NCBI GenBank assembly: GCA_013178155.1
Contig: JABLXH010000058.1
Coordinates: 1-55,426 of the forward strand
Direction: 5' to 3'
Source: Armatimonadota bacterium
GTDB taxonomy: Bacteria > Armatimonadota > Zipacnadia > Zipacnadales > UBA11051
Length of the DNA: 55,426 bases
Shown: piece by piece, positions 1-55,426 of the stretch
How positions within the stretch are numbered: the stretch's first letter is position 1
Layout of the letters: every line of letters begins with the position of its first letter
Program-made: the position numbers and the translations under genes
Notes under the pieces: generated by a model
Databases searched by the model: none
What the model was told of the DNA's origin: nothing
What the model saw: only the letters and a program-made list of their open reading frames with translations

Positions 1-1
1 T

Positions 2-103
2 GACATCCTGCGCCTTGACCGAACAGGCCAGAACCTGACCAACCTGACGGCCACCAGCAGGACCCGCGAGCTGGGCGCCGACTGGTCGCCCGTGCTGCCG
101 TAA
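2..103 (+). CDS. TolB-like beta-propeller protein, C-terminal end (partial)
   Basis: This is the last 33 codons of a gene that begins before the window, ending at TAA 101-103. The tail reads as a propeller repeat: a DILRLDRTG strand, then NLTNLTAT, then a closing DWSPVLP. That pattern is typical of the PD40/WD40-like repeats of TolB-type and peptidase S9 N-terminal propellers, where a D-WSP motif marks each blade. The complete TolB-like gene at 28374 in this window has similar repeats. Nothing upstream is visible, so length, signal peptide and exact family are unknown. It converges on the leftward gene ending at 167. Confidence 0.6.
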   Translation, partial: DILRLDRTGQNLTNLTATSRTRELGADWSPVLP

Positions 104-134
104 GCGAGCGGCTGTCACCAGACACGGCTGCCCT

Positions 135-157
135 GGGGCCCGGTATCGCTGGGCCCC
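135..157. terminator. Bidirectional terminator hairpin
   Basis: A perfect 7-bp stem (GGGGCCC at 135-141 with GGGCCCC at 151-157) closes a 9-base loop and is followed on the plus strand by the T-rich GTTGTTCTTCT. It sits between two convergent genes ending at 103 and 167, where a shared terminator is expected. Confidence 0.65.
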
Positions 158-166
158 GTTGTTCTT

Positions 167-1234
167 CTAAAGGCCCTGCAGTCGCTCGATCAGATAGCGA
201 TAGTGCTCCCAGGACATGTCGGGGGAGGCCATGTCGTCGAGGGCCGGCAGGAAGCCGCCCTGGGCGAGGAGGGGGCGCAGGCGGCGCAGCTCGGCGTCTA
301 TGGCCGCCGGGCCGGCGATGACCGCCTCCTTGGCGATGTTGCCCCCCAGGCGCAGCTCCGGGCCGAAGTCGCGGCGCAGGTCGTTGGCATCCATGCCCGC
401 CATCTGCTCCAGCGGCCAGGTGCAGTTGAAGCCCTGGGCCAGCATCCCCGGCAGGAGCTGGCGGAAGCCCCCGGCGCTCCACTGGCAGATGACCGGCACC
501 CCGTGGTCGCGCAGCAGCCGCAGCAGGGGCTCCTGGTACGGACGCCAGAACTCCTCGTAGAGGCGGGGCGAGACCAGCGGGCCGTTCTTGCCCGCCAGGT
601 CCTCGGCGATGAGCGCGTAGTCCAGCCGCACCCGGCCCAGCAGAGGCCGCACGCAGTCGGCGGCGAAGGCGAACCAGTAGGCCATGAGATCGTGCATCCA
701 CGCCGGGTCATCATGAAAGGCGGTCAGGAAGCGTTCCATGCCCATGGCATAGAAGCACAGCCGGAAGGGCGCGGGGAAGAAGCACAGGCCCACCGGGTCG
801 GGGCTGGCCTCGAGCGCGGGGAGGAGCGTGGACTTCCAGTCGGCGGGGAGTCGTCCCGGCGTGTCGGCGCGGAACCGCTCGCGATAGGCCTCCCAGTCGT
901 CACGGTTCTTTACCGGATGGTCCACATGGCCATAGAAGAGCGTGGGGTTGTCCTTGCGCTCGCGGACGACCGCGCCGAGGTAGGTCCGGCGTGTCCGGTA
1001 CTCATCATCCTCGTCCAGCACTTCCTCGGCATACCCCGGCCGCGGACCGAAATCCACCGGCACATGCACCAGGCGGGACATGCCCAGGTATTCTACCGGC
1101 TCGGCGTCGGCGGGCAGGCCTTCGGTCCGCCAGCGGGCGATGGCCGTGGCCTCGAAGGGCTCCAGGGCCAGCACCGGCAGGCAGTCCACCGGTTCGTAGG
1201 CCATCAGGTGGCAGAAGGCTTCGCGAGGGGTCAT
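167..1234 (-). CDS. Uroporphyrinogen decarboxylase-family (UroD-like) protein
   Basis: A 355-residue protein of the UroD/MtaA/CmuA superfamily, a TIM-barrel fold that includes heme-pathway decarboxylases and corrinoid-dependent methyltransferases. It opens with MTPREAFCHLM, typical of the catabolic UroD-like proteins. It lacks the HemE signature RQAGR near the N-terminus, so it is unlikely to be the heme enzyme. Mid-protein it has ALIAEDLAGKNGPLVSP and near the end the LGGNIAKEAV strand, both typical of the MtaA-like branch. The start ATG follows GGAG. It is probably the last gene of a leftward run with the GH-like gene (36-bp gap) and a small membrane protein. No corrinoid protein is adjacent. 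Family membership is clear; substrate is unknown. Confidence 0.85.
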   Translation of the reverse strand: MTPREAFCHLMAYEPVDCLPVLALEPFEATAIARWRTEGLPADAEPVEYLGMSRLVHVPVDFGPRPGYAEEVLDEDDEYRTRRTYLGAVVRERKDNPTLFYGHVDHPVKNRDDWEAYRERFRADTPGRLPADWKSTLLPALEASPDPVGLCFFPAPFRLCFYAMGMERFLTAFHDDPAWMHDLMAYWFAFAADCVRPLLGRVRLDYALIAEDLAGKNGPLVSPRLYEEFWRPYQEPLLRLLRDHGVPVICQWSAGGFRQLLPGMLAQGFNCTWPLEQMAGMDANDLRRDFGPELRLGGNIAKEAVIAGPAAIDAELRRLRPLLAQGGFLPALDDMASPDMSWEHYRYLIERLQGL

Positions 1235-1270
1235 GGGAGGCTCCGGGAAGGAGAGAATGGAGCAGGCCGT

Positions 1271-2275
1271 CTAGCGCAACGTCACTCCGCCATCCTCGCC
1301 ATAGACCACCTCATACGGCCGGGAGAGGCGGAGTTGGCCGGTGGTGGTGAGCAGGACATGGGTGCCCTCGGGACCCGGCAGCACCTTGTGAATGTAGCCC
1401 CCACCGCCACCGGGCAACTCGTCCAGCCACCACCGGCCGGGGATCGGGCGGTAGGGCCCATCCCACCGGTCTGCCATGTACAGGCAGTTCACACGGCGGC
1501 GGTCGCGGATCTCCACCGGAACCTCGGCCTGCCAGCACGAGGAAATCTGCTCCTGGTCATGGGCTGCGCCGAAATACAGATACCAGTACGCGCCATGCCG
1601 CCAGAGCTGCGGAGTCTCCAGGCGCTCGATGGTCTGGGGATAGAGCAGCACCGGGCCAGGCTCCCAGGTTCGCAGGTCGCGGGAGCGCAGGGTGGCGAGG
1701 CAGCCGTTGCTGCCGGGCTCGGCGCCGGTCACCTGGGCGTTGATGACGATGACCCACCAGCCGTCAATCGGCTCGGGGTACAGGTACGGGTTGGCGCAGG
1801 GCCACCACCGCAGGGGCTGGCCCTGCCATACGCCGGTGTACTCGGCGGTGGGCACCACCGGGCCGTCGCCTACTACCCGCCAAGTCATGAGATCATCGCT
1901 GACCGCCAGGCCGACGCCGGGCTTCCCTGCGCCGACGGTGAAGACCATCCACCACTTGCCCTCGGCAGGGGCGACGCTGCCGGTAGCGAGGCTTTCGATC
2001 CACGTCCCACGGATGGGCACGATGACCGGCCCCTGGTCAGTCCAGTTCACCAGGTCGGTGGAGGTGGCGTGGCCGATCCATTGCAGCCCGCCGCGGAGCT
2101 TCCAGCAGTTCTCGTCGCCGATGCAGCGAGGCACCTGCAGGTAGAAGACATGGTAGGTGTCACCGTCGCGGGCGAACCAGTTGTCATTGATCCACATCCC
2201 GGGCGGGGCGAAGTCGGCGTGACAGGCCATGGCGAGGGCTCCCAGGAGCACACATGAGAGGGTCGGGCGGCGCAT
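1271..2275 (-). CDS. Secreted GH43/GH32-like five-bladed propeller protein
   Basis: A 334-residue exported protein with an N-terminal hydrophobic signal (RRPTLSCVLLGALAMAC); the Cys could be lipidated but the lipobox is poor. The body has features of the GH32/GH43/GH62/GH68 five-bladed propeller clan: an early WINDNWFARDGDTYHVFY segment, which places an acidic residue where clan members carry the nucleophile, then ATSTDLVNW, LAVSDDLMTW and LRSRDLRTWEPG, the repeating S-DL-W blade motif, and later LETPQLWRHGAYWYLYF. It probably acts on plant or microbial polysaccharide outside the cytoplasm, but the linkage cannot be read from sequence. No Shine-Dalgarno stands out before the ATG, so coupling to the upstream leftward gene (39-bp gap) is possible. 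Confidence 0.75.
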   Translation of the reverse strand: MRRPTLSCVLLGALAMACHADFAPPGMWINDNWFARDGDTYHVFYLQVPRCIGDENCWKLRGGLQWIGHATSTDLVNWTDQGPVIVPIRGTWIESLATGSVAPAEGKWWMVFTVGAGKPGVGLAVSDDLMTWRVVGDGPVVPTAEYTGVWQGQPLRWWPCANPYLYPEPIDGWWVIVINAQVTGAEPGSNGCLATLRSRDLRTWEPGPVLLYPQTIERLETPQLWRHGAYWYLYFGAAHDQEQISSCWQAEVPVEIRDRRRVNCLYMADRWDGPYRPIPGRWWLDELPGGGGGYIHKVLPGPEGTHVLLTTTGQLRLSRPYEVVYGEDGGVTLR

Positions 2276-2314
2276 GGCAGGTGATTCGTCGGAGACAGGC
2301 GGGGGTCCTGCCGC

Positions 2315-2722
2315 TCAGTCACGGGTCTCCGCACCACCGGGACGGGGCCGCGGCCGCAGCAGCACACCCAGGATGGCCCCGCCGCCAGCGCCGAGGGCCG
2401 CCCCGATCATTGCGGCCTGGCGCACCAGGCGGGCGTGGAAGTGCCGGACGTGGTCCTGACCTCCGACATGCATGAGAGCCAGGTTGACCCCGATGCCGAC
2501 CACCGTCGCCAGGAGCGCCAGACCCACGAAACCAAGAGCTGCCCCTGTGGCCCCCCGCCGAACTGCCGCCAGCCGCTCATCGGGCGGCAGGCGCCAGAGC
2601 CTGACCATCGCCCAGGCGATCATGCTGGCACCCAGCACCGCGGCCACCTGGCTCCATTCGAGCCAGTCCAGGGCGATCTCGGTCCAGCCCTTCAGCAGCC
2701 GGAAGGTTGAGTGTGACGGCAT
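2315..2722 (-). CDS. Small integral membrane protein, unknown function
   Basis: A 135-residue protein starting MPSHSTFRLLKGW. The reading frame stays open far upstream, but the ATG at 2722 is preceded by CAGGAGCGAGT, a good ribosome site, and upstream translation looks like antisense shadow. It has about four hydrophobic helices: around residues 20-40, 58-82, 98-115 and a Gly/Ala-rich helix near 110-125 ending in an Arg/Pro-rich tail. I do not recognise the family. It leads the leftward run ending in the GH-like and UroD-like genes and is divergent from the symporter. Confidence 0.6.
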   Translation of the reverse strand: MPSHSTFRLLKGWTEIALDWLEWSQVAAVLGASMIAWAMVRLWRLPPDERLAAVRRGATGAALGFVGLALLATVVGIGVNLALMHVGGQDHVRHFHARLVRQAAMIGAALGAGGGAILGVLLRPRPRPGGAETRD

Positions 2723-2914
2723 ACTCGCTCCTGCGCCAGCGGTAGTCTGGGCCTGGTCGTAAGAAGGCAGGACCGCAGTTTCGGCGGCGTTACGGGCAGG
2801 CCCTCCCCTGGGCGGGAGCGAACACTCTCCTGACGCCGAAGCCCGCGTTCTCCAACGACGGGCGCTGCTGCTCGCACGGTCGAGGCGTAGCGCCCTGACA
2901 CGCTGAGGTGACCC

Positions 2915-4735
2915 ATGTACCTGCAGACTGCTGACTGGGTCGTGCTCGTCGTCTCTGTGGTGATCGCGGCCATCGTGGGCCTGGCCTTTTCGCGCCGAGC
3001 GGCGCGGGCGGGGGCCGAGGGGTACTTCACCGGCAACCGTGCCCTCCCCTGGTGGGCCATTGGCCTCTCCAATACGGCAACCTACCAGTCCGGCAATGGC
3101 GCTTTCGTCATGCTGGTGGTCGTTTTCGGTCTGGCCGGCAACTGGCTCTGGTGGGCCAGTTGGATCGTGTGGATGCCACTGGTGGCCATCATCTGGGCCC
3201 GGCTGTGGCGGCGCATGCAGATCGTTACCACCGCCGAACTGCTCACATTGCGCTACGGTGGGCCGCCGGCTCAGTGGGCCCGCAAGGTCTATGCTGTGGT
3301 CTGCTGCTTCGGCTTCTCCGTACTGCTCATCAGCTACATCACCGGCTTCTTCGCCAAGACTATCGCGCCACTGCTGCCAATGGACGAAACCCAGGTGTTG
3401 CTGTTGTTCGGGGGTGTGACCATCCTGTACACCATGTTCGGCGGGTTGTCGGGCGTGGTGTATGTGGACGTGGTGCAGTTTGCCATCCTGATGCTGGGCA
3501 GCACGGTCTTTCTCTTCCTGGCGATCCCCCAACACGGGGGCTGGGAGCAGATCCTGCAGCGGGTGCAGGAGGTGCGGCCACTGGCGCTGCAGCCCACGCC
3601 ACCGGTGCCGGAAGTGGGCTGGCTTCTGGTCGCTATCCTGGTCTTTCAGGGGCTCTTCTTCGCCGGCTCACCCACGGCCGGCGAGGGCATGACGGCGCAG
3701 CGGTTCATGGGGGCCAGGAATGAGCGCCACGCCCTGGGCGGCCAGCTTTTCAACGCCTTCCTGGCGCTCACGTTCCGCATGCTCCCCCTGATTGGCCTGG
3801 GCATCATCGCCCTGTCGCTATTCTGGACAAAGGGTTTGGTGGAGAAGGTCGGTCCGGCCCCGGCTGGCATGACGGTGCTGGAAGACAACGCTTACGCCTG
3901 GGCGGAGCTGGTGAAGCGCTGCACGCTGCCGGCGGGGCTGATCGGCCTGCTGATCGCGGCCGAGGTGGCGGCCTACATGTCCACGCTCAGCTCGCTGGTC
4001 AACTGGGGTAGCAGCTTCGTGGTAAACGACCTGTGGGCCCCGACACATCCGGACCATGACCCCCGGCACCAGGTCTGGGTGGCGCGCACCATCACTCTGC
4101 TGCTGGGCGCCGGCGCGGCTGTGATCGCCATCCTGTTCGTGGATGAGATGGTCGAGTGGTTCATGTTCATCAACTCGGCCATGGTCATTTTCCTCCTGCC
4201 CCTGGCCTGGTTCCGGTTCTTCTGGTGGCGGTTCAACGTCTGGGGCGAACTCTCGGCGATCATCCTGGGCCTGCCGCTGTCCATCATCATCTGGTTTGGG
4301 CTGGACTTTGCCAGCAAGCCCATGTGGCAGGGCCTGGCGCTGCTGTTGGCCCTGAGCTTCATCGTTCTGCTGACGGTGACACTGCTGACGCCCCCGGAGT
4401 CCGACGAGACTCTCGAGCGCTTCTACCAGCGCTGCCGACCGCCGGGGCTGTGGGCGCACATCGGCCAGAAGCTGGGGCATCTGCGCCGAAACGACCCCTC
4501 TACCGGTCGCCTCCTGCTGGACTCGGCGATTGGCATCGTGGCCTGCCTGGGGCTCGTACTGATGACCAACGCGATTTTCCTGGGCGCCTGGGGTCAGGTG
4601 GGCCTGGGGGCCATCCTGGCCCTCGGCTTCGGGGGTTGGCTGCTGCAGCGAGTACTCGCCCCGGAGGCGAGTGAGACTGATAGTGTTGTCGCAATCACGG
4701 CCGTCGGGGACGGTGACACGACAGGAGAAGCCTGA
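2915..4735 (+). CDS. Sodium:solute symporter (SSS/SLC5 family)
   Basis: A 606-residue integral membrane protein with about 13-14 hydrophobic helices. The N-terminus (WVVLVVSVVIAAIVGL, then GYFTGNRALPWWAIGLS) is the hallmark of the SSS family: helix 1, then the GR-LPWW-G-S motif before helix 2. Later segments TILYTMFGGLSGVVYVDVVQ and AAEVAAYMSTLSSLVNWGS match the family's helix 5-6 and sodium-site helix 8. It imports an organic solute, probably a sugar or sugar acid, with sodium. A GAGGTG site precedes the ATG. The next gene, a six-hairpin glycosidase-like protein, starts 2 bp after its stop, so the transporter probably takes up what that enzyme releases. Confidence 0.92.
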   Translation: MYLQTADWVVLVVSVVIAAIVGLAFSRRAARAGAEGYFTGNRALPWWAIGLSNTATYQSGNGAFVMLVVVFGLAGNWLWWASWIVWMPLVAIIWARLWRRMQIVTTAELLTLRYGGPPAQWARKVYAVVCCFGFSVLLISYITGFFAKTIAPLLPMDETQVLLLFGGVTILYTMFGGLSGVVYVDVVQFAILMLGSTVFLFLAIPQHGGWEQILQRVQEVRPLALQPTPPVPEVGWLLVAILVFQGLFFAGSPTAGEGMTAQRFMGARNERHALGGQLFNAFLALTFRMLPLIGLGIIALSLFWTKGLVEKVGPAPAGMTVLEDNAYAWAELVKRCTLPAGLIGLLIAAEVAAYMSTLSSLVNWGSSFVVNDLWAPTHPDHDPRHQVWVARTITLLLGAGAAVIAILFVDEMVEWFMFINSAMVIFLLPLAWFRFFWWRFNVWGELSAIILGLPLSIIIWFGLDFASKPMWQGLALLLALSFIVLLTVTLLTPPESDETLERFYQRCRPPGLWAHIGQKLGHLRRNDPSTGRLLLDSAIGIVACLGLVLMTNAIFLGAWGQVGLGAILALGFGGWLLQRVLAPEASETDSVVAITAVGDGDTTGEA

Positions 4736-4736
4736 A

Positions 4737-7478
4737 ATGCGCATACTCAGTTCCGTCGGCATAGGCATGGTTCTGGCCGCGGCCGCGGCGGGGGCCCCTC
4801 TTCTCGAGGATGACTTCGATGGCTCCGCGCTGGGCCCCGGCTGGGAGATTGATGTCTCCGACGCGAACACCGTCTCGCTGCGGGACGGTCGGCTCGTGGT
4901 GCGTGCGAAGCTCAACACGTTCGCCCACGCCCAGAGGGTCTTGCGTGCCGACCGTGTCACCGTCACCACTGTGATGCAGCCTTCGGACCCCAGTGGCGTG
5001 AGTTGGGCCTGTGGCCTTTGGCTGTACTGGGGTCCCGGGCAATGGCTGCAGTTCGCCATCATAGACTTTGAGGGCGGGCAGTACTACGCCACCGAGGCGA
5101 CCAGTGGTCAGCCGCGCGAGAACTACCTGGCGAAGTGCGACCGGCGCCGGCCCCACTGGCTGCGGGTGGAGCTGGGGCGCGACGTGGTCCGGTACCTGAC
5201 CCGGACCGGGGAGGCCGCGGACTGGACACTGCAGCGCGCCATCCGTCGGCCCGCAGAGTGGCGCGGCGCGCCGCAACTGCTGGTGCTGGGCAAGGGTTAC
5301 GGGCAGGCCGCAGGCCAGTACGGGCAGCCCGACCTGGACAACGACTACCCGCCCGACGCCGGGCCGGTCGTCGAGGCCACCTTCGATAGTGTGACCGTGG
5401 AGCCGACGGCACGTGACCGTCTCCTGGCACGGGCCGGTGAGATCGCGCCGCGCAACGATGCCGACGGCGAGCGCCTCCTGGCTCTGCCCGGTGACCCCAC
5501 CTATGAGCAGGTGGCGGCGGTGTACCCGCCCATGAAACATGTCCGGGAAGCTGTGGGCGTGAGGTGGTCGCGCGAGGAGGTGGGGGTGACGGAGACGGGG
5601 GCCCTGGAGCTGCGGTCACCGGCGGACCAGAACTACACCATGTCCCTGGCCGGGACCCTACATGTCGGAGTGGGCGCAGTTACCTTCGGTAGTGGCGGGA
5701 AGCGTCCGCAAAAGCGTCTACTCAACGGTCACCTGCCCATCGTGGTCGCCACCTGGGAGCACAATGGTGTGACGTACGAACAGACGGTCTTTGGGTACTC
5801 GGAGAGCTTGAGCGACCAGGCCCCCATGTGGGCCTATGTCGGCCTGACCGCCTCCGGTCCGGCGCAGACGGTGCCAGTCAGCTTCCGGGTGGCGCCACCG
5901 AACGCCGAATGCGCGCCGGCCAGCGGGACGCTCGCCATCCCCCCCGGCGGCAAGGCCACCTGGGCCTGTCGTGTGCCGGCCACGGTCAAGCCCGGCGACC
6001 GGGTCGAGGTGCTGAGCGAGGGCCAGTACGGTGCTGCTCTGGAGGCGGCACGGCGCGACTGGGCCGGCTACCTAGCCCGGGGGACGCGCCTGTCGGTCCC
6101 CGACCAGCGCCTGATGGACGGCTACCGCGCCTGGCTGGCCTACAACGCCATTGACGTGGACCGTGTGGGCGATGTGTATGAGGCCCACGACGGCAGCGGC
6201 TTCTACGAAGAGGGCTACGGCTACAGCGCAGCGCGGTATGCCTGGGCTCTGGATCTGTTCGGTCGCCACGGCGAGGCGGCGATGGTCCTGGCTGGCCTGC
6301 GCAGCCAACAGCGTCCCGACGGCTCCCTGGACTGGAACTTCGGCCTCACCGACACCGGCACGTACCTGTTGGCCGCAGTGGCGCACTACCGGCTGACGGG
6401 CGATGTCGAGTGGCTGCGGGCGATGGCGCCATCGCTCACCGCGGCCTGCGACTACCTCATCAAGCGCCGCCCCGAGAGCCAGAACGAGGGGCCACTGGTG
6501 CGCGGCCTCATCAAACACCGCTCCTACTGCGACTACCCGGCGCCGGTCTATGGCTACCTGCAAAACTGCTATTGCTGTGTGGGCATGGAAGAGACGGCCG
6601 AAGCCCTGCGCAATCTGGGGCTGACCGATGATGCCGCCCGCATCGGCGAGGAGGCAGCCGCCTACCGGGCCGACATCAAGCGGTCCATGCAGGCGGCCAT
6701 GATCACCCGCGAGGGTCGCCGCATCCTGCCCCTGGAGCCCGACACCCAGCGCCTCCTGAAGGACGCCGGCTACGACAGCCGCGATTACTACACCCTCATC
6801 GCCTCGCCCCTCCTGGAATGCGGCTTTCTGACCCCCGAGAGTCCGGAGGCCGGCATCCTGGCCAGCTTCCTGCGGGACTGTGGCGGTATCCAGATGGGGG
6901 TCTGCGAGTTCCGGGGCGGCATTGACCACGCCTACGGCTACGGGTACCTGGAGCACTGCCTGCAGCGGGGTGAGCCTGAGCGTTACCTGCTGGGGCTGTA
7001 TGCCTCGCTGGCCTACGGCATGACGCGGGAGACCTTCTCCTCGGTCGAGGTCACCATGCACAAGACCGGGGAGAACTGCATGACGTTGCCGCACCTGTAC
7101 TCCGGCACGCAGCAACTCTTCATGCTGCGGACCCTGCTCCTGCGGGAAGAGCGGGACCGACTGATCATCTGCAGCGCGGCCCCGCGGGCCTGGCTGGAGG
7201 GCGGCAAGCGCATCGAGGCGGAGGGCCTGGCGACGGAGTACGGGGCGTTCTCCTTCCGGATTGCGTCGCAGGACCGGGCAGGGCGTGTGCGGGCGACCAT
7301 CGAGAGGCCTGCGCGGGGAGTGCCGCAGGGCGTGGACCTCTGGCTGCGACACCCGGAGGGCAAGGCGATACGGCAGGTGACCGTCAACGGCCGCCCATGG
7401 ACAGACTTCGGTCCCGAGACGGTGCGCGTGCCAGGCCACCTCCTGCCGTGTCGCGTGGTGGCCCAGTTCGGGGACTAG
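4737..7478 (+). CDS. Secreted six-hairpin glycosidase-like protein with N-terminal jelly roll
   Basis: 913 residues starting MRILSSVGIGMVLAAAAAGA, an evident signal peptide. This ATG has AGGAGA about 8 bases upstream and follows the symporter stop by one base; the open frame upstream is not needed. After the signal comes DDFDGSALGPGWEI, the start of a laminin-G/DUF1080-like jelly roll (to about 225), then a beta-sandwich region. From about residue 460 an (alpha/alpha)6 toroid follows: LMDGYRAWLAYNAIDVD, HDGSGFYEEGYGYSAARYAW, QQRPDGSLDWNFGLTDTGTY, typical of GH15/63/78/95-type six-hairpin enzymes. A C-terminal beta domain ends the protein, as in alpha-L-rhamnosidases. Specific activity is not assignable. 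Its last 4 bases overlap the convergent methyltransferase gene. Confidence 0.8.
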   Translation: MRILSSVGIGMVLAAAAAGAPLLEDDFDGSALGPGWEIDVSDANTVSLRDGRLVVRAKLNTFAHAQRVLRADRVTVTTVMQPSDPSGVSWACGLWLYWGPGQWLQFAIIDFEGGQYYATEATSGQPRENYLAKCDRRRPHWLRVELGRDVVRYLTRTGEAADWTLQRAIRRPAEWRGAPQLLVLGKGYGQAAGQYGQPDLDNDYPPDAGPVVEATFDSVTVEPTARDRLLARAGEIAPRNDADGERLLALPGDPTYEQVAAVYPPMKHVREAVGVRWSREEVGVTETGALELRSPADQNYTMSLAGTLHVGVGAVTFGSGGKRPQKRLLNGHLPIVVATWEHNGVTYEQTVFGYSESLSDQAPMWAYVGLTASGPAQTVPVSFRVAPPNAECAPASGTLAIPPGGKATWACRVPATVKPGDRVEVLSEGQYGAALEAARRDWAGYLARGTRLSVPDQRLMDGYRAWLAYNAIDVDRVGDVYEAHDGSGFYEEGYGYSAARYAWALDLFGRHGEAAMVLAGLRSQQRPDGSLDWNFGLTDTGTYLLAAVAHYRLTGDVEWLRAMAPSLTAACDYLIKRRPESQNEGPLVRGLIKHRSYCDYPAPVYGYLQNCYCCVGMEETAEALRNLGLTDDAARIGEEAAAYRADIKRSMQAAMITREGRRILPLEPDTQRLLKDAGYDSRDYYTLIASPLLECGFLTPESPEAGILASFLRDCGGIQMGVCEFRGGIDHAYGYGYLEHCLQRGEPERYLLGLYASLAYGMTRETFSSVEVTMHKTGENCMTLPHLYSGTQQLFMLRTLLLREERDRLIICSAAPRAWLEGGKRIEAEGLATEYGAFSFRIASQDRAGRVRATIERPARGVPQGVDLWLRHPEGKAIRQVTVNGRPWTDFGPETVRVPGHLLPCRVVAQFGD

Positions 7479-8212
7479 CCCGGCTTCCGGGCCTCCAGGA
7501 CCAGCGTCCCGTCGCCGAGTCGGCGTTCCAGGCCAGTGGTTTCGGGGCTGGAGCCTTGGCCGGGCGTGTAGCGGACGATGCTCTCAAACCCGGTGGCAGC
7601 GAGCAGCGCCCGCAGGTCTTGTTCGTCCCACAGGTGGCGGTGTTCCCACAGGCGGAAAGCGTCGTTGAGCATCTGGGCGGGGGTTGCCACCGCGCCCGGC
7701 GGGTACTTCCAGGGCGAGACCTCGGCGTTGAGCTTCCGATGGGCCAGGGACTGCTCCGGGGGAGCCTGGTACATCGCGACGAAGTACGCCAGGTCGGGGG
7801 TGCTCAGCCGCAGCGTGCCACCGGGCCGCAGCACGCGAAAGGCCTCGCGGACGCAGTTGGCCGCCCCGGCTTCCGTCAGGTGCTCCAGCAGGTGCTCGCT
7901 GTAGACCAGGGCAAAGGTGTCGTCGGCAAAGGGGAAGCGCCGGGTCACGTCGAGGTGCAGGTCACCTGTCAGTCCCAGGTCGGCGTTGATCCAGCCCGGT
8001 CGGCGATCGGGGCCGCAGCCCAGGTTCAGCTTGCTGCCCCCCGCCCGGCGGCGCCAGCGGGGCAGCACGAAGCAGTTTCGCAGCCGCCCGAGCGCATGGG
8101 ATAGCCGCCAGCCAGCCAGCGCTGTAAGCGTACGCTCCCACGCCCGGTCCAGCGCCGCGAGGGCTCCCTCGCGACGCACGCAAACGCTCAGCTTCGCACC
8201 CAGCCCGGTCAT
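7475..8212 (-). CDS. SAM-dependent methyltransferase (class I)
   Basis: 245 residues with the class I methyltransferase core: motif I KLNLGCGPDRRPGWINAD (SAM-binding glycine loop, about residues 70-90), DVTRRFPFADDTFALVYSEH as motif II/III, and AFRVLRPGGTLRLSTPD as the post-motif. The YSEHLLEHL pattern is common in methyltransferases acting on surface glycans or small molecules. Two ATGs lie at 8218 and 8212; the second is preceded by AGAGG at 7 bases, so I chose it. The substrate is unknown. It follows the heparinase-like gene by 16 bp on the same strand. Confidence 0.85.
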   Translation of the reverse strand: MTGLGAKLSVCVRREGALAALDRAWERTLTALAGWRLSHALGRLRNCFVLPRWRRRAGGSKLNLGCGPDRRPGWINADLGLTGDLHLDVTRRFPFADDTFALVYSEHLLEHLTEAGAANCVREAFRVLRPGGTLRLSTPDLAYFVAMYQAPPEQSLAHRKLNAEVSPWKYPPGAVATPAQMLNDAFRLWEHRHLWDEQDLRALLAATGFESIVRYTPGQGSSPETTGLERRLGDGTLVLEARKPG

Positions 8213-8228
8213 ACCCATGCCTCTTTGC

Positions 8229-9950
8229 TCAGCGCGGCGTCCGCACTTCGATGACCAGCTCCCCGTCGGCCGGGCTGGCCGTCACCGTGGGGTACGTCAT
8301 CGGCAGCGGGTCCTTTAGCTTCAGAAGCCCCATGCCTACCACCTTCTGGTCGTGGTAGCCCTCCGGGTCCAGATTCACCAGGGTCCCCCGCGTGATCTCT
8401 AGCACCGTGCCGTCGGGCCAGCGCAGGGAGTTACCCTCCTGCTCCGGGGACGGGTAGCACCACCAGGTCGCGTTCTGGATGGTGCGCCGGGCCAGGGTCA
8501 GCCGGTCAGGCCGCAGCAATCGCACGGACTGCGGCGCAAAGCCGCCCCCGGTGGCACCCCGCCACTGGATCGAGGCATGGTGGCCCTCGTCGCGCAGATT
8601 AGCCAACTCGCCCTCCGGCGCCTGTGGCCAGCCGTTCATGTCCACCAGGACCGGCCGGCCCCCGGCGTGGATGGTCGTCGAGCCGCCCTTCACCCCGGAC
8701 ACGATGCCGTCTGGCTCATAGCCCGCCCGCAGGTAGGCCTCGTTCACCGAGGGGAAAGCAAACGACAGTGGCGCTTCCGGCTCGTCACCGGGAGCCACCG
8801 TCGGGTCGTACCAGGCATAGGCATATCCTCCCCAGGCGAAGAGCAGCCATTCCCCACGCTCTGTCACGTAGCGCGTCTGCTGCAGGGAGCCGAGGGTCTC
8901 ATCCCAGAGTGCCAGTTTCTGATACAGCGGCCTCCGATATGCCCGGGCCAGCGCCACCAGTACCGGCGAGTAGTAGTTCAACTGCCCATAGGAGGGTTCG
9001 AGGATCACGTTCTGCTGGTCCTGGTCGTGGCCGGGCGTCTTGCGGCTGGCGATGGAGGCCAGGGCCAGGCGGGCATCCATCTGAGCCGCGAAGGGGGCAA
9101 AGAGATCGCGGCCGGTGACCCGCTTCAGGGCGTCCATGAACATGAGGCGGTACTGCATGGTGGAGGCCCAGAAGGTTGCGCCCTCCACCTGGGCTCCGTC
9201 GGCGGCCAGGCCCAGCGGCAAGAGGTGCTGCTCGAACTTCGTGACCGTCGAGTGCAGCCACTCGTCAGCCTGTGGGTACTCGCCCAGCAGCGCCAGCGCT
9301 GCCAGGCCGAAGGAGGCCCACTCGACGATGGCGTGGTGGGTGTGGAAACCTTCCCCGGCGATGCCGGGCGTGCTGAAATAGCCGTCGTAGTAGGCCTGGC
9401 CGGTGCGGGCGATGACCTCTCGCAACTCCGTGCGCTGCGCCTCGGTGAGGCGGTCGTAGAGCAGATCATAGCTCACCGCCAGGCCCTTCAGCAGCCGCGT
9501 GACGGCATAGGCCTTGCCACCATCGGGCTGCCCCTCAGCCTCCTTCTGCCAGATGCGGCAACACGCCAGCGCCCACTCCACCGCCGGCGTGCCGTAGCGC
9601 TTGTCGCCGCTGTAGGCATACCCGAAGGCCAGATGCTCCATCACCGCCATGTCATGCATCATGGCGTAGAAGCGGTCATAGAGGTTCTCGTACACCGGAT
9701 CGGGGGTGACAGGGGCGATCCAATCGGTCCGGGGCGTTCGGGTCAGACACCAGTCGGCGGACTGCTTCAGGTTGCGCCAGATCTTGGCACGGACGCCCCG
9801 TGTACGCGCCGCCCGCATCTGCGCCAGTTCGGCGGAGGTGAAAAGCAGACGGGGGTGTTCGGAGCGTACCTCTCCACCAGCGGCGCACCAGCTCGCGGCA
9901 GCCGTCACTATCATTCCTCCAGCCATCAGCAGACTACCAGGTCGTGGCAA
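8229..9950 (-). CDS. Heparinase II/III-like polysaccharide lyase
   Basis: 573 residues with a signal peptide (GSLLMAGGMIVTAAASWCAAGG). The N-terminal half is an alpha/alpha toroid: HPRLLFTSAELAQMRAAR is the usual opening of heparinase II/III and alginate-lyase-like proteins, followed by YNLxDR-like helices and GEGFHTHHAIVEWASFGLAAL, which supplies the His pair expected in the active cleft. The C-terminal half (from about 400) is a beta-sandwich: SFAFPSVNEAYLRAGYEPDG, TTIHAGGRPVLVDMNGWPQ and HHASIQWRG. It would cleave uronate-containing polysaccharide by beta-elimination. The start is probably TTG at 9950, preceded at 7 bases by AGGGGAG that overlaps the stop of the upstream CPBP gene, suggesting coupling; in-frame ATGs at 9926 and 9914 are alternatives. 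Confidence 0.8.
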   Translation of the reverse strand: MPRPGSLLMAGGMIVTAAASWCAAGGEVRSEHPRLLFTSAELAQMRAARTRGVRAKIWRNLKQSADWCLTRTPRTDWIAPVTPDPVYENLYDRFYAMMHDMAVMEHLAFGYAYSGDKRYGTPAVEWALACCRIWQKEAEGQPDGGKAYAVTRLLKGLAVSYDLLYDRLTEAQRTELREVIARTGQAYYDGYFSTPGIAGEGFHTHHAIVEWASFGLAALALLGEYPQADEWLHSTVTKFEQHLLPLGLAADGAQVEGATFWASTMQYRLMFMDALKRVTGRDLFAPFAAQMDARLALASIASRKTPGHDQDQQNVILEPSYGQLNYYSPVLVALARAYRRPLYQKLALWDETLGSLQQTRYVTERGEWLLFAWGGYAYAWYDPTVAPGDEPEAPLSFAFPSVNEAYLRAGYEPDGIVSGVKGGSTTIHAGGRPVLVDMNGWPQAPEGELANLRDEGHHASIQWRGATGGGFAPQSVRLLRPDRLTLARRTIQNATWWCYPSPEQEGNSLRWPDGTVLEITRGTLVNLDPEGYHDQKVVGMGLLKLKDPLPMTYPTVTASPADGELVIEVRTPR

Positions 9951-9962
9951 GGGGGTGCTCCC

Positions 9963-10691
9963 CTACCAGAACTGCCAGGCGCCCTGCCAGAGAACCCAGA
10001 CGGCAAGGCCCAGGTTCGCGGCGGCATGGGCGACGATGCACAGCGTCAGACTGCGCTTCCAATACAGCAGCCCGTTGAAGGCGGCGCCGCAGATCACGCC
10101 CGCCAGCCACTCTTGATGGGACAACCCGAACAGGGCGGTGCTGACCAGGAAAGAGGTCCATGTGAACGTCCCCAGCGGCACGCTCCGGAAGTCCTCACGC
10201 ACCAGATAGCGCAGCAGCCAGCCGCGATGGAAGACCTCTTCCACCACCGGGACAACCAGCACCGCGCCCACGAGGCGGAAGGCGATGACCACGGGTGGGG
10301 GCAGTCCAATGTCGGGCGCGAAGGGGTCGAACCAGCCGGCGACCTTCTCGGTGTGGGGGAGAGCCTGCCAGCCTTGTTCGCCCAGGAGCCGCAGCTCAGC
10401 CAGTGACTGGGGGTAGTACGGGTCCAGCGCCACCCAAAGCACGATGACGGCTAGCCCGACTAGCGTCGCCCACGCCACACCCTCGACCGGGGCGCGGCTG
10501 ATCTCCACATAGTGCCGCCAGTAGCGGGCCGCCAGTCCTCCCGCCAGCAGCACCTTCAACACATAGAGGTGCGCCCGAAAGTGAGGCAGAGCATCCGCCA
10601 GGGCCGTCAGGGCGACCATAGCGACAAAGGGCACGATATAGGGGATGGCCTGGACCAGGGGCTTGCCCCAGGCAGCGGGTGGTTCATTCAT
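9963..10691 (-). CDS. CPBP-family intramembrane metalloprotease
   Basis: 242 residues with about eight transmembrane helices. The three CPBP (CAAX protease/bacteriocin-processing) motifs are present: EEVFHRGWLLRYL (the EExxxR motif, on a helix near residue 150), FGLSHQEW (F-xx-xH) and IVAHAAANL (HxxxN), which together build the intramembrane zinc or glutamate site. The N-terminal half fits the exosortase-associated CAAX protease-related subgroup, but no exosortase is visible here. The ATG lies only 11 bp downstream of a TATAAT and has no Shine-Dalgarno, so its mRNA may be nearly leaderless. It is likely co-transcribed with the downstream lyase gene. Confidence 0.85.
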   Translation of the reverse strand: MNEPPAAWGKPLVQAIPYIVPFVAMVALTALADALPHFRAHLYVLKVLLAGGLAARYWRHYVEISRAPVEGVAWATLVGLAVIVLWVALDPYYPQSLAELRLLGEQGWQALPHTEKVAGWFDPFAPDIGLPPPVVIAFRLVGAVLVVPVVEEVFHRGWLLRYLVREDFRSVPLGTFTWTSFLVSTALFGLSHQEWLAGVICGAAFNGLLYWKRSLTLCIVAHAAANLGLAVWVLWQGAWQFW

Positions 10692-10702
10692 GATTGGCGC
10701 AG

Positions 10703-10708
10703 ATTATA
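10703..10708 (-). promoter_or_regulatory. Consensus -10 element of CPBP gene
   Basis: TATAAT on the minus strand, 11 bases before the ATG at 10691. No convincing -35 is seen 16-18 bp upstream. A start site about 7 bases downstream would leave a 5' leader of about 4-5 nt. Confidence 0.5.
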
Positions 10709-10761
10709 ACCGACAGACGCTGCCCCGCCATACCCCGCTAACGAGATCGTCCCTGTGGAGG

Positions 10762-12099
10762 TCAGTTGAACTGCAGGGAGTACGCGGCCTCACCGTGTTG
10801 GCTGACGTCCAGGCCGAGGTCCTCTTCCTGGGGAGAGACGCGCAGGCCGACCACGATGTCGAGGACCCTCAGCACGACCCACGAGCCGCCGTAGCCCCAG
10901 GCCACGGTGGCTGCCACCGCGGCCAACTGCACGAGGATCTGATGGGGGTTGCCAAAGAGCAAGCCATCACCGCCGGCCGGGTTGATGACCTTCTGGGCAA
11001 GGATCCCTGTAGCCAGGGCACCCCACATGCCACCAACGCCGTGGCAGGCGAAGACGTCCAGTGTGTCGTCCAGGCGGGTGCGCTTGGTAAGGATCACGAC
11101 GTACTGGCAGATGACCCCCGCCAGGACTCCGATGGCCATAGCCGCCGGGACGTCCACAAACCCTGCCGCCGGGGTGATGGCCACCAGGCCGCATACTGCG
11201 CCGATGGCCGCGCCCCTGGCGCTGGGCTTGCCCGTGCGCATCCAGTCCACTGCCATCCAGCTCATGGTGGCGAAGGCGGCAGCGATGTTGGTAACGAAGA
11301 GCGCCGAGACCGCGAGGCCATTCATGGCCAGGGCGCTGCCGGCGTTGAAGCCAAACCAGCCGAACCACAGCAGCGAGGCGCCGAGGATGACGTAGGGTAC
11401 GTTGCAGGGCTGGTGAGGTTCATCGGCCAAGCACCGGCGGCGGCCGATGACGGTGGCGGCGGCCAGAGCGGAACTGCCTGCCAGCACATGGACTACCGTG
11501 CCGCCGGCGAAGTCCAGTGCTCCCAGGTCTCGCAGCCACCCGCCGACGCCCCAGACCCAATGGGCCACCGGGGCGTAGACGACGGTCACCCAGATGACGA
11601 TGAAGATCAGCAGCGACCGGAACCGGATGCGTTCGGCGAAGGCGCCGATGATGAGCGCCGGTGTGATGGCCGCGAACTTCATCTGGAAGAACGCAAAAGC
11701 CAGATGCGGGATAGTTCCCGCGTAGTCGGCGTTGGGCACGTTGCCCACGGTTCGGAGCAGCGCGAACCTGAGTCCACCGACAAGGCCACCGACCGAGGGG
11801 CCAAAGGCGAGGGAGTAGCCCCAGAGCACCCACACGCCGGTGGCCACGGCGAAGATCGCCAGGCACTGGACCAGCGTGGACAGCAGGTTCTTCTGCCGCA
11901 CCAGCCCACCATAGAAGAAGCCCAGGGCCGGCGTCATGAGCATGACGAGGCAGGCCCCCAGTGACACCCACAGGGTGTCGGTCGCGTTGATGCCATCCCC
12001 CGCCAGGGCTATCCCTCCACCGCCATAGCGGCTGAACACCGCCAATAACGCGGCGAGGCCCAGCATCACAATGGCCATCGAGATCATCTTGTGCTTCAC
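10762..12099 (-). CDS. amt: Ammonium transporter Amt
   Basis: 445 residues, eleven-plus helices, preceded by a signal-like first helix (SMAIVMLGLAALLAVF). Family hallmarks are all present: TPALGFFYGGLVRQKN in helix 2, the segment DFAGGTVVHVLAGSSAL with the first pore His, WFGWFGFNAGSAL, and DVFACHGVGGMWGA with the second pore His of the twin-His pair. It moves ammonium/ammonia across the inner membrane. The GTG start has AGGAGG five bases upstream. No glnK/PII gene adjoins it. Upstream, 81-119 bp before the start, lie four GAAACA boxes in exact 11-bp register on its coding strand, suggesting nitrogen-type control. Confidence 0.96.
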   Translation of the reverse strand: MKHKMISMAIVMLGLAALLAVFSRYGGGGIALAGDGINATDTLWVSLGACLVMLMTPALGFFYGGLVRQKNLLSTLVQCLAIFAVATGVWVLWGYSLAFGPSVGGLVGGLRFALLRTVGNVPNADYAGTIPHLAFAFFQMKFAAITPALIIGAFAERIRFRSLLIFIVIWVTVVYAPVAHWVWGVGGWLRDLGALDFAGGTVVHVLAGSSALAAATVIGRRRCLADEPHQPCNVPYVILGASLLWFGWFGFNAGSALAMNGLAVSALFVTNIAAAFATMSWMAVDWMRTGKPSARGAAIGAVCGLVAITPAAGFVDVPAAMAIGVLAGVICQYVVILTKRTRLDDTLDVFACHGVGGMWGALATGILAQKVINPAGGDGLLFGNPHQILVQLAAVAATVAWGYGGSWVVLRVLDIVVGLRVSPQEEDLGLDVSQHGEAAYSLQFN

Positions 12100-12179
12100 C
12101 TTTGCCTCCTTTTCGCGCGCGGTGCCTGCGCCAGGCCAGCGTTGCGCGACTGCTGTGATGCCCCATCATTGGTCAGCAG

Positions 12180-12218
12180 TGTTTCGCGGCTGTTTCAGGG
12201 TTGTTTCACCTTTGTTTC
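12180..12218 (-). promoter_or_regulatory. Four helically phased GAAACA boxes upstream of amt
   Basis: On the plus strand TGTTTC occurs at 12180, 12191, 12202 and 12213, each step exactly 11 bp; on the amt coding strand these read GAAACA-N5 four times. The intervening 5-mers (GCGGC, AGGGT, ACCTT) are unrelated, so the boxes rather than a duplicated unit are conserved. Direct half-sites 11 bp apart are the architecture bound by OmpR-family winged-helix regulators (PhoB boxes; actinobacterial GlnR boxes whose half-site is GAAAC, found upstream of amtB). The array is 81 bp upstream of the amt start and 40 bp upstream of the divergent dehydrogenase ORF, so it could control either. Confidence 0.65.
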
Positions 12219-12257
12219 CGGGGCAAGACAGGCAGGTAGGAGAGACGTGCACGCCCA

Positions 12258-13298
12258 ATGTTCCTCCCGGTGATGCCCATGCTAGCCGCAGTCATTGAGG
12301 CACCGCAGCAGCTCGTGCTGAAGGACGTGCCCACACCCGACCCGGGGCCCGGTGAGGTGCTGGTGGAGGTGCACGCCTCCGGTGTCTGCGGGACTGACCT
12401 GCACATCCTGCAGGGGGAGTACTGGGGCGACTACCCGCGCATTCCCGGCCACGAGTTCAGCGGCATCGTCGCGGCCCTGGGCGACGGTGTCACTGGCCTG
12501 CGGATCGGCGACCGCGTCGCGATCAACCCCAACCTGCCTTGTGGCCGCTGCCGGTACTGCCTGCGGGGCCAGGTGAATCTCTGCACGGACAACACGGCAG
12601 TGGGTGTGACGCGAGACGGGGGCTTCGCCGAGTACTGTGCCGTCCCGGCGGCGCTGGCGCTGCCCCTGCCGGAGACAGTCTCGCTGCTGGCAGGGGCTTT
12701 GGCTGAGCCGGTGTCGTGCTGCCTGCACGGGATGGACCGGGCGCGGCCGAGAGTAGGTGATACGGCCGTCATCCTCGGCGGAGGGACCATCGGGCTGATC
12801 CTGATGCAACTGGCACTGCATGCCGGAGCGGCGCGGGTGGTCATCGTGGAGCCGTTGCCAGCCAAACGCGAGCTGGCGCTGCGTCTGGGTGCGACGGCGG
12901 CACTTGACCCGGTGGCGCTGGGGGAGGGTTTGGGCGAGGCGGTGCTGCAGGCCTGCGCGGGAGCGGCGGACCTGGTGGTCGAGGCGGCTGGGCGGCAAGA
13001 GACGGCGCAACAGGCGCTACGGCTGGTTTCCCCGGGCGGGACGGTGCTCTTCTTTGGGGTGTGCCCACCGGACGCCGAGGTCGCGCTGCGGCCGCACGAT
13101 GTCTTCTTTCACGAGCAGACCCTCGTCGGCAGCTACATCAACCCCTTCACCTGCATCCGGGCCCTGGACCTGCTCGCGGCCGGCGTGGTGCAGGTGGAGC
13201 CGCTTATCTCCCACCAACTCGCCCTGCCGCAGACCGCGGAGGCCTTTGCCCTGGTGGCGCGGGGGGAAGCAACCAAGGCGGTGGTCACCCGCATCTGA
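12258..13298 (+). CDS. Zinc-dependent medium-chain alcohol/polyol dehydrogenase
   Basis: 346 residues of the MDR superfamily. The catalytic zinc ligands are visible in ASGVCGTDLHIL (Cys) and PRIPGHEFSGIV (His-Glu); four structural-zinc cysteines lie in CGRCRYCLRGQVNLC; the Rossmann motif is AVILGGGTIGLILMQLAL around residues 175-190. It oxidises a secondary alcohol or polyol (sorbitol or threonine dehydrogenase-like) with NAD(P). Three in-frame ATGs at 12258, 12273 and 12279 precede LAAVIEAPQQ; homologues usually begin at the last, but no clear ribosome site decides. It is divergent from amt and shares the region with the GAAACA array. Confidence 0.92.
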   Translation: MFLPVMPMLAAVIEAPQQLVLKDVPTPDPGPGEVLVEVHASGVCGTDLHILQGEYWGDYPRIPGHEFSGIVAALGDGVTGLRIGDRVAINPNLPCGRCRYCLRGQVNLCTDNTAVGVTRDGGFAEYCAVPAALALPLPETVSLLAGALAEPVSCCLHGMDRARPRVGDTAVILGGGTIGLILMQLALHAGAARVVIVEPLPAKRELALRLGATAALDPVALGEGLGEAVLQACAGAADLVVEAAGRQETAQQALRLVSPGGTVLFFGVCPPDAEVALRPHDVFFHEQTLVGSYINPFTCIRALDLLAAGVVQVEPLISHQLALPQTAEAFALVARGEATKAVVTRI

Positions 13299-13337
13299 AC
13301 CACCGCCCTGGCGCTCACTTGCCCTTGTGGCCCTCCC

Positions 13338-14078
13338 TCAGTTCAGGTAGGACAGCCGCAGTGACAGTGCATCGGCGTAACCGTCATTGTACGAGCCACT
13401 GCCACCAGTCATGATCAGCTCGATCTTGATGGAGCGGGTGCCCTGCGGCACGGGTCCCGTGCGGGTTCGGGAGACCAGCCCCGTCTTGTTCGCGCGCTGG
13501 GCCGGCGTGATGGGGCCGATGGTGGCCGCACCCAGCTTGCCGCCGCTGCCGTTCAGGAAAGTGATCTTCAGCCGGGCGTTATCGGTATCGGTCAGGTAGC
13601 CGCCCAGCCACCCGGCCAGGGTGTAGCGCGCCACGCCTAAGTCAATGGCCTCTGCCGCCCAGGCCACACCCCGGGTCTGCTCGACCTTGGAGAGGGCGGA
13701 GTTGTTGCCGCCGCTGAAGAAGTTGGCACCACGGACCTTGGGCCCCGGACTGGTCGAGGTGGGGAACCCCCCTGACGTGCCATACTGCACCGCATGGAGC
13801 TTGCCCGTGCGGGTCCAGTAGATCGGCGGGGTGTCCTGGCCGGTGCTTGTAGCCCCGGGGCTGGCCTCGGCACCCGGGTTGCGGATCAGATTGGTGCCCC
13901 AGGTGACGGCGGCCGTGTCTATCTCGTCGCCGACCGGCGCCTCAGGTTCGGCCGCCACGAGAACGCCAGCGCCGGTCTCCCGCGAGGCCAAGTCACTTCC
14001 GCCGCAGCCACCCAGGATCACCACGACGACCAGAGCCACCAGCGCCGCTATCGGCAATCCATGTCTTGTCACAGTCAT
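13338..14078 (-). CDS. Lipoprotein with carbohydrate-binding-like jelly roll
   Basis: 246 residues. The ATG at 14078 is preceded by GGAGGTGA at 6-7 bases. A hydrophobic stretch ends in ILGGC, a textbook lipobox, so the protein is lipid-anchored at Cys27 or so. After a Glu/Pro-rich linker comes NLIRNPGAEASPG, which typically opens CBM4/9-like or other jelly-roll domains, with SGGNNSALSKVEQT, YTLAGWLGGY and a closing DGYADALSLRLSY that matches the last strands. Probably a surface protein that binds glycan or is structural; no catalytic residues are obvious. It is convergent with the dehydrogenase and divergent from the esterase. Confidence 0.72.
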   Translation of the reverse strand: MTVTRHGLPIAALVALVVVVILGGCGGSDLASRETGAGVLVAAEPEAPVGDEIDTAAVTWGTNLIRNPGAEASPGATSTGQDTPPIYWTRTGKLHAVQYGTSGGFPTSTSPGPKVRGANFFSGGNNSALSKVEQTRGVAWAAEAIDLGVARYTLAGWLGGYLTDTDNARLKITFLNGSGGKLGAATIGPITPAQRANKTGLVSRTRTGPVPQGTRSIKIELIMTGGSGSYNDGYADALSLRLSYLN

Positions 14079-14111
14079 CGTAGTCACCTCCCATGCATAC
14101 TTCCAGTACAA

Positions 14112-14138
14112 AGTATAACCAATGCATATTTTGGTCAA
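14112..14138 (-). promoter_or_regulatory. Candidate promoter of the lipoprotein gene
   Basis: In the only AT-rich patch of this divergent region, the minus strand carries TTGACC (14133-14138) and TATACT (14112-14117) 15 bp apart; TACTTT at 17 bp is an alternative -10. It lies 34 bp upstream of the lipoprotein ATG. Confidence 0.45.
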
Positions 14139-14250
14139 GCATCGAATTGCTGCGCTCCGTGCCCGGTAACCTCTATCATGTGCGCCAGGCAGGTGGCGCC
14201 ACGGAGGCAGCGAACCTCTGGCTGACGACGGCAACGGGGGTCCCCACACT

Positions 14251-16041
14251 ATGTTCAGGCTGGCGACAGCAGTTGCTCTGACCGTGAGCGCGGGCTCTGC
14301 GTGGGCGGCGCCGCTGGTTGTGCCCCAGGCGGGGGGCTACGTCGCCACTGGCCCACTTTGGCGAGCGTCGGTGGGCGCCGACGGCGCTCTCACCAGCTTG
14401 CAGGTGGCGGGGCGGGAGTTCCTCCTGAGCCGCGAGAGCTTCCCGCGCGGGGGCTATGCCTACCAGGACGGTCCGCTGGTACTGGCCGATGTCACCAGCG
14501 ACGCGAATCGGGTCACGGCCCGGTCTGATCAGGCTGTACTCACCTACGCCTTCGCGGACACGAGCCTGGACCTGTCGGCGCAGAACCTGACCGACAAGGA
14601 CATGCTGTTCGTAATGGTCATGACCAGGGACGTCACGGTGGTGCGCGGCGAGGAGGGGAAGTACCGGCGGACGCCGCTGGGCATGGGTTACCGGCAGGCG
14701 GCGTGGTTTGCCCTGCCGGGGCGGGTGATCATGACCGGCCTGCGCCGCATCTGGGGGCCCTGGAGTGACGGCTATCAGGTCTGCGAAGCACTCATTCCCG
14801 CCGGGCAGACCAGTCGGGTTGGCTTTGACCTCGGGCTTGCCATGCCGGAGGAGACCAAGCGTGTTGAGGCTGCCATGAACCGCGTCATCGAACCGCCCAC
14901 TGACCCCACCGGTCCGATGTGGGACCTGAACCGTTTCGGCCAGGCGCCGCCCTATGAGCCCGCCACCGGCTATGACTGGGCCGAGACCGCCGAGGGCGTC
15001 CAGGCCATCTTCTTCGACGGACCCCCCTTCGAGGGGGAGCCCACAAAGGTGTTCGCGTGGCTGGGCATCCCGCCCCATGCGCCGGAGGTGAAGCTGCCGG
15101 GCATGGTGCTGATCCACGGCGGCGGCGGCACTGCCTTCGCCCACTGGGTGAAGATGTGGAACGACCGCGGCTATGCGGCCATCGCCATGGACACCTGCGG
15201 CTGCGTGCCGGTGGGCAGCTATGGCAACTGGCAGCGTCACCCCCAGGGCGGCCCGCCGGGTTGGGGCGGCTGGGACCAGATTGACTGGCCCCGCGAGGAC
15301 CAGTGGACCTTCCACGCCATCGCCGATGTGTTGCTAGCCCACTCGCTGCTGCGGTCGCTGCCGGACGTGGACCCCGATCGCATCGGCGTCACCGGAATCT
15401 CCTGGGGCGGCTATCTGACCTCGCTGACGGCGGGTGTGGACCCCCGTTTCCGCTTCGCTGCACCGGTCTATGGCTGCGGCTTCACCCTCGACATGACCTT
15501 CGGTGATACGCTCCGTCAGCTCCAGCCCGAACAGCGTGACCGCTGGATGCGCTGGTGGGACCCGTCGGTCTATCTCAAGCACGCCACGATGCCTATCCTG
15601 TGGATCAACGGCACCAATGACTTCGCCTACACCATGAACGGCTGGCAGAGGTCATACCGCGAGCCGACCGGCCCACGCTACCTGTCGCTGCGTATCGAGA
15701 TGCCCCACGGTCACAATGAGGGTGAAGCGCCGGAGGAGATCCACGCCTTCGCCGACCAGATGCTCAAGGGCGCGCCGGGGCTTTGCCGGGTGACGGGACA
15801 CGGACGCGACGGTGCGAACGTGTGGGTGACCTTCGACGCGCCGGTGACGATTACGAAGGCTGAGTTGTGCTACACCACCGAGGGCGGGAAGTGGACTGAG
15901 CGCAAGTGGCAGGCCGTCCCGGCGGAACTGACCTCCGGCAGAGCCGCGGCGTTCCTGCCGGAGCGAGTGAAGTGCTACTACCTCAACCTCACCGATGCGC
16001 GTGGCCTGATCGTCAGCAGCGAGCACGAGGAGCTGCCATAG
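14251..16041 (+). CDS. Secreted alpha/beta hydrolase, acetyl-xylan-esterase-like
   Basis: 596 residues with a clear signal peptide (FRLATAVALTVSAGSAWAA). The N-terminal 250 residues are beta-rich with no catalytic motif. The hydrolase domain has an oxyanion loop in VLIHGGGGTAFAHW, the nucleophile elbow GISWGG (Ser384), the acid in INGTNDFAY (Asp457) and the catalytic His in MPHGHNEG (His486 or 488), a complete triad. A final beta domain starts with VTITKAELCYTTEGG. This architecture resembles acetyl-xylan esterases and S9-type esterases that process plant polysaccharide. The ribosome site is weak. The ATG lies in the divergent region shared with the lipoprotein gene. Confidence 0.82.
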   Translation: MFRLATAVALTVSAGSAWAAPLVVPQAGGYVATGPLWRASVGADGALTSLQVAGREFLLSRESFPRGGYAYQDGPLVLADVTSDANRVTARSDQAVLTYAFADTSLDLSAQNLTDKDMLFVMVMTRDVTVVRGEEGKYRRTPLGMGYRQAAWFALPGRVIMTGLRRIWGPWSDGYQVCEALIPAGQTSRVGFDLGLAMPEETKRVEAAMNRVIEPPTDPTGPMWDLNRFGQAPPYEPATGYDWAETAEGVQAIFFDGPPFEGEPTKVFAWLGIPPHAPEVKLPGMVLIHGGGGTAFAHWVKMWNDRGYAAIAMDTCGCVPVGSYGNWQRHPQGGPPGWGGWDQIDWPREDQWTFHAIADVLLAHSLLRSLPDVDPDRIGVTGISWGGYLTSLTAGVDPRFRFAAPVYGCGFTLDMTFGDTLRQLQPEQRDRWMRWWDPSVYLKHATMPILWINGTNDFAYTMNGWQRSYREPTGPRYLSLRIEMPHGHNEGEAPEEIHAFADQMLKGAPGLCRVTGHGRDGANVWVTFDAPVTITKAELCYTTEGGKWTERKWQAVPAELTSGRAAAFLPERVKCYYLNLTDARGLIVSSEHEELP

Positions 16042-16059
16042 AGCGCGTGAGCGGGCTTT

Positions 16060-17286
16060 CTACCAGCTCTCCGCCCATGCCGCGATCATTGCTTCCACGC
16101 CTCTCCACGGTGTGTCCGGGAAGAGCGCATCCACCGGGTGCAGGATGAAGCGGCCAGTGGGCCCGAGTGTCTCCAGCGCCCGCTGCACCGCGGCATGGAT
16201 GACCGCTGGCTCACGCCCGAGGGTCAGAGCGTTCAGCCCGCCCACCAGGGCCATACGGTCCGCCAGGTGCTCCCGCGCCCAGGCCAGGTCTATCCCGTCC
16301 TGGAGCGGGTCCACGAAGTACAGGAGGTCCACCCCGGCGTCCGCCAGGCGCGGCCCGAGCTTCTCCACGCCGGTGGTCATCACATAGGCCAGCTTCCGTC
16401 CGTGGCGGTGCACGAGGGCTGCCAGCTCCTGCAGGTGCGGGAAGACGTAGCGGTCAAACAGCGCCGGTGACCAGAAGTCTGTGGAGGAGTACCAGCCCCG
16501 CTGGACGACCAGGTCCACGTCGGGCGAGGTGAGGGCCAGCTCCGTGCGGGCGTAATCGGTGGCAGCGATGAGGTCCACCAGTTGGGCAAACGCCTCGGGC
16601 TGGTCGAGAGCCATCATGATGGCGCCCTCGGTGCCAGTCAGCCAAACGACGCCATCCATTCCGAAGGCCGACCAGGCTTGCACCGCCACACCCTCCTCGC
16701 GGGCGAAGGCCGCGACCTGCGCCATGCGCTCGGCGAACCAGTGCCGGGCAGCGCTGTCCGGCGCGGCGAACAGGTAACTTATGACAGGGATGTCGGCGGG
16801 GCTGCTGACCGCGTGCTCCACCGCGCGCGGGATGTTGAAGTCCTCGATGAGCGGCACGTGGTCCGGCTGGACCGGCCAGCCGGGTGGCTCGGGTTCGGTC
16901 TGTCGCACCGCGTGGCGGAGGTGCCCCGCCGGGGTTTCGTACTCGCGCACCAGCACCGGGTATGGCCCCTCCTGCCCGGCGGGAAGGACGCGGTCGGTGT
17001 AGCTGACCTCCGGGTCCACGCTCCAAGGGATGGAGACATCAAGCACATCATCCACCCCGAGGGAGCGCCAGGCCCTCACCCGGCGGAAGTCGTCCTCCAG
17101 CGTCCAGGGCACGGTGGTCGTGTGCAGGTGCTCCATGCGCAGCGAGTACCAGTAGTCACGGGGCTCGCCATCCAGCTCCCAGCGCAGTCCCGGTGGCGCA
17201 GGCAGCCCGAAGCACCAGGTGGTCAGCGGCACATGGTCGGGGCTGTGTCCCGCGAGGACGGCCTGGATGCGCTCGCGCGAGGTCAT
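16060..17286 (-). CDS. Uroporphyrinogen decarboxylase-family protein, second paralogue
   Basis: 408 residues starting MTSRERIQAVLAGHSPDHVPL, the standard opening of catabolic UroD-like proteins; AAGGAG precedes this ATG, so the longer open frame upstream is ignored. Characteristic segments include VAVQAWSAFGMDGVVWLTG, VVQRGWYSSTDFWSPALFDRYVFPHL and KLAYVMTTGVEKLGPRLADAGVDLLYFVDP near the barrel's C-terminal strands. Like the paralogue at 167 it lacks the HemE RQAGR motif, so a role in methyl transfer or methoxylated substrate catabolism is more likely than heme synthesis. It is transcribed from an extended -10 within the divergent region and has a structured leader of about 170 nt. Confidence 0.85.
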   Translation of the reverse strand: MTSRERIQAVLAGHSPDHVPLTTWCFGLPAPPGLRWELDGEPRDYWYSLRMEHLHTTTVPWTLEDDFRRVRAWRSLGVDDVLDVSIPWSVDPEVSYTDRVLPAGQEGPYPVLVREYETPAGHLRHAVRQTEPEPPGWPVQPDHVPLIEDFNIPRAVEHAVSSPADIPVISYLFAAPDSAARHWFAERMAQVAAFAREEGVAVQAWSAFGMDGVVWLTGTEGAIMMALDQPEAFAQLVDLIAATDYARTELALTSPDVDLVVQRGWYSSTDFWSPALFDRYVFPHLQELAALVHRHGRKLAYVMTTGVEKLGPRLADAGVDLLYFVDPLQDGIDLAWAREHLADRMALVGGLNALTLGREPAVIHAAVQRALETLGPTGRFILHPVDALFPDTPWRGVEAMIAAWAESW

Positions 17287-17411
17287 GGGGCAGGCTCCTT
17301 CGTTGGCGGCGCAGACTCTCTTTCCTGCACCGGCTGTAGACCGGCCTGCGCCCGCGAGGGTGTCTTGGAACAGGCCGATAGACAGGGACCGGGCCCACCG
17401 CTGGCGAAAGG

Positions 17412-17432
17412 CACCGGCAGGATTAGCCGGTG
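17412..17432. other. Hairpin in the divergent leader region
   Basis: A perfect 7-bp stem (CACCGGC 17412-17418, GCCGGTG 17426-17432) with a 7-base loop. It falls within the predicted leader of the UroD-like mRNA and upstream of the FAD oxidoreductase. It matches no riboswitch class that I know. Confidence 0.4.
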
Positions 17433-17464
17433 GGAGCCGCGACGCCCCTGGCAAACGTTGAGGG

Positions 17465-17473
17465 ATTATACCA
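17465..17473 (-). promoter_or_regulatory. Extended -10 promoter for UroD-like gene
   Basis: The minus strand reads TGGTATAAT, a perfect extended -10 (TGnTATAAT), whose T overlaps the start codon of the divergent oxidoreductase gene. No -35 is evident, as is common with extended -10 promoters. It predicts a leader of about 170 nt before the ATG at 17286. Confidence 0.5.
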
Positions 17474-19086
17474 TGCCTCGCCTCACGATAGACAGACGCG
17501 CCATCGAGGTGCCCGCTGGCACCACCATACTGGAAGCCGCACGCCAGCTTGGCATCACGATCCCGACCCTCTGCTACCGCCCGGAGTGCCGACCGGAGAC
17601 CTCGTGCATGGTCTGCGTGGTCAAGATCGAGGGCCAGGAGCGCCTGGTTCCGGCCTGCGCCACAGTCTGCACCGAGGGCATGATCGTTGAGAGTGAGACT
17701 CCGGAGGTCCACCACGCCCGCCGAGTGGCGCTGGAGTTGCTCTTCAGCGACCACCGCGGCGACTGCGTGGCGCCCTGCCACTATATCTGCCCGGCGAACC
17801 TGGACATCCCGCGCATGATCGAGCTCATCGGCGCCGGCTGCATGCGCGAGGCCGTGGAGGTTACCAAGCAGACCATCCCCTTCCCGGCGGTGCTGGGCCG
17901 CATCTGCCCGGCTTTCTGCGAGAAGGGCTGCCGGCGGGCCCAGCTAGACAGCCCCCTGGCGATTCGTCTGCTCAAGCGACTGGTGGGCGATTTCGACCTG
18001 GCCTGCGCCCAGCCCTATGTGCCGGAATGCCGCCCTCCCACCGGCAAGCGTGTGGCGATCATCGGGGCCGGGCCAGCGGGTCTGACCGGCGCCTACTACC
18101 TCCGCCAGATGGGCCACGAAGTCGTGGTGCTGGAAGCCGCCCAGGCGCCCGGAGGCGGCCTGCGCACCGGCCTGGGCGAGTCCGACCTGCCCCGCGACGT
18201 ACTGCAAGGCGAGATTGCCCATGTGGAGCTGGTGGGCATGGAGATCCGCACCGGCATCCAGGTGGGGCGTGACGTGCGACTGGGGGCCTTGCAGCGCGAG
18301 TTCGATGCCGTGCTGGTGGCCTGCGGGGAGGTCACCGAGGAGGGGGCGGCGGCCCTAGGCCTTTCACTCCACGGCAAGGGCCTGGCCCACGACCGCCAGA
18401 CGCTGATGACGGAGCGTCTTGGCGTGTTTGTGGCCGGGTCCGCGCTGATGCCGTCGCACCACGCGGTGCGTGCGGTCGGCACCGGGCGCCTGGCTGCCGA
18501 GGCCATCGGGCAGTACCTGGCGGGGAAGCATGTGCACGTGGACCATCGGCCGTACACCGTCCTGATGGGCCGACTGGACCCGGGCGAGATGGCGCTGTTC
18601 GCGGCGGCCGCCTCGCCATCAGACCGGGTGAAGCCCGAGGGTGGCGAGGAGACAGGGCTCGGGGCCGATGAGGCCCGCGCCGAGTCTGCGCGGTGCCTGC
18701 AGTGCGACTGCGAGGGCGTCTACTGCTGCCGCCTGCGCCACTGGGGCCATATCTACGAGGCCAACCCGCACCGGGTGAAGATCTCACGCAAGCCCTTTGA
18801 GCGGGATCTCAGCCACCCCAATCTGGTCTACGAGCCCGGCAAGTGCATCGCTTGCGGCCTGTGCGTCCAGATTGCCGAGGCCGCGCGCGAGCCTCTCGGC
18901 CTCACCTTCATCGGCCGGGGCTTCCGGGTGAAGGTCGGTGTGCCCTTCGATGAGAGCCTCGCCGCCGGCTTGCAGGAAGTGGCCCGCCACGCGGCCAAAG
19001 CCTGCCCCACCGCGGCACTGATGTGGCATGTGGAAGAGCCCCCGTGCGGGGGTGAGGATCGGCAAGGCGGGGCCCAGGGGCCGTAG
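17473..19086 (+). CDS. Iron-sulfur/FAD oxidoreductase, NuoG-GltD-like fusion
   Basis: 537 residues. Residues 1-75 form a plant-type [2Fe-2S] domain like the NuoG N-terminus (PTLCYRPECRPETSCMVC then VPACATVC). Next is a Cys-rich helical domain (DCVAPCHYICPANLD, LGRICPAFCEKGCRR) like that of GltD and dihydropyrimidine dehydrogenase, which carries 4Fe-4S clusters. An FAD-binding Rossmann fold follows (IIGAGPAGLTGAYYLRQMG) and closes at LGVFVAGSALMPSHHAV. The C-terminus has RCLQCDCEGVYCC, KCIACGLCVQIAEA and KACPTAAL. The second, NAD(P)-binding Rossmann motif normally inserted in GltD is missing. The start ATG follows GAGGG at 8 bases. It probably passes electrons between clusters and a partner not seen here. 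Confidence 0.82.
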   Translation: MPRLTIDRRAIEVPAGTTILEAARQLGITIPTLCYRPECRPETSCMVCVVKIEGQERLVPACATVCTEGMIVESETPEVHHARRVALELLFSDHRGDCVAPCHYICPANLDIPRMIELIGAGCMREAVEVTKQTIPFPAVLGRICPAFCEKGCRRAQLDSPLAIRLLKRLVGDFDLACAQPYVPECRPPTGKRVAIIGAGPAGLTGAYYLRQMGHEVVVLEAAQAPGGGLRTGLGESDLPRDVLQGEIAHVELVGMEIRTGIQVGRDVRLGALQREFDAVLVACGEVTEEGAAALGLSLHGKGLAHDRQTLMTERLGVFVAGSALMPSHHAVRAVGTGRLAAEAIGQYLAGKHVHVDHRPYTVLMGRLDPGEMALFAAAASPSDRVKPEGGEETGLGADEARAESARCLQCDCEGVYCCRLRHWGHIYEANPHRVKISRKPFERDLSHPNLVYEPGKCIACGLCVQIAEAAREPLGLTFIGRGFRVKVGVPFDESLAAGLQEVARHAAKACPTAALMWHVEEPPCGGEDRQGGAQGP

Positions 19087-19166
19087 GGCGAAGTTCGGAG
19101 GCCGTAGGGCGCGGCGCCGAGACTGTACGGCGGAGGACAAACGCTCTAGGGCGGCGACTCGTGCCC
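19062..19166 (+). repeat. 21-bp tandem repeat, five units, spanning a stop codon
   Basis: The core GTAGGGCG recurs at 19083 and 19104 exactly, then as GTACGGCG at 19125 and CTAGGGCG at 19146, always 21 bp apart; GCAAGGCG at 19062 looks like a degenerate first unit. The remaining 13 bases of each unit diverge. The second unit carries the TAG stop of the oxidoreductase gene (19084-19086), so the array straddles the 3' end of the coding region. Confidence 0.6.
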
Positions 19167-19208
19167 GGCCAGCCCTCCCCACACCTCACTCCTGTCTCGC
19201 AGGCCCTC

Positions 19209-19257
19209 CCGTCCCGGAGGGACGGTTCACAACAAGCCGGGTACTTCAGTGCCCGGC
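19209..19257. terminator. Paired terminator hairpins between convergent genes
   Basis: Two adjacent hairpins: CCGTCCC/GGGACGG (19209-19225, 3-base loop) and GCCGGGTAC/GTGCCCGGC (19236-19257, 9 pairs including one G-T, loop TTCA closed by C and G like a UUCG-type tetraloop). They lie between the convergent oxidoreductase and zinc hydrolase genes. No strong T-run follows, so termination efficiency is uncertain. Confidence 0.5.
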
Positions 19258-19282
19258 CTCACCTCGGGCCCGATGCCACCGC

Positions 19283-20030
19283 CTATCGCTCCTCCCACTC
19301 CATCCCCCACCGGCTCAACATCGCCCGCAGGATCAGCAACTGGTGGGTGATGCGGGTCTGCAGACCGAGCTGACGGCAGGTCTCGATGGACGTGGCCGGA
19401 CACTTCAGCCAGCGCACCGCGTTGTACGTCGGGCAGGTGGCGAAGGGTGCGACCTTGATGGCGAAGCGGTGTGCGGGGTTGGCGATGCGCGGGTTGATCT
19501 CGTCCAGCACGGGCTGAAACAGCGGATTGAGCTCCGCGAAGTCATGGGTCAGCGTCTGGCCGTAGGCCGAGGGGTCGTCCCGGTAGAAGCCCCGGGATTC
19601 ATGCAGCGTCACGACCAGCGCCGGACGCGCGGCCTTCATCTCCTGCCAGATGGCATAGGCCAGGCGCTCCATGTCCGAACCGTCGGCCTTGCCGGGGAAC
19701 ATGGCGTTCATGTTGCCGGGCCAGGCGCGAACATTGCGTTTGATGGCCGCCACATGGGCCCGGGGTAGCAGCACCAGCGTGCCCCTGGTGATCGTCCACG
19801 TCACCAGCCGGTCGGCGGCCAGATATCCGGCCACCTCGTCTCCGTGGCACCCGCCCATGACAAAGATCGAGGGACCCGGTGTCTCGCCCTGCTTGATGGT
19901 GACGACCGTCTCGTAGGGCGTCCCGGGCATGATCAGGTGAGTCACCACGGTCTCGGCCTCCGCGAGTCCGGTGACTGCCAGGGCGAGGGCTGGTACCCAC
20001 CAGCCGCAGCGAGAGCGGCCTGGGCAAGGG

Positions 20031-20041
<11 letters not shown>
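19283..20041 (-). CDS. Exported succinylglutamate desuccinylase/aspartoacylase-like zinc hydrolase
   Basis: 252 residues. The N-terminus ([20 protein letters not shown]) looks like a signal peptide, unusual for this family. The AstE/AspA (M14-related) zinc site is recognisable: [10 protein letters not shown] gives His66 and Glu69, and VVTLHES gives His147; [12 protein letters not shown] matches the substrate-binding N-x-FPG loop, and ATSIETCRQ supplies the late catalytic Glu. It may act as an extracytoplasmic amidohydrolase or carboxypeptidase-like enzyme. The ATG at 20041 lies within the last codons of carB, with an 11-bp overlap, so translation is probably coupled. The open frame extends further upstream but only as shadow of carB. 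Confidence 0.75.
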
Positions 20042-23510
<3,469 letters not shown>

Positions 23511-23706
23511 CGGTCACTCCCTTGGTGGGGCCTTCGCCAGCCGTGGCAGTTGGCAGGTGGACCTGCGGTCCCGCTGTTCCGGCGATGTCATACCGGCGGG
23601 CAGAGCATCGCCTGGCGCACTGGACATAACCTCTGCAGGCAAGGTACGTCCACCCGAAGTGTTGCGTCAAGGGGAGGATCACCAGTGCAGATGCACCATC
23701 TGCAAA

Positions 23707-23732
23707 CAACGGTGGCCGGAGGGCCACCGTTG
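23707..23732 (-). terminator. Terminator after the radical-SAM activase gene
   Basis: A perfect 11-bp stem (CAACGGTGGCC with GGCCACCGTTG) and a 4-base GGAG loop, 27 bp past the activase stop codon. On the minus strand it is followed by TTTG, a short T-run. It separates the activase from carB. The remaining gap up to the carB ATG shows only a weak candidate promoter (TTGACG at 23665-23670 with a poor -10). Confidence 0.7.
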
Positions 23733-23758
23733 GTCTCATGCCGCTGCAAGACGCCCTG

Positions 23759-24658
23759 CTAACCGCCGACCTGACACTCCAGTCCCAGGTCCCGAATCAG
23801 CGCTGCCAGCGCCTCCACCTGCTCACGGGACGGGGGTTCGCGATGGTGACCGTTGCGGATGCCGAGGGACTCATACTTGCCCTCACCCAGACGATGGTAG
23901 GGCAGCAACTCCACGCTCGGCGTGTTCTTTAGCGAGCGCAGATACCGGGCCAGCTCGGTCATCTCGCCAGTTTCGTCGTTGTAGCCCTTGATGACCGGCA
24001 CCCGGACGTGGACACGGACGCCGTCCTCGGTCAGGTGGCGCAGGTTCTCCAGGATCTGCCGGTTTGACCGGCCGGTGTACTGCTGGTGCCGCCGCGGATC
24101 CATGCCCTTGACGTCATACAGCACCATATCCACGTAGGGCAGCATCTGCTCCAGCACCGGCCAGAAGGCATGACCGCTGGTGTCCAGACAGGTATGCAGA
24201 CCGGCGGCCTTGGCAGCCTGCAGGAGAGCGAGGGCGAACTCGGGTTGATAGAGTGGCTCGCCGCCCGACAGGGTCATTCCACCGCCGGAGTTCTCGTAGA
24301 AAGCCCGGTCCTTTTCCACCTCGGCCATGACCTGCTCCACGGTCATCTCCTGTCCACGCAGGACCAGGGCCTCGGCCACACACACGCGTGTACACGCCCC
24401 GCAGCTTTGGCAGAGCGCGCGGTTGATGACGATACCGTCCTCGCCGGCCGTGATGCCATGCTGCGGGCAGGCCTCAATGCACTTCCCGCAGCCGATGCAA
24501 TTGCGGCGGAACTGCGCCACTACCGGCTTGCTGGACTGAGACTCGGGGTTATGACACCAATCGCACCGCAGCGGGCAGCCCTTCAAGAAGACCGTCGTGC
24601 GGATGCCCGGACCGTCATGGACAGCGAAGCGTTTGATGTCGAAGACAATGCCGCGAAT
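23759..24658 (-). CDS. Glycyl-radical enzyme activating enzyme (radical SAM), probable ATT start
   Basis: 299 residues if started at ATT 24656-24658. Family N-terminal residues RGIVFDIKRFAVHDGPG are encoded in frame upstream of the first TTG (24586), so that TTG, which would cut off the SAM-cluster loop, cannot be the true start. No ATG, GTG or TTG lies between those residues and an in-frame TGA at 24662-24664; AGAGGT sits 8 bases before the ATT. Motifs: GCPLRCDWCHN (CxxxCxxC for the SAM cluster), two ferredoxin clusters (CIGCGKCIEACP, CQSCGACTRVC), LSGGEP and LYDVKGMD. It would install the glycyl radical on a PFL-like enzyme, but no such enzyme is in the window. A strong promoter lies upstream. 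Confidence 0.88.
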   Translation of the reverse strand: MRGIVFDIKRFAVHDGPGIRTTVFLKGCPLRCDWCHNPESQSSKPVVAQFRRNCIGCGKCIEACPQHGITAGEDGIVINRALCQSCGACTRVCVAEALVLRGQEMTVEQVMAEVEKDRAFYENSGGGMTLSGGEPLYQPEFALALLQAAKAAGLHTCLDTSGHAFWPVLEQMLPYVDMVLYDVKGMDPRRHQQYTGRSNRQILENLRHLTEDGVRVHVRVPVIKGYNDETGEMTELARYLRSLKNTPSVELLPYHRLGEGKYESLGIRNGHHREPPSREQVEALAALIRDLGLECQVGG

Positions 24659-24988
24659 AGCTCACGACCTCTTTCTCGTCGCACCGACACTCCCCATGTT
24701 GCGCGTATTCTGGGGTGCCCTCCGGAGCGTCGGAGCACAGCGCACCCGATGGCGCGCACTTGACCGGATAGTTTAGTGAATGTTATGGCCGGTGTCAATC
24801 GCGCCAGGCAAGCCTCGTACATGGTTTCCTAATAGGATAGACGCGGCGCAGCCCGGCGCCGTTCAACCTCCGTGGGGGGCCACTCGGCGGGAACCTTACG
24901 CCTCAATGCCGCCGCCTGTTCAGTAATGTTGTTACCCTTCCGGCCGCCGAGCGAAGCGCACGCAGCCGCCTTGCGGAGAGTCGTCGCG
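24659..24988. other. 330-bp intergenic region upstream of the activase
   Basis: Between the ATT start of the activase and the stop of the zinc-ribbon TPR gene. It holds a consensus promoter (24770-24798), a leader of about 100 nt ending in the AGAGGT ribosome site (24667-24672), and a weak 6-bp hairpin near 24847-24864 that might terminate the upstream gene. I see no credible coding region: the 79-codon frame across it has no family features and overlaps the activase. Confidence 0.5.
24770..24798 (-). promoter_or_regulatory. Sigma-70-type promoter of the activase gene
   Basis: Minus strand TTGACA (24793-24798) and TAAACT (24770-24775) with an ideal 17-bp spacer. It is one of the two best promoter matches in the window. 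Transcription would start near 24763, giving a leader of about 100 nt. Confidence 0.7.
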
Positions 24989-25420
24989 TCAGGCCTCGTC
25001 GGCCTCGGCCATGCGCGTGGCTATGTCGGCCAGCCGACGGTCATTGGGGGCCAGGCTCACGGCCTGGCGGATGGACACCAGAGCGGCCTCGCGGCGGCCC
25101 AGATGCCAGTAGCAGAGCGCCAGTTTGCCGTGGGCATCGGCAAACTCGGGTACGAGCCGCACGAAATCCACCAGATACTCCGCAGCGGCCGCCCAGTCAC
25201 GGGCGTAGTAGCGGGTCAACGCCAGGTTGTACAGCGCGTCGGGATCCTCCGGCTTGTCCTTGAGCCGGCTCAGGAAATCGGCCGCCATGTCATCCAGCGC
25301 CCGAGACGGCGCCCTCGGAGGCGACAGGGGGCTCTCTGTCGTCGTGAGCGCGGCCCCACAGTGCCGGCAGAAAGCATCAGTATCGTCCACTTCACGCTCA
25401 CAATGCCTGCATCTTGCCAT
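24989..25420 (-). CDS. Zinc-ribbon TPR protein
   Basis: 143 residues. The N-terminus is a zinc ribbon, CRHCEREVDDTDAFCRHCG, with two CxxC knuckles. After a Ser/Pro linker, residues 45-135 form about three tetratricopeptide repeats (DPDALYNLALTRYYARDW, EFADAHGKLALCYWHLGR, NDRRLADIATRMAEADEA). Such proteins usually serve as scaffolds; no partner is evident. The ATG follows GGAGGTG, a strong ribosome site. It is divergent from the response regulator gene. Confidence 0.75.
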   Translation of the reverse strand: MARCRHCEREVDDTDAFCRHCGAALTTTESPLSPPRAPSRALDDMAADFLSRLKDKPEDPDALYNLALTRYYARDWAAAAEYLVDFVRLVPEFADAHGKLALCYWHLGRREAALVSIRQAVSLAPNDRRLADIATRMAEADEA

Positions 25421-25583
25421 GCGCCCACCTCCAGAGTTCGCTCACGGAGTCGATTCGTGTTGCCCGGCGGGCTCTCCTTCCTCTCCCGGCCCGCAGGGCT
25501 CAGGTCCCGGGACACTCTGCCGATAAGACCTGTGGCGCAGGCGACCAGCGGGTGATGTCTGGCGCCGCTGCAGCGCGGGCTGG

Positions 25584-25607
25584 CGACAGCCATGCCACTG
25601 GCTGTCG
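25584..25607 (+). other. Hairpin in the leader of the response regulator gene
   Basis: A perfect 9-bp stem (CGACAGCCA with TGGCTGTCG, loop TGCCAC) 39 bp before the regulator ATG. It could act in the mRNA leader or as a binding site. I see no consensus promoter in this 225-bp divergent region. Confidence 0.4.
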
Positions 25608-25645
25608 GGAAACACGGAGGACCATTGACCTATCGAGGCAAGGAC

Positions 25646-26359
25646 ATGTCCAGACACATCCTGATCTGCGAAGGCGATCCGAATCAGGCCGAACTGCTGA
25701 GCCGCCTCATACAGGCGCAAGGGTACCATGTGACAATCGCCCGGCAGGGCGGGGAGACGCTCGCGCGGGCGGGCAGTGAGAACCCGGACATCGTTGTGCT
25801 GGACCTTACCCTCCCGGACATGGACGGTCTGGACGTCTGCCGCCGGCTGCGCGCCACAGCGTTCATGCCCATCATTCTCATCAGTGAACGCAGCAGTGTC
25901 CTTGACTGCGTCGTCGGCCTGGAAGTCGGTGCCGATGACTATCTGGCGAGGCCTTTCCGAACAGACGAGCTGCTGGCGCGGGTGGAGGCTCTGCTCAGAC
26001 GCGCCAGCGTCTATGCGCAGCGACTGGGGCCCACGGAGACCCTGGTGCAAGGGGACCTGACCATTGACCGGGAGGGGCGGGAAGTGCGACTTGCCGGGCG
26101 GCCGGTCCACCTGACTCCCAAGGAGTTTGACCTGCTTTGGGCCCTTGCTGAGCAGCGGGGCGGGGTAGCCCGTTCGGAGAGCCTGTTGCTGACGGTCTGG
26201 GGCTATGACTCTCGCATCCGCACGCGGACGCTCGACGTGCACATCGGGCGGCTGCGGGCGAAGCTCGAGTTTGACCGACGGCACCCGCAGCGGATTCTGA
26301 CCGTGCCCGGCGTCGGCTATCGGCTGTGTACCCCGCGGGCGGCCGAGGTCGCCGCCTGA
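25646..26359 (+). CDS. Atypical orphan OmpR-family response regulator
   Basis: 237 residues from ATG 25646 (AAGGA upstream). Residues 1-120 are a receiver domain: the phospho-acceptor Asp53 in VVLDLTLPDMDG and Ser80 are present, but the usual acidic pair is ICEGD (Glu9, Gly10) and the invariant Lys of the KPF motif is Arg102 (DDYLARPF). The C-terminal half is an OmpR/PhoB winged helix: RPVHLTPKEFDLLWAL, RTRTLDVHIGRLRAKLE and ILTVPGVGYRL. No histidine kinase is adjacent. Degenerate pocket plus no kinase suggests phosphorylation-independent action, as in GlnR-type regulators. Its targets are unknown; the phased boxes at 12180 are a candidate because this fold binds 11-bp direct repeats. Confidence 0.9.
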   Translation: MSRHILICEGDPNQAELLSRLIQAQGYHVTIARQGGETLARAGSENPDIVVLDLTLPDMDGLDVCRRLRATAFMPIILISERSSVLDCVVGLEVGADDYLARPFRTDELLARVEALLRRASVYAQRLGPTETLVQGDLTIDREGREVRLAGRPVHLTPKEFDLLWALAEQRGGVARSESLLLTVWGYDSRIRTRTLDVHIGRLRAKLEFDRRHPQRILTVPGVGYRLCTPRAAEVAA

Positions 26360-26366
26360 GACCGAC

Positions 26367-26867
26367 TCAAGGCCGGCTGGGACGGCGCAGGAGAAGTGCG
26401 AGGGAGGTGCCCACAGCCCCACAGCAGCCGCCGGCAAAGATCAGCGCCAGGACGGTCACCAGGAAAGGGTCAGGTCCGTCTTGCGCGCCCAGCCCCAGAT
26501 GGTCACAAGCGGGGACCAGGACCGGGAAGGCCGCCACTGTGGCCAGTGCCCCGCAAGCCATCCCGATCATGCTGATGCCGCCGAATCGCGCCCGCCACAT
26601 GGCGATCCCACCCAGGTCCATCCGGCGCCCGCGGCAGGCCCGCGCCACAGTTACCCCCCCGGCCATCCCCGGCGGCAACGCGACCCCGCCCACCAGCATC
26701 GCCAGGTCCGTGGCGCTCGCCCCAAGCGGCCAGGCGTGTCCCAGCAACAGCGACAGTCCCACCACGAGACCCGTCAGCAGCACAGCGCACAGCAGCGATC
26801 CAGTCACCGCAGCGAGGATGTCGCGCCACCAGGACCGCGACCAGCTTCGGTGGAGGTAAGGACTCAT
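26367..26867 (-). CDS. Integral membrane protein, unknown
   Basis: 166 residues with four predicted helices (roughly 18-42, 55-75, 95-118 and 136-158) and an Arg-rich loop near residue 80 and basic termini, giving a cytoplasmic N-terminus by the positive-inside rule. No family motif is recognised. It starts 9 bp after the stop of the upstream hydrolase gene on the same strand, so the two are probably co-transcribed. It converges on the response regulator gene with a 7-bp gap. Confidence 0.55.
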   Translation of the reverse strand: MSPYLHRSWSRSWWRDILAAVTGSLLCAVLLTGLVVGLSLLLGHAWPLGASATDLAMLVGGVALPPGMAGGVTVARACRGRRMDLGGIAMWRARFGGISMIGMACGALATVAAFPVLVPACDHLGLGAQDGPDPFLVTVLALIFAGGCCGAVGTSLALLLRRPSRP

Positions 26868-26876
26868 GGTGTGCCG

Positions 26877-27668
26877 TCACTCCGTCGCCGGCGGTGACAC
26901 CGCCTGGACGGTGTGCTTGAGGATGAACTCCACGATCGGAGTGGGGTCATCGAGGCTGTGGGGGTGGTGGGCCACGCCCGGCTTGCGGATCAGCTCCATG
27001 TGCCCGCCCAGGGCCGTGTAGCGCCCGAACATTACCCCTGTGTTCTCCTCCCAGGGAACATCCTCGTCGGCATCGCCGAAGACATGGATGATCGGGATGC
27101 CCGCCGCCGCCAGCGGCGCCAGGTTATCCACCGGGTTGCCGTCATAGGCCAGCGCCTCCTCCTCCGAGGCGAAGCCATAGTCCCGCAGCAGCTTCTCCCA
27201 TTCCGGCGGGTTGCCGCGTCCGGTACCCTTCCCCGCCGGCCAGCTCTTGAAGTCGCAGACCGGGGCATCGCCATAGATGCACGCTACCCGCGAGGGGTCC
27301 CGCCGCGCCCAGTTGTAGCAGTACAGTCCGCCGCGGCTGTAGCCCTCCAGGACGGCCCGGCGGTGGAAGCCATACTCGCGGGTCAGGAAAGCGTGAAACG
27401 CGTCGAAGTGATCCATGGCCCGGGGGCAGCCGAAGGTATTCTGCACGTCCATATAAGCCAGGTGGAAGCCCAGCGCCAGCAGCGCCAGGTCGGTATCGGG
27501 CCGGTGGTCGAAGAACTCGGCCCGCCAGATCCAATGGCGCCCCGGCACCTCGGCGTGGGGGCAGACCACCAGGCAGTCGCAGCCATCCACCACGAAGTCA
27601 TGGCGGAGATAGCCGTTGTAGTCACTGACAGTGCCGGGGAAGGGACCATGGGCGCAGGAGTTGGTCAC
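26877..27668 (-). CDS. Alpha/beta hydrolase
   Basis: 263 residues from GTG 27668, which has GAGGT at 7 bases; the frame is open further but upstream residues look non-coding. It contains a nucleophile elbow in VLEGYSRGGLYCYNW, an acid in IHVFGDADEDVPWEENT, and a His in GVAHHPHSLDD, giving a full Ser-Asp-His triad of the prolyl-oligopeptidase/esterase type. FVVDGCDCLVVCPHAEVPG near the N-terminus matches the first core strands. No signal peptide is seen, so it is likely cytoplasmic. Related proteins in polysaccharide-degrading bacteria are carbohydrate esterases; the substrate is unknown. Confidence 0.78.
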   Translation of the reverse strand: MTNSCAHGPFPGTVSDYNGYLRHDFVVDGCDCLVVCPHAEVPGRHWIWRAEFFDHRPDTDLALLALGFHLAYMDVQNTFGCPRAMDHFDAFHAFLTREYGFHRRAVLEGYSRGGLYCYNWARRDPSRVACIYGDAPVCDFKSWPAGKGTGRGNPPEWEKLLRDYGFASEEEALAYDGNPVDNLAPLAAAGIPIIHVFGDADEDVPWEENTGVMFGRYTALGGHMELIRKPGVAHHPHSLDDPTPIVEFILKHTVQAVSPPATE

Positions 27669-27885
27669 AGAACCGACCTCGCGAAGACGTGTGCTGCCAG
27701 GCGGGTGTTCGCCGGGGCTGCTGCCAGACCTGCATGGGGGTCGGCGGCAACCTGAGACGAAGAGCTCCTGGTGTTGCCTCAATGCCTAGTTGACAGGTCG
27801 GGGGGGATATAGTGATGCAGGGGGCGCGGTCCGCGTCGCCGGTCGGACAGCCAGTGTTCGGAAGGACTGAAGGAGGAGGACTACC

Positions 27886-28304
27886 ATGAGACGAAGGCTG
27901 CTATGGGTATTGTGATGGTCGTTGCCGTCGCTGGCGTGATGGGGGCCGCACAGGCCAACATCATCGGTAACTGCTGCTATACACTGACGAAGTACAACAT
28001 TCTCACTGAGTACCCAACCCACCAAGGCGGCGCCTGCACCTACGTCCAGATTGAGGACGGCGCCACCTGGACGCCAGGAACCTGCAACCTTCAAAGCTGG
28101 AGCTACTACTGCAACTTGTGCGGACACACGCATACGAACGAGCGCTACTGCATTCCGCTGCAGGACAGATGTTCCATTGAAAAGGAGCATGAGTGCGGCG
28201 CGAACTTCCACACGGGCACGGCCATCAAGTGCCACAAGCGTTGTCAGGTGTCGGGATGCTACTGTGAGGGCAGCGGCCAACCGCCACACATGGTAGGTCC
28301 CTAG
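27886..28304 (+). CDS. Cysteine-rich exported protein with a frame interruption
   Basis: The ATG at 27886 has an excellent AAGGAGGAGG upstream and encodes MRRRLL, a positively charged signal n-region, but the frame hits TGA nine codons in. The next frame (open from ATG 27903) encodes GIVMVVAVAGVMGAAQA, a signal h-region and cleavage site, then a mature domain of about 110 residues with 13 Cys (NCCYTLTKY, YYCNLCGHTH, KCHKRCQVSGCYC). One missing base between the two would restore MRRRLL-MGIVMVV. So this is either a recent frameshift, a -1 slip, or a base-call error. The ATG at 27903 has no ribosome site of its own. I do not recognise the Cys pattern; disulfides or metal binding are possible. 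Confidence 0.55.
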
Positions 28305-28373
28305 GCTGCTGCACAACGGGTGTGCCATGCGGCATGAGACTTCGGCGGCACCCCCGGTCAGGAGGTGCGGGAG

Positions 28374-29564
28374 ATGCGACGACTGTGGTTCTGGCGCGCC
28401 CCAGTGGCCCTGCTCCCGATGGTGACTTCTGGGGACATGGCACGGGTCTCGGCGCTGGTACAGAGGGAACCGAGTGCGGTCACGGTGATCGGCCCCGGCG
28501 GTTCGCCCTCCTGGTCGCCCTCCGGCACGAAGCTGGCGTACTGGACGGATGACGGCCTGATCGTTCGTGAGATGGCAACAGGCCAACACATGGCCTTCGG
28601 CAGCCTGCCGCCGGCTCAGGGGCACGCCCCTGTCTGGCTGCCAGACGAGTCCGGCCTCCTTGTCGTGTCATTCGGTACCGTGAAGACAACCAAGTACACT
28701 GACCATGAGGTGACTAGCTACCAGGACATGAACCTGTTCCTGGCTGATCTGGGCACCGCTAAAGCAAGAAGCCTCAGTGACTTCGCCGATGAGTCTTCCG
28801 TAGGCCGCGTAAGTGTGAGTCCGGATGGCAAAGTGGCGGTACTCGAGGGGCCCAAGCTGGGGGGACCGTACATGAGTGAGACCGTGAAGGGGCGGACCAA
28901 TGCAGACCACAGTATCACCTGGACCGAGGTCAGCGTACCCTACACGGGCCTGTGGCTGATACGACTCGACACCGCTGAGCGCGAGCTGTTGATGCGCGAT
29001 GAGAACGCCATGGAGTTCTCGCCGCAGGTCCTGCCGGATGGGAAGCGCATCCTTTTCGAGCGACGGACCAGGCACCTTAGCCCCAGGCTCAGCGACGAAC
29101 GCCCCGACACGAACATTGCGCTCTACGATACCGCGAACCGTCGGATGCGTCTCCTCACGCGAGCGGATCGCGCCCTGGACCCCAAGCTGGCTCCGGATGG
29201 GCGGACCGTTGCCTTCGTCCGAGCGATATGGCCGCCCGACCTGTGGCTGATCGACACCGAGGATGGCCGCATGGGGCAGGTGGATGGGGGCAAGCGTGCT
29301 CTCATCGTCAGCTGGACCCTGAACTGGACGCCGGATAGCCGCTACGTGCTGTTCCAGTCGGAGGGCGACATCTGTGCGGTCAGTCGCACTGGCCGCGGCC
29401 CGTTCCACCTAACCTCGGGCCTGCAGATGCCTGAGCTATACGGAAGAGGCTTCAGCGTCCACCCCGACGGCAAGCGCATCGCCTATGGGACCGCCAACGG
29501 CAACGTGGCCGTGGCCGAACTGGATTGGTCCGCCGTCCCCGGGTACGAGCCCGGCACGCCGTAG
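28374..29564 (+). CDS. TolB-like beta-propeller protein
   Basis: 396 residues from ATG 28374, chosen because GGAGGT lies 7 bases upstream; a GTG at 28365 is inside that site. A short hydrophobic N-terminus may be a signal peptide. The body is built of PD40/WD40-like repeats: GGSPSWSPSGTKLAYWT, GRVSVSPDGKVAVLEG, FSPQVLPDGKRILFERR, LAPDGRTVAFVRAI, NWTPDSRYVLFQSEGD, FSVHPDGKRIAYGT, consistent with a six-bladed propeller. No catalytic domain follows, so it probably binds protein or ligand in the periplasm. It lies 69 bp after the Cys-rich gene and may share its mRNA. Its tail resembles the fragment at the window's left edge. Confidence 0.8.
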   Translation: MRRLWFWRAPVALLPMVTSGDMARVSALVQREPSAVTVIGPGGSPSWSPSGTKLAYWTDDGLIVREMATGQHMAFGSLPPAQGHAPVWLPDESGLLVVSFGTVKTTKYTDHEVTSYQDMNLFLADLGTAKARSLSDFADESSVGRVSVSPDGKVAVLEGPKLGGPYMSETVKGRTNADHSITWTEVSVPYTGLWLIRLDTAERELLMRDENAMEFSPQVLPDGKRILFERRTRHLSPRLSDERPDTNIALYDTANRRMRLLTRADRALDPKLAPDGRTVAFVRAIWPPDLWLIDTEDGRMGQVDGGKRALIVSWTLNWTPDSRYVLFQSEGDICAVSRTGRGPFHLTSGLQMPELYGRGFSVHPDGKRIAYGTANGNVAVAELDWSAVPGYEPGTP

Positions 29565-29570
29565 CCGGGC
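29549..29570. terminator. Hairpin over the stop codon, between convergent genes
   Basis: A 7-bp stem (GCCCGGC 29549-29555 with GCCGGGC 29564-29570) whose loop contains the TAG stop of the TolB-like gene. Only 9 bp separate the two convergent genes. There is no T-run, so terminator function is tentative. Confidence 0.4.
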
Positions 29571-29573
29571 CGG

Positions 29574-30968
29574 TCAGGTCCGCAGGTCCCGGAAGTACCG
29601 CTGGACCTCCTCCTGCACGGGCTCGGGCAGCGGGGAGGCGGTGTCGGCAGTCAGCTCTTCGACCCGCTCATGGGCCCGCTGCAGCAGCGATGGACCGTCC
29701 GGGGCGCCGCTGAAGTCGAAGAGCGCCTGGCGGAAGAACTCGCCCTGGCGCATGAGCTGCAGCGTCAGGTCGTCGGTCAGGAAGTGCCCGCCCGGCCCCG
29801 CGCGACCCAGGCTTTCCAGGCCATCGCTCAGCCGCGACAGATCCATGCCCCGGGTCAGGAACTCCGCCGCCTCCAGCCAGGCCTCATGGATGACCTGCAT
29901 CTCCGCTGACATCCCCACCGCGTTGTAACAGGACCCAAAGCCCGTCAGCAAGTTCGCTCCGGTCTGGGCAGTGAGCATGAACAGGATGCCTTCGGCGCCG
30001 CTCTGCTGATCATAGCGGTGGGTCATGGACCCGCCGCACTCGGAGATGACCGCAATGCCGCAGGAGCGCCCCAGTTGCACCGCCGCCAGCTTCCACAGCA
30101 CCTTGTCGAGGGTGTAGTACAGGTCGTGCCCGTCGCGCAGGTCGGTGGTCGAGGGCCCGACGGAGTACATGAAGGGGTTCCCGGGGCGGGCGATCTGCGT
30201 CAGGGCCGCCAGGAACAGCGCCTCGGCGTGGGCTTGCAGGAGCGTGGGGGCAAGCGCGTAGGGTGAAGTGCTGCCGGCCTGGGGGCAGGTGGTCGGGAAG
30301 ACCGGCAGCCCCAGGCGGCAGGCGGTGAGCATCAGCTCGACGTTCCACTGGGAGATGGTGAGCGGCGACAGGATGGCGACGGCGACGCTCATCAGGCCGC
30401 TCTCAGCCAGGCCGCAGCCGGCACTCAGGATCTCGCCGACGTTCAGCCAGTGTACGAAGCCCTCCGGCGAGGCGGGCATGACGACGTAGTGCTTGGCGAA
30501 ATGCAGCACATACTCCTCCATGGCCCGCAGGTTCGAGTCAGGGCCCGGGAAGTCGGTCACCGGGTAGTCCATGAGGCTGGCGGCGATAACTCGGGGCAGC
30601 CTCTGGGCGATGGTGGTGTGGCGCGTGATGTCGCTCAGGCAGGGTCGCCGCGGCTGGCCCGTCTCGTAGTCAATGATCCACGGGTCGGTGACGATAGCCT
30701 GGGCGTGCTGCGCGTCGCCGCCGACCGTGTAACGTTCGCCGGCGACGCTGCGGACCTCGAAGCTGGCCGGGACCTGGGCCAGGAGCTCGCGCAGCAGCTC
30801 CGGCGGCAGACGCACCGTACCGGACACCTCGTCCACCGTCGCGCCCGCCTTCTGGCAGCACGTCAGCATGTCCTGGTGCATGACGCGGAAGCCGACCGTC
30901 GCGAGCAACTCTTCGGTCCTGTCGCGGAACTGTTGCAGGCCTTCGGCGGTGAGTTCTGAGAGGCGCAT
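29574..30968 (-). CDS. MttB-family (trimethylamine/betaine-type) methyltransferase, non-pyrrolysine
   Basis: 464 residues from ATG 30968 (AAGGAG upstream); the longer open frame has no family sequence. It starts MRLSELTAEGLQQFRDRTEELL and has MttB/COG5598 landmarks: VTDPWIIDYETGQPRRP, HYVVMPASPEGFVHW, QAGSTSPYALAPTLLQAHAE and ECGGSMTHRYDQQSGAEG. Archaeal MttB reads an in-frame amber as pyrrolysine; this gene has no in-frame TAG before its stop, so it belongs to the non-pyrrolysine group that includes glycine-betaine methyltransferase MtgB. It probably moves a methyl group from a quaternary amine to a corrinoid protein, though no corrinoid protein gene is nearby. A terminator separates it from the homocysteine operon upstream. 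Confidence 0.88.
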   Translation of the reverse strand: MRLSELTAEGLQQFRDRTEELLATVGFRVMHQDMLTCCQKAGATVDEVSGTVRLPPELLRELLAQVPASFEVRSVAGERYTVGGDAQHAQAIVTDPWIIDYETGQPRRPCLSDITRHTTIAQRLPRVIAASLMDYPVTDFPGPDSNLRAMEEYVLHFAKHYVVMPASPEGFVHWLNVGEILSAGCGLAESGLMSVAVAILSPLTISQWNVELMLTACRLGLPVFPTTCPQAGSTSPYALAPTLLQAHAEALFLAALTQIARPGNPFMYSVGPSTTDLRDGHDLYYTLDKVLWKLAAVQLGRSCGIAVISECGGSMTHRYDQQSGAEGILFMLTAQTGANLLTGFGSCYNAVGMSAEMQVIHEAWLEAAEFLTRGMDLSRLSDGLESLGRAGPGGHFLTDDLTLQLMRQGEFFRQALFDFSGAPDGPSLLQRAHERVEELTADTASPLPEPVQEEVQRYFRDLRT

Positions 30969-31062
30969 CGGAATCTCCTTTCGGCGGGGCAGGATGCCCC
31001 GTCTATCCGCGTGCGCCGCGGGTTCGCCGTCAGTGACTGCAGGACCTGTGTCTGCAAAGGAA

Positions 31063-31095
31063 GCGGGGAACCCGTCCCGACGGAGGGTTCCCCGC
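31063..31095 (-). terminator. Terminator of the homocysteine operon
   Basis: A perfect 11-bp stem (GCGGGGAACCC with GGGTTCCCCGC) and 11-base loop, 27 bp after the ferredoxin gene stop. The minus strand continues TTCCTTT. It insulates the mttB-like gene downstream. Confidence 0.75.
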
Positions 31096-31122
31096 ATGGT
31101 TCGACTCGGCACGGCGTGCCGC

Positions 31123-31530
31123 CTAGAACGTCAGCTCCATGGCCCGCGAGGGGCAGACCGGCACGCACAACTCGCACGCGATGCACTTCTCGGAGTCGAA
31201 GTACACGTGCCGGCTCTCCAGGTCAATGTAGAGAGCCGCGGTGGGGCAGATGGTGATGCAGGCCCCACACTCGGTGCAGCGGCCCTCGTTGCGTACGACG
31301 TCGAGGCCGATGGGCTCGACCTTCACCCCGGTCTTTTTGAGATGCCTGATGGCGTCGTTGAGGGGCTTGTCCTGCCCGGAGAACTCAATGACCATCAGTC
31401 CTTCGCTGGCCGGTGTGATTTCGGCACGCAGGATGTTGAAGTCCAGGTCATAGGTCTTGATGGTAGTCGAAATAATCGGCTCGTCTATGAGCTGCTGCGG
31501 AAACCGCAGAACCACGCGGCGAGTAGCCAT
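31123..31530 (-). CDS. NIL-domain ferredoxin of homocysteine synthesis (MA1822-type)
   Basis: 135 residues. Residues 1-75 are a NIL domain (TRRVVLRFPQQLIDEPIIST), and the C-terminus has two [4Fe-4S] motifs: RCTECGACITICPTAAL and KCIACELCVPVCPSRAM. This NIL-ferredoxin fusion is the partner of DUF39 proteins in the methanogen route that makes homocysteine from aspartate semialdehyde using reduced sulfur; it is thought to supply electrons or handle sulfur. The ATG directly follows the DUF39 stop codon and its AGGAGGTGC ribosome site lies inside the DUF39 end, so translation is coupled. Confidence 0.92.
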   Translation of the reverse strand: MATRRVVLRFPQQLIDEPIISTTIKTYDLDFNILRAEITPASEGLMVIEFSGQDKPLNDAIRHLKKTGVKVEPIGLDVVRNEGRCTECGACITICPTAALYIDLESRHVYFDSEKCIACELCVPVCPSRAMELTF

Positions 31531-32751
31531 CTAAAGCACCTCCTTGGCGCGCCGAAGCGGGCGCTCTTTGAGCATCTTGAACTGGAGGCCCGATTCGGGC
31601 GCAGGGAGCCGCTCCAGCGGCTCGGTCAGGAGGAACTCGCCCTTCTTGATCTGCTCCTTGAGGTTCTCGGCGATCTCTCTGGCGCGCACATAGCTCGAGA
31701 TCGGGGTCGTGGGCACCTCTTTGCCCTGGACCGTGATCTTCCCGCTCTTCAGTTCGGCATAGCTGACATGGCCCAGCGGTCCGCCCTCGAAGTACGGGTA
31801 CCCCCGGCTGTAGTCCACAATGGGGGCCACGATGTCCTCGTCCCGCACGGCCGTGAACCGCGCCATGTCCACGTCAAGGACGGGAATAGGGATACCGATG
31901 CCCAGCGACAGCGTGCAGCCGTAGCCGTAGAAGCTGGCGCCGACCACGTAGCGCGGGTCCATGGCCTTGAGGTCGCCCACCGTCGCGATGGTGCCAGCGC
32001 CGCCGGTGGGGACGCCATGCTCATTGCGGGCTACGCCCGGCGCGTGCTGAGTGCCCTGCCAGAAGATGTAGCCCTGCGCCCCGCCGATGAAGATACGGGT
32101 GCCGATGCCGATGGTGCGATAGTAAGGGTCATTCAGCAGCGGCGAGAGCTGACCGGCCGAGCAGAAGCTGGCCGAGCCGAGGTTGCGCTTGAGCACGCCC
32201 AGGTAGGTGTAGATGTCGCGGTCCTTGGACAGGTTGACCGCTACATTGTAGTTCTGATAGGCGTTGCGCGGGTTGCAGAGGAAGGCCTGATTGCAGTCCT
32301 CCAGCTTGATCCAGGTCTCCAGCTCCCGGCGAGGGTAGCAGTCGGTGCCATAGCCCTCGGCCCGCAGCAGCACGTCCTTGCCGGCCACCAGGTCCTCGAT
32401 CACATGCCCGCCGCCATAGCGGAACTCGCCGGGATGACTCCTGTTCAGCGGGTCGCCTTCGGCCACTTCCGTGACGCCGATGTAGCAATCCACCGCCGCC
32501 AGGCCGCCGTAAGCAGGAACATCGTTGAGCCACACCTTGCTCATCTTCATGCGGGGCTTGGTGTGCCCGAAGTTGAGGAATGCGCCGGACGAGCACATCG
32601 GGCCGAAGGTGCCCGTGGTGACCACGTCAACGCTCTTGGCGGCCTTGCGAACCCCCTCCTCGGCTACGATGTCAATCATCTCTTCGGCGGTGACCACGAC
32701 CGCCTGTCCCTTGCGTATCTTTTCATTGATCTCGGCAACTGTCTTAGCCAT
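31531..32751 (-). CDS. DUF39/COG1900 homocysteine biosynthesis protein
   Basis: 406 residues from ATG 32751 (AGGAGG at 5-6 bases); the frame is open further but a small ORF occupies it. It opens MAKTVAEINEKIRKGQAVVV and continues VTTGTFGPMCSSGAFLNFGH, both signatures of DUF39. Conserved Cys residues include MCSSG, DCYP and FCSAG. In methanogens the COG1900 protein with the NIL-ferredoxin forms homocysteine from aspartate semialdehyde and sulfide, bypassing O-acylhomoserine. Some family members carry C-terminal CBS domains; this one does not. It is the central gene of the operon with UPF0280 and the NIL-ferredoxin, which supports the role strongly. Confidence 0.93.
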   Translation of the reverse strand: MAKTVAEINEKIRKGQAVVVTAEEMIDIVAEEGVRKAAKSVDVVTTGTFGPMCSSGAFLNFGHTKPRMKMSKVWLNDVPAYGGLAAVDCYIGVTEVAEGDPLNRSHPGEFRYGGGHVIEDLVAGKDVLLRAEGYGTDCYPRRELETWIKLEDCNQAFLCNPRNAYQNYNVAVNLSKDRDIYTYLGVLKRNLGSASFCSAGQLSPLLNDPYYRTIGIGTRIFIGGAQGYIFWQGTQHAPGVARNEHGVPTGGAGTIATVGDLKAMDPRYVVGASFYGYGCTLSLGIGIPIPVLDVDMARFTAVRDEDIVAPIVDYSRGYPYFEGGPLGHVSYAELKSGKITVQGKEVPTTPISSYVRAREIAENLKEQIKKGEFLLTEPLERLPAPESGLQFKMLKERPLRRAKEVL

Positions 32752-32920
32752 GGGTGCCTCCTGAGTGTCGGAAGCGCTGGATGCGGCCTGCCGGAGGGAA
32801 GCCGGGTCCGGCCTGGGCCAGCGCGGTGCATTGCTCGCCACTGTGCACGCGTCCCGAGGGACGCTCAGGCATGCCCATGGACATCACCACGCGGTACGGT
32901 TGAGACTTGTGTCTTGCCAT
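32744..32920 (-). CDS. Small ORF (58 codons) with strong ribosome site, in the homocysteine operon
   Basis: It starts MARHKSQPYRVVMSMGM and ends overlapping the DUF39 start by 8 bp (ATGGCTAA). A near-perfect AAGGAGGT lies 5 bases before the ATG, the strongest such site in the operon. The product is basic, Gly/Pro/Arg-rich with one Cys and no membrane segment; I recognise no family. The overlap suggests it may couple translation into DUF39, as a leader-type ORF, or encode a small accessory protein. It could also be chance, since a 210-bp gap in GC-rich DNA often stays open. Confidence 0.45.
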   Translation of the reverse strand: MARHKSQPYRVVMSMGMPERPSGRVHSGEQCTALAQAGPGFPPAGRIQRFRHSGGTHG

Positions 32921-32962
32921 GCCCGACCTCCTTCCTTCGATATTCCTGCCACCCGGGGCGAC

Positions 32963-33682
32963 TCACACCCTCACCAACTCAAGCTCTCCCCACGCCCCGA
33001 GGGTTTCGCCGATGATCACCAGGGCGTGGCGCACGCCGGGCACTGTCTGCACCCACTCCAGCGCTCCCGCCACGTCCGCCGGGCTACTGACCCGGTTGCC
33101 GAGAGCCGTGGCCACCGCATCGGCCAGGGCAGCGTCGTCGCTGACCACCAGGGCGGCATCCGCGCGGCCAAAGCTCAGCGAGTGGCCCACCGTACCTGAG
33201 GAGGTGCAGATCCCCAGCCGGCAGTCAGCCGGTACACGCAGCCCCAGCTTCCCGCTGAGCGGCGAGCGCCCGGCGTGGATGGCCACCGTGCGCTCCGCCA
33301 AAGTCTGCAGAAAGATGTCGCCGCCATTCTCCACGATAACCTGCGGAGATAGCGGCAGCAACGCGTCGCCGACGTGCTCAGCGACCGCCCCGGCCACCGC
33401 CGCCATCGGTCCTACGCCGGCCGTCGCCGCCGCCACGTACATTCGCCGGATGAGCTCCGGGCACTCAGCGGGTGCCTGCAGGGGCTCCAGACTGCTCAGA
33501 AAGGCCGGATACTGCCGAATGTGGCCCTGAAGCAACTCGCGTGCGGCGCGGACAGCCCGCAGGGTCTCCTCGGGCAGCTTGCGGACGGCGGCGACCTGCA
33601 GGTCGGTCTCCTGCACACGGACCTGGAAGCTCACCAGGTCCTGGTGGCCGACCCGTTGGCGGTACGTCCGTGGCTGGTACAT
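32963..33682 (-). CDS. UPF0280/COG2122 protein, homocysteine-synthesis accessory
   Basis: 239 residues from ATG 33682, starting MYQPRTYRQRV, the usual UPF0280 opening. Signature segments: AGVGPMAAVAGAVAEHVGDAL, QVIVENGGDIFL and CTSSGTVGHSLSFGRADAALVV, which relate it to the ApbE flavin-transferase fold (ENGGD loop). In methanogens the COG2122 protein is functionally tied to COG1900 (DUF39) and the NIL-ferredoxin in homocysteine formation. Here all three genes stand in one leftward transcription unit. A TTGATT/TATAGT promoter lies about 50 bp upstream. The ribosome site is weak (TTAGG just before the ATG). Confidence 0.9.
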   Translation of the reverse strand: MYQPRTYRQRVGHQDLVSFQVRVQETDLQVAAVRKLPEETLRAVRAARELLQGHIRQYPAFLSSLEPLQAPAECPELIRRMYVAAATAGVGPMAAVAGAVAEHVGDALLPLSPQVIVENGGDIFLQTLAERTVAIHAGRSPLSGKLGLRVPADCRLGICTSSGTVGHSLSFGRADAALVVSDDAALADAVATALGNRVSSPADVAGALEWVQTVPGVRHALVIIGETLGAWGELELVRV

Positions 33683-33735
33683 CCTAACAGACTGCTTTCC
33701 CGGCGTCCAGAACGCCAACCGTTGCGCGTGGAGCC

Positions 33736-33764
33736 ACTATAACGCAGTAATACAATGGAATCAA
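33736..33764 (-). promoter_or_regulatory. Promoter of the homocysteine operon
   Basis: Minus strand TTGATT (33759-33764) and TATAGT (33736-33741) with a 17-bp spacer, 54 bp before the UPF0280 ATG. It lies in a locally AT-rich spot of the divergent region. Confidence 0.65.
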
Positions 33765-33832
33765 GGGGGATTACCGAACAGGTCGCCGTGACCCTCCCCG
33801 GCAACCCCTCCGTGGTCGGGCCTTGGCCGCTG

Positions 33833-33841
33833 TGCTATAAT
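33833..33841 (+). promoter_or_regulatory. Extended -10 promoter giving a leaderless mRNA
   Basis: TGCTATAAT, a perfect extended -10, ends 6 bases before the ATG at 33848. The expected start site, about 7 bases past the hexamer, is the A of that ATG. No Shine-Dalgarno is present (only CGCCCC intervenes), so the transcript is probably leaderless. Confidence 0.65.
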
Positions 33842-33847
33842 CGCCCC

Positions 33848-34555
33848 ATGGCTTGTACGCAGCTTCGACCCCTTGGCGCTGACGATCTGGTCGTCAGCGA
33901 TTTCGATGGCACCATCAGCGTTGTTGACACCAGCCTGGCCGTGATTGAGGCCCTGCGTCTGGATGCGGCGTGGGACGCGGAGATGGTCTGGCGCCGGGGC
34001 GAGATCAGCTCCATGGAGTGCCTTCGCCGCCAGTGGGGCCTGGTCCAGCTCCCCGAGGACAGGCTCTACTCGCTCCTGGACAGCCTGGAGGTGGATCCGG
34101 ACTTCCTGGCCTTCCTGGCGTTCATCCGCGAGCGCGGAGCGGGCCTGGTCGTGCTGAGCGACGGCCTGGACTTCTACATTGACCGGATGCTGGACGACCT
34201 GGGTTTGCAGACGACAACGGACGACGCCCACCTGCGCGGCTGCGGGCCGGTGCTCCGCTTCGCCAACCGGGCCACAGTAACCCCGCAGGGCATCGAGGTG
34301 GACTTCCCCTACGCCAACTTCTGCGGCCAGTGCGGCAACTGCAAGACCGAGCACTTCTTCCGGCTCCGGCGAGGTTTCCGCCGGACCATCTACCTCGGCG
34401 ACGGGCACTCTGACTTATGTGTGGCCCGGTTCGCGGACGTGGTGTTCGCCAAGGACGCGCTGGCCGAGGACTGCGCGCGGTGTGGCCGGACCTGCTACCC
34501 CTTCCACGGGCTCGCCGATGTGATGCAGGCGCTGGGAGCGCCATCCCACTCATGA
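33848..34555 (+). CDS. MtnX-like HAD-IB phosphatase
   Basis: 235 residues. HAD motifs: DFDGT with nucleophile Asp18 and acid Asp20, motif II Ser in LVVLSDGLDFYIDRML, and motif IV YLGDGHSDL. The Cys-rich ANFCGQCGNCKTEHF segment matches the CGCC-K element of Bacillus MtnX (2-hydroxy-3-keto-5-methylthiopentenyl-1-phosphate phosphatase), an enzyme of methionine salvage. Function as MtnX proper is not proven, as no other mtn gene is here, but the neighbouring homocysteine operon makes a sulfur amino acid role plausible. The ATG is leaderless. The last 4 bases overlap the next gene's ATG. Confidence 0.82.
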   Translation: MACTQLRPLGADDLVVSDFDGTISVVDTSLAVIEALRLDAAWDAEMVWRRGEISSMECLRRQWGLVQLPEDRLYSLLDSLEVDPDFLAFLAFIRERGAGLVVLSDGLDFYIDRMLDDLGLQTTTDDAHLRGCGPVLRFANRATVTPQGIEVDFPYANFCGQCGNCKTEHFFRLRRGFRRTIYLGDGHSDLCVARFADVVFAKDALAEDCARCGRTCYPFHGLADVMQALGAPSHS

Positions 34556-35313
34556 GTGACTATCGCTCAGCACCGTGGTGGCGTGCCTTCTTCGAGAACG
34601 CCGATTCACTGCTTCTGTCCAATTTCCCTGACCTGGATGAGACGGAGTTTGAGGTCGCGGCCCTGCAACGGCTGGTGCCCTTGCGCAAGTCCGACCTCAT
34701 CGGCGACATCTGCTGCGGCATGGGACGGCACCTGTTGCCTCTGGCTTCCCTGGGCTATGACCTGGTGGGTCTGGACGCCTCCACAATGATGCTCACCCTC
34801 GCCCGCGAGGCGGGGCGCATGGCCGGACTGCGTCCGCGGCTGGTCCATGGTCTGGCCCAGGCCCTGCCCTTCGCTGACGGAAGCTTCGACGTCATCCTCA
34901 ACTTGTTCAACAGCTTCGGCTATCTCGCTACCGTGGCTGACGACCTGGCGGTGTTGCGCGAGACCGCGCGCTGCCTTAGGCCCGGGGGCCGCTTCTTTCT
35001 CGATACGCGCAACAAGAAGTACCAGATCCTCTACGCCCCTTACCACCAGGCGATTGACCTGCCGGACGGCCGCGAGCTAACCATGCGCTGCCAATACCGC
35101 CGGGATGATGCCTGCCTGGTCTCCTCCTGGTACGACCGCCATACCGAGGCACTGGTCCACAGTGCCGCCATCCGTCTCTACAGCCCGGGGGAACTGGAGG
35201 CCATGCTGGCGACGGCCGGTCTGCGTGTTATCGCCAAGTTCGGCGGATACAGCGGCAGCGAGTTCGAGGGCTGGGAGCGGCAACTGCTGGTACTGTGCGA
35301 AAAGCCCCGCTAG
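34552..35313 (+). CDS. SAM-dependent methyltransferase, coupled to the MtnX-like gene
   Basis: 253 residues. Class I methyltransferase: motif I DLIGDICCGMGRHLLPLASLG (Cys in the glycine loop), LVGLDASTMML as motif II, ALPFADGSFDVILNLFNSFGY, and CLRPGGRFFLDTRN. The two Asn of LFNSFGY and the C-terminal beta stretch (TMRCQYRRDDACLV) are typical of the small-molecule or uncharacterised YcgJ-like group. It starts at ATG inside the ATGA overlap with the upstream stop, so it depends on translation of the leaderless phosphatase gene. The substrate is unknown. Confidence 0.83.
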   Translation: MSDYRSAPWWRAFFENADSLLLSNFPDLDETEFEVAALQRLVPLRKSDLIGDICCGMGRHLLPLASLGYDLVGLDASTMMLTLAREAGRMAGLRPRLVHGLAQALPFADGSFDVILNLFNSFGYLATVADDLAVLRETARCLRPGGRFFLDTRNKKYQILYAPYHQAIDLPDGRELTMRCQYRRDDACLVSSWYDRHTEALVHSAAIRLYSPGELEAMLATAGLRVIAKFGGYSGSEFEGWERQLLVLCEKPR

Positions 35314-35320
35314 CAGCGGC

Positions 35321-35342
35321 GGAGGGCACGGCTACGCCCTCC
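35321..35342. terminator. Hairpin between convergent genes
   Basis: A 7-bp stem (GGAGGGC with GCCCTCC) and 8-base loop, 7 bp past the methyltransferase stop, before the convergent M55 gene. No T-run follows. Confidence 0.5.
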
Positions 35343-35366
35343 ACGGGCCGTGACGACCGCACCGGC

Positions 35367-36149
35367 CTAGAAGGCGTAGACGTCCAGTTGCGTCGGGCAG
35401 ATGCCCTCGTGCACCTGGTGGGGGGCTGCCGCGACCTCCTCCGGCGAGGCCGTTTCGGGGAGCTCCACCGCCAGGGTTTCGACGCGAGCGCGGATCGGCA
35501 GCTCAAACTTCAAAGGCCTGGCCTCGGCTACCTTCCCCATGGCCGCCTTCGCAGCATTGCGGATCAGCTCATAGGTCTTCTGCGGCGCCAGCATGCGGCA
35601 GCATTGCCGGCTGTAGCCGTACTTGACTGCCGCGGTGACGCATTGCGGGCCGAACAGCGCTTCGGCCTCGCGACAGGCGGCGTAGTCGCCCGTGACCATG
35701 ACACAGCGGATGTCGAAGTGCCCGAACACCAGCCCGCACTGACCGATCTCGCCCAACTCCTGGTCGTTGTACCAGTACCGGGCGTCGTTGAGGTGGCTCT
35801 GGGTGTGGTACAGCACACCGTCCATGGTCCGGTTCATGGCATGGCAGCCCACCTGCATGCCGCAGTCATAGCCCTCGTCCATGCCCCAGGTGTGGGGCAG
35901 GCCGCGCCCGGCAATGTACTCGGCCCCCGGGTGCATCAGCTCGGGCACGAGGTTGAAGGGCAGGCCGTGGCCGTCCAGCACGGTCACGCGCGAGGCGCCG
36001 CCAGCCAGACAGCCCTCAACCGCCGCACTGATATCGTGCATCAGCATGCGGCGGCTGGCCTCATATGCCGCCAGGTCAGGAGGGCCGGTCTGGGACCACA
36101 GCGTCACGCCGGTTACGCCTTCGAGATCGGTCAGGATGTAGACTCGCAT
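35367..36149 (-). CDS. M55 D-aminopeptidase (DppA family), paralogue 1
   Basis: 260 residues from ATG 36149 (AGGAGCG upstream). Zinc ligands align with Bacillus DppA: Asp8 and Glu10 in LTDLEG, His61 in LDGHG, His103 in GCHAM and Glu134 in LGEIGQ; His115 in YHTQSH is the likely catalytic His. The family releases N-terminal D-amino acids, mainly D-Ala from D-Ala peptides of peptidoglycan, inside the cytoplasm, usually as a self-compartmentalising decamer. No signal peptide. It is divergent from the DapA-family gene; a second M55 gene lies at 39105. The C-terminal LDVYAF matches the paralogue's LHIYDF. Confidence 0.92.
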   Translation of the reverse strand: MRVYILTDLEGVTGVTLWSQTGPPDLAAYEASRRMLMHDISAAVEGCLAGGASRVTVLDGHGLPFNLVPELMHPGAEYIAGRGLPHTWGMDEGYDCGMQVGCHAMNRTMDGVLYHTQSHLNDARYWYNDQELGEIGQCGLVFGHFDIRCVMVTGDYAACREAEALFGPQCVTAAVKYGYSRQCCRMLAPQKTYELIRNAAKAAMGKVAEARPLKFELPIRARVETLAVELPETASPEEVAAAPHQVHEGICPTQLDVYAF

Positions 36150-36294
36150 CGGATCGCTCCTCGCCGCGGAATGTCCCCACTCCTTCCCTGACCCCTGGCG
36201 GACTCCTTCGTGGAGCGCCGTGGAGGGCCGAAGGCGACCGAAGAGGAACCTTTCCGGCGGCGCGGCGTCCAGCAGTCCGTGCGAGGTGAGTGTC

Positions 36295-37194
36295 GTGAAG
36301 ATGCGGTTGCGGGGCATCATTCCGGCCCTGGCGACGCCCTTGACGCCCGACCTGGAACCTGATGAGGCGGGCTTCCGGCGGCTGGTGCAATACCAGCTCG
36401 AGGGAGACGTAGTGGGGCTGTTCGCTTGCAGCTCCACCGGTGAGGGGCCCATGCTTGCCGATGAGCAGTGGTCGCGGGTACTGGGCTGGGCGATCCGTGA
36501 AGCCAATGGGCAGGTGCCTGTGCTGGCCCATGTCACCGATGTGGGCGTCCCCCGGGTGCTCGACCGGGTGCGTCGCGCCGCCGACCTTGGGGCCGATGCC
36601 GTGGCCGCGGCCGCGCCCTACTACTACCAACACACCGACGCTGAGGTCCTCGACTTCTTCGTGACGATCGCTGACCGGTCACCGCTGCCGCTGTTCGTCT
36701 ACAACATACCGCAGCGGGTGAAGACCGCCCTTACAGTGGAGCAACTGCTGGAGCTGGCTCCGCACCCCAACATTGCGGGGATGAAGGACAGCCCGGCCAA
36801 TGCCGTACTGCATCTGGAGCTCTTGCGTCGCGTCCGGGAGCGCCATCTCGACTTCACGGTGCTGAATGGCACTGAGGCCTACCTGGGGGCCAGTGTCATG
36901 ATGGGTGGCGATGGCGGGCTACTGGGGGTGGCGAACCTGGCGCCCCGGCTGTGCGTGGAGCTGTACGAAGCGGCTGCACGCGGCGACGCCGCAGCCGTGC
37001 GCGAGCTTCAGTCCCGGCTAAGCGACCTGACCGGCGTATTCACCATTCCGGGCGGCAGCTTCGCCGGCAACCTCAAGGCCGCGCTGGAGATGCTAGGCCT
37101 GTGCGGCAGCACCGTCCTGCCGCCGCTATCCATGCCGACCGACAACACTCGGGCGGCGATCAGGGCCCTGTTGCAGCGTCACTCTCTGCTGTGA
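36295..37194 (+). CDS. DapA/NanA-family pyruvate-type aldolase
   Basis: 299 residues. GTG 36295 has GAGGTG at 6 bases; ATG 36301 two codons later is an alternative. A class I aldolase barrel: LRGIIPALATPLTPD, the pyruvate-binding SSTGEG (about 46-51), Tyr136 in VYNIP and the Schiff-base Lys164 in IAGMKDS. That set is shared by dihydrodipicolinate synthase, N-acetylneuraminate lyase and keto-deoxy-sugar aldolases. True DapA's carboxylate-binding Arg is not obvious to me, so a sugar-acid or hydroxyproline-type aldolase is as likely as lysine synthesis. It is followed 18 bp later by the DUF3604 gene and then an M55 gene, an apparent operon. Confidence 0.9.
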   Translation: MKMRLRGIIPALATPLTPDLEPDEAGFRRLVQYQLEGDVVGLFACSSTGEGPMLADEQWSRVLGWAIREANGQVPVLAHVTDVGVPRVLDRVRRAADLGADAVAAAAPYYYQHTDAEVLDFFVTIADRSPLPLFVYNIPQRVKTALTVEQLLELAPHPNIAGMKDSPANAVLHLELLRRVRERHLDFTVLNGTEAYLGASVMMGGDGGLLGVANLAPRLCVELYEAAARGDAAAVRELQSRLSDLTGVFTIPGGSFAGNLKAALEMLGLCGSTVLPPLSMPTDNTRAAIRALLQRHSLL

Positions 37195-37212
37195 TCCACC
37201 GGGAGGCAAGCC

Positions 37213-39060
37213 GTGCGGAATGAACAGGTGAGCACGACCAATGGGCGGGCGACGGTGGAACCCTCCGACCCGGTGGTCGCGGCCAGCCGCGGCGCCTGGA
37301 CCATCACCTACACGGCGGGCCCTGACGGCATTGCGGTGGGGGGCAGTGTGCGCTTTGAACTGCCCTACGGTTTCACACCGCCGCAGTTGCACTGGCCGCT
37401 GGACCAGGGGTATGTCAGCGCGGTGTGCAGCCGCCGGGATGTCCGCCTCCAGCTCTCTTTGGAGCCGCCGGTCAAGCTGGAACCAGAGCCCTTCTACTAC
37501 GTGACCCGGTGGGGGCGCATGGTGTACGTCCAAGTCCTGGGGCAACCCCTGCGCGAAGGGGACACCGTCGCGCTCAACTACGGTCACACCCCGACACTTA
37601 GCCCCATGGTCTACGCGCCTCATTTTGCCCAGCGATTGGAGTTCACCGTGGCCACCGATGTGACCGGGACACGGGCGGCGCCCTTCTCCGGCTACACGCT
37701 AATCGCTGAGCAGCCGGCCCTGCGGATAGTGGGTAACGTCCCCAAGTCCCTGACCGTGGTCATCCCTTCCATCGTGGAGGTTGGCGAGACCTTCCCGGTG
37801 CGGGTGCGTGGGATTGACGAGTACGGCAACCTGGGTCATCCTCCTCCCACGGACGTGGACGTGCTGGCCCGTCTTGACGACTTGCAGACCGTGCCCCTCG
37901 CCGACGCCGTGCGCGGCTATGCGTTCCAGGCGGAACTGCAGGTGCCGGGTGAACGCGAACTCATCGCAGTATGTGATGACGAGGAGGTCATGGGGGCGTC
38001 AAACCCGTGCCTGTGCGTGCTGGAGACCCCCCGCCAGAGGATCTTCTGGGGCGACATCCACGGCCACACCGGCCTGTCCGATGGGCTGGGGAGTCCTGAC
38101 GAGTACTACAGCTTCGGCCGGGATGAGGCCTTCCTGGACTTCTGCGCCATCGCTGACCATGCCCAGTACCTGTCCGACGATGACTGGGAAGCGATTCAGG
38201 AGGCAACGGCACGACACAACGACCCGGGGCGTTACGTCACCCTCCTGGGCTATGAGTACTCCTGCAATGCCGACATGGAGCACTATGGCGACAAGTGTCT
38301 TTACTACCCCGGTGACGCCGGACCGCTCCTGCGTGAGACGGACATCAACCGCAGCGCTTACGCCGACATGGCCGAGTTTGCGCCACTGTGGAAGGCCCAC
38401 GGCGCGATGATGGTCCTGCACCAGCACGCCAAGGGGACCTGCAGCTACTATGATCCCGACCTGGTACGGCTGGCCGAGGTCTACTCGGTCTGGGGTGGGT
38501 CCGAAAGCGAGTACTGCTCCCGGCCACTGCTGCCAGCGCAGGCCAGCGACTACAGCGGCCACTATGTCGCTGACGCGCTGGAACTGGGCTGGGTGCTGGG
38601 ATTGATGGCCTCCTCCGATGACCATGCGGGCCGACCGGGGGCGACGGATTGGCTGCGCACGCAGCAGGCCTATCCGGGCGGGCTGGTGGCCGTCTGGGCC
38701 CCGGAGCTCACCCGTGAGGCGGTCTGGGAGGCGCTCTGGAACCGCCGCTGTTATGGCACCACCGGCGCCCGCATCTATCTGGAGTTCAGCGTGGATGGTG
38801 AGCCGATGGGCAGCATCATCCAGGGCAGCGCCTTCTCGGGAACCCACGTCATCGAGGTGCGGGTGATGGGTGACAATCCCATCCTTGCCGCCGAGGTCCT
38901 GCGCGGACGTCAGACCGCCTATGTCTGCAGCGGCTACGGCCCCAGTCTGCATTTCGCGTACCGGGACACCCCCCCGCCCGGCTCGGCCAACTACTACTAC
39001 GTTCGCATTACCCAGACCGATGGCGAGATGGCCTGGTCCAGTCCGGTCTGGATCGTCTAA
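37213..39060 (+). CDS. DUF3604 PHP-like putative metallohydrolase
   Basis: 615 residues from GTG 37213 (GGAGG at 8 bases). The first 270 residues are beta-rich, including an Ig-like strand set (ALRIVGNVPKSLTVVIPS). The catalytic region starts with FWGDIHGHTGLSDG, the PHP-type HxH motif, then CAIADHAQYLSDDDW, the ADH motif, and later VLHQHAKG and GLMASSDDHAGRPG, giving His/Asp ligands for two or three metal ions. DUF3604 is common in polysaccharide-degrading bacteria but has no settled activity; phosphoesterase or amidohydrolase chemistry is likely. I see no signal peptide. It lies between the DapA-family and M55 genes. Confidence 0.87.
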   Translation: MRNEQVSTTNGRATVEPSDPVVAASRGAWTITYTAGPDGIAVGGSVRFELPYGFTPPQLHWPLDQGYVSAVCSRRDVRLQLSLEPPVKLEPEPFYYVTRWGRMVYVQVLGQPLREGDTVALNYGHTPTLSPMVYAPHFAQRLEFTVATDVTGTRAAPFSGYTLIAEQPALRIVGNVPKSLTVVIPSIVEVGETFPVRVRGIDEYGNLGHPPPTDVDVLARLDDLQTVPLADAVRGYAFQAELQVPGERELIAVCDDEEVMGASNPCLCVLETPRQRIFWGDIHGHTGLSDGLGSPDEYYSFGRDEAFLDFCAIADHAQYLSDDDWEAIQEATARHNDPGRYVTLLGYEYSCNADMEHYGDKCLYYPGDAGPLLRETDINRSAYADMAEFAPLWKAHGAMMVLHQHAKGTCSYYDPDLVRLAEVYSVWGGSESEYCSRPLLPAQASDYSGHYVADALELGWVLGLMASSDDHAGRPGATDWLRTQQAYPGGLVAVWAPELTREAVWEALWNRRCYGTTGARIYLEFSVDGEPMGSIIQGSAFSGTHVIEVRVMGDNPILAAEVLRGRQTAYVCSGYGPSLHFAYRDTPPPGSANYYYVRITQTDGEMAWSSPVWIV

Positions 39061-39104
39061 TCTCAGCCCAGTGAAGCCGCCGCAGTTCGGAAGGGAGCAC
39101 AGCC

Positions 39105-39890
39105 ATGCGCGTCTATATCAGCACCGACCTGGAGGGCTGCAGCGGCATCACGCTCTTCTCCCAGACCCGCGACCCGGCCAGTCCCCTGTACCCGGAATCG
39201 CGCCGCCTCCTCATGGGCGACATCAATGCCGCGGTGGAGGGCGCTGTGCAGGGCGGGGCGACGCGGATCTGGGTCGTGGACGGGCACGGCAATCCCATGA
39301 ACGTGGTTCCGGAGCTCATGCACCCGGCGGCCGAGTATCTCTGCGGCCGTGGCTTTCCTGAGACGTGGGGACTGGAGGCGGGATTCGACTGCGCCTTCCT
39401 CGTGGGCTACCACGCCATGAACCGCACGCCGGACGGCATTCTCTGCCACACCCAGAGTTCCCGCAGCGACGCGCGGTACTGGTACCACGGCCGTGAGTAT
39501 GGCGAGATCGGCCAGTCGGCGATGATCGCGGGCCACTTCGACATCCCGGTCACCCTCGTCACGGGCGATGGGGCCGCGTGCCGCGAGGCCTGTCAGTTCC
39601 TCGGTGGCGACGTGGTGACGGTCGCGGTGAAGGAGGGCTACAGCCGCGAGTGCTGCCGGATGCTGGCGCCGGTGCGGGCCCATGAGCTAATCCGTGAAGC
39701 CGCCCGCGAGGCGCTGAAGCGGGTCAGGCGCTGTCAGCCCTACAAGGTGGAACTCCCCATGCCCGGGCGCATGGAGCGCCTCCAGGAGCTGTTGCCGGAC
39801 GCGCCGACACCGGACAACCTCGACGAGCTGCCCCGGGTCGTCAGGGAGAAGGTCTTCACGGACCAGTTGCACATCTACGACTTCTCGTAA
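39105..39890 (+). CDS. M55 D-aminopeptidase (DppA family), paralogue 2
   Basis: 261 residues, with GGAAGGGAG before the ATG. Metal ligands are conserved: Asp8 and Glu10 (STDLEG), DGHGNPMNVVPELMHPAAEY, VGYHAMNRTPDGILCHTQS and YGEIGQ. It aligns along its length with the paralogue at 35367 (shared MRVYI, CHTQS/YHTQS, EGYSRECCRMLAP versus YGYSRQCCRMLAP), so the pair arose by duplication, perhaps followed by inversion. It probably cleaves D-amino-acid or other unusual dipeptides taken up from cell-wall turnover. It ends 3 bp before the convergent esterase gene. Confidence 0.92.
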   Translation: MRVYISTDLEGCSGITLFSQTRDPASPLYPESRRLLMGDINAAVEGAVQGGATRIWVVDGHGNPMNVVPELMHPAAEYLCGRGFPETWGLEAGFDCAFLVGYHAMNRTPDGILCHTQSSRSDARYWYHGREYGEIGQSAMIAGHFDIPVTLVTGDGAACREACQFLGGDVVTVAVKEGYSRECCRMLAPVRAHELIREAAREALKRVRRCQPYKVELPMPGRMERLQELLPDAPTPDNLDELPRVVREKVFTDQLHIYDFS

Positions 39891-39893
39891 GGC

Positions 39894-40910
39894 CTACTGC
39901 TCCAGCAGGCAGTCCAGCCAGGCCCGGATGCAATCTGCCCACATCTCTCCGTGTGCCTTGAGGCCCTTGGGGCTGAAGTGGATGCCCAGGCCATCCATGT
40001 CCCGGTGGTCGCCCGTCAGGTCGTCGGTGTCCGGCCCGGCGAAGGCCAGTCCGGCGTCCCAGAGGGCCTGGTGAGCGGCGCGGGTGGTCTCGAAGCGCGG
40101 GTTGTCGGGGTTATGGTAGGAGACCTTGGCCACCCCCCAGGGGAAGTGCCAGCCTGCCGCCTCCTGCGAGGCCGCGATGATGGCTGCCAGCTTCGCGAAG
40201 TAGTCCTCCGTTGGCATCGCCACATCGCTTTCCCCCTGATGCCATAGCAGAGCCCGGAAGCCGCCGGGGCCAAGCTGCCAGATGCGGGTCATCATCCACT
40301 GGAAGAGCTCGTCCCCCGGCGCCCACTGGTTGACACTGGTGGCGCCATGACCCGTAGCGGCAATCCCGATGGGCACTTCGTAAGCCGCGTAGAGCGCATC
40401 GCCCATGGCCGGCCAGGGGCTGCCGCCGGTGCTCTCGTCGTGGCAGCCGGGCTGCGGGTCATCGGCGATCTGCCAATGCCGGCCGCTGAAGCTGGACACC
40501 ATGCCGCTGTGCTGCTGGATGGGGAACTGCCCGGCGTTGGTGGAGTTGGACTGCCCGGCCGTAACGAAAACTTCACCGACACCCACCTGTGACACGGTGG
40601 CCGCGGCCACGGTCTCCCCGCCCTGCACGGCGCGGACCTCGACGTCATACCAGCCGCCGGCCGGGACCAGCAGCAGGCCCTGAAACACGCCCGTGGCTGG
40701 GAACAGGGGCACCGGTTCCCACGTGGGGCAGATATCGCCGGAGAGCGACCGACCGGTGACCTGCGCCTCTATCCGGTCACAGAGCACGGCGGCGCGGCCG
40801 CTCACCAGCACCTCCCCGGCGGCGCGGGTTCGGCGCTGGATGACCTGCAGTGGACGCGGCGAGGTGATGGTCAGGTCAGTTACAGGTTGGGGCTGGGCGG
40901 AACTGGGCAC
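39894..40910 (-). CDS. SGNH-type sialate O-acetylesterase-like (SASA) esterase
   Basis: 338 residues from GTG 40910, preceded by GGGAGGAG at 7 bases; the longer TTG-start frame is less likely. An Ig-like N-terminal domain (to about 115) precedes the SASA fold: block I VTAGQSNSTNAGQFP with the nucleophile Ser, LLWHQGESDVAMP as block III, and DMDGLGIHFSPKGLKAHG with the catalytic Asp-His. Such enzymes remove O-acetyl groups from sialic acids or plant glycans. No obvious signal peptide from this start. It follows the secreted glycosidase-like gene by 52 bp on the same strand. Confidence 0.85.
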   Translation of the reverse strand: MPSSAQPQPVTDLTITSPRPLQVIQRRTRAAGEVLVSGRAAVLCDRIEAQVTGRSLSGDICPTWEPVPLFPATGVFQGLLLVPAGGWYDVEVRAVQGGETVAAATVSQVGVGEVFVTAGQSNSTNAGQFPIQQHSGMVSSFSGRHWQIADDPQPGCHDESTGGSPWPAMGDALYAAYEVPIGIAATGHGATSVNQWAPGDELFQWMMTRIWQLGPGGFRALLWHQGESDVAMPTEDYFAKLAAIIAASQEAAGWHFPWGVAKVSYHNPDNPRFETTRAAHQALWDAGLAFAGPDTDDLTGDHRDMDGLGIHFSPKGLKAHGEMWADCIRAWLDCLLEQ

Positions 40911-40962
40911 AGGGACACTCCTCCCGAAGAGACCATACTGGAAGCACGTGCACAGGATAGCG

Positions 40963-42879
40963 TCACGGCTGCGATGCGGCAAGGGTAACCCGGATGAGAG
41001 CCGTGCCTACCGGGCCCAGTACCAACTGTAACGCTCCATCCACCGTCTGGGCCTGCGCCAGCTCGCCACTGATCTCGGCGGCGCTGACGGGACGGGGCAG
41101 CTTCAGCGTGACCGTCTGTGCGGCGTCACTACCGTTAACGGCGGCAACGGTGACGCCCTCGGGGGTCTCCCAGGCCGCAGCCTGTACATCGCCGCCCTCC
41201 ACCGTGACTGTCAGCGGCTGCCCTGTCAGGGCCAGCGACCCCAGCCTTGAAATCTCCTCATTCAGGGTCTTGAACTGGGCCCACAGGGGCGTCTCGGCCA
41301 GGTTCCAGCCGGGGTCACGAAGGGCATACCAGAAGATACCGGTTGCACCGTTGAGGAGGGCCAGGTAGGCCATGGCGCGGGCCTGCTGGGGTGTCGGCTG
41401 ATGGCCAGGGGCGGCCGACCAGCCGGCCTGCAGGAGGGCAAACAGGCCCTGCCACGGCTGCAGAACCTGGCGGGCGGCGGCCACGCGTTCGGCCACCAGC
41501 TTCAGCGGCTGGCCGGGCAGAGGCAGCACGCTGACCTCGAGGATGTCGCAGAAATGCGCCCAGTCGCCGGCCTCGGCCAGGTCGCTGACGGTCACCACGA
41601 AGGGCCGGGCCTTGTCAGCCTGCCGCAGGCGGCGGTAGGCCTCGGGGAGCTCACCGGCCACCTCGGGGTGGGACTCTGGCTCGTCCAGCAGCTTCCAGCC
41701 CAAGGCGGCAGGCTGGCGCCCGGCTGCTTTGAGTTTCTGCTGGCTGAGGGGCATCGTGCGCACGAGGCTAACGTTGCCGTAGAGGGGCACGATCAGCCCC
41801 AGGTTGCTCTTGGCCGCAGCCTGCAGCGCCTGGGTCAACTGGCGGGGGTCAGGGGCCGGCAGGCCCTGGGCGGCCGTGAAGCCCTGCTCCTGCAGCCGCG
41901 GGTAGTCCTCGGGCTTGACGTGGTAGAGGCCTACCGGGAAGAAGGGCTTGCCGGACCGCAGGAGTGCGCCGTGATCATCCAGCCCGGTGGGCCGCCTCTG
42001 TGCGGGCGTCACAAAGAGCGGCCAGTCCGCCTCCTCCACGTCGAACTCCGCGCGTACGAGGTAGTCGCCGGCAGGCAGGCCGGGGAGCGTGACCTCTGCC
42101 GCCAGGATACCACTCTCGGCTGCCGCGAAGTCGGCTTTCAGGGCCTTGACGGTCCGCTCGCCGGCCAGAATCGCCAGCGACACCGGACCCGGTCCTATGC
42201 CTGCCTGGGTCAGCACGGCGACCCGCAGTCTGGCCACGGCTTCCTGGTCCGCGGTCGCCACCAGCCGCGCCGGCGCCGGCAGGAGCGCCGGGGCCTCCAG
42301 GGTCCGCGCGAAGACCACGTCATCGAACCACAGGTCACCCTCTCCCGCCAGCCGCAGCATCGCGCGGGCCTCGGTGGCGCCAAAGCCGGCCACGCCCTCC
42401 ACGCGCAGCTGCTGCCACTCGGCGCCGGCGACCGGCACCCGCGCCAAAGCTGAGCCCGCAGGCCGACCGTCGGCGGTCCGGAACTCCAGTTTGAGTGCCG
42501 CCATGCAGTCGGCCTGGTCGCTCCCGCGGTACCAGGCACTCAGTACATAGGTGGCCCCTGGCTCGATGTCCGGAACTACCTGCGTAACCCAGGGCCACTG
42601 CCCAGGCAAGTCCGAGATCAGGTGCAAGGACGCCGCCCCCTCGCGCTTGACCTCGGCATCCAGCTTGATGGCTCCGGCAAACCCGGGTGGCACCACCTGG
42701 TCCCACCCGGTCAGCCCGGCTTCAAAACCCGGGTTGCGCAGCTCGCTGACGAGAGCTGCCGGGGCCTCGGGCTCATCCACCTCCACCTCGACGCTGTCCG
42801 GCTCGGTCAGGTCGGGCTCATCCTCGGCGCAAAGATGGCTGCCCAGCAGTAGCGCAGCCAGGATCAACGCGATCGGCAC
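40963..42879 (-). CDS. Secreted glycosidase-like protein with N-terminal carbohydrate-binding domain
   Basis: 638 residues from GTG 42879, with GGAGGT at 5 bases. A signal peptide (PIALILAALLLGSHLCAE) is followed by an acidic linker (EDEPDLTEPDSVEVEVDE) and a CBM4/9-like jelly roll (LRNPGFEAGLTGWD to DLWFDDVVF). A second beta domain leads to a TIM-barrel-like region from about residue 315 (LLRSGKPFFPVGLYHVKPED, LGWKLLDEPESHPE, INGATGIFWYALRDP) as in GH2/GH5/GH42-type proteins; the Glu of LLDEPE is a candidate acid/base. A C-terminal beta domain ends it. Exact specificity cannot be called. Confidence 0.75.
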   Translation of the reverse strand: MPIALILAALLLGSHLCAEDEPDLTEPDSVEVEVDEPEAPAALVSELRNPGFEAGLTGWDQVVPPGFAGAIKLDAEVKREGAASLHLISDLPGQWPWVTQVVPDIEPGATYVLSAWYRGSDQADCMAALKLEFRTADGRPAGSALARVPVAGAEWQQLRVEGVAGFGATEARAMLRLAGEGDLWFDDVVFARTLEAPALLPAPARLVATADQEAVARLRVAVLTQAGIGPGPVSLAILAGERTVKALKADFAAAESGILAAEVTLPGLPAGDYLVRAEFDVEEADWPLFVTPAQRRPTGLDDHGALLRSGKPFFPVGLYHVKPEDYPRLQEQGFTAAQGLPAPDPRQLTQALQAAAKSNLGLIVPLYGNVSLVRTMPLSQQKLKAAGRQPAALGWKLLDEPESHPEVAGELPEAYRRLRQADKARPFVVTVSDLAEAGDWAHFCDILEVSVLPLPGQPLKLVAERVAAARQVLQPWQGLFALLQAGWSAAPGHQPTPQQARAMAYLALLNGATGIFWYALRDPGWNLAETPLWAQFKTLNEEISRLGSLALTGQPLTVTVEGGDVQAAAWETPEGVTVAAVNGSDAAQTVTLKLPRPVSAAEISGELAQAQTVDGALQLVLGPVGTALIRVTLAASQP

Positions 42880-42912
42880 GTGTGACCTCCCGTGGGGTGC
42901 GGCAAAGTGGTA

Positions 42913-44649
42913 TCAGGCGCGGCGGCGCTGCCCCAGCCACTGGCGCAGCTTGGGCAGCGGCCAGGTGTTGATGACCGAAGGAGCCTCGACCCAGCCGCGG
43001 CGAGCGGTCATGACGCCATAGCGCAGGAGTGCCAACTCCTTGGGACCGTGAGCGTCGGTGTTGATGCACAGCTTGACGCCACGCTCCACGGCCAGGCGGC
43101 AGTGAGCGTCATTGAGATCGAGCCGGTGGGGGCTGGAGCTGACCTCCATGGCGACGTCGTGCTCACGGGCCGCGTCCAGCACGTCGTCCAGGTGCAGGCC
43201 ATAGGGGGGCCGCTCCAGCACCAGCCGGCCGGTTGGGTGTCCCAGGACGTCCATACGGTCCGAGGTGATGGCCTTGAGCACGCGGGCAGTCATCCGATCC
43301 GCATCCTGGCTGAACCCCTGGTGGATGGACGCGATCACGAAGTCCAGTTCGGGCCAGAGGTCTTCCGGGATGTCAAGCGTTCCGTCCGACAGGATGTCCG
43401 CCTCAATGCCTGCCAGGACGGTGAAGTCGCCCAGTTCGGCGTTCAGTTCGCGTATGGCCTGGATCTCGGCCCACAGGCGGTCGCGGTCCAGGCCGTTGGC
43501 GACGTAGAGTGAGGCCGAATGGTCTGTGATGCCGATGTGGCTGTAACCATACTCCCGGGCCGCGGCGACCATCTCAGCCAGCGGCAACTGCCCATCGCTG
43601 GCGTTCGTGTGCATGTGCAGGTCGCAGCGCATGTCTGCGTCAGTCAGAAGGTGGGGGAGCCTGCCGGCCTCGGCGGCCTCGATCTCCCCGCGGTCCTCGC
43701 GCAGTTCCGGGGGAATCAGCGGCAGCCCCAGCGCGGCGTAGATGCCCTCTTCGTTCTCGCCGGCAACCTGGTCCCCTTTGTCTTCGGCAATGCCACGATA
43801 GAGACCGTATTCGTTGAGGGTAAGTTCCATGCGCTGCGCACGCTCGCGCAGCCGGATGTTGTGTTCCTTGGAGCCAGTGAAGTAGTTGACGAGAGCGCCG
43901 AAGGACTCCGGCTTTACGACACGCAGGTCCACCTGCAGTCCCCGCTCCGTGCGGCCGCTGACCTTGGTGTCGCCGGCCATTTCGACCGTGGCCAGCCCGC
44001 CTTCGCGGGCAAACCACGCGCAGACCGCGGCCGGATCGTTGCTGGTAGCCAGCAGGTCCAGATCACCCACCGTCTCGCGACGGCGGCGGGTACTGCCCCC
44101 CATCTCGGCCGCAAGCACCTCCGGATGCGCCCGCAAGCGGGCCACAAACTCCTCGGCCAGGGGGAGAGCCTCGCCGAGCAGCCAGCGGTCCTGCCCGGCT
44201 CGCACCAGCTCGATCCCCTCCAGGATCTTCTGCTCGGTCTTGGCGCCAAACCCCGGCAACTGGCGCAACTGCCCCGCCCGCGCGGCCGCCTCGAGCTCGT
44301 CGAGAGTGGTCAGTCCCAGTTGCTCGTAGACGACGCTGGCCTTGCGGGGGCCGAATCCCGGGACGCGCAGCATTTCCAGCAGGCTCTCCGGGACCTTCTC
44401 TAGCAGATCGTCCAGATGCGCCGTCCGACCGTCGCGCACCAGCTCGGTGATGACCTCGGCGATGCTCTTGCCGATGCCCGGCAGGCCAACCAGCCGCCCC
44501 TCGGCCACCAGTTCGGTGGCCTCCTCAGCCAGCCCAGAGACCGTCTCCACAGCGCGCCGGAAACTGCGCACCTTGAAGGGGTTCTCGTTGAGGATCTCCA
44601 GCAGGTCGGCGATCTTCGCCAGGACCGCGGCGATCTCGACGTTGGTCAT
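42913..44649 (-). CDS. polX: DNA polymerase X with PHP exonuclease domain
   Basis: 578 residues, the usual size of bacterial PolX. Residues 1-150 carry helix-hairpin-helix motifs (LVGLPGIGKSIAEVI, RVPGFGPRKASVVY, LRQLPGFGAKTEQKI). The nucleotidyltransferase centre has Asp196 and Asp198 in VGDLDLL and Asp241 in QVDLRVV. The PHP domain begins with MRCDLHMHTNASDGQ and continues GITDHSASLYVANG, FVIASIHQGF and INTDAHGPKEL, giving a metal-dependent 3'-5' exonuclease. It acts in base-excision and gap-filling repair. It is a housekeeping gene in an otherwise secretory region; 33 bp separate it from the glycosidase-like gene downstream. Confidence 0.96.
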   Translation of the reverse strand: MTNVEIAAVLAKIADLLEILNENPFKVRSFRRAVETVSGLAEEATELVAEGRLVGLPGIGKSIAEVITELVRDGRTAHLDDLLEKVPESLLEMLRVPGFGPRKASVVYEQLGLTTLDELEAAARAGQLRQLPGFGAKTEQKILEGIELVRAGQDRWLLGEALPLAEEFVARLRAHPEVLAAEMGGSTRRRRETVGDLDLLATSNDPAAVCAWFAREGGLATVEMAGDTKVSGRTERGLQVDLRVVKPESFGALVNYFTGSKEHNIRLRERAQRMELTLNEYGLYRGIAEDKGDQVAGENEEGIYAALGLPLIPPELREDRGEIEAAEAGRLPHLLTDADMRCDLHMHTNASDGQLPLAEMVAAAREYGYSHIGITDHSASLYVANGLDRDRLWAEIQAIRELNAELGDFTVLAGIEADILSDGTLDIPEDLWPELDFVIASIHQGFSQDADRMTARVLKAITSDRMDVLGHPTGRLVLERPPYGLHLDDVLDAAREHDVAMEVSSSPHRLDLNDAHCRLAVERGVKLCINTDAHGPKELALLRYGVMTARRGWVEAPSVINTWPLPKLRQWLGQRRRA

Positions 44650-44718
44650 CTCGTCACCCGTTTCACCCCTGCGCCCCGTCCGGCTACCGGGCTCCTGGCC
44701 GAGTGCGCAGTGCCACGG

Positions 44719-45924
44719 CTACATCAGGTCCAGGCAGGCCAAAGCCGACTTGTTGCGGATGATGAGCTTGCCATCGGCGACGATGGGAGCCGTCCAGCTC
44801 TGGCCGCCAAGGCCTTGCAGGCGTCCGAGCTCCTGGTACCCTTCGGTGGAGGCCGCAGCCATGATGATCTCGCCGCTGGCTCCGCTGAGGGCGATGATGA
44901 CATCGTCCACGATGACGATGCCGCCCTTCTCAAACCCTCCCTGGCGCCACAGCACTGTACCGTCGCGGGGCGCCAGGCAGATCAGGTCGCCGGGGTCCGT
45001 GGTGCCCCAGATGAACCCCTTGTAGTAGATGGGGCTACTGAAGTGCGCCTGCATCGCCTTGGAGAACCAGACCTGCTGCGGGCCATCAGGCGAAATCTGG
45101 AAAACCCCGCCGCCAAAGCGATAGCCGCTGGTGGCAAAGACGTAGTTGCCATCCACGATGGGCAGAGCAGCGTTCACGCCATAGCTGGTCTCCCAGGGGA
45201 TCTGCCAGAGCAAAGCGCCATCGGCGGCGCTAACGCCGGTCAGAGCCTTGGCCGTGAAGACGATGTACTGCTTCACCTCGTTGATCGTGGCGATGACTGG
45301 TGTGGCGTAGCCGGTCTCGAAGGTCCCACCACCGGCCCAGATGGTTTCACCCGTCTTCTTGTTGAGGGTCACGACACTGGCCTCGGGGCCCCCGGCGACT
45401 ACCACGAGACGGTCGCCGTCCACGATGGGAGAGGCCGTATAGTCCCACTGGGGCTTTTGGCCCTGAAAGTCGGCGCGGAGGTCGCGGGACCACAGCCGGG
45501 TGCCGTTCGCCGCGTCAAGAGCGTGCAGCAGGCCGTTGCGGCTGAGGGTGTAGACGAGCCCCTCGTCAATGCAGGGCGTGGACCTGGCAAAGCCGTAGTT
45601 GGGGTCTCCGGGGTCATCGTAGACGAAGGTCCACACATCCTGGCCAGTGGTCAGGTCAATGGCCCGCACGACGTCCTGGGCCCCGCGATGGTCAATGATG
45701 TAGACCTTGCCTCCGGCGACGGCCGGCCCGGCGTAGCCGTCATCGCTCATCGCGGTCTGCCACAGCACCCGCGGCGGCCGGTTCGCCCAGTCCTGGTTGA
45801 TACCGGTGTCCGGCGCCATGAAGTCACCCTTGGGTCCCCCGAAGCGCGGCCAGTCGGCGGCCTGGCCCATGTTCGCCAGCAGCAGTCCGCCCATCAAGAG
45901 TACGGCGGTGAGACGTACGGTCAT
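44719..45924 (-). CDS. Secreted PQQ-like beta-propeller protein
   Basis: 401 residues with a signal peptide (RLTAVLLMGGLLLANMGQA) followed by DWPRFGGPKGDF, the standard opening of PQQ-binding-like propellers. Repeats such as VYIIDHRGAQDVVRAIDLTTG, LLHALDAANGTRLWSRD, VVTLNKKTGETIW and LICLAPRDGTVLWRQGG show the xLDxxTGxxxW blade signature of BamB and quinoprotein-like folds. It has no recognisable quinoprotein active-site Cys pair or c-heme site, so it is more likely a binding or scaffold protein. GAGGT precedes the ATG. It lies after a second propeller gene and an ABC permease on the same strand. Confidence 0.85.
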   Translation of the reverse strand: MTVRLTAVLLMGGLLLANMGQAADWPRFGGPKGDFMAPDTGINQDWANRPPRVLWQTAMSDDGYAGPAVAGGKVYIIDHRGAQDVVRAIDLTTGQDVWTFVYDDPGDPNYGFARSTPCIDEGLVYTLSRNGLLHALDAANGTRLWSRDLRADFQGQKPQWDYTASPIVDGDRLVVVAGGPEASVVTLNKKTGETIWAGGGTFETGYATPVIATINEVKQYIVFTAKALTGVSAADGALLWQIPWETSYGVNAALPIVDGNYVFATSGYRFGGGVFQISPDGPQQVWFSKAMQAHFSSPIYYKGFIWGTTDPGDLICLAPRDGTVLWRQGGFEKGGIVIVDDVIIALSGASGEIIMAAASTEGYQELGRLQGLGGQSWTAPIVADGKLIIRNKSALACLDLM

Positions 45925-45971
45925 GTTGGAAACCTCACACCTTCATATTATTGGAGCACGGCCTGGCCGCG

Positions 45972-47069
45972 TCACTTGCGGAAGCAGTACAGGGAGCCGC
46001 CCTCGGTCCCAATCACCAGCCGGTTGCCGCCGATGGCGGGCGAGGCGCTGACTCCCGAACCCAGGGCGTACTGCCAGACCTTGCGCCCCGTGGCCAGGTC
46101 CAGGCAGTACAGTCGCCCGTTGTCACAGCCAACGAAGACGCGGTTGCCGGCAACCACCGGAGAGGAGTCCACCGCGTCGCCAGCGGCGAAGACCCACTTG
46201 CTGGCCCCTGTGCTCCGGTCGAGGGCGAAGACGTTGCGATTTCGGGAGCCGAAGATCACGTAGCGCCCCGAGACGGCCGGAGAGCCGTAGCTGGCCCCGC
46301 CATTGCGGGCGAAGGTGGTTTTCCAGGCCACCTGCCCGCTGTTGGTCACAACGGCCGCGTAGTTGCCGGCCATGTCACCCACGAACACTGCGCCTGCGCT
46401 GTAAGCAGGGGCGGTGGCAAAGTTGCCGCCCAGAAATGACGGCGTCCGCTGCTTGCCGGTGTGGCGGTTGATGAAGCGCACATAGCCGTCACAACTGGCG
46501 ATGATTACCAGATCCCCGGCCACGGTGGGGCTGCAGTGCACCTGGGCGTCGGCTCTTGAGCTCCAACGCTTCTTGCCGGTGGCGACATCGAGGCAATAGA
46601 GGTAGTTGTCATAGGATCCCACCAGCACCGTGTCGCCCACCACGGTGGCAGAGGACATGATCTTGTCACCGGTGGTGTACTTCCATAGCTGCTTGCCGCT
46701 GGTGGCGCTAAGGGCATAGAAGACCCCGCTCTCGTCACCGACGAAGACCCTTCCGCCGCTGACGGCGGGGGAGGCGCTCACCGGCCCCTTGGTTGGGGTC
46801 TGCCAGCGGATCCGTCCGTCGCTGAGCCGCAGGGAGACCACGGCCTTGCCGCGGGCTCCGACATACACCGCGTCACCCACAATGGCCGCGGTGGAGGTGA
46901 CACCGCCCGCGATGTTGACGCGCCAGGCGAGTCGGGGACTGTCTGTGAAGGGTGTCGGGGCGACGCCGGTCATGGCCGCGTTACCCCGGAAGGAGGGCCA
47001 GTCAGCCGCGCAGGCTGCCGTGGCCGCGGCGATCAGAGCCAGAACCGCGCTTCTTGCGCTTCGCATCAT
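45972..47069 (-). CDS. Secreted PQQ-like beta-propeller protein, second copy
   Basis: 365 residues. The signal peptide (SARSAVLALIAAATAACAA) leads into DWPSFRGNAAMTGV, parallel to the neighbouring propeller. Blade repeats include VSLRLSDGRIRWQTPTKG, FYALSATSGKQLWKYTTGD, LYCLDVATGKKRWSSRAD, VFALDRSTGASKWVFAAGD and LYCLDLATGRKVWQYALG, at least seven. It is a BamB-like propeller with no visible cofactor site. It begins 31 bp after the giant FtsX permease gene, so it is likely part of the same transcription unit as the ABC genes; a role in surface protein or lipoprotein traffic is possible but unproven. Confidence 0.85.
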   Translation of the reverse strand: MMRSARSAVLALIAAATAACAADWPSFRGNAAMTGVAPTPFTDSPRLAWRVNIAGGVTSTAAIVGDAVYVGARGKAVVSLRLSDGRIRWQTPTKGPVSASPAVSGGRVFVGDESGVFYALSATSGKQLWKYTTGDKIMSSATVVGDTVLVGSYDNYLYCLDVATGKKRWSSRADAQVHCSPTVAGDLVIIASCDGYVRFINRHTGKQRTPSFLGGNFATAPAYSAGAVFVGDMAGNYAAVVTNSGQVAWKTTFARNGGASYGSPAVSGRYVIFGSRNRNVFALDRSTGASKWVFAAGDAVDSSPVVAGNRVFVGCDNGRLYCLDLATGRKVWQYALGSGVSASPAIGGNRLVIGTEGGSLYCFRK

Positions 47070-47100
47070 GCCATGCCCTCCCTGTCAGCGAGATCGGCTA

Positions 47101-50100
47101 CTACTCATGCCGCAGGGCGGCAACCAGGCGACCAGCGACCACCACCCGGCCGGCCCAGGCGCAGGTCAGCAGCCCGACCCCGAGTATACCAGACAGGACG
47201 ACCGCCAGCGCGCCCCAGTTCACTGCCGCCGCTGCCGAGGCCAGTTGCGGCGCGACGGCAACCAGAGCTGCCACCGTTCCCCCGACCAGGCCCGCTACCA
47301 GCAGGCCGGTGTGCTCCAGCATCAGCAGCGCCCCCAGACGTCCTGGCGTGAGGCCGACGGACATCAGTAGCGCAAACTGCCCCCGGCGTTCCAGAGCGGT
47401 GCGCAGGAGCAGGATCGCCAACCCCACCGTGCCCAGCATCAGCCCCACGCCGCCCAGAGCCAGGAACATGGCCAGGTAGGCGTTCTGCACGCCCAGGAAG
47501 GCCTGCAGGATCTCGCGCGTGGACCGCACCTCGATCCCGTAGTCGCCCAGGGCGCGGCGCAGCACCTGGGCCACGGCCTGCTCCCGTTCAGGAGGGCAGG
47601 CGACCAGCAGGTAGGCCGGACGGGTGATAGAGGGGTAGAGGCGGCGAAAGCCGGCCTCTGACACCAGCAACTCGCTCTGGAAGATGCTCCCCTGGAGCAG
47701 TCCCATGAACTGCACTTGCCCCGGCCCGCCCGGTGCCTGCACGTCGTAGGACCTCTCCAGCCCGGAATGCAATGTCCACTGCACACTGCTGGCATCGCCG
47801 AAGGCCGGCAACGGCGCCCCGGCAGGCGGCTCGCTGTCCAGTAACACCCACGGATTGGCAGGATGCGGACGGGCCCGGCTGACCACCTTGAAGCCCCCGC
47901 GCTCAATCATGGCCCGGGGGACGCCCAGAAGTCGGGGCCGGTTCGGGCGAGCGAGATTCAGGCAGCTAATGTCCTCACCGGGGCTGGACAGAAAGGCGAT
48001 GATCTCCACGCCCTGCAGCGCCGCCTCATCCTCGGCGCTGAAGCCCAGATTACGCCGCCCCGCCACGGTAGACGGGTCAGCCGGGAGCGGCACGGAAGCC
48101 ACCGCCCGCAAGGCGAAGCCTCCGGTGCCGGAATCCCTGCGTGTCGGGTCCAGCCGTGTCAGGTCCCGGGCGTTGGTTGCCACGGCCACCAGCACGAAGG
48201 TGGCGCTGCCCAGCAGTCCTGTCACCAGGAGGCTGCGGCCCACCTGCGCCGCCGCGTTTCGGGCGGCCAGGCTGACCAGGGACCGCGTGGCCCCCTCTCT
48301 CCGCAGCAGTCTCGCCAGCAACAACCGCGTGGTGGTGAGCCCTGCGACCAGCAGGAATGATCCACCGAGGAAGAAGGCAGTGGAGACCGGCAGGGCGCGC
48401 CCGGCCAGGGCCAGACAGGCGAGGGTCGCCAATCCGCTCAGGGCAGCGGCTGCCCGGACCATCCGCAGACGGCGCGGGGAGGGCGGGTGCACGCCCATGG
48501 CCTGCCAACCGCCCAGCAACTCCAGCGGCCGCATCGCCGCCAGTCTGCGCACGCTCCACAGCGAGGCGCCAACTCCCAGCACATAGGTCGCCACGCCGCC
48601 GATGACCAGACTGGCGGGCTCCAAGTGGAGCCACAGACGGGTGGTCATCCCCAGCGCGCCGCTCCAGTGAGTCGTCAGCGCAGTGATCAGCAAAGCGGCG
48701 TAAGCCAGTCCCGCTGGCACACCGACCGCCACGCCCAGCAGGGAGAGTAGTGCTCCCTCCGCCAGCAGTAGCCGCCCCAGTTGCCTGCCGGTCCAGCCGC
48801 AGGCCAGCAGCAGCCCGGCTTGGCTCGCCCGCCGCTCCAAGGACAGCCGCATCAGCAGTCCCGACAGCGCCAGACCCGAGGCCACAATGAACAGGCTGAG
48901 GCCCAGGAAGAGTTGGCCGAAATCAGAGGTCCCCTGTGCCGCTTGCAGGGCCAGTTGCCGCACAGGCCGGAATTGAGGTGTTTCTGGCGCCTGGACCAGG
49001 GCTTCGCGCAGGGCCGAGGCAAACAGCGTCTGCGCCTCCGCAGGGTCCATGCCCGGGGGAAGTAAGACCTCCAGCCCGGTGACCCAGTCGGCCTGCTCCT
49101 GACCGGGAGCGCTCTGCCACATGGCCCGGACGGTATCCAGGTGCACGAAAGCCTTGGGGGTGGCCCGGTACCGTTCCCAGTAGGCCTCGTCGCGCTGGGT
49201 GACACGGTTCATGTCCACCGGAAAGGGCGCGTTCCAGGCGTCGATACTGGCGGAGTCCGTGACGCCTTGCACCTCGGGCACCAGCTCCCGGTCCGCGAAG
49301 CGACCGGCAATGGGCACGATCCGTGAAAGGCGCAGGGTCAAGTCCGCCTCGGGGTAAGTGCCATCGTCAGTGGGGACCAGGTAGGACAACCGCACCCGGT
49401 CGCCGACTCCCACCCGCAGGTCGGTTGCCACCCAGTCGTTAAGCCATATCTCGCCAACGGGTGGCCCCATCTCCTGCAGGGCCGCGACCATGGAGTAAGC
49501 AGACTCCCGCTGCCCCGGCTCCGCACCGACGGCTTGCAGCCGTGTCGCCAGATAGACCGACTGACGGCCCAGGCGGCCACCAGTAGGGAGGGCAGCCTGG
49601 GCCGCCCGCATCTGCGCCTCCGTGAAGGTCATGGCCTGGCTGCCAAGACCGATGGCGTGTCGGCCCGGCTTTCGGCGCAGTCTGAGGCCGAGGTCGTCCA
49701 GATTGAGGGAGCGGTGGAGCTGCGCGTTGAGGTCTTCCAGGTGAGTCTGCTCCCCGCTCCCGCTCCCCGCGGTGGCGACAACGATGGCGTTGGCGCGGTG
49801 GGGCTGGCCGAGCTGCGCGGCCAGCCATTCGCGGTCCACGAAGATGTTGCGCGGTACCGCGGTCTGCGCATCCAATCGGAAGTCGCCGACCCCCGCCGAC
49901 AGAATCGCCCCTGTCTCCACCACAACCCCGGCCAGAGCCCCTTCCCTGGTGCGGCGGGCAAACAGCGTGTCGCCGCCGATAGCACTGGGACGCTGGACAT
50001 TGAGTAGCAGCGTGTCACCCGCAGTCAGGCCCAGGTCGCGAGAGAGGGCCGCGTTCGTGGCTACCTTGTCAGCAGCCAGATCTGGCGGGTCTTGGGCGCC

Positions 50101-50442
50101 ACAGGCACGCCAGAAATCGCGGGTGACACCGACAATGGTGGCCTGGGGCACGGTCTGCTCTGTCTCGGGTTGGGTGACGGAGCCGGTGGTGATGATGATA
50201 GCGGCCGCGCCCTGGCGGACTCGACCTGCCAGGTCGGCCGCAAAATAATGCGGTGTCTCCATCGCGAACCCGATGCTGCCCAGGCGCGAAAGCGTTGTGT
50301 CACGGATGCTGCCGCGCACCGAATCCCCGATGACCAGTGAACCTGTGATGACGGCGGCGGCCACGGCCAAGCCGAGGGCCACGCACAGGCCCGTGGCCCA
50401 GTAGTGGGTCAAGGTGCGGGCCAGCAGCCGGCGGTTGGTCAC
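47101..50442 (-). CDS. Giant FtsX-type ABC permease
   Basis: 1113 residues from GTG 50442, which overlaps the ATPase stop as GTGA. One N-terminal helix (TGLCVALGLAVAAAVITGSLVIG) precedes a large extracytoplasmic domain of about 450 residues. Then come an FtsX core (LFLGLSLFIVASGLALSGLLMRLSLERR, with helices to about 640), further helices near 650-780, a second periplasmic domain, and a C-terminal FtsX core (LALGGVGLMLGTVGLAILLLRTALERR). This tandem layout is that of the YbbP/DUF214 large permeases, which work with LolD-like ATPases to move or release lipids or lipoproteins rather than import solutes. The ATPase is the adjacent gene. Confidence 0.85.
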   Translation of the reverse strand: MTNRRLLARTLTHYWATGLCVALGLAVAAAVITGSLVIGDSVRGSIRDTTLSRLGSIGFAMETPHYFAADLAGRVRQGAAAIIITTGSVTQPETEQTVPQATIVGVTRDFWRACGAQDPPDLAADKVATNAALSRDLGLTAGDTLLLNVQRPSAIGGDTLFARRTREGALAGVVVETGAILSAGVGDFRLDAQTAVPRNIFVDREWLAAQLGQPHRANAIVVATAGSGSGEQTHLEDLNAQLHRSLNLDDLGLRLRRKPGRHAIGLGSQAMTFTEAQMRAAQAALPTGGRLGRQSVYLATRLQAVGAEPGQRESAYSMVAALQEMGPPVGEIWLNDWVATDLRVGVGDRVRLSYLVPTDDGTYPEADLTLRLSRIVPIAGRFADRELVPEVQGVTDSASIDAWNAPFPVDMNRVTQRDEAYWERYRATPKAFVHLDTVRAMWQSAPGQEQADWVTGLEVLLPPGMDPAEAQTLFASALREALVQAPETPQFRPVRQLALQAAQGTSDFGQLFLGLSLFIVASGLALSGLLMRLSLERRASQAGLLLACGWTGRQLGRLLLAEGALLSLLGVAVGVPAGLAYAALLITALTTHWSGALGMTTRLWLHLEPASLVIGGVATYVLGVGASLWSVRRLAAMRPLELLGGWQAMGVHPPSPRRLRMVRAAAALSGLATLACLALAGRALPVSTAFFLGGSFLLVAGLTTTRLLLARLLRREGATRSLVSLAARNAAAQVGRSLLVTGLLGSATFVLVAVATNARDLTRLDPTRRDSGTGGFALRAVASVPLPADPSTVAGRRNLGFSAEDEAALQGVEIIAFLSSPGEDISCLNLARPNRPRLLGVPRAMIERGGFKVVSRARPHPANPWVLLDSEPPAGAPLPAFGDASSVQWTLHSGLERSYDVQAPGGPGQVQFMGLLQGSIFQSELLVSEAGFRRLYPSITRPAYLLVACPPEREQAVAQVLRRALGDYGIEVRSTREILQAFLGVQNAYLAMFLALGGVGLMLGTVGLAILLLRTALERRGQFALLMSVGLTPGRLGALLMLEHTGLLVAGLVGGTVAALVAVAPQLASAAAAVNWGALAVVLSGILGVGLLTCAWAGRVVVAGRLVAALRHE

Positions 50443-51137
50443 GCGGGGGCCCCCTGTGGCACGAGGCGACCCTCGCGCAGCCGCAGCGTGCGCTGGCAAC
50501 GCGCGGCCTGCTCCGGGTTATGGGTCACCATCATGACCGTCGCGCCCTGGTCAGCCGCCAACTCCAACAGCAGCGAGATGACGCTGGCACCGGTGTCCAG
50601 GTCGAGGTTGCCAGTCGGCTCATCGGCGAGCAAGAGCTGGGGGCGATTGATGAGGGCGCGGGCGATGGCTACACGCTGGCGTTCGCCTCCCGATAGACGC
50701 GAGGGGAAGCTGTCGCGGCGTTCCGACAGGCCCACACGGTCCAGCAAGGCACTGGCGCGGGCGTTGGCATCAGCGGTCGGTCGGCTGGCCAGCGTCGGCA
50801 CGAGGACGTTCTCTATCGCTGTCAGTTGCGGCAGGAGGTGGTGGTCCTGAAAGACAAAGCCCAGCGCACGGGCCCGGAACTCGGCGAGCGACTGTCCGCG
50901 CAGGCTGGTTACCTCGGTCTGTCCAAGATGAATGGTGCCGCTGGTGGGCTGGTCAAGGGTGCCGATGAGGTTGAGCAGCGTGCTCTTGCCCGAACCGGAG
51001 GGGCCGACGATAGCCACGGTCTCGCCCGCGGGCACGGTCAGGTCCAGCTCGTGCAGAATCGTCAACGCGCCCCCATCGGGGAGGGGATAGGCCTTGGTGA
51101 GGCGCTGTAGTACCAGGTCGCCTGCCGGTGTCGTCAT
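50439..51137 (-). CDS. LolD/YbbA-type ABC ATPase
   Basis: 232 residues. Walker A GPSGSGKST, Q-loop FVFQDHHLLPQLTAIENV, signature LSGGERQRVAIARAL and Walker B LLLADEPTGNLD are all intact, with MMVTHNPEQAARC as the H-loop. The LolD/MacB-type sequence ADEPTGNLD and its GTGA overlap with the giant permease gene show they form one transporter. The ribosome site is weak. It starts 80 bp after the stop of the MacB-type permease gene, on the same strand. Confidence 0.94.
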   Translation of the reverse strand: MTTPAGDLVLQRLTKAYPLPDGGALTILHELDLTVPAGETVAIVGPSGSGKSTLLNLIGTLDQPTSGTIHLGQTEVTSLRGQSLAEFRARALGFVFQDHHLLPQLTAIENVLVPTLASRPTADANARASALLDRVGLSERRDSFPSRLSGGERQRVAIARALINRPQLLLADEPTGNLDLDTGASVISLLLELAADQGATVMMVTHNPEQAARCQRTLRLREGRLVPQGAPA

Positions 51138-51217
51138 GGTCGCGTGACCCCGCTTGGGTAGGGTGTGGCGGCCGATGGCGTCTACAGGTGCTCGTCGCTA
51201 CACCCGGCACCAGACCG

Positions 51218-52426
51218 CTACTCGTAACGGAGCGCTGCGATCGGGTCCATGTCTGCCGCCTTTTTCGCCGGCCACAGCCCGAAGAAGATCCCGACGGCAC
51301 CGGCAAACAGGAACGAGTAGATGATCGAGGAGACGGAGATGATGGCCGTCCACCCGCTTTGTCTGGCAATGAGTTGAGAGAAGCCGATGCCCACCAGGAT
51401 CCCCAGCACACCCCCAATGGTGCTCAGGACCACAGACTCTACCAGGAACTGGGCCAGGATGTCGAGCTTGCGGGCCCCCACGGCCTTCCGGACGCCCACC
51501 TCACGGGTCCGTTCAGTGACCGAGACCAGCATGATGTTCATGATGCCTACGCCGCCGACCAGCAGAGAGACGAGGGCGATGGCTCCCAGCAGTCTCGTCA
51601 TGGTCTCGCCCGCCTCCGCCATACTCTCCAGGAACATGGATTGCTTCATGATGTTGAAGTCATTGTCCTGGCCGGGGCGGAGCCGGTGGCGTTTGCGGAG
51701 CAGCACCTCGATGCCCTTCTCTACCTTATCCACATCTTCCGCTGACCTCGCCGACACCGTGATCGAACTCAGGTTATCCTGGCCGAGCACGCGGTACATG
51801 ACAGTCGTCAAGGGGGCGACGATGGTGCTGTCGGGGCTCCCCCACATGGCACCCACCTCGGCGGCAGTGCCGATGATCTCAAAGGGCATGCCGTTGATGC
51901 GCACGAACTCGCCAATGGCCGGCTTGCCATAGAACAAGTCGGTGACCACCTGGCTGCCCAGCACGCAGACGCGCTTGCGCCCCCGCACCTCACTGTCGTC
52001 GAAGAAGCGCCCCTCGGTGATCTTCCAGTTGCGCACTTTAGCGTAATCCACCGAGGTGCCCACCAACTGGATGCTAGTGTTGCGGCTGCGGTACTTGGCC
52101 TGCACGCGGCCCCGGACCTCGGGGGCCACCCCTGCCACCCCGGGGACGGTCTTGGCGATCTCGACGGCATCTTCTTCCTTGAGGTTGATGACCGTCATCT
52201 CCTGCACGACACCCCCCCGCCGCGAGGGCCCGGGGTTGACCATCAGCAGGTTGGTGCCCATGCGCTCGATCCGGGACATCGTGTCTTTCTTCAGACCCTG
52301 ACCGATCGCGACCACAATGATCACCGCCGCCACGCCGATGATCACGCCCAGCATGGTCAGGAAGGAGCGCATCTTGTTGTGAACCAGGCTCATCAGCGCG
52401 ACGCGGATCCCCTCGTAGAGGTTCAT
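51218..52426 (-). CDS. MacB-type ABC permease
   Basis: 402 residues with the four-helix MacB/FtsX topology: helix 1 FLTMLGVIIGVAAVIIVVAIG, a periplasmic domain of about 220 residues (VPGVAGVAPEVRGRVQAKYR, PFEIIGTAAEVGAMWGSPDS), then IALVSLLVGGVGIMNIMLVSVTERTREVGVRKAVGA, the family's mechanical signature, and two final helices. In MacB the ATPase and permease are usually one chain; here the ATPase is a separate gene whose stop overlaps this ATG (ATGA). With the adaptor and TolC genes upstream it would export peptides, lipids or antibiotics across both membranes. Confidence 0.93.
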   Translation of the reverse strand: MNLYEGIRVALMSLVHNKMRSFLTMLGVIIGVAAVIIVVAIGQGLKKDTMSRIERMGTNLLMVNPGPSRRGGVVQEMTVINLKEEDAVEIAKTVPGVAGVAPEVRGRVQAKYRSRNTSIQLVGTSVDYAKVRNWKITEGRFFDDSEVRGRKRVCVLGSQVVTDLFYGKPAIGEFVRINGMPFEIIGTAAEVGAMWGSPDSTIVAPLTTVMYRVLGQDNLSSITVSARSAEDVDKVEKGIEVLLRKRHRLRPGQDNDFNIMKQSMFLESMAEAGETMTRLLGAIALVSLLVGGVGIMNIMLVSVTERTREVGVRKAVGARKLDILAQFLVESVVLSTIGGVLGILVGIGFSQLIARQSGWTAIISVSSIIYSFLFAGAVGIFFGLWPAKKAADMDPIAALRYE

Positions 52427-53127
52427 GACGTCCCACCTCCCGGGAGCTCGTTGCGGCTGAGGGCTTCGTCCGAGACCACCATGCCATCGAGGAACCGTAC
52501 CAGGCGGGTGGCGCGGGCCGCCACACTGCTATCGTGCGTGACCAGCACCAGCGTCATCCCCGAGCCGTGCAGCGTGCTGAACAGGTCCAGTACCTCTGCT
52601 CCGGTGTGGGAGTCGAGGTTGCCGGTGGGTTCGTCAGCCAACAGTATGGAAGGGTCGTTGACCAGGGCGCGGGCGATGGCCACGCGCTGCCGCTGCCCTC
52701 CGGAGAGCTCCGCCGGCCGGTGGTAAGCACGATCGGCCATGCCCACTCGCTCCAGCGCCGCCAGCGCCCGTTCGTGGCGATCGCGGACTCCGGCATAAAG
52801 CATGGGCAACTCCACATTGCCCAGGGCGGTGAGCTGCGGCAGCAGGTTGAAGGTCTGGAACACGAAACCGATCTGGCGGTTGCGGATCTGCGCCAGTTGG
52901 TTATCAGTGAGGCCTTCCACCGGCTGACCGGCCAGCCGGTAGGTGCCCGCCGTCGGTGTGTCCAGGCAGCCCAGCAGGTTCATGAAGGTCGTCTTGCCGC
53001 AGCCCGAGGGCCCCATGATGGCCACATACTCGCCGGCAGCAATGTCGAGGTCCACGCCATTCAGGGCGTTCACCTGCAGCTTGCCCATGTCGTAGACCTT
53101 GGTCAGTCCGCGCACTTCGACCAGCAT
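52423..53127 (-). CDS. MacB-type ABC ATPase
   Basis: 234 residues. Walker A GPSGCGKTT, Q-loop FVFQTFNLLPQLTALGNVELPM, signature LSGGQRQRVAIARAL, Walker B ILLADEPTGNLDS and H-loop LVLVTHDSSVAARA. The LLADEPTGNLDS sequence and the four-base overlap with the MacB-type permease identify it as that transporter's motor. It lies 67 bp after the adaptor gene. The ribosome site is weak. Confidence 0.95.
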   Translation of the reverse strand: MLVEVRGLTKVYDMGKLQVNALNGVDLDIAAGEYVAIMGPSGCGKTTFMNLLGCLDTPTAGTYRLAGQPVEGLTDNQLAQIRNRQIGFVFQTFNLLPQLTALGNVELPMLYAGVRDRHERALAALERVGMADRAYHRPAELSGGQRQRVAIARALVNDPSILLADEPTGNLDSHTGAEVLDLFSTLHGSGMTLVLVTHDSSVAARATRLVRFLDGMVVSDEALSRNELPGGGTS

Positions 53128-53194
53128 CTTGCCACTCGCTAGTAAGATGTGTCGCCCCGCCTGCGTCGGCGAGGCGACCGGTGTTGTTGGCTTG

Positions 53195-55114
53195 CTACTT
53201 CCGCATCTGCAGGGTCTTCATCATGCGCATGCGGTTGCGCTCACTGTCTTCCTTGCTGGTACCCTTGCTGCTGCTCTTGGAGGTGCCGCCGCCCATCCAC
53301 GGTGGGAGTTCGGTACCCGGCGGCGGTGGGATGACCACCTGTTCGCCCTCCTTGAGCCCTGACAGGATCTCGGTCTCCTCCCAGTTGCTGAGGCCGGCCT
53401 TCACGTCTCGCTGCTCTATCTGCTGCTCCCCTGTCAGGACCTCTACCGTCTCCTTGCCCTTGCTGCGAGTGATGGCATTGTCCGGCACCACGAGCACATT
53501 CTTGCGCTCGGCGATATGGATAGTCGCGTCCGCGGTCATCCCGGGCCGCAGTTCAGGGGGCGGATTGTCAATCTTGATGCGTACCGGGAAACGCACGACG
53601 CTTTGCACCTCGGTGCCCTGGGGGAAAATCTTCACCACGCGACCCGTCATCTTGCGGTCAGGCAACACGGACGCTGTGACCTCGCACACATTGCCCACCT
53701 TGACGCCCGCCATGTCCGATTCGTCCACATCGGCCAGCATGAACATCTGGCTGGTGTCGGCAATCGTCACCAGCCCCGCCCCCTCCTTGAGGGCGGCTGT
53801 GCCGGCCGGGACGACGGTTCCCTCTTCGACCAGTTTGGTCATGATGACACCCGAACGGGGTGCGTAGACATTGGTGTAGTTCAGGTCGTAGAGGGCCTGG
53901 TGAAGAACCAGGGTGTTGCGCCGCAGGTCGGCGGCCGCGGCCCGGATCTGCTCTCTGCGCACCGCATCACTGAGCTTGCCGGCGCGGGCGGTCTTCAATG
54001 TCGTCTCCGCTTGCAGCAAGGAGGCCTTGGCGGCCTCGAGCTGCTTCTCGCGCACCGCGATGCTGCGGCTCTGGGCCTGAGCCGCGGCCAGGCTGGCCTC
54101 GGCTTGCACCACAGCCTGGCGTGCCGTCTCCACGTCCCGCTGCCGCAGGTCCACCTGGATCTGGTTGGCCTGCGCGACCTTGAGGTTCGCCTCCGCCTGG
54201 GCTACCTGCGCTTCCGCCTGGGCGATGTCCTCGGGGCGGTTGCCCTCGCGCAGCAGCGCTAGCGCCTCCCGCGCCTGGTCCCGGCTTGCCAGTGCCTGAT
54301 CATAGGCCCGCTGCGCGTCATCCACTGATTGCTGGGAGGCAAAGCCCTTCTCCAAAAGCTTCTGTTGCCGCTCCAGAAGGAGCCTGGCATTGCGCAGGTT
54401 GGCCTCGGCGCTGCGCAGGGAGGCTTCCTGCTGGGCGATCTCCTGGGGCCGGGGGCCCGCCTTGACCCGCTGCAGGTTCTGGCGGGCAGATTCCAGGCTG
54501 GCCTGAGCGCTGGCCAGATCGGCGGCGCTCAGGACTGGCTGCGCCTTCGCCTGGCTCTCGGCCTGAACGAGACGTGCCCGGGCAGCCTCAAGATTGGCCT
54601 GAGCCTGTTTGAGGGCGGCCGAATTGGATTCCCGTTCCTGGCGAAGCTGCTCTTCGCTCTGGCGAACACTGGCTCTTGCGGACACCACTCCCGCCTCAGC
54701 CCGGGCGATGTCGCCGGTGGTCTGCGCTGCCTGCAGATCGGCCTGCAGCCGAGCCTGGGCTGACTGGGCCCGGGAGGAATCCACCGAGGCCGAAGCCTGT
54801 TGCGCTCGGTTGCGCAGGTCGGTGGGGTCAACCGTGGCGATGAGCTGGCCGGCCTTCACACTGTCTCCTGCTTCGACATAGAGCTTCTTGACCTCGCCAC
54901 CGCTGCGGGACTTGACCTCCACCGTCGTGAGGGCCTCAATGACCCCGCTGGCGGAGACGGTGACCTGCAGATCCTTGCGGGTTACCGTTGCCAACTCCAT
55001 CTCGGGCTCTGCCGCCTTCGCCTTGGCCGCGGCCACACGTTTGCGCCAGATGACCACGCCCGTCACCACCACGGCCAGAATCAGGAGTACAGCGATGGGG
55101 CGGATCCATTTCAT
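53195..55114 (-). CDS. HlyD/MacA-type adaptor with extra-long coiled coil
   Basis: 639 residues against about 370-400 for MacA. A single N-terminal membrane helix (IRPIAVLLILAVVVTGVVIWRKR) is followed by a lipoyl half (VSASGVIEALTTVEVKSRSGGEV, DSVKAGQLIATVDPTDLRNRAQ). From about residue 85 to 400 the chain is almost wholly Ala/Gln/Glu/Arg heptads, a very long coiled coil, broken by GFASQQSVDDAQRAYDQ. The second lipoyl half (TNVYAPRSGVIMTKLVEEG) and barrel domains follow, ending in a Gly/Ser/Lys-rich tail. It bridges the inner-membrane ABC pump to TolC; its ATG overlaps the tolC stop (ATGA). Confidence 0.9.
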   Translation of the reverse strand: MKWIRPIAVLLILAVVVTGVVIWRKRVAAAKAKAAEPEMELATVTRKDLQVTVSASGVIEALTTVEVKSRSGGEVKKLYVEAGDSVKAGQLIATVDPTDLRNRAQQASASVDSSRAQSAQARLQADLQAAQTTGDIARAEAGVVSARASVRQSEEQLRQERESNSAALKQAQANLEAARARLVQAESQAKAQPVLSAADLASAQASLESARQNLQRVKAGPRPQEIAQQEASLRSAEANLRNARLLLERQQKLLEKGFASQQSVDDAQRAYDQALASRDQAREALALLREGNRPEDIAQAEAQVAQAEANLKVAQANQIQVDLRQRDVETARQAVVQAEASLAAAQAQSRSIAVREKQLEAAKASLLQAETTLKTARAGKLSDAVRREQIRAAAADLRRNTLVLHQALYDLNYTNVYAPRSGVIMTKLVEEGTVVPAGTAALKEGAGLVTIADTSQMFMLADVDESDMAGVKVGNVCEVTASVLPDRKMTGRVVKIFPQGTEVQSVVRFPVRIKIDNPPPELRPGMTADATIHIAERKNVLVVPDNAITRSKGKETVEVLTGEQQIEQRDVKAGLSNWEETEILSGLKEGEQVVIPPPPGTELPPWMGGGTSKSSSKGTSKEDSERNRMRMMKTLQMRK

Positions 55115-55426
55115 TGTTCTTCACCTGTTGCGACGGTTGGCATCATACCCACAGCCCGTGACAGCGCCGCGAGGGCCAGGGCGTAGTCGTAGCGGGCGCG
55201 CAGTTCGGCGAGTTGCGCTTGCACCAGCGCCAACTGGGCGTCCGTCACCTCGATGATGATTGCCAGTCCCTCCTGGTAACGAGCCTCAGCGGCGGCGAGG
55301 TTGAGCTCGGCCTCTTCCCGCGCGGTGCCTGCGACGGTGACTGCCGTCTCGTTTTGCCGCACGGCCAGGTACGCTGTCTCGACATCCTGGTTCATCTGCA
55401 GCCGGGTTGCCAGCAGGCGCTGCAGA
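55111..55426 (-). CDS. TolC-family outer membrane efflux protein, C-terminal part
   Basis: Only the last 104 codons or so are in the window; the gene starts beyond the right edge. The visible part is alpha-helical and shows the TolC/OEP C-terminal repeat: NQDVETAYLAVRQNE, EEAELNLAAAEARYQEGLAIIIEVTDAQLALVQAQ and ARYDYALALAALSRAVG. ARYQEG--IIEVTDAQ is a classic OEP motif lining the periplasmic end. It is the exit duct for the MacA/MacB-like pump encoded next, with stop and start overlapping. Confidence 0.9.
   Translation of the reverse strand, partial: LQRLLATRLQMNQDVETAYLAVRQNETAVTVAGTAREEAELNLAAAEARYQEGLAIIIEVTDAQLALVQAQLAELRARYDYALALAALSRAVGMMPTVATGEEQ

Follow-up and report, generated by a model that had tools for sequence, protein, structure and literature searches.

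What controls the ammonium transporter gene amt of this Armatimonadota bacterium, and does the regular array of short boxes in front of it form an operator of the GlnR type? The window, by which we mean the whole stretch of 55,426 nucleotides analyzed here, carries TGTTTC on its plus strand at 12180, 12191, 12202 and 12213, corresponding to four minus-strand GAAACA boxes in steps of 11 bp. The initial annotation had described four boxes in exact register with unrelated spacers, and the exact hexamers are indeed present at all four positions, separated by the mutually unrelated spacers GCGGC, AGGGT and ACCTT. The array spans 119 to 81 bp 5' of the amt start codon, its boxes beginning 119, 108, 97 and 86 nt upstream of the GTG; a box-like stretch at 12169, with 3 mismatches, lies outside it. 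The features of the locus are as follows.

12213..12218, minus strand: box 1 (GAAACA), the most distant from amt, 119 nt 5' of its start
12202..12207, minus strand: box 2 (GAAACA)
12191..12196, minus strand: box 3 (GAAACA)
12180..12185, minus strand: box 4 (GAAACA), the closest to amt, beginning 86 nt 5' of the start codon
12165..12170, minus strand: predicted -10 hexamer AATGAT, exactly 10 nt 3' of the GAAAC of box 4
10762..12099, minus strand: amt, ammonium transporter (PF00909, 402 bits), GTG start, presumed target
12258..13298, plus strand: divergent zinc-dependent dehydrogenase gene, sharing the intergenic region with the array

A three-box pattern finds two exact, overlapping matches in the window and none in 100 dinucleotide shuffles. 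Across the 5.53-Mb genome the same exact pattern occurs only in the amt array, and a control pattern does not occur at all. The shorter unit GAAAC-N6-GAAAC is found as eight exact pairs in the genome: three make up the amt array, two represent one site on contigs C61 and C202, and three lie within coding sequence. The site on C61 and C202, 84 nt before glnA, is the only other intergenic pair in the genome; the identical flanks of glnA on these two contigs probably reflect an assembly duplicate. In a search for two boxes together with a -10 hexamer, glnA ranked first (0 mismatches, on both contigs) and amt next (1 mismatch), and only these two genes exceeded the control. Exact pairs that fall within coding sequence, such as one in an ORF reading as pstB, were discarded, as were two-mismatch matches of the motif, whose number equaled that of the control.

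The targets recur across the phylum. The pattern GAAAC-N6-GAAAC-N10-TANNNT yields 82 matches in 255 genomes versus 20 for the reversed control (totals counted by hand), and by our own count the downstream gene is glnA in 17 matches, amt in 15, nirB in 5, a PII gene in 2 and a NarK-type transporter gene in 2. Representative targets were assigned by Pfam as PII (PF00543), PEP carboxylase (PF00311) and ATP-grasp (PF04174). NirB scores 855 bits with TIGR02374 (cut-off 578), the NarK family match of 276 bits lies under its cut-off of 312, and the remaining downstream labels come from reading the sequence. Nitrogen-assimilation genes, namely glnA, amt, glnB/PII, nirB and narK, are thus among the motif targets. 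The boxes are therefore not scattered at random without a link to nitrogen genes, since amt and glnA are the only genes of their own genome to exceed background and phylum-wide they stand before glnA, amt, glnB, nirB and narK.

Other genes carry GlnR-type boxes as well. Seven further pattern matches, in seven genomes, precede the gene of a conserved protein, about 140 aa long, that matches nothing in Pfam or NCBIfam and is encoded in several genomes near nirB and in or near nitrite/nitrate assimilation clusters; we regard it as a candidate for a new nitrate-assimilation gene. Boxes also stand 5' of a circularly permuted ATP-grasp gene in three genomes (G057, G061 and G066) and 5' of a PEP carboxylase gene in two (G057 and G066).

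Which protein might read these boxes? A search of the genome recovered nine OmpR-type proteins and one helicase-like match. The GlnR-clade member among them is encoded outside the window, on contig C207 (6770-7417, 216 aa). It possesses an OmpR-family winged helix (PF00486, 88.6 bits) and no Response_reg match in Pfam, and reading the ORFs of the surrounding 3.2 kb by eye revealed no histidine kinase. Judged by its sequence, the C207 regulator is an orphan with a degenerate, non-canonical receiver. A profile of 15 regulator orthologues searched against the PDB scored 213 bits for GlnR, the matched entries being those of M. tuberculosis and Saccharopolyspora, versus 166 bits for RegX3; a low-confidence model of actinobacterial GlnR (pLDDT 59) served only to read the identity of the PDB entries. 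In a tree, a branch with support 99 separates the regulators, together with actinobacterial GlnR, from all canonical OmpR proteins. Because the single C207 protein scores slightly higher against RegX3 (94.9 bits) than against GlnR (89.7 bits), it is the profile and the tree that support the GlnR placement; NCBIfam lists no GlnR among the regulator's best matches. By that placement, the predicted nearest kin of the C207 family among OmpR-family proteins is GlnR.

Alignment by eye of the regulator's AVFIHG to VLVDAR of GlnR puts His in place of Asp-50, the residue for homodimerization, which the C207 protein therefore lacks and several orthologues in the phylum keep. Asp-50 appears to vary inside the clade, so we did not require it for membership, and dimerization may differ.

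Strong members of the regulator family (at least 193 bits, the next match scoring 183) occur in 49 of the 255 genomes, and a diverged subgroup occurs in 12 more; the motif WGxxYEGGERTVDIHIRRLRAKL is a feature of these 12 diverged regulators. The gene lies 56-350 bp from glnA in six genomes (G012, G013, G017, G034, G050 and G055) and 3 kb away in G001, and it adjoins the glnA box in three others (G222, G223 and G225). In six genomes (G077, G079, G080, G100, G122 and G137), 3-4.3 kb separates the gene of the diverged subgroup from nirB, narK or related genes that carry boxes. The C207 gene itself is on a contig separate from both amt and glnA.

The regulator search of genome contigs found named GlnR homologues in Actinomycetota and Chloroflexota; its single Armatimonadetes record groups with canonical OmpR proteins in the tree. 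GlnR-clade homologues were also seen at six loci in named Latescibacterota, Omnitrophota and Chloroflexota genomes. Another OmpR-family regulator, encoded within the window at 26096-26326, is placed by the tree with the canonical-type proteins and not with GlnR. A prepilin motif in the same genome reads ILFPVFARAREKARQ.

Boxes and regulator occur together. Of the 61 genomes that encode a GlnR-clade regulator, 33 have the motif before glnA, amt, glnB, nirB or narK, as against 1 of the 194 that encode none (p = 1.7e-23, a value that is too small because the genomes share ancestry). The one boxed genome lacking a regulator is G020, whose assembly is 85% complete; the regulator is present in its congener G016. 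Among the 199 genomes outside the definition of the motif, the figures are 18 of 40 with the regulator and 0 of 159 without; a match in G226 sits at a contig end and was left unclassed, and counting it against the model gives p = 1.1e-13, again too small for the same reason. Shared ancestry is less of an objection to a comparison inside a single family, f3. There, G013, G024 and G034 possess both regulator and boxes, and in nine genomes (G008, G018, G026, G030, G032, G036, G037, G038 and G039) glnA is not preceded by a box. The regulator survey found no match in those of the nine that it covered, G038 and G039 being too incomplete for its threshold; G036 has a canonical-type protein as its best match. 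About half of the regulator-bearing genomes give no exact motif match, a pattern of this kind being blind to degenerate sites such as GTAAC/GTTAC.

Could another member of the OmpR family, PhoB/PhoP- or RegX3-like, use the 11-bp repeats and count the nitrogen genes as part of its regulon? We consider this improbable. The genome encodes about nine OmpR-type DNA-binding proteins, direct repeats of 11 bp are typical of the family as a whole, and GlnR and PhoP cross-regulate amtB in Streptomyces (PMC10704036). However, the boxes track the GlnR-clade regulator, and canonical OmpR proteins are present in box-less genomes too. The GlnR-clade gene, moreover, adjoins glnA or the nirB cluster, and the lone exact pair near phosphate genes falls inside the ORF reading as pstB and lacks a -10 hexamer. 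The proposal of the initial annotation, nitrogen control of a GlnR type, is thus upheld as a prediction, with a GlnR-clade regulator in the genome, its orthologues adjoining glnA in relatives, and boxes before nitrogen genes.

The spacing of the boxes and their distance from the promoter are both strict. Of 55 regions upstream of amt and glnA, 23 contain a pair of boxes spaced by 11 bp and 6 contain one spaced by 22 bp, and no remaining spacing between 6 and 21 bp is represented in more than 1 region; the 11-bp pairs are found in 20 of the 28 regions from regulator-bearing genomes versus 3 of the 27 others. At 21 of the 23 amt/glnA sites, picked by their boxes alone and with windows taken by hand, TANNNT follows the second box by exactly 10 nt, and the stretch examined contains it at no other offset. 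The AATGAT of the window stands at the same offset and is one base off TANNNT. With the -10 hexamer 10 nt past the last box, the boxes cover the -35 region and the DNA upstream of it. Class-II activators such as PhoB occupy these positions, and the pho box consists of 11-bp direct repeats that replace the -35 element about 10 nt upstream of the -10. The present array resembles the PhoB/pho box complex (PDB 1GXP) in placing 11-bp repeats where a -35 would be; it differs in half-site sequence and target genes, and the receiver of PhoB is phosphorylatable.

This geometry bears on the suggestion that the boxes repress, or that they serve the divergent dehydrogenase gene at 12258. The array does sit between two divergent genes, and GlnR represses some actinobacterial genes, such as ald in Amycolatopsis (PMC4140684). 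Against both versions, the strict 10-nt gap to a -10 on the amt side, at the position of a -35, is the geometry of an activator, and the glnA sites show the same arrangement of boxes and -10 without a dehydrogenase as divergent neighbor. Since boxes and -10 register face amt, the dehydrogenase gene (12258-13298) is probably not a target, and we judge this explanation as a whole to have little chance of being correct.

The exact three-box pattern finds no match in 60 relatives, a misleading result because the search was too strict; conservation was judged instead by reading the DNA upstream of the orthologues. Within the order, amt orthologues share 69-75% identity. Ladders of GAAAC or GAAAC/GTAAC in 11-bp steps lie 5' of amt in nine relatives (G016, G020, G024, G046, G047, G049, G050, G053 and G057). 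Five of these (G016, G020, G024, G050 and G053) have GAAAC pairs at 11 bp, G047 has a longer ladder, and G046 has a six-box ladder that runs GAAAC, GTTAC, GCAAC, GTAAC, GAAAC, GAAAC, each 11 bp from the next. The number of boxes varies, two being usual, and no boxes were found in four relatives in which amt follows glnB (G009, G014, G044 and G045). A strict count of amt upstream regions gives boxes in 9 of 15 genomes with the regulator versus 2 of 11 without (p = 0.05), a weaker contrast to which misplaced starts (G053) and broken genes (G017) contribute. The array is therefore not absent before amt in relatives, although the four-box length varies, and orthologous promoters retain the half-sites though their spacers differ.

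An NtrC/sigma-54 promoter with incidental GAAAC boxes can be dismissed almost with certainty, for although NtrC/sigma-54 governs nitrogen genes in proteobacteria and a -24/-12-like site with 3 mismatches lies at 12119-12133, such matches number 527 in the window against 572 expected by chance, and the boxes are kept in several families of the phylum. Equally negligible is a functionless array produced by chance or as a structural repeat such as a short tandem duplication, for slippage could yield four consecutive copies but the spacers are unrelated, glnA has the same half-sites and -10 spacing, and orthologous promoters keep their boxes with different spacers.

Comparison with actinobacterial GlnR highlights both what is shared and what sets the present system apart. 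The operator consensus in Streptomyces, Mycobacterium and Saccharopolyspora is gTnAc-n6-GaAAc-n6-GtnAC-n6-GAAAc (PMC10704036), and in a solved GlnR transcription complex four DNA-binding domains lie head to tail on four sites (PMC10704036). Shared are the 5-bp GnnAC half-sites in 11-bp steps before glnA and amt; amt, glnA, PII and nitrite-reductase genes as targets; and an orphan OmpR-type regulator of the same tree clade with a degenerate receiver. The four-site promoter at amt matches the four head-to-tail domains of the solved complex, and the longer array at amt than at glnA parallels Streptomyces amtB, where three a-b pairs speed the response (PMC5826061). Unlike actinobacterial operators, which alternate a (gTnAC) and b (GaAAC) sites, the boxes of this genome are all GAAAC, that is, b-type; two boxes are usual in relatives, the phylum is a different one, and the regulator carries His where GlnR keeps Asp-50. 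The variant operator that the initial annotation had envisaged stands insofar as all four boxes are GAAAC; as a radical variant it does not, since other members of the phylum use mixed GTAAC/GTTAC/GAAAC boxes. Because the all-GAAAC form is confined to part of the phylum, with mixed or alternating boxes as in actinobacteria found in G046, G047 and G060, the homotypic operator is a mild departure. Strict a-b alternation is not universal in the known family either, because double-a sites occur in S. venezuelae (PMC5826061). GlnR/TnrA of Bacillus, of the MerR family, has the name and the nitrogen role in common but belongs to an unrelated protein family whose operators are of another kind.

The GlnR reading is founded on the sequence and spacing of the boxes, on their conservation and co-occurrence with the regulator, on the linkage of the genes and on the placement of the family; under it, the array is very probably the operator of a nitrogen-starvation promoter activated in class-II fashion. 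The C207 regulator would bind head to tail on the 11-bp half-sites before amt and glnA, as two dimers or a tetramer on the four boxes of amt and as one dimer on the two boxes of glnA, dimerizing without the conserved Asp. Box 4, at about -27 to -23, and box 3, at about -38 to -34, would take the place of a -35 element. Given boxes 3 and 4 at that position and a -10 hexamer 10 nt downstream, the bound regulator would recruit RNA polymerase as a class-II activator, like PhoB and GlnR, and would activate rather than repress in response to nitrogen limitation.

The initial annotation had suspected that control of this type might not be described in the lineage, and in the open-licence literature we found no paper that brings GlnR together with Armatimonadetes or Fimbriimonas. 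We thus propose GlnR nitrogen control in a lineage for which that literature gave no description; it would work like GlnR through a protein in the predicted GlnR clade, with two apparent secondary differences, the all-b-type boxes and the lack of an Asp-50 equivalent. A broader scenario, for which we see even chances, is that GlnR-type control is ancient and common to this phylum, Actinomycetota and Chloroflexota; here its operator would be homotypic, simplified to GAAAC boxes, and another branch of the phylum would have a diverged GlnR-clade regulator devoted to nitrate/nitrite assimilation clusters.

These results provide a concrete predicted nitrogen regulon for a poorly studied phylum and suggest that GlnR control arose earlier, or has been transferred more widely, than the literature on actinobacteria indicates. 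A natural operator with one type of half-site is useful for separating the roles of a and b sites, and a receiver without the Asp offers an opening onto how such a GlnR-clade protein would sense nitrogen.
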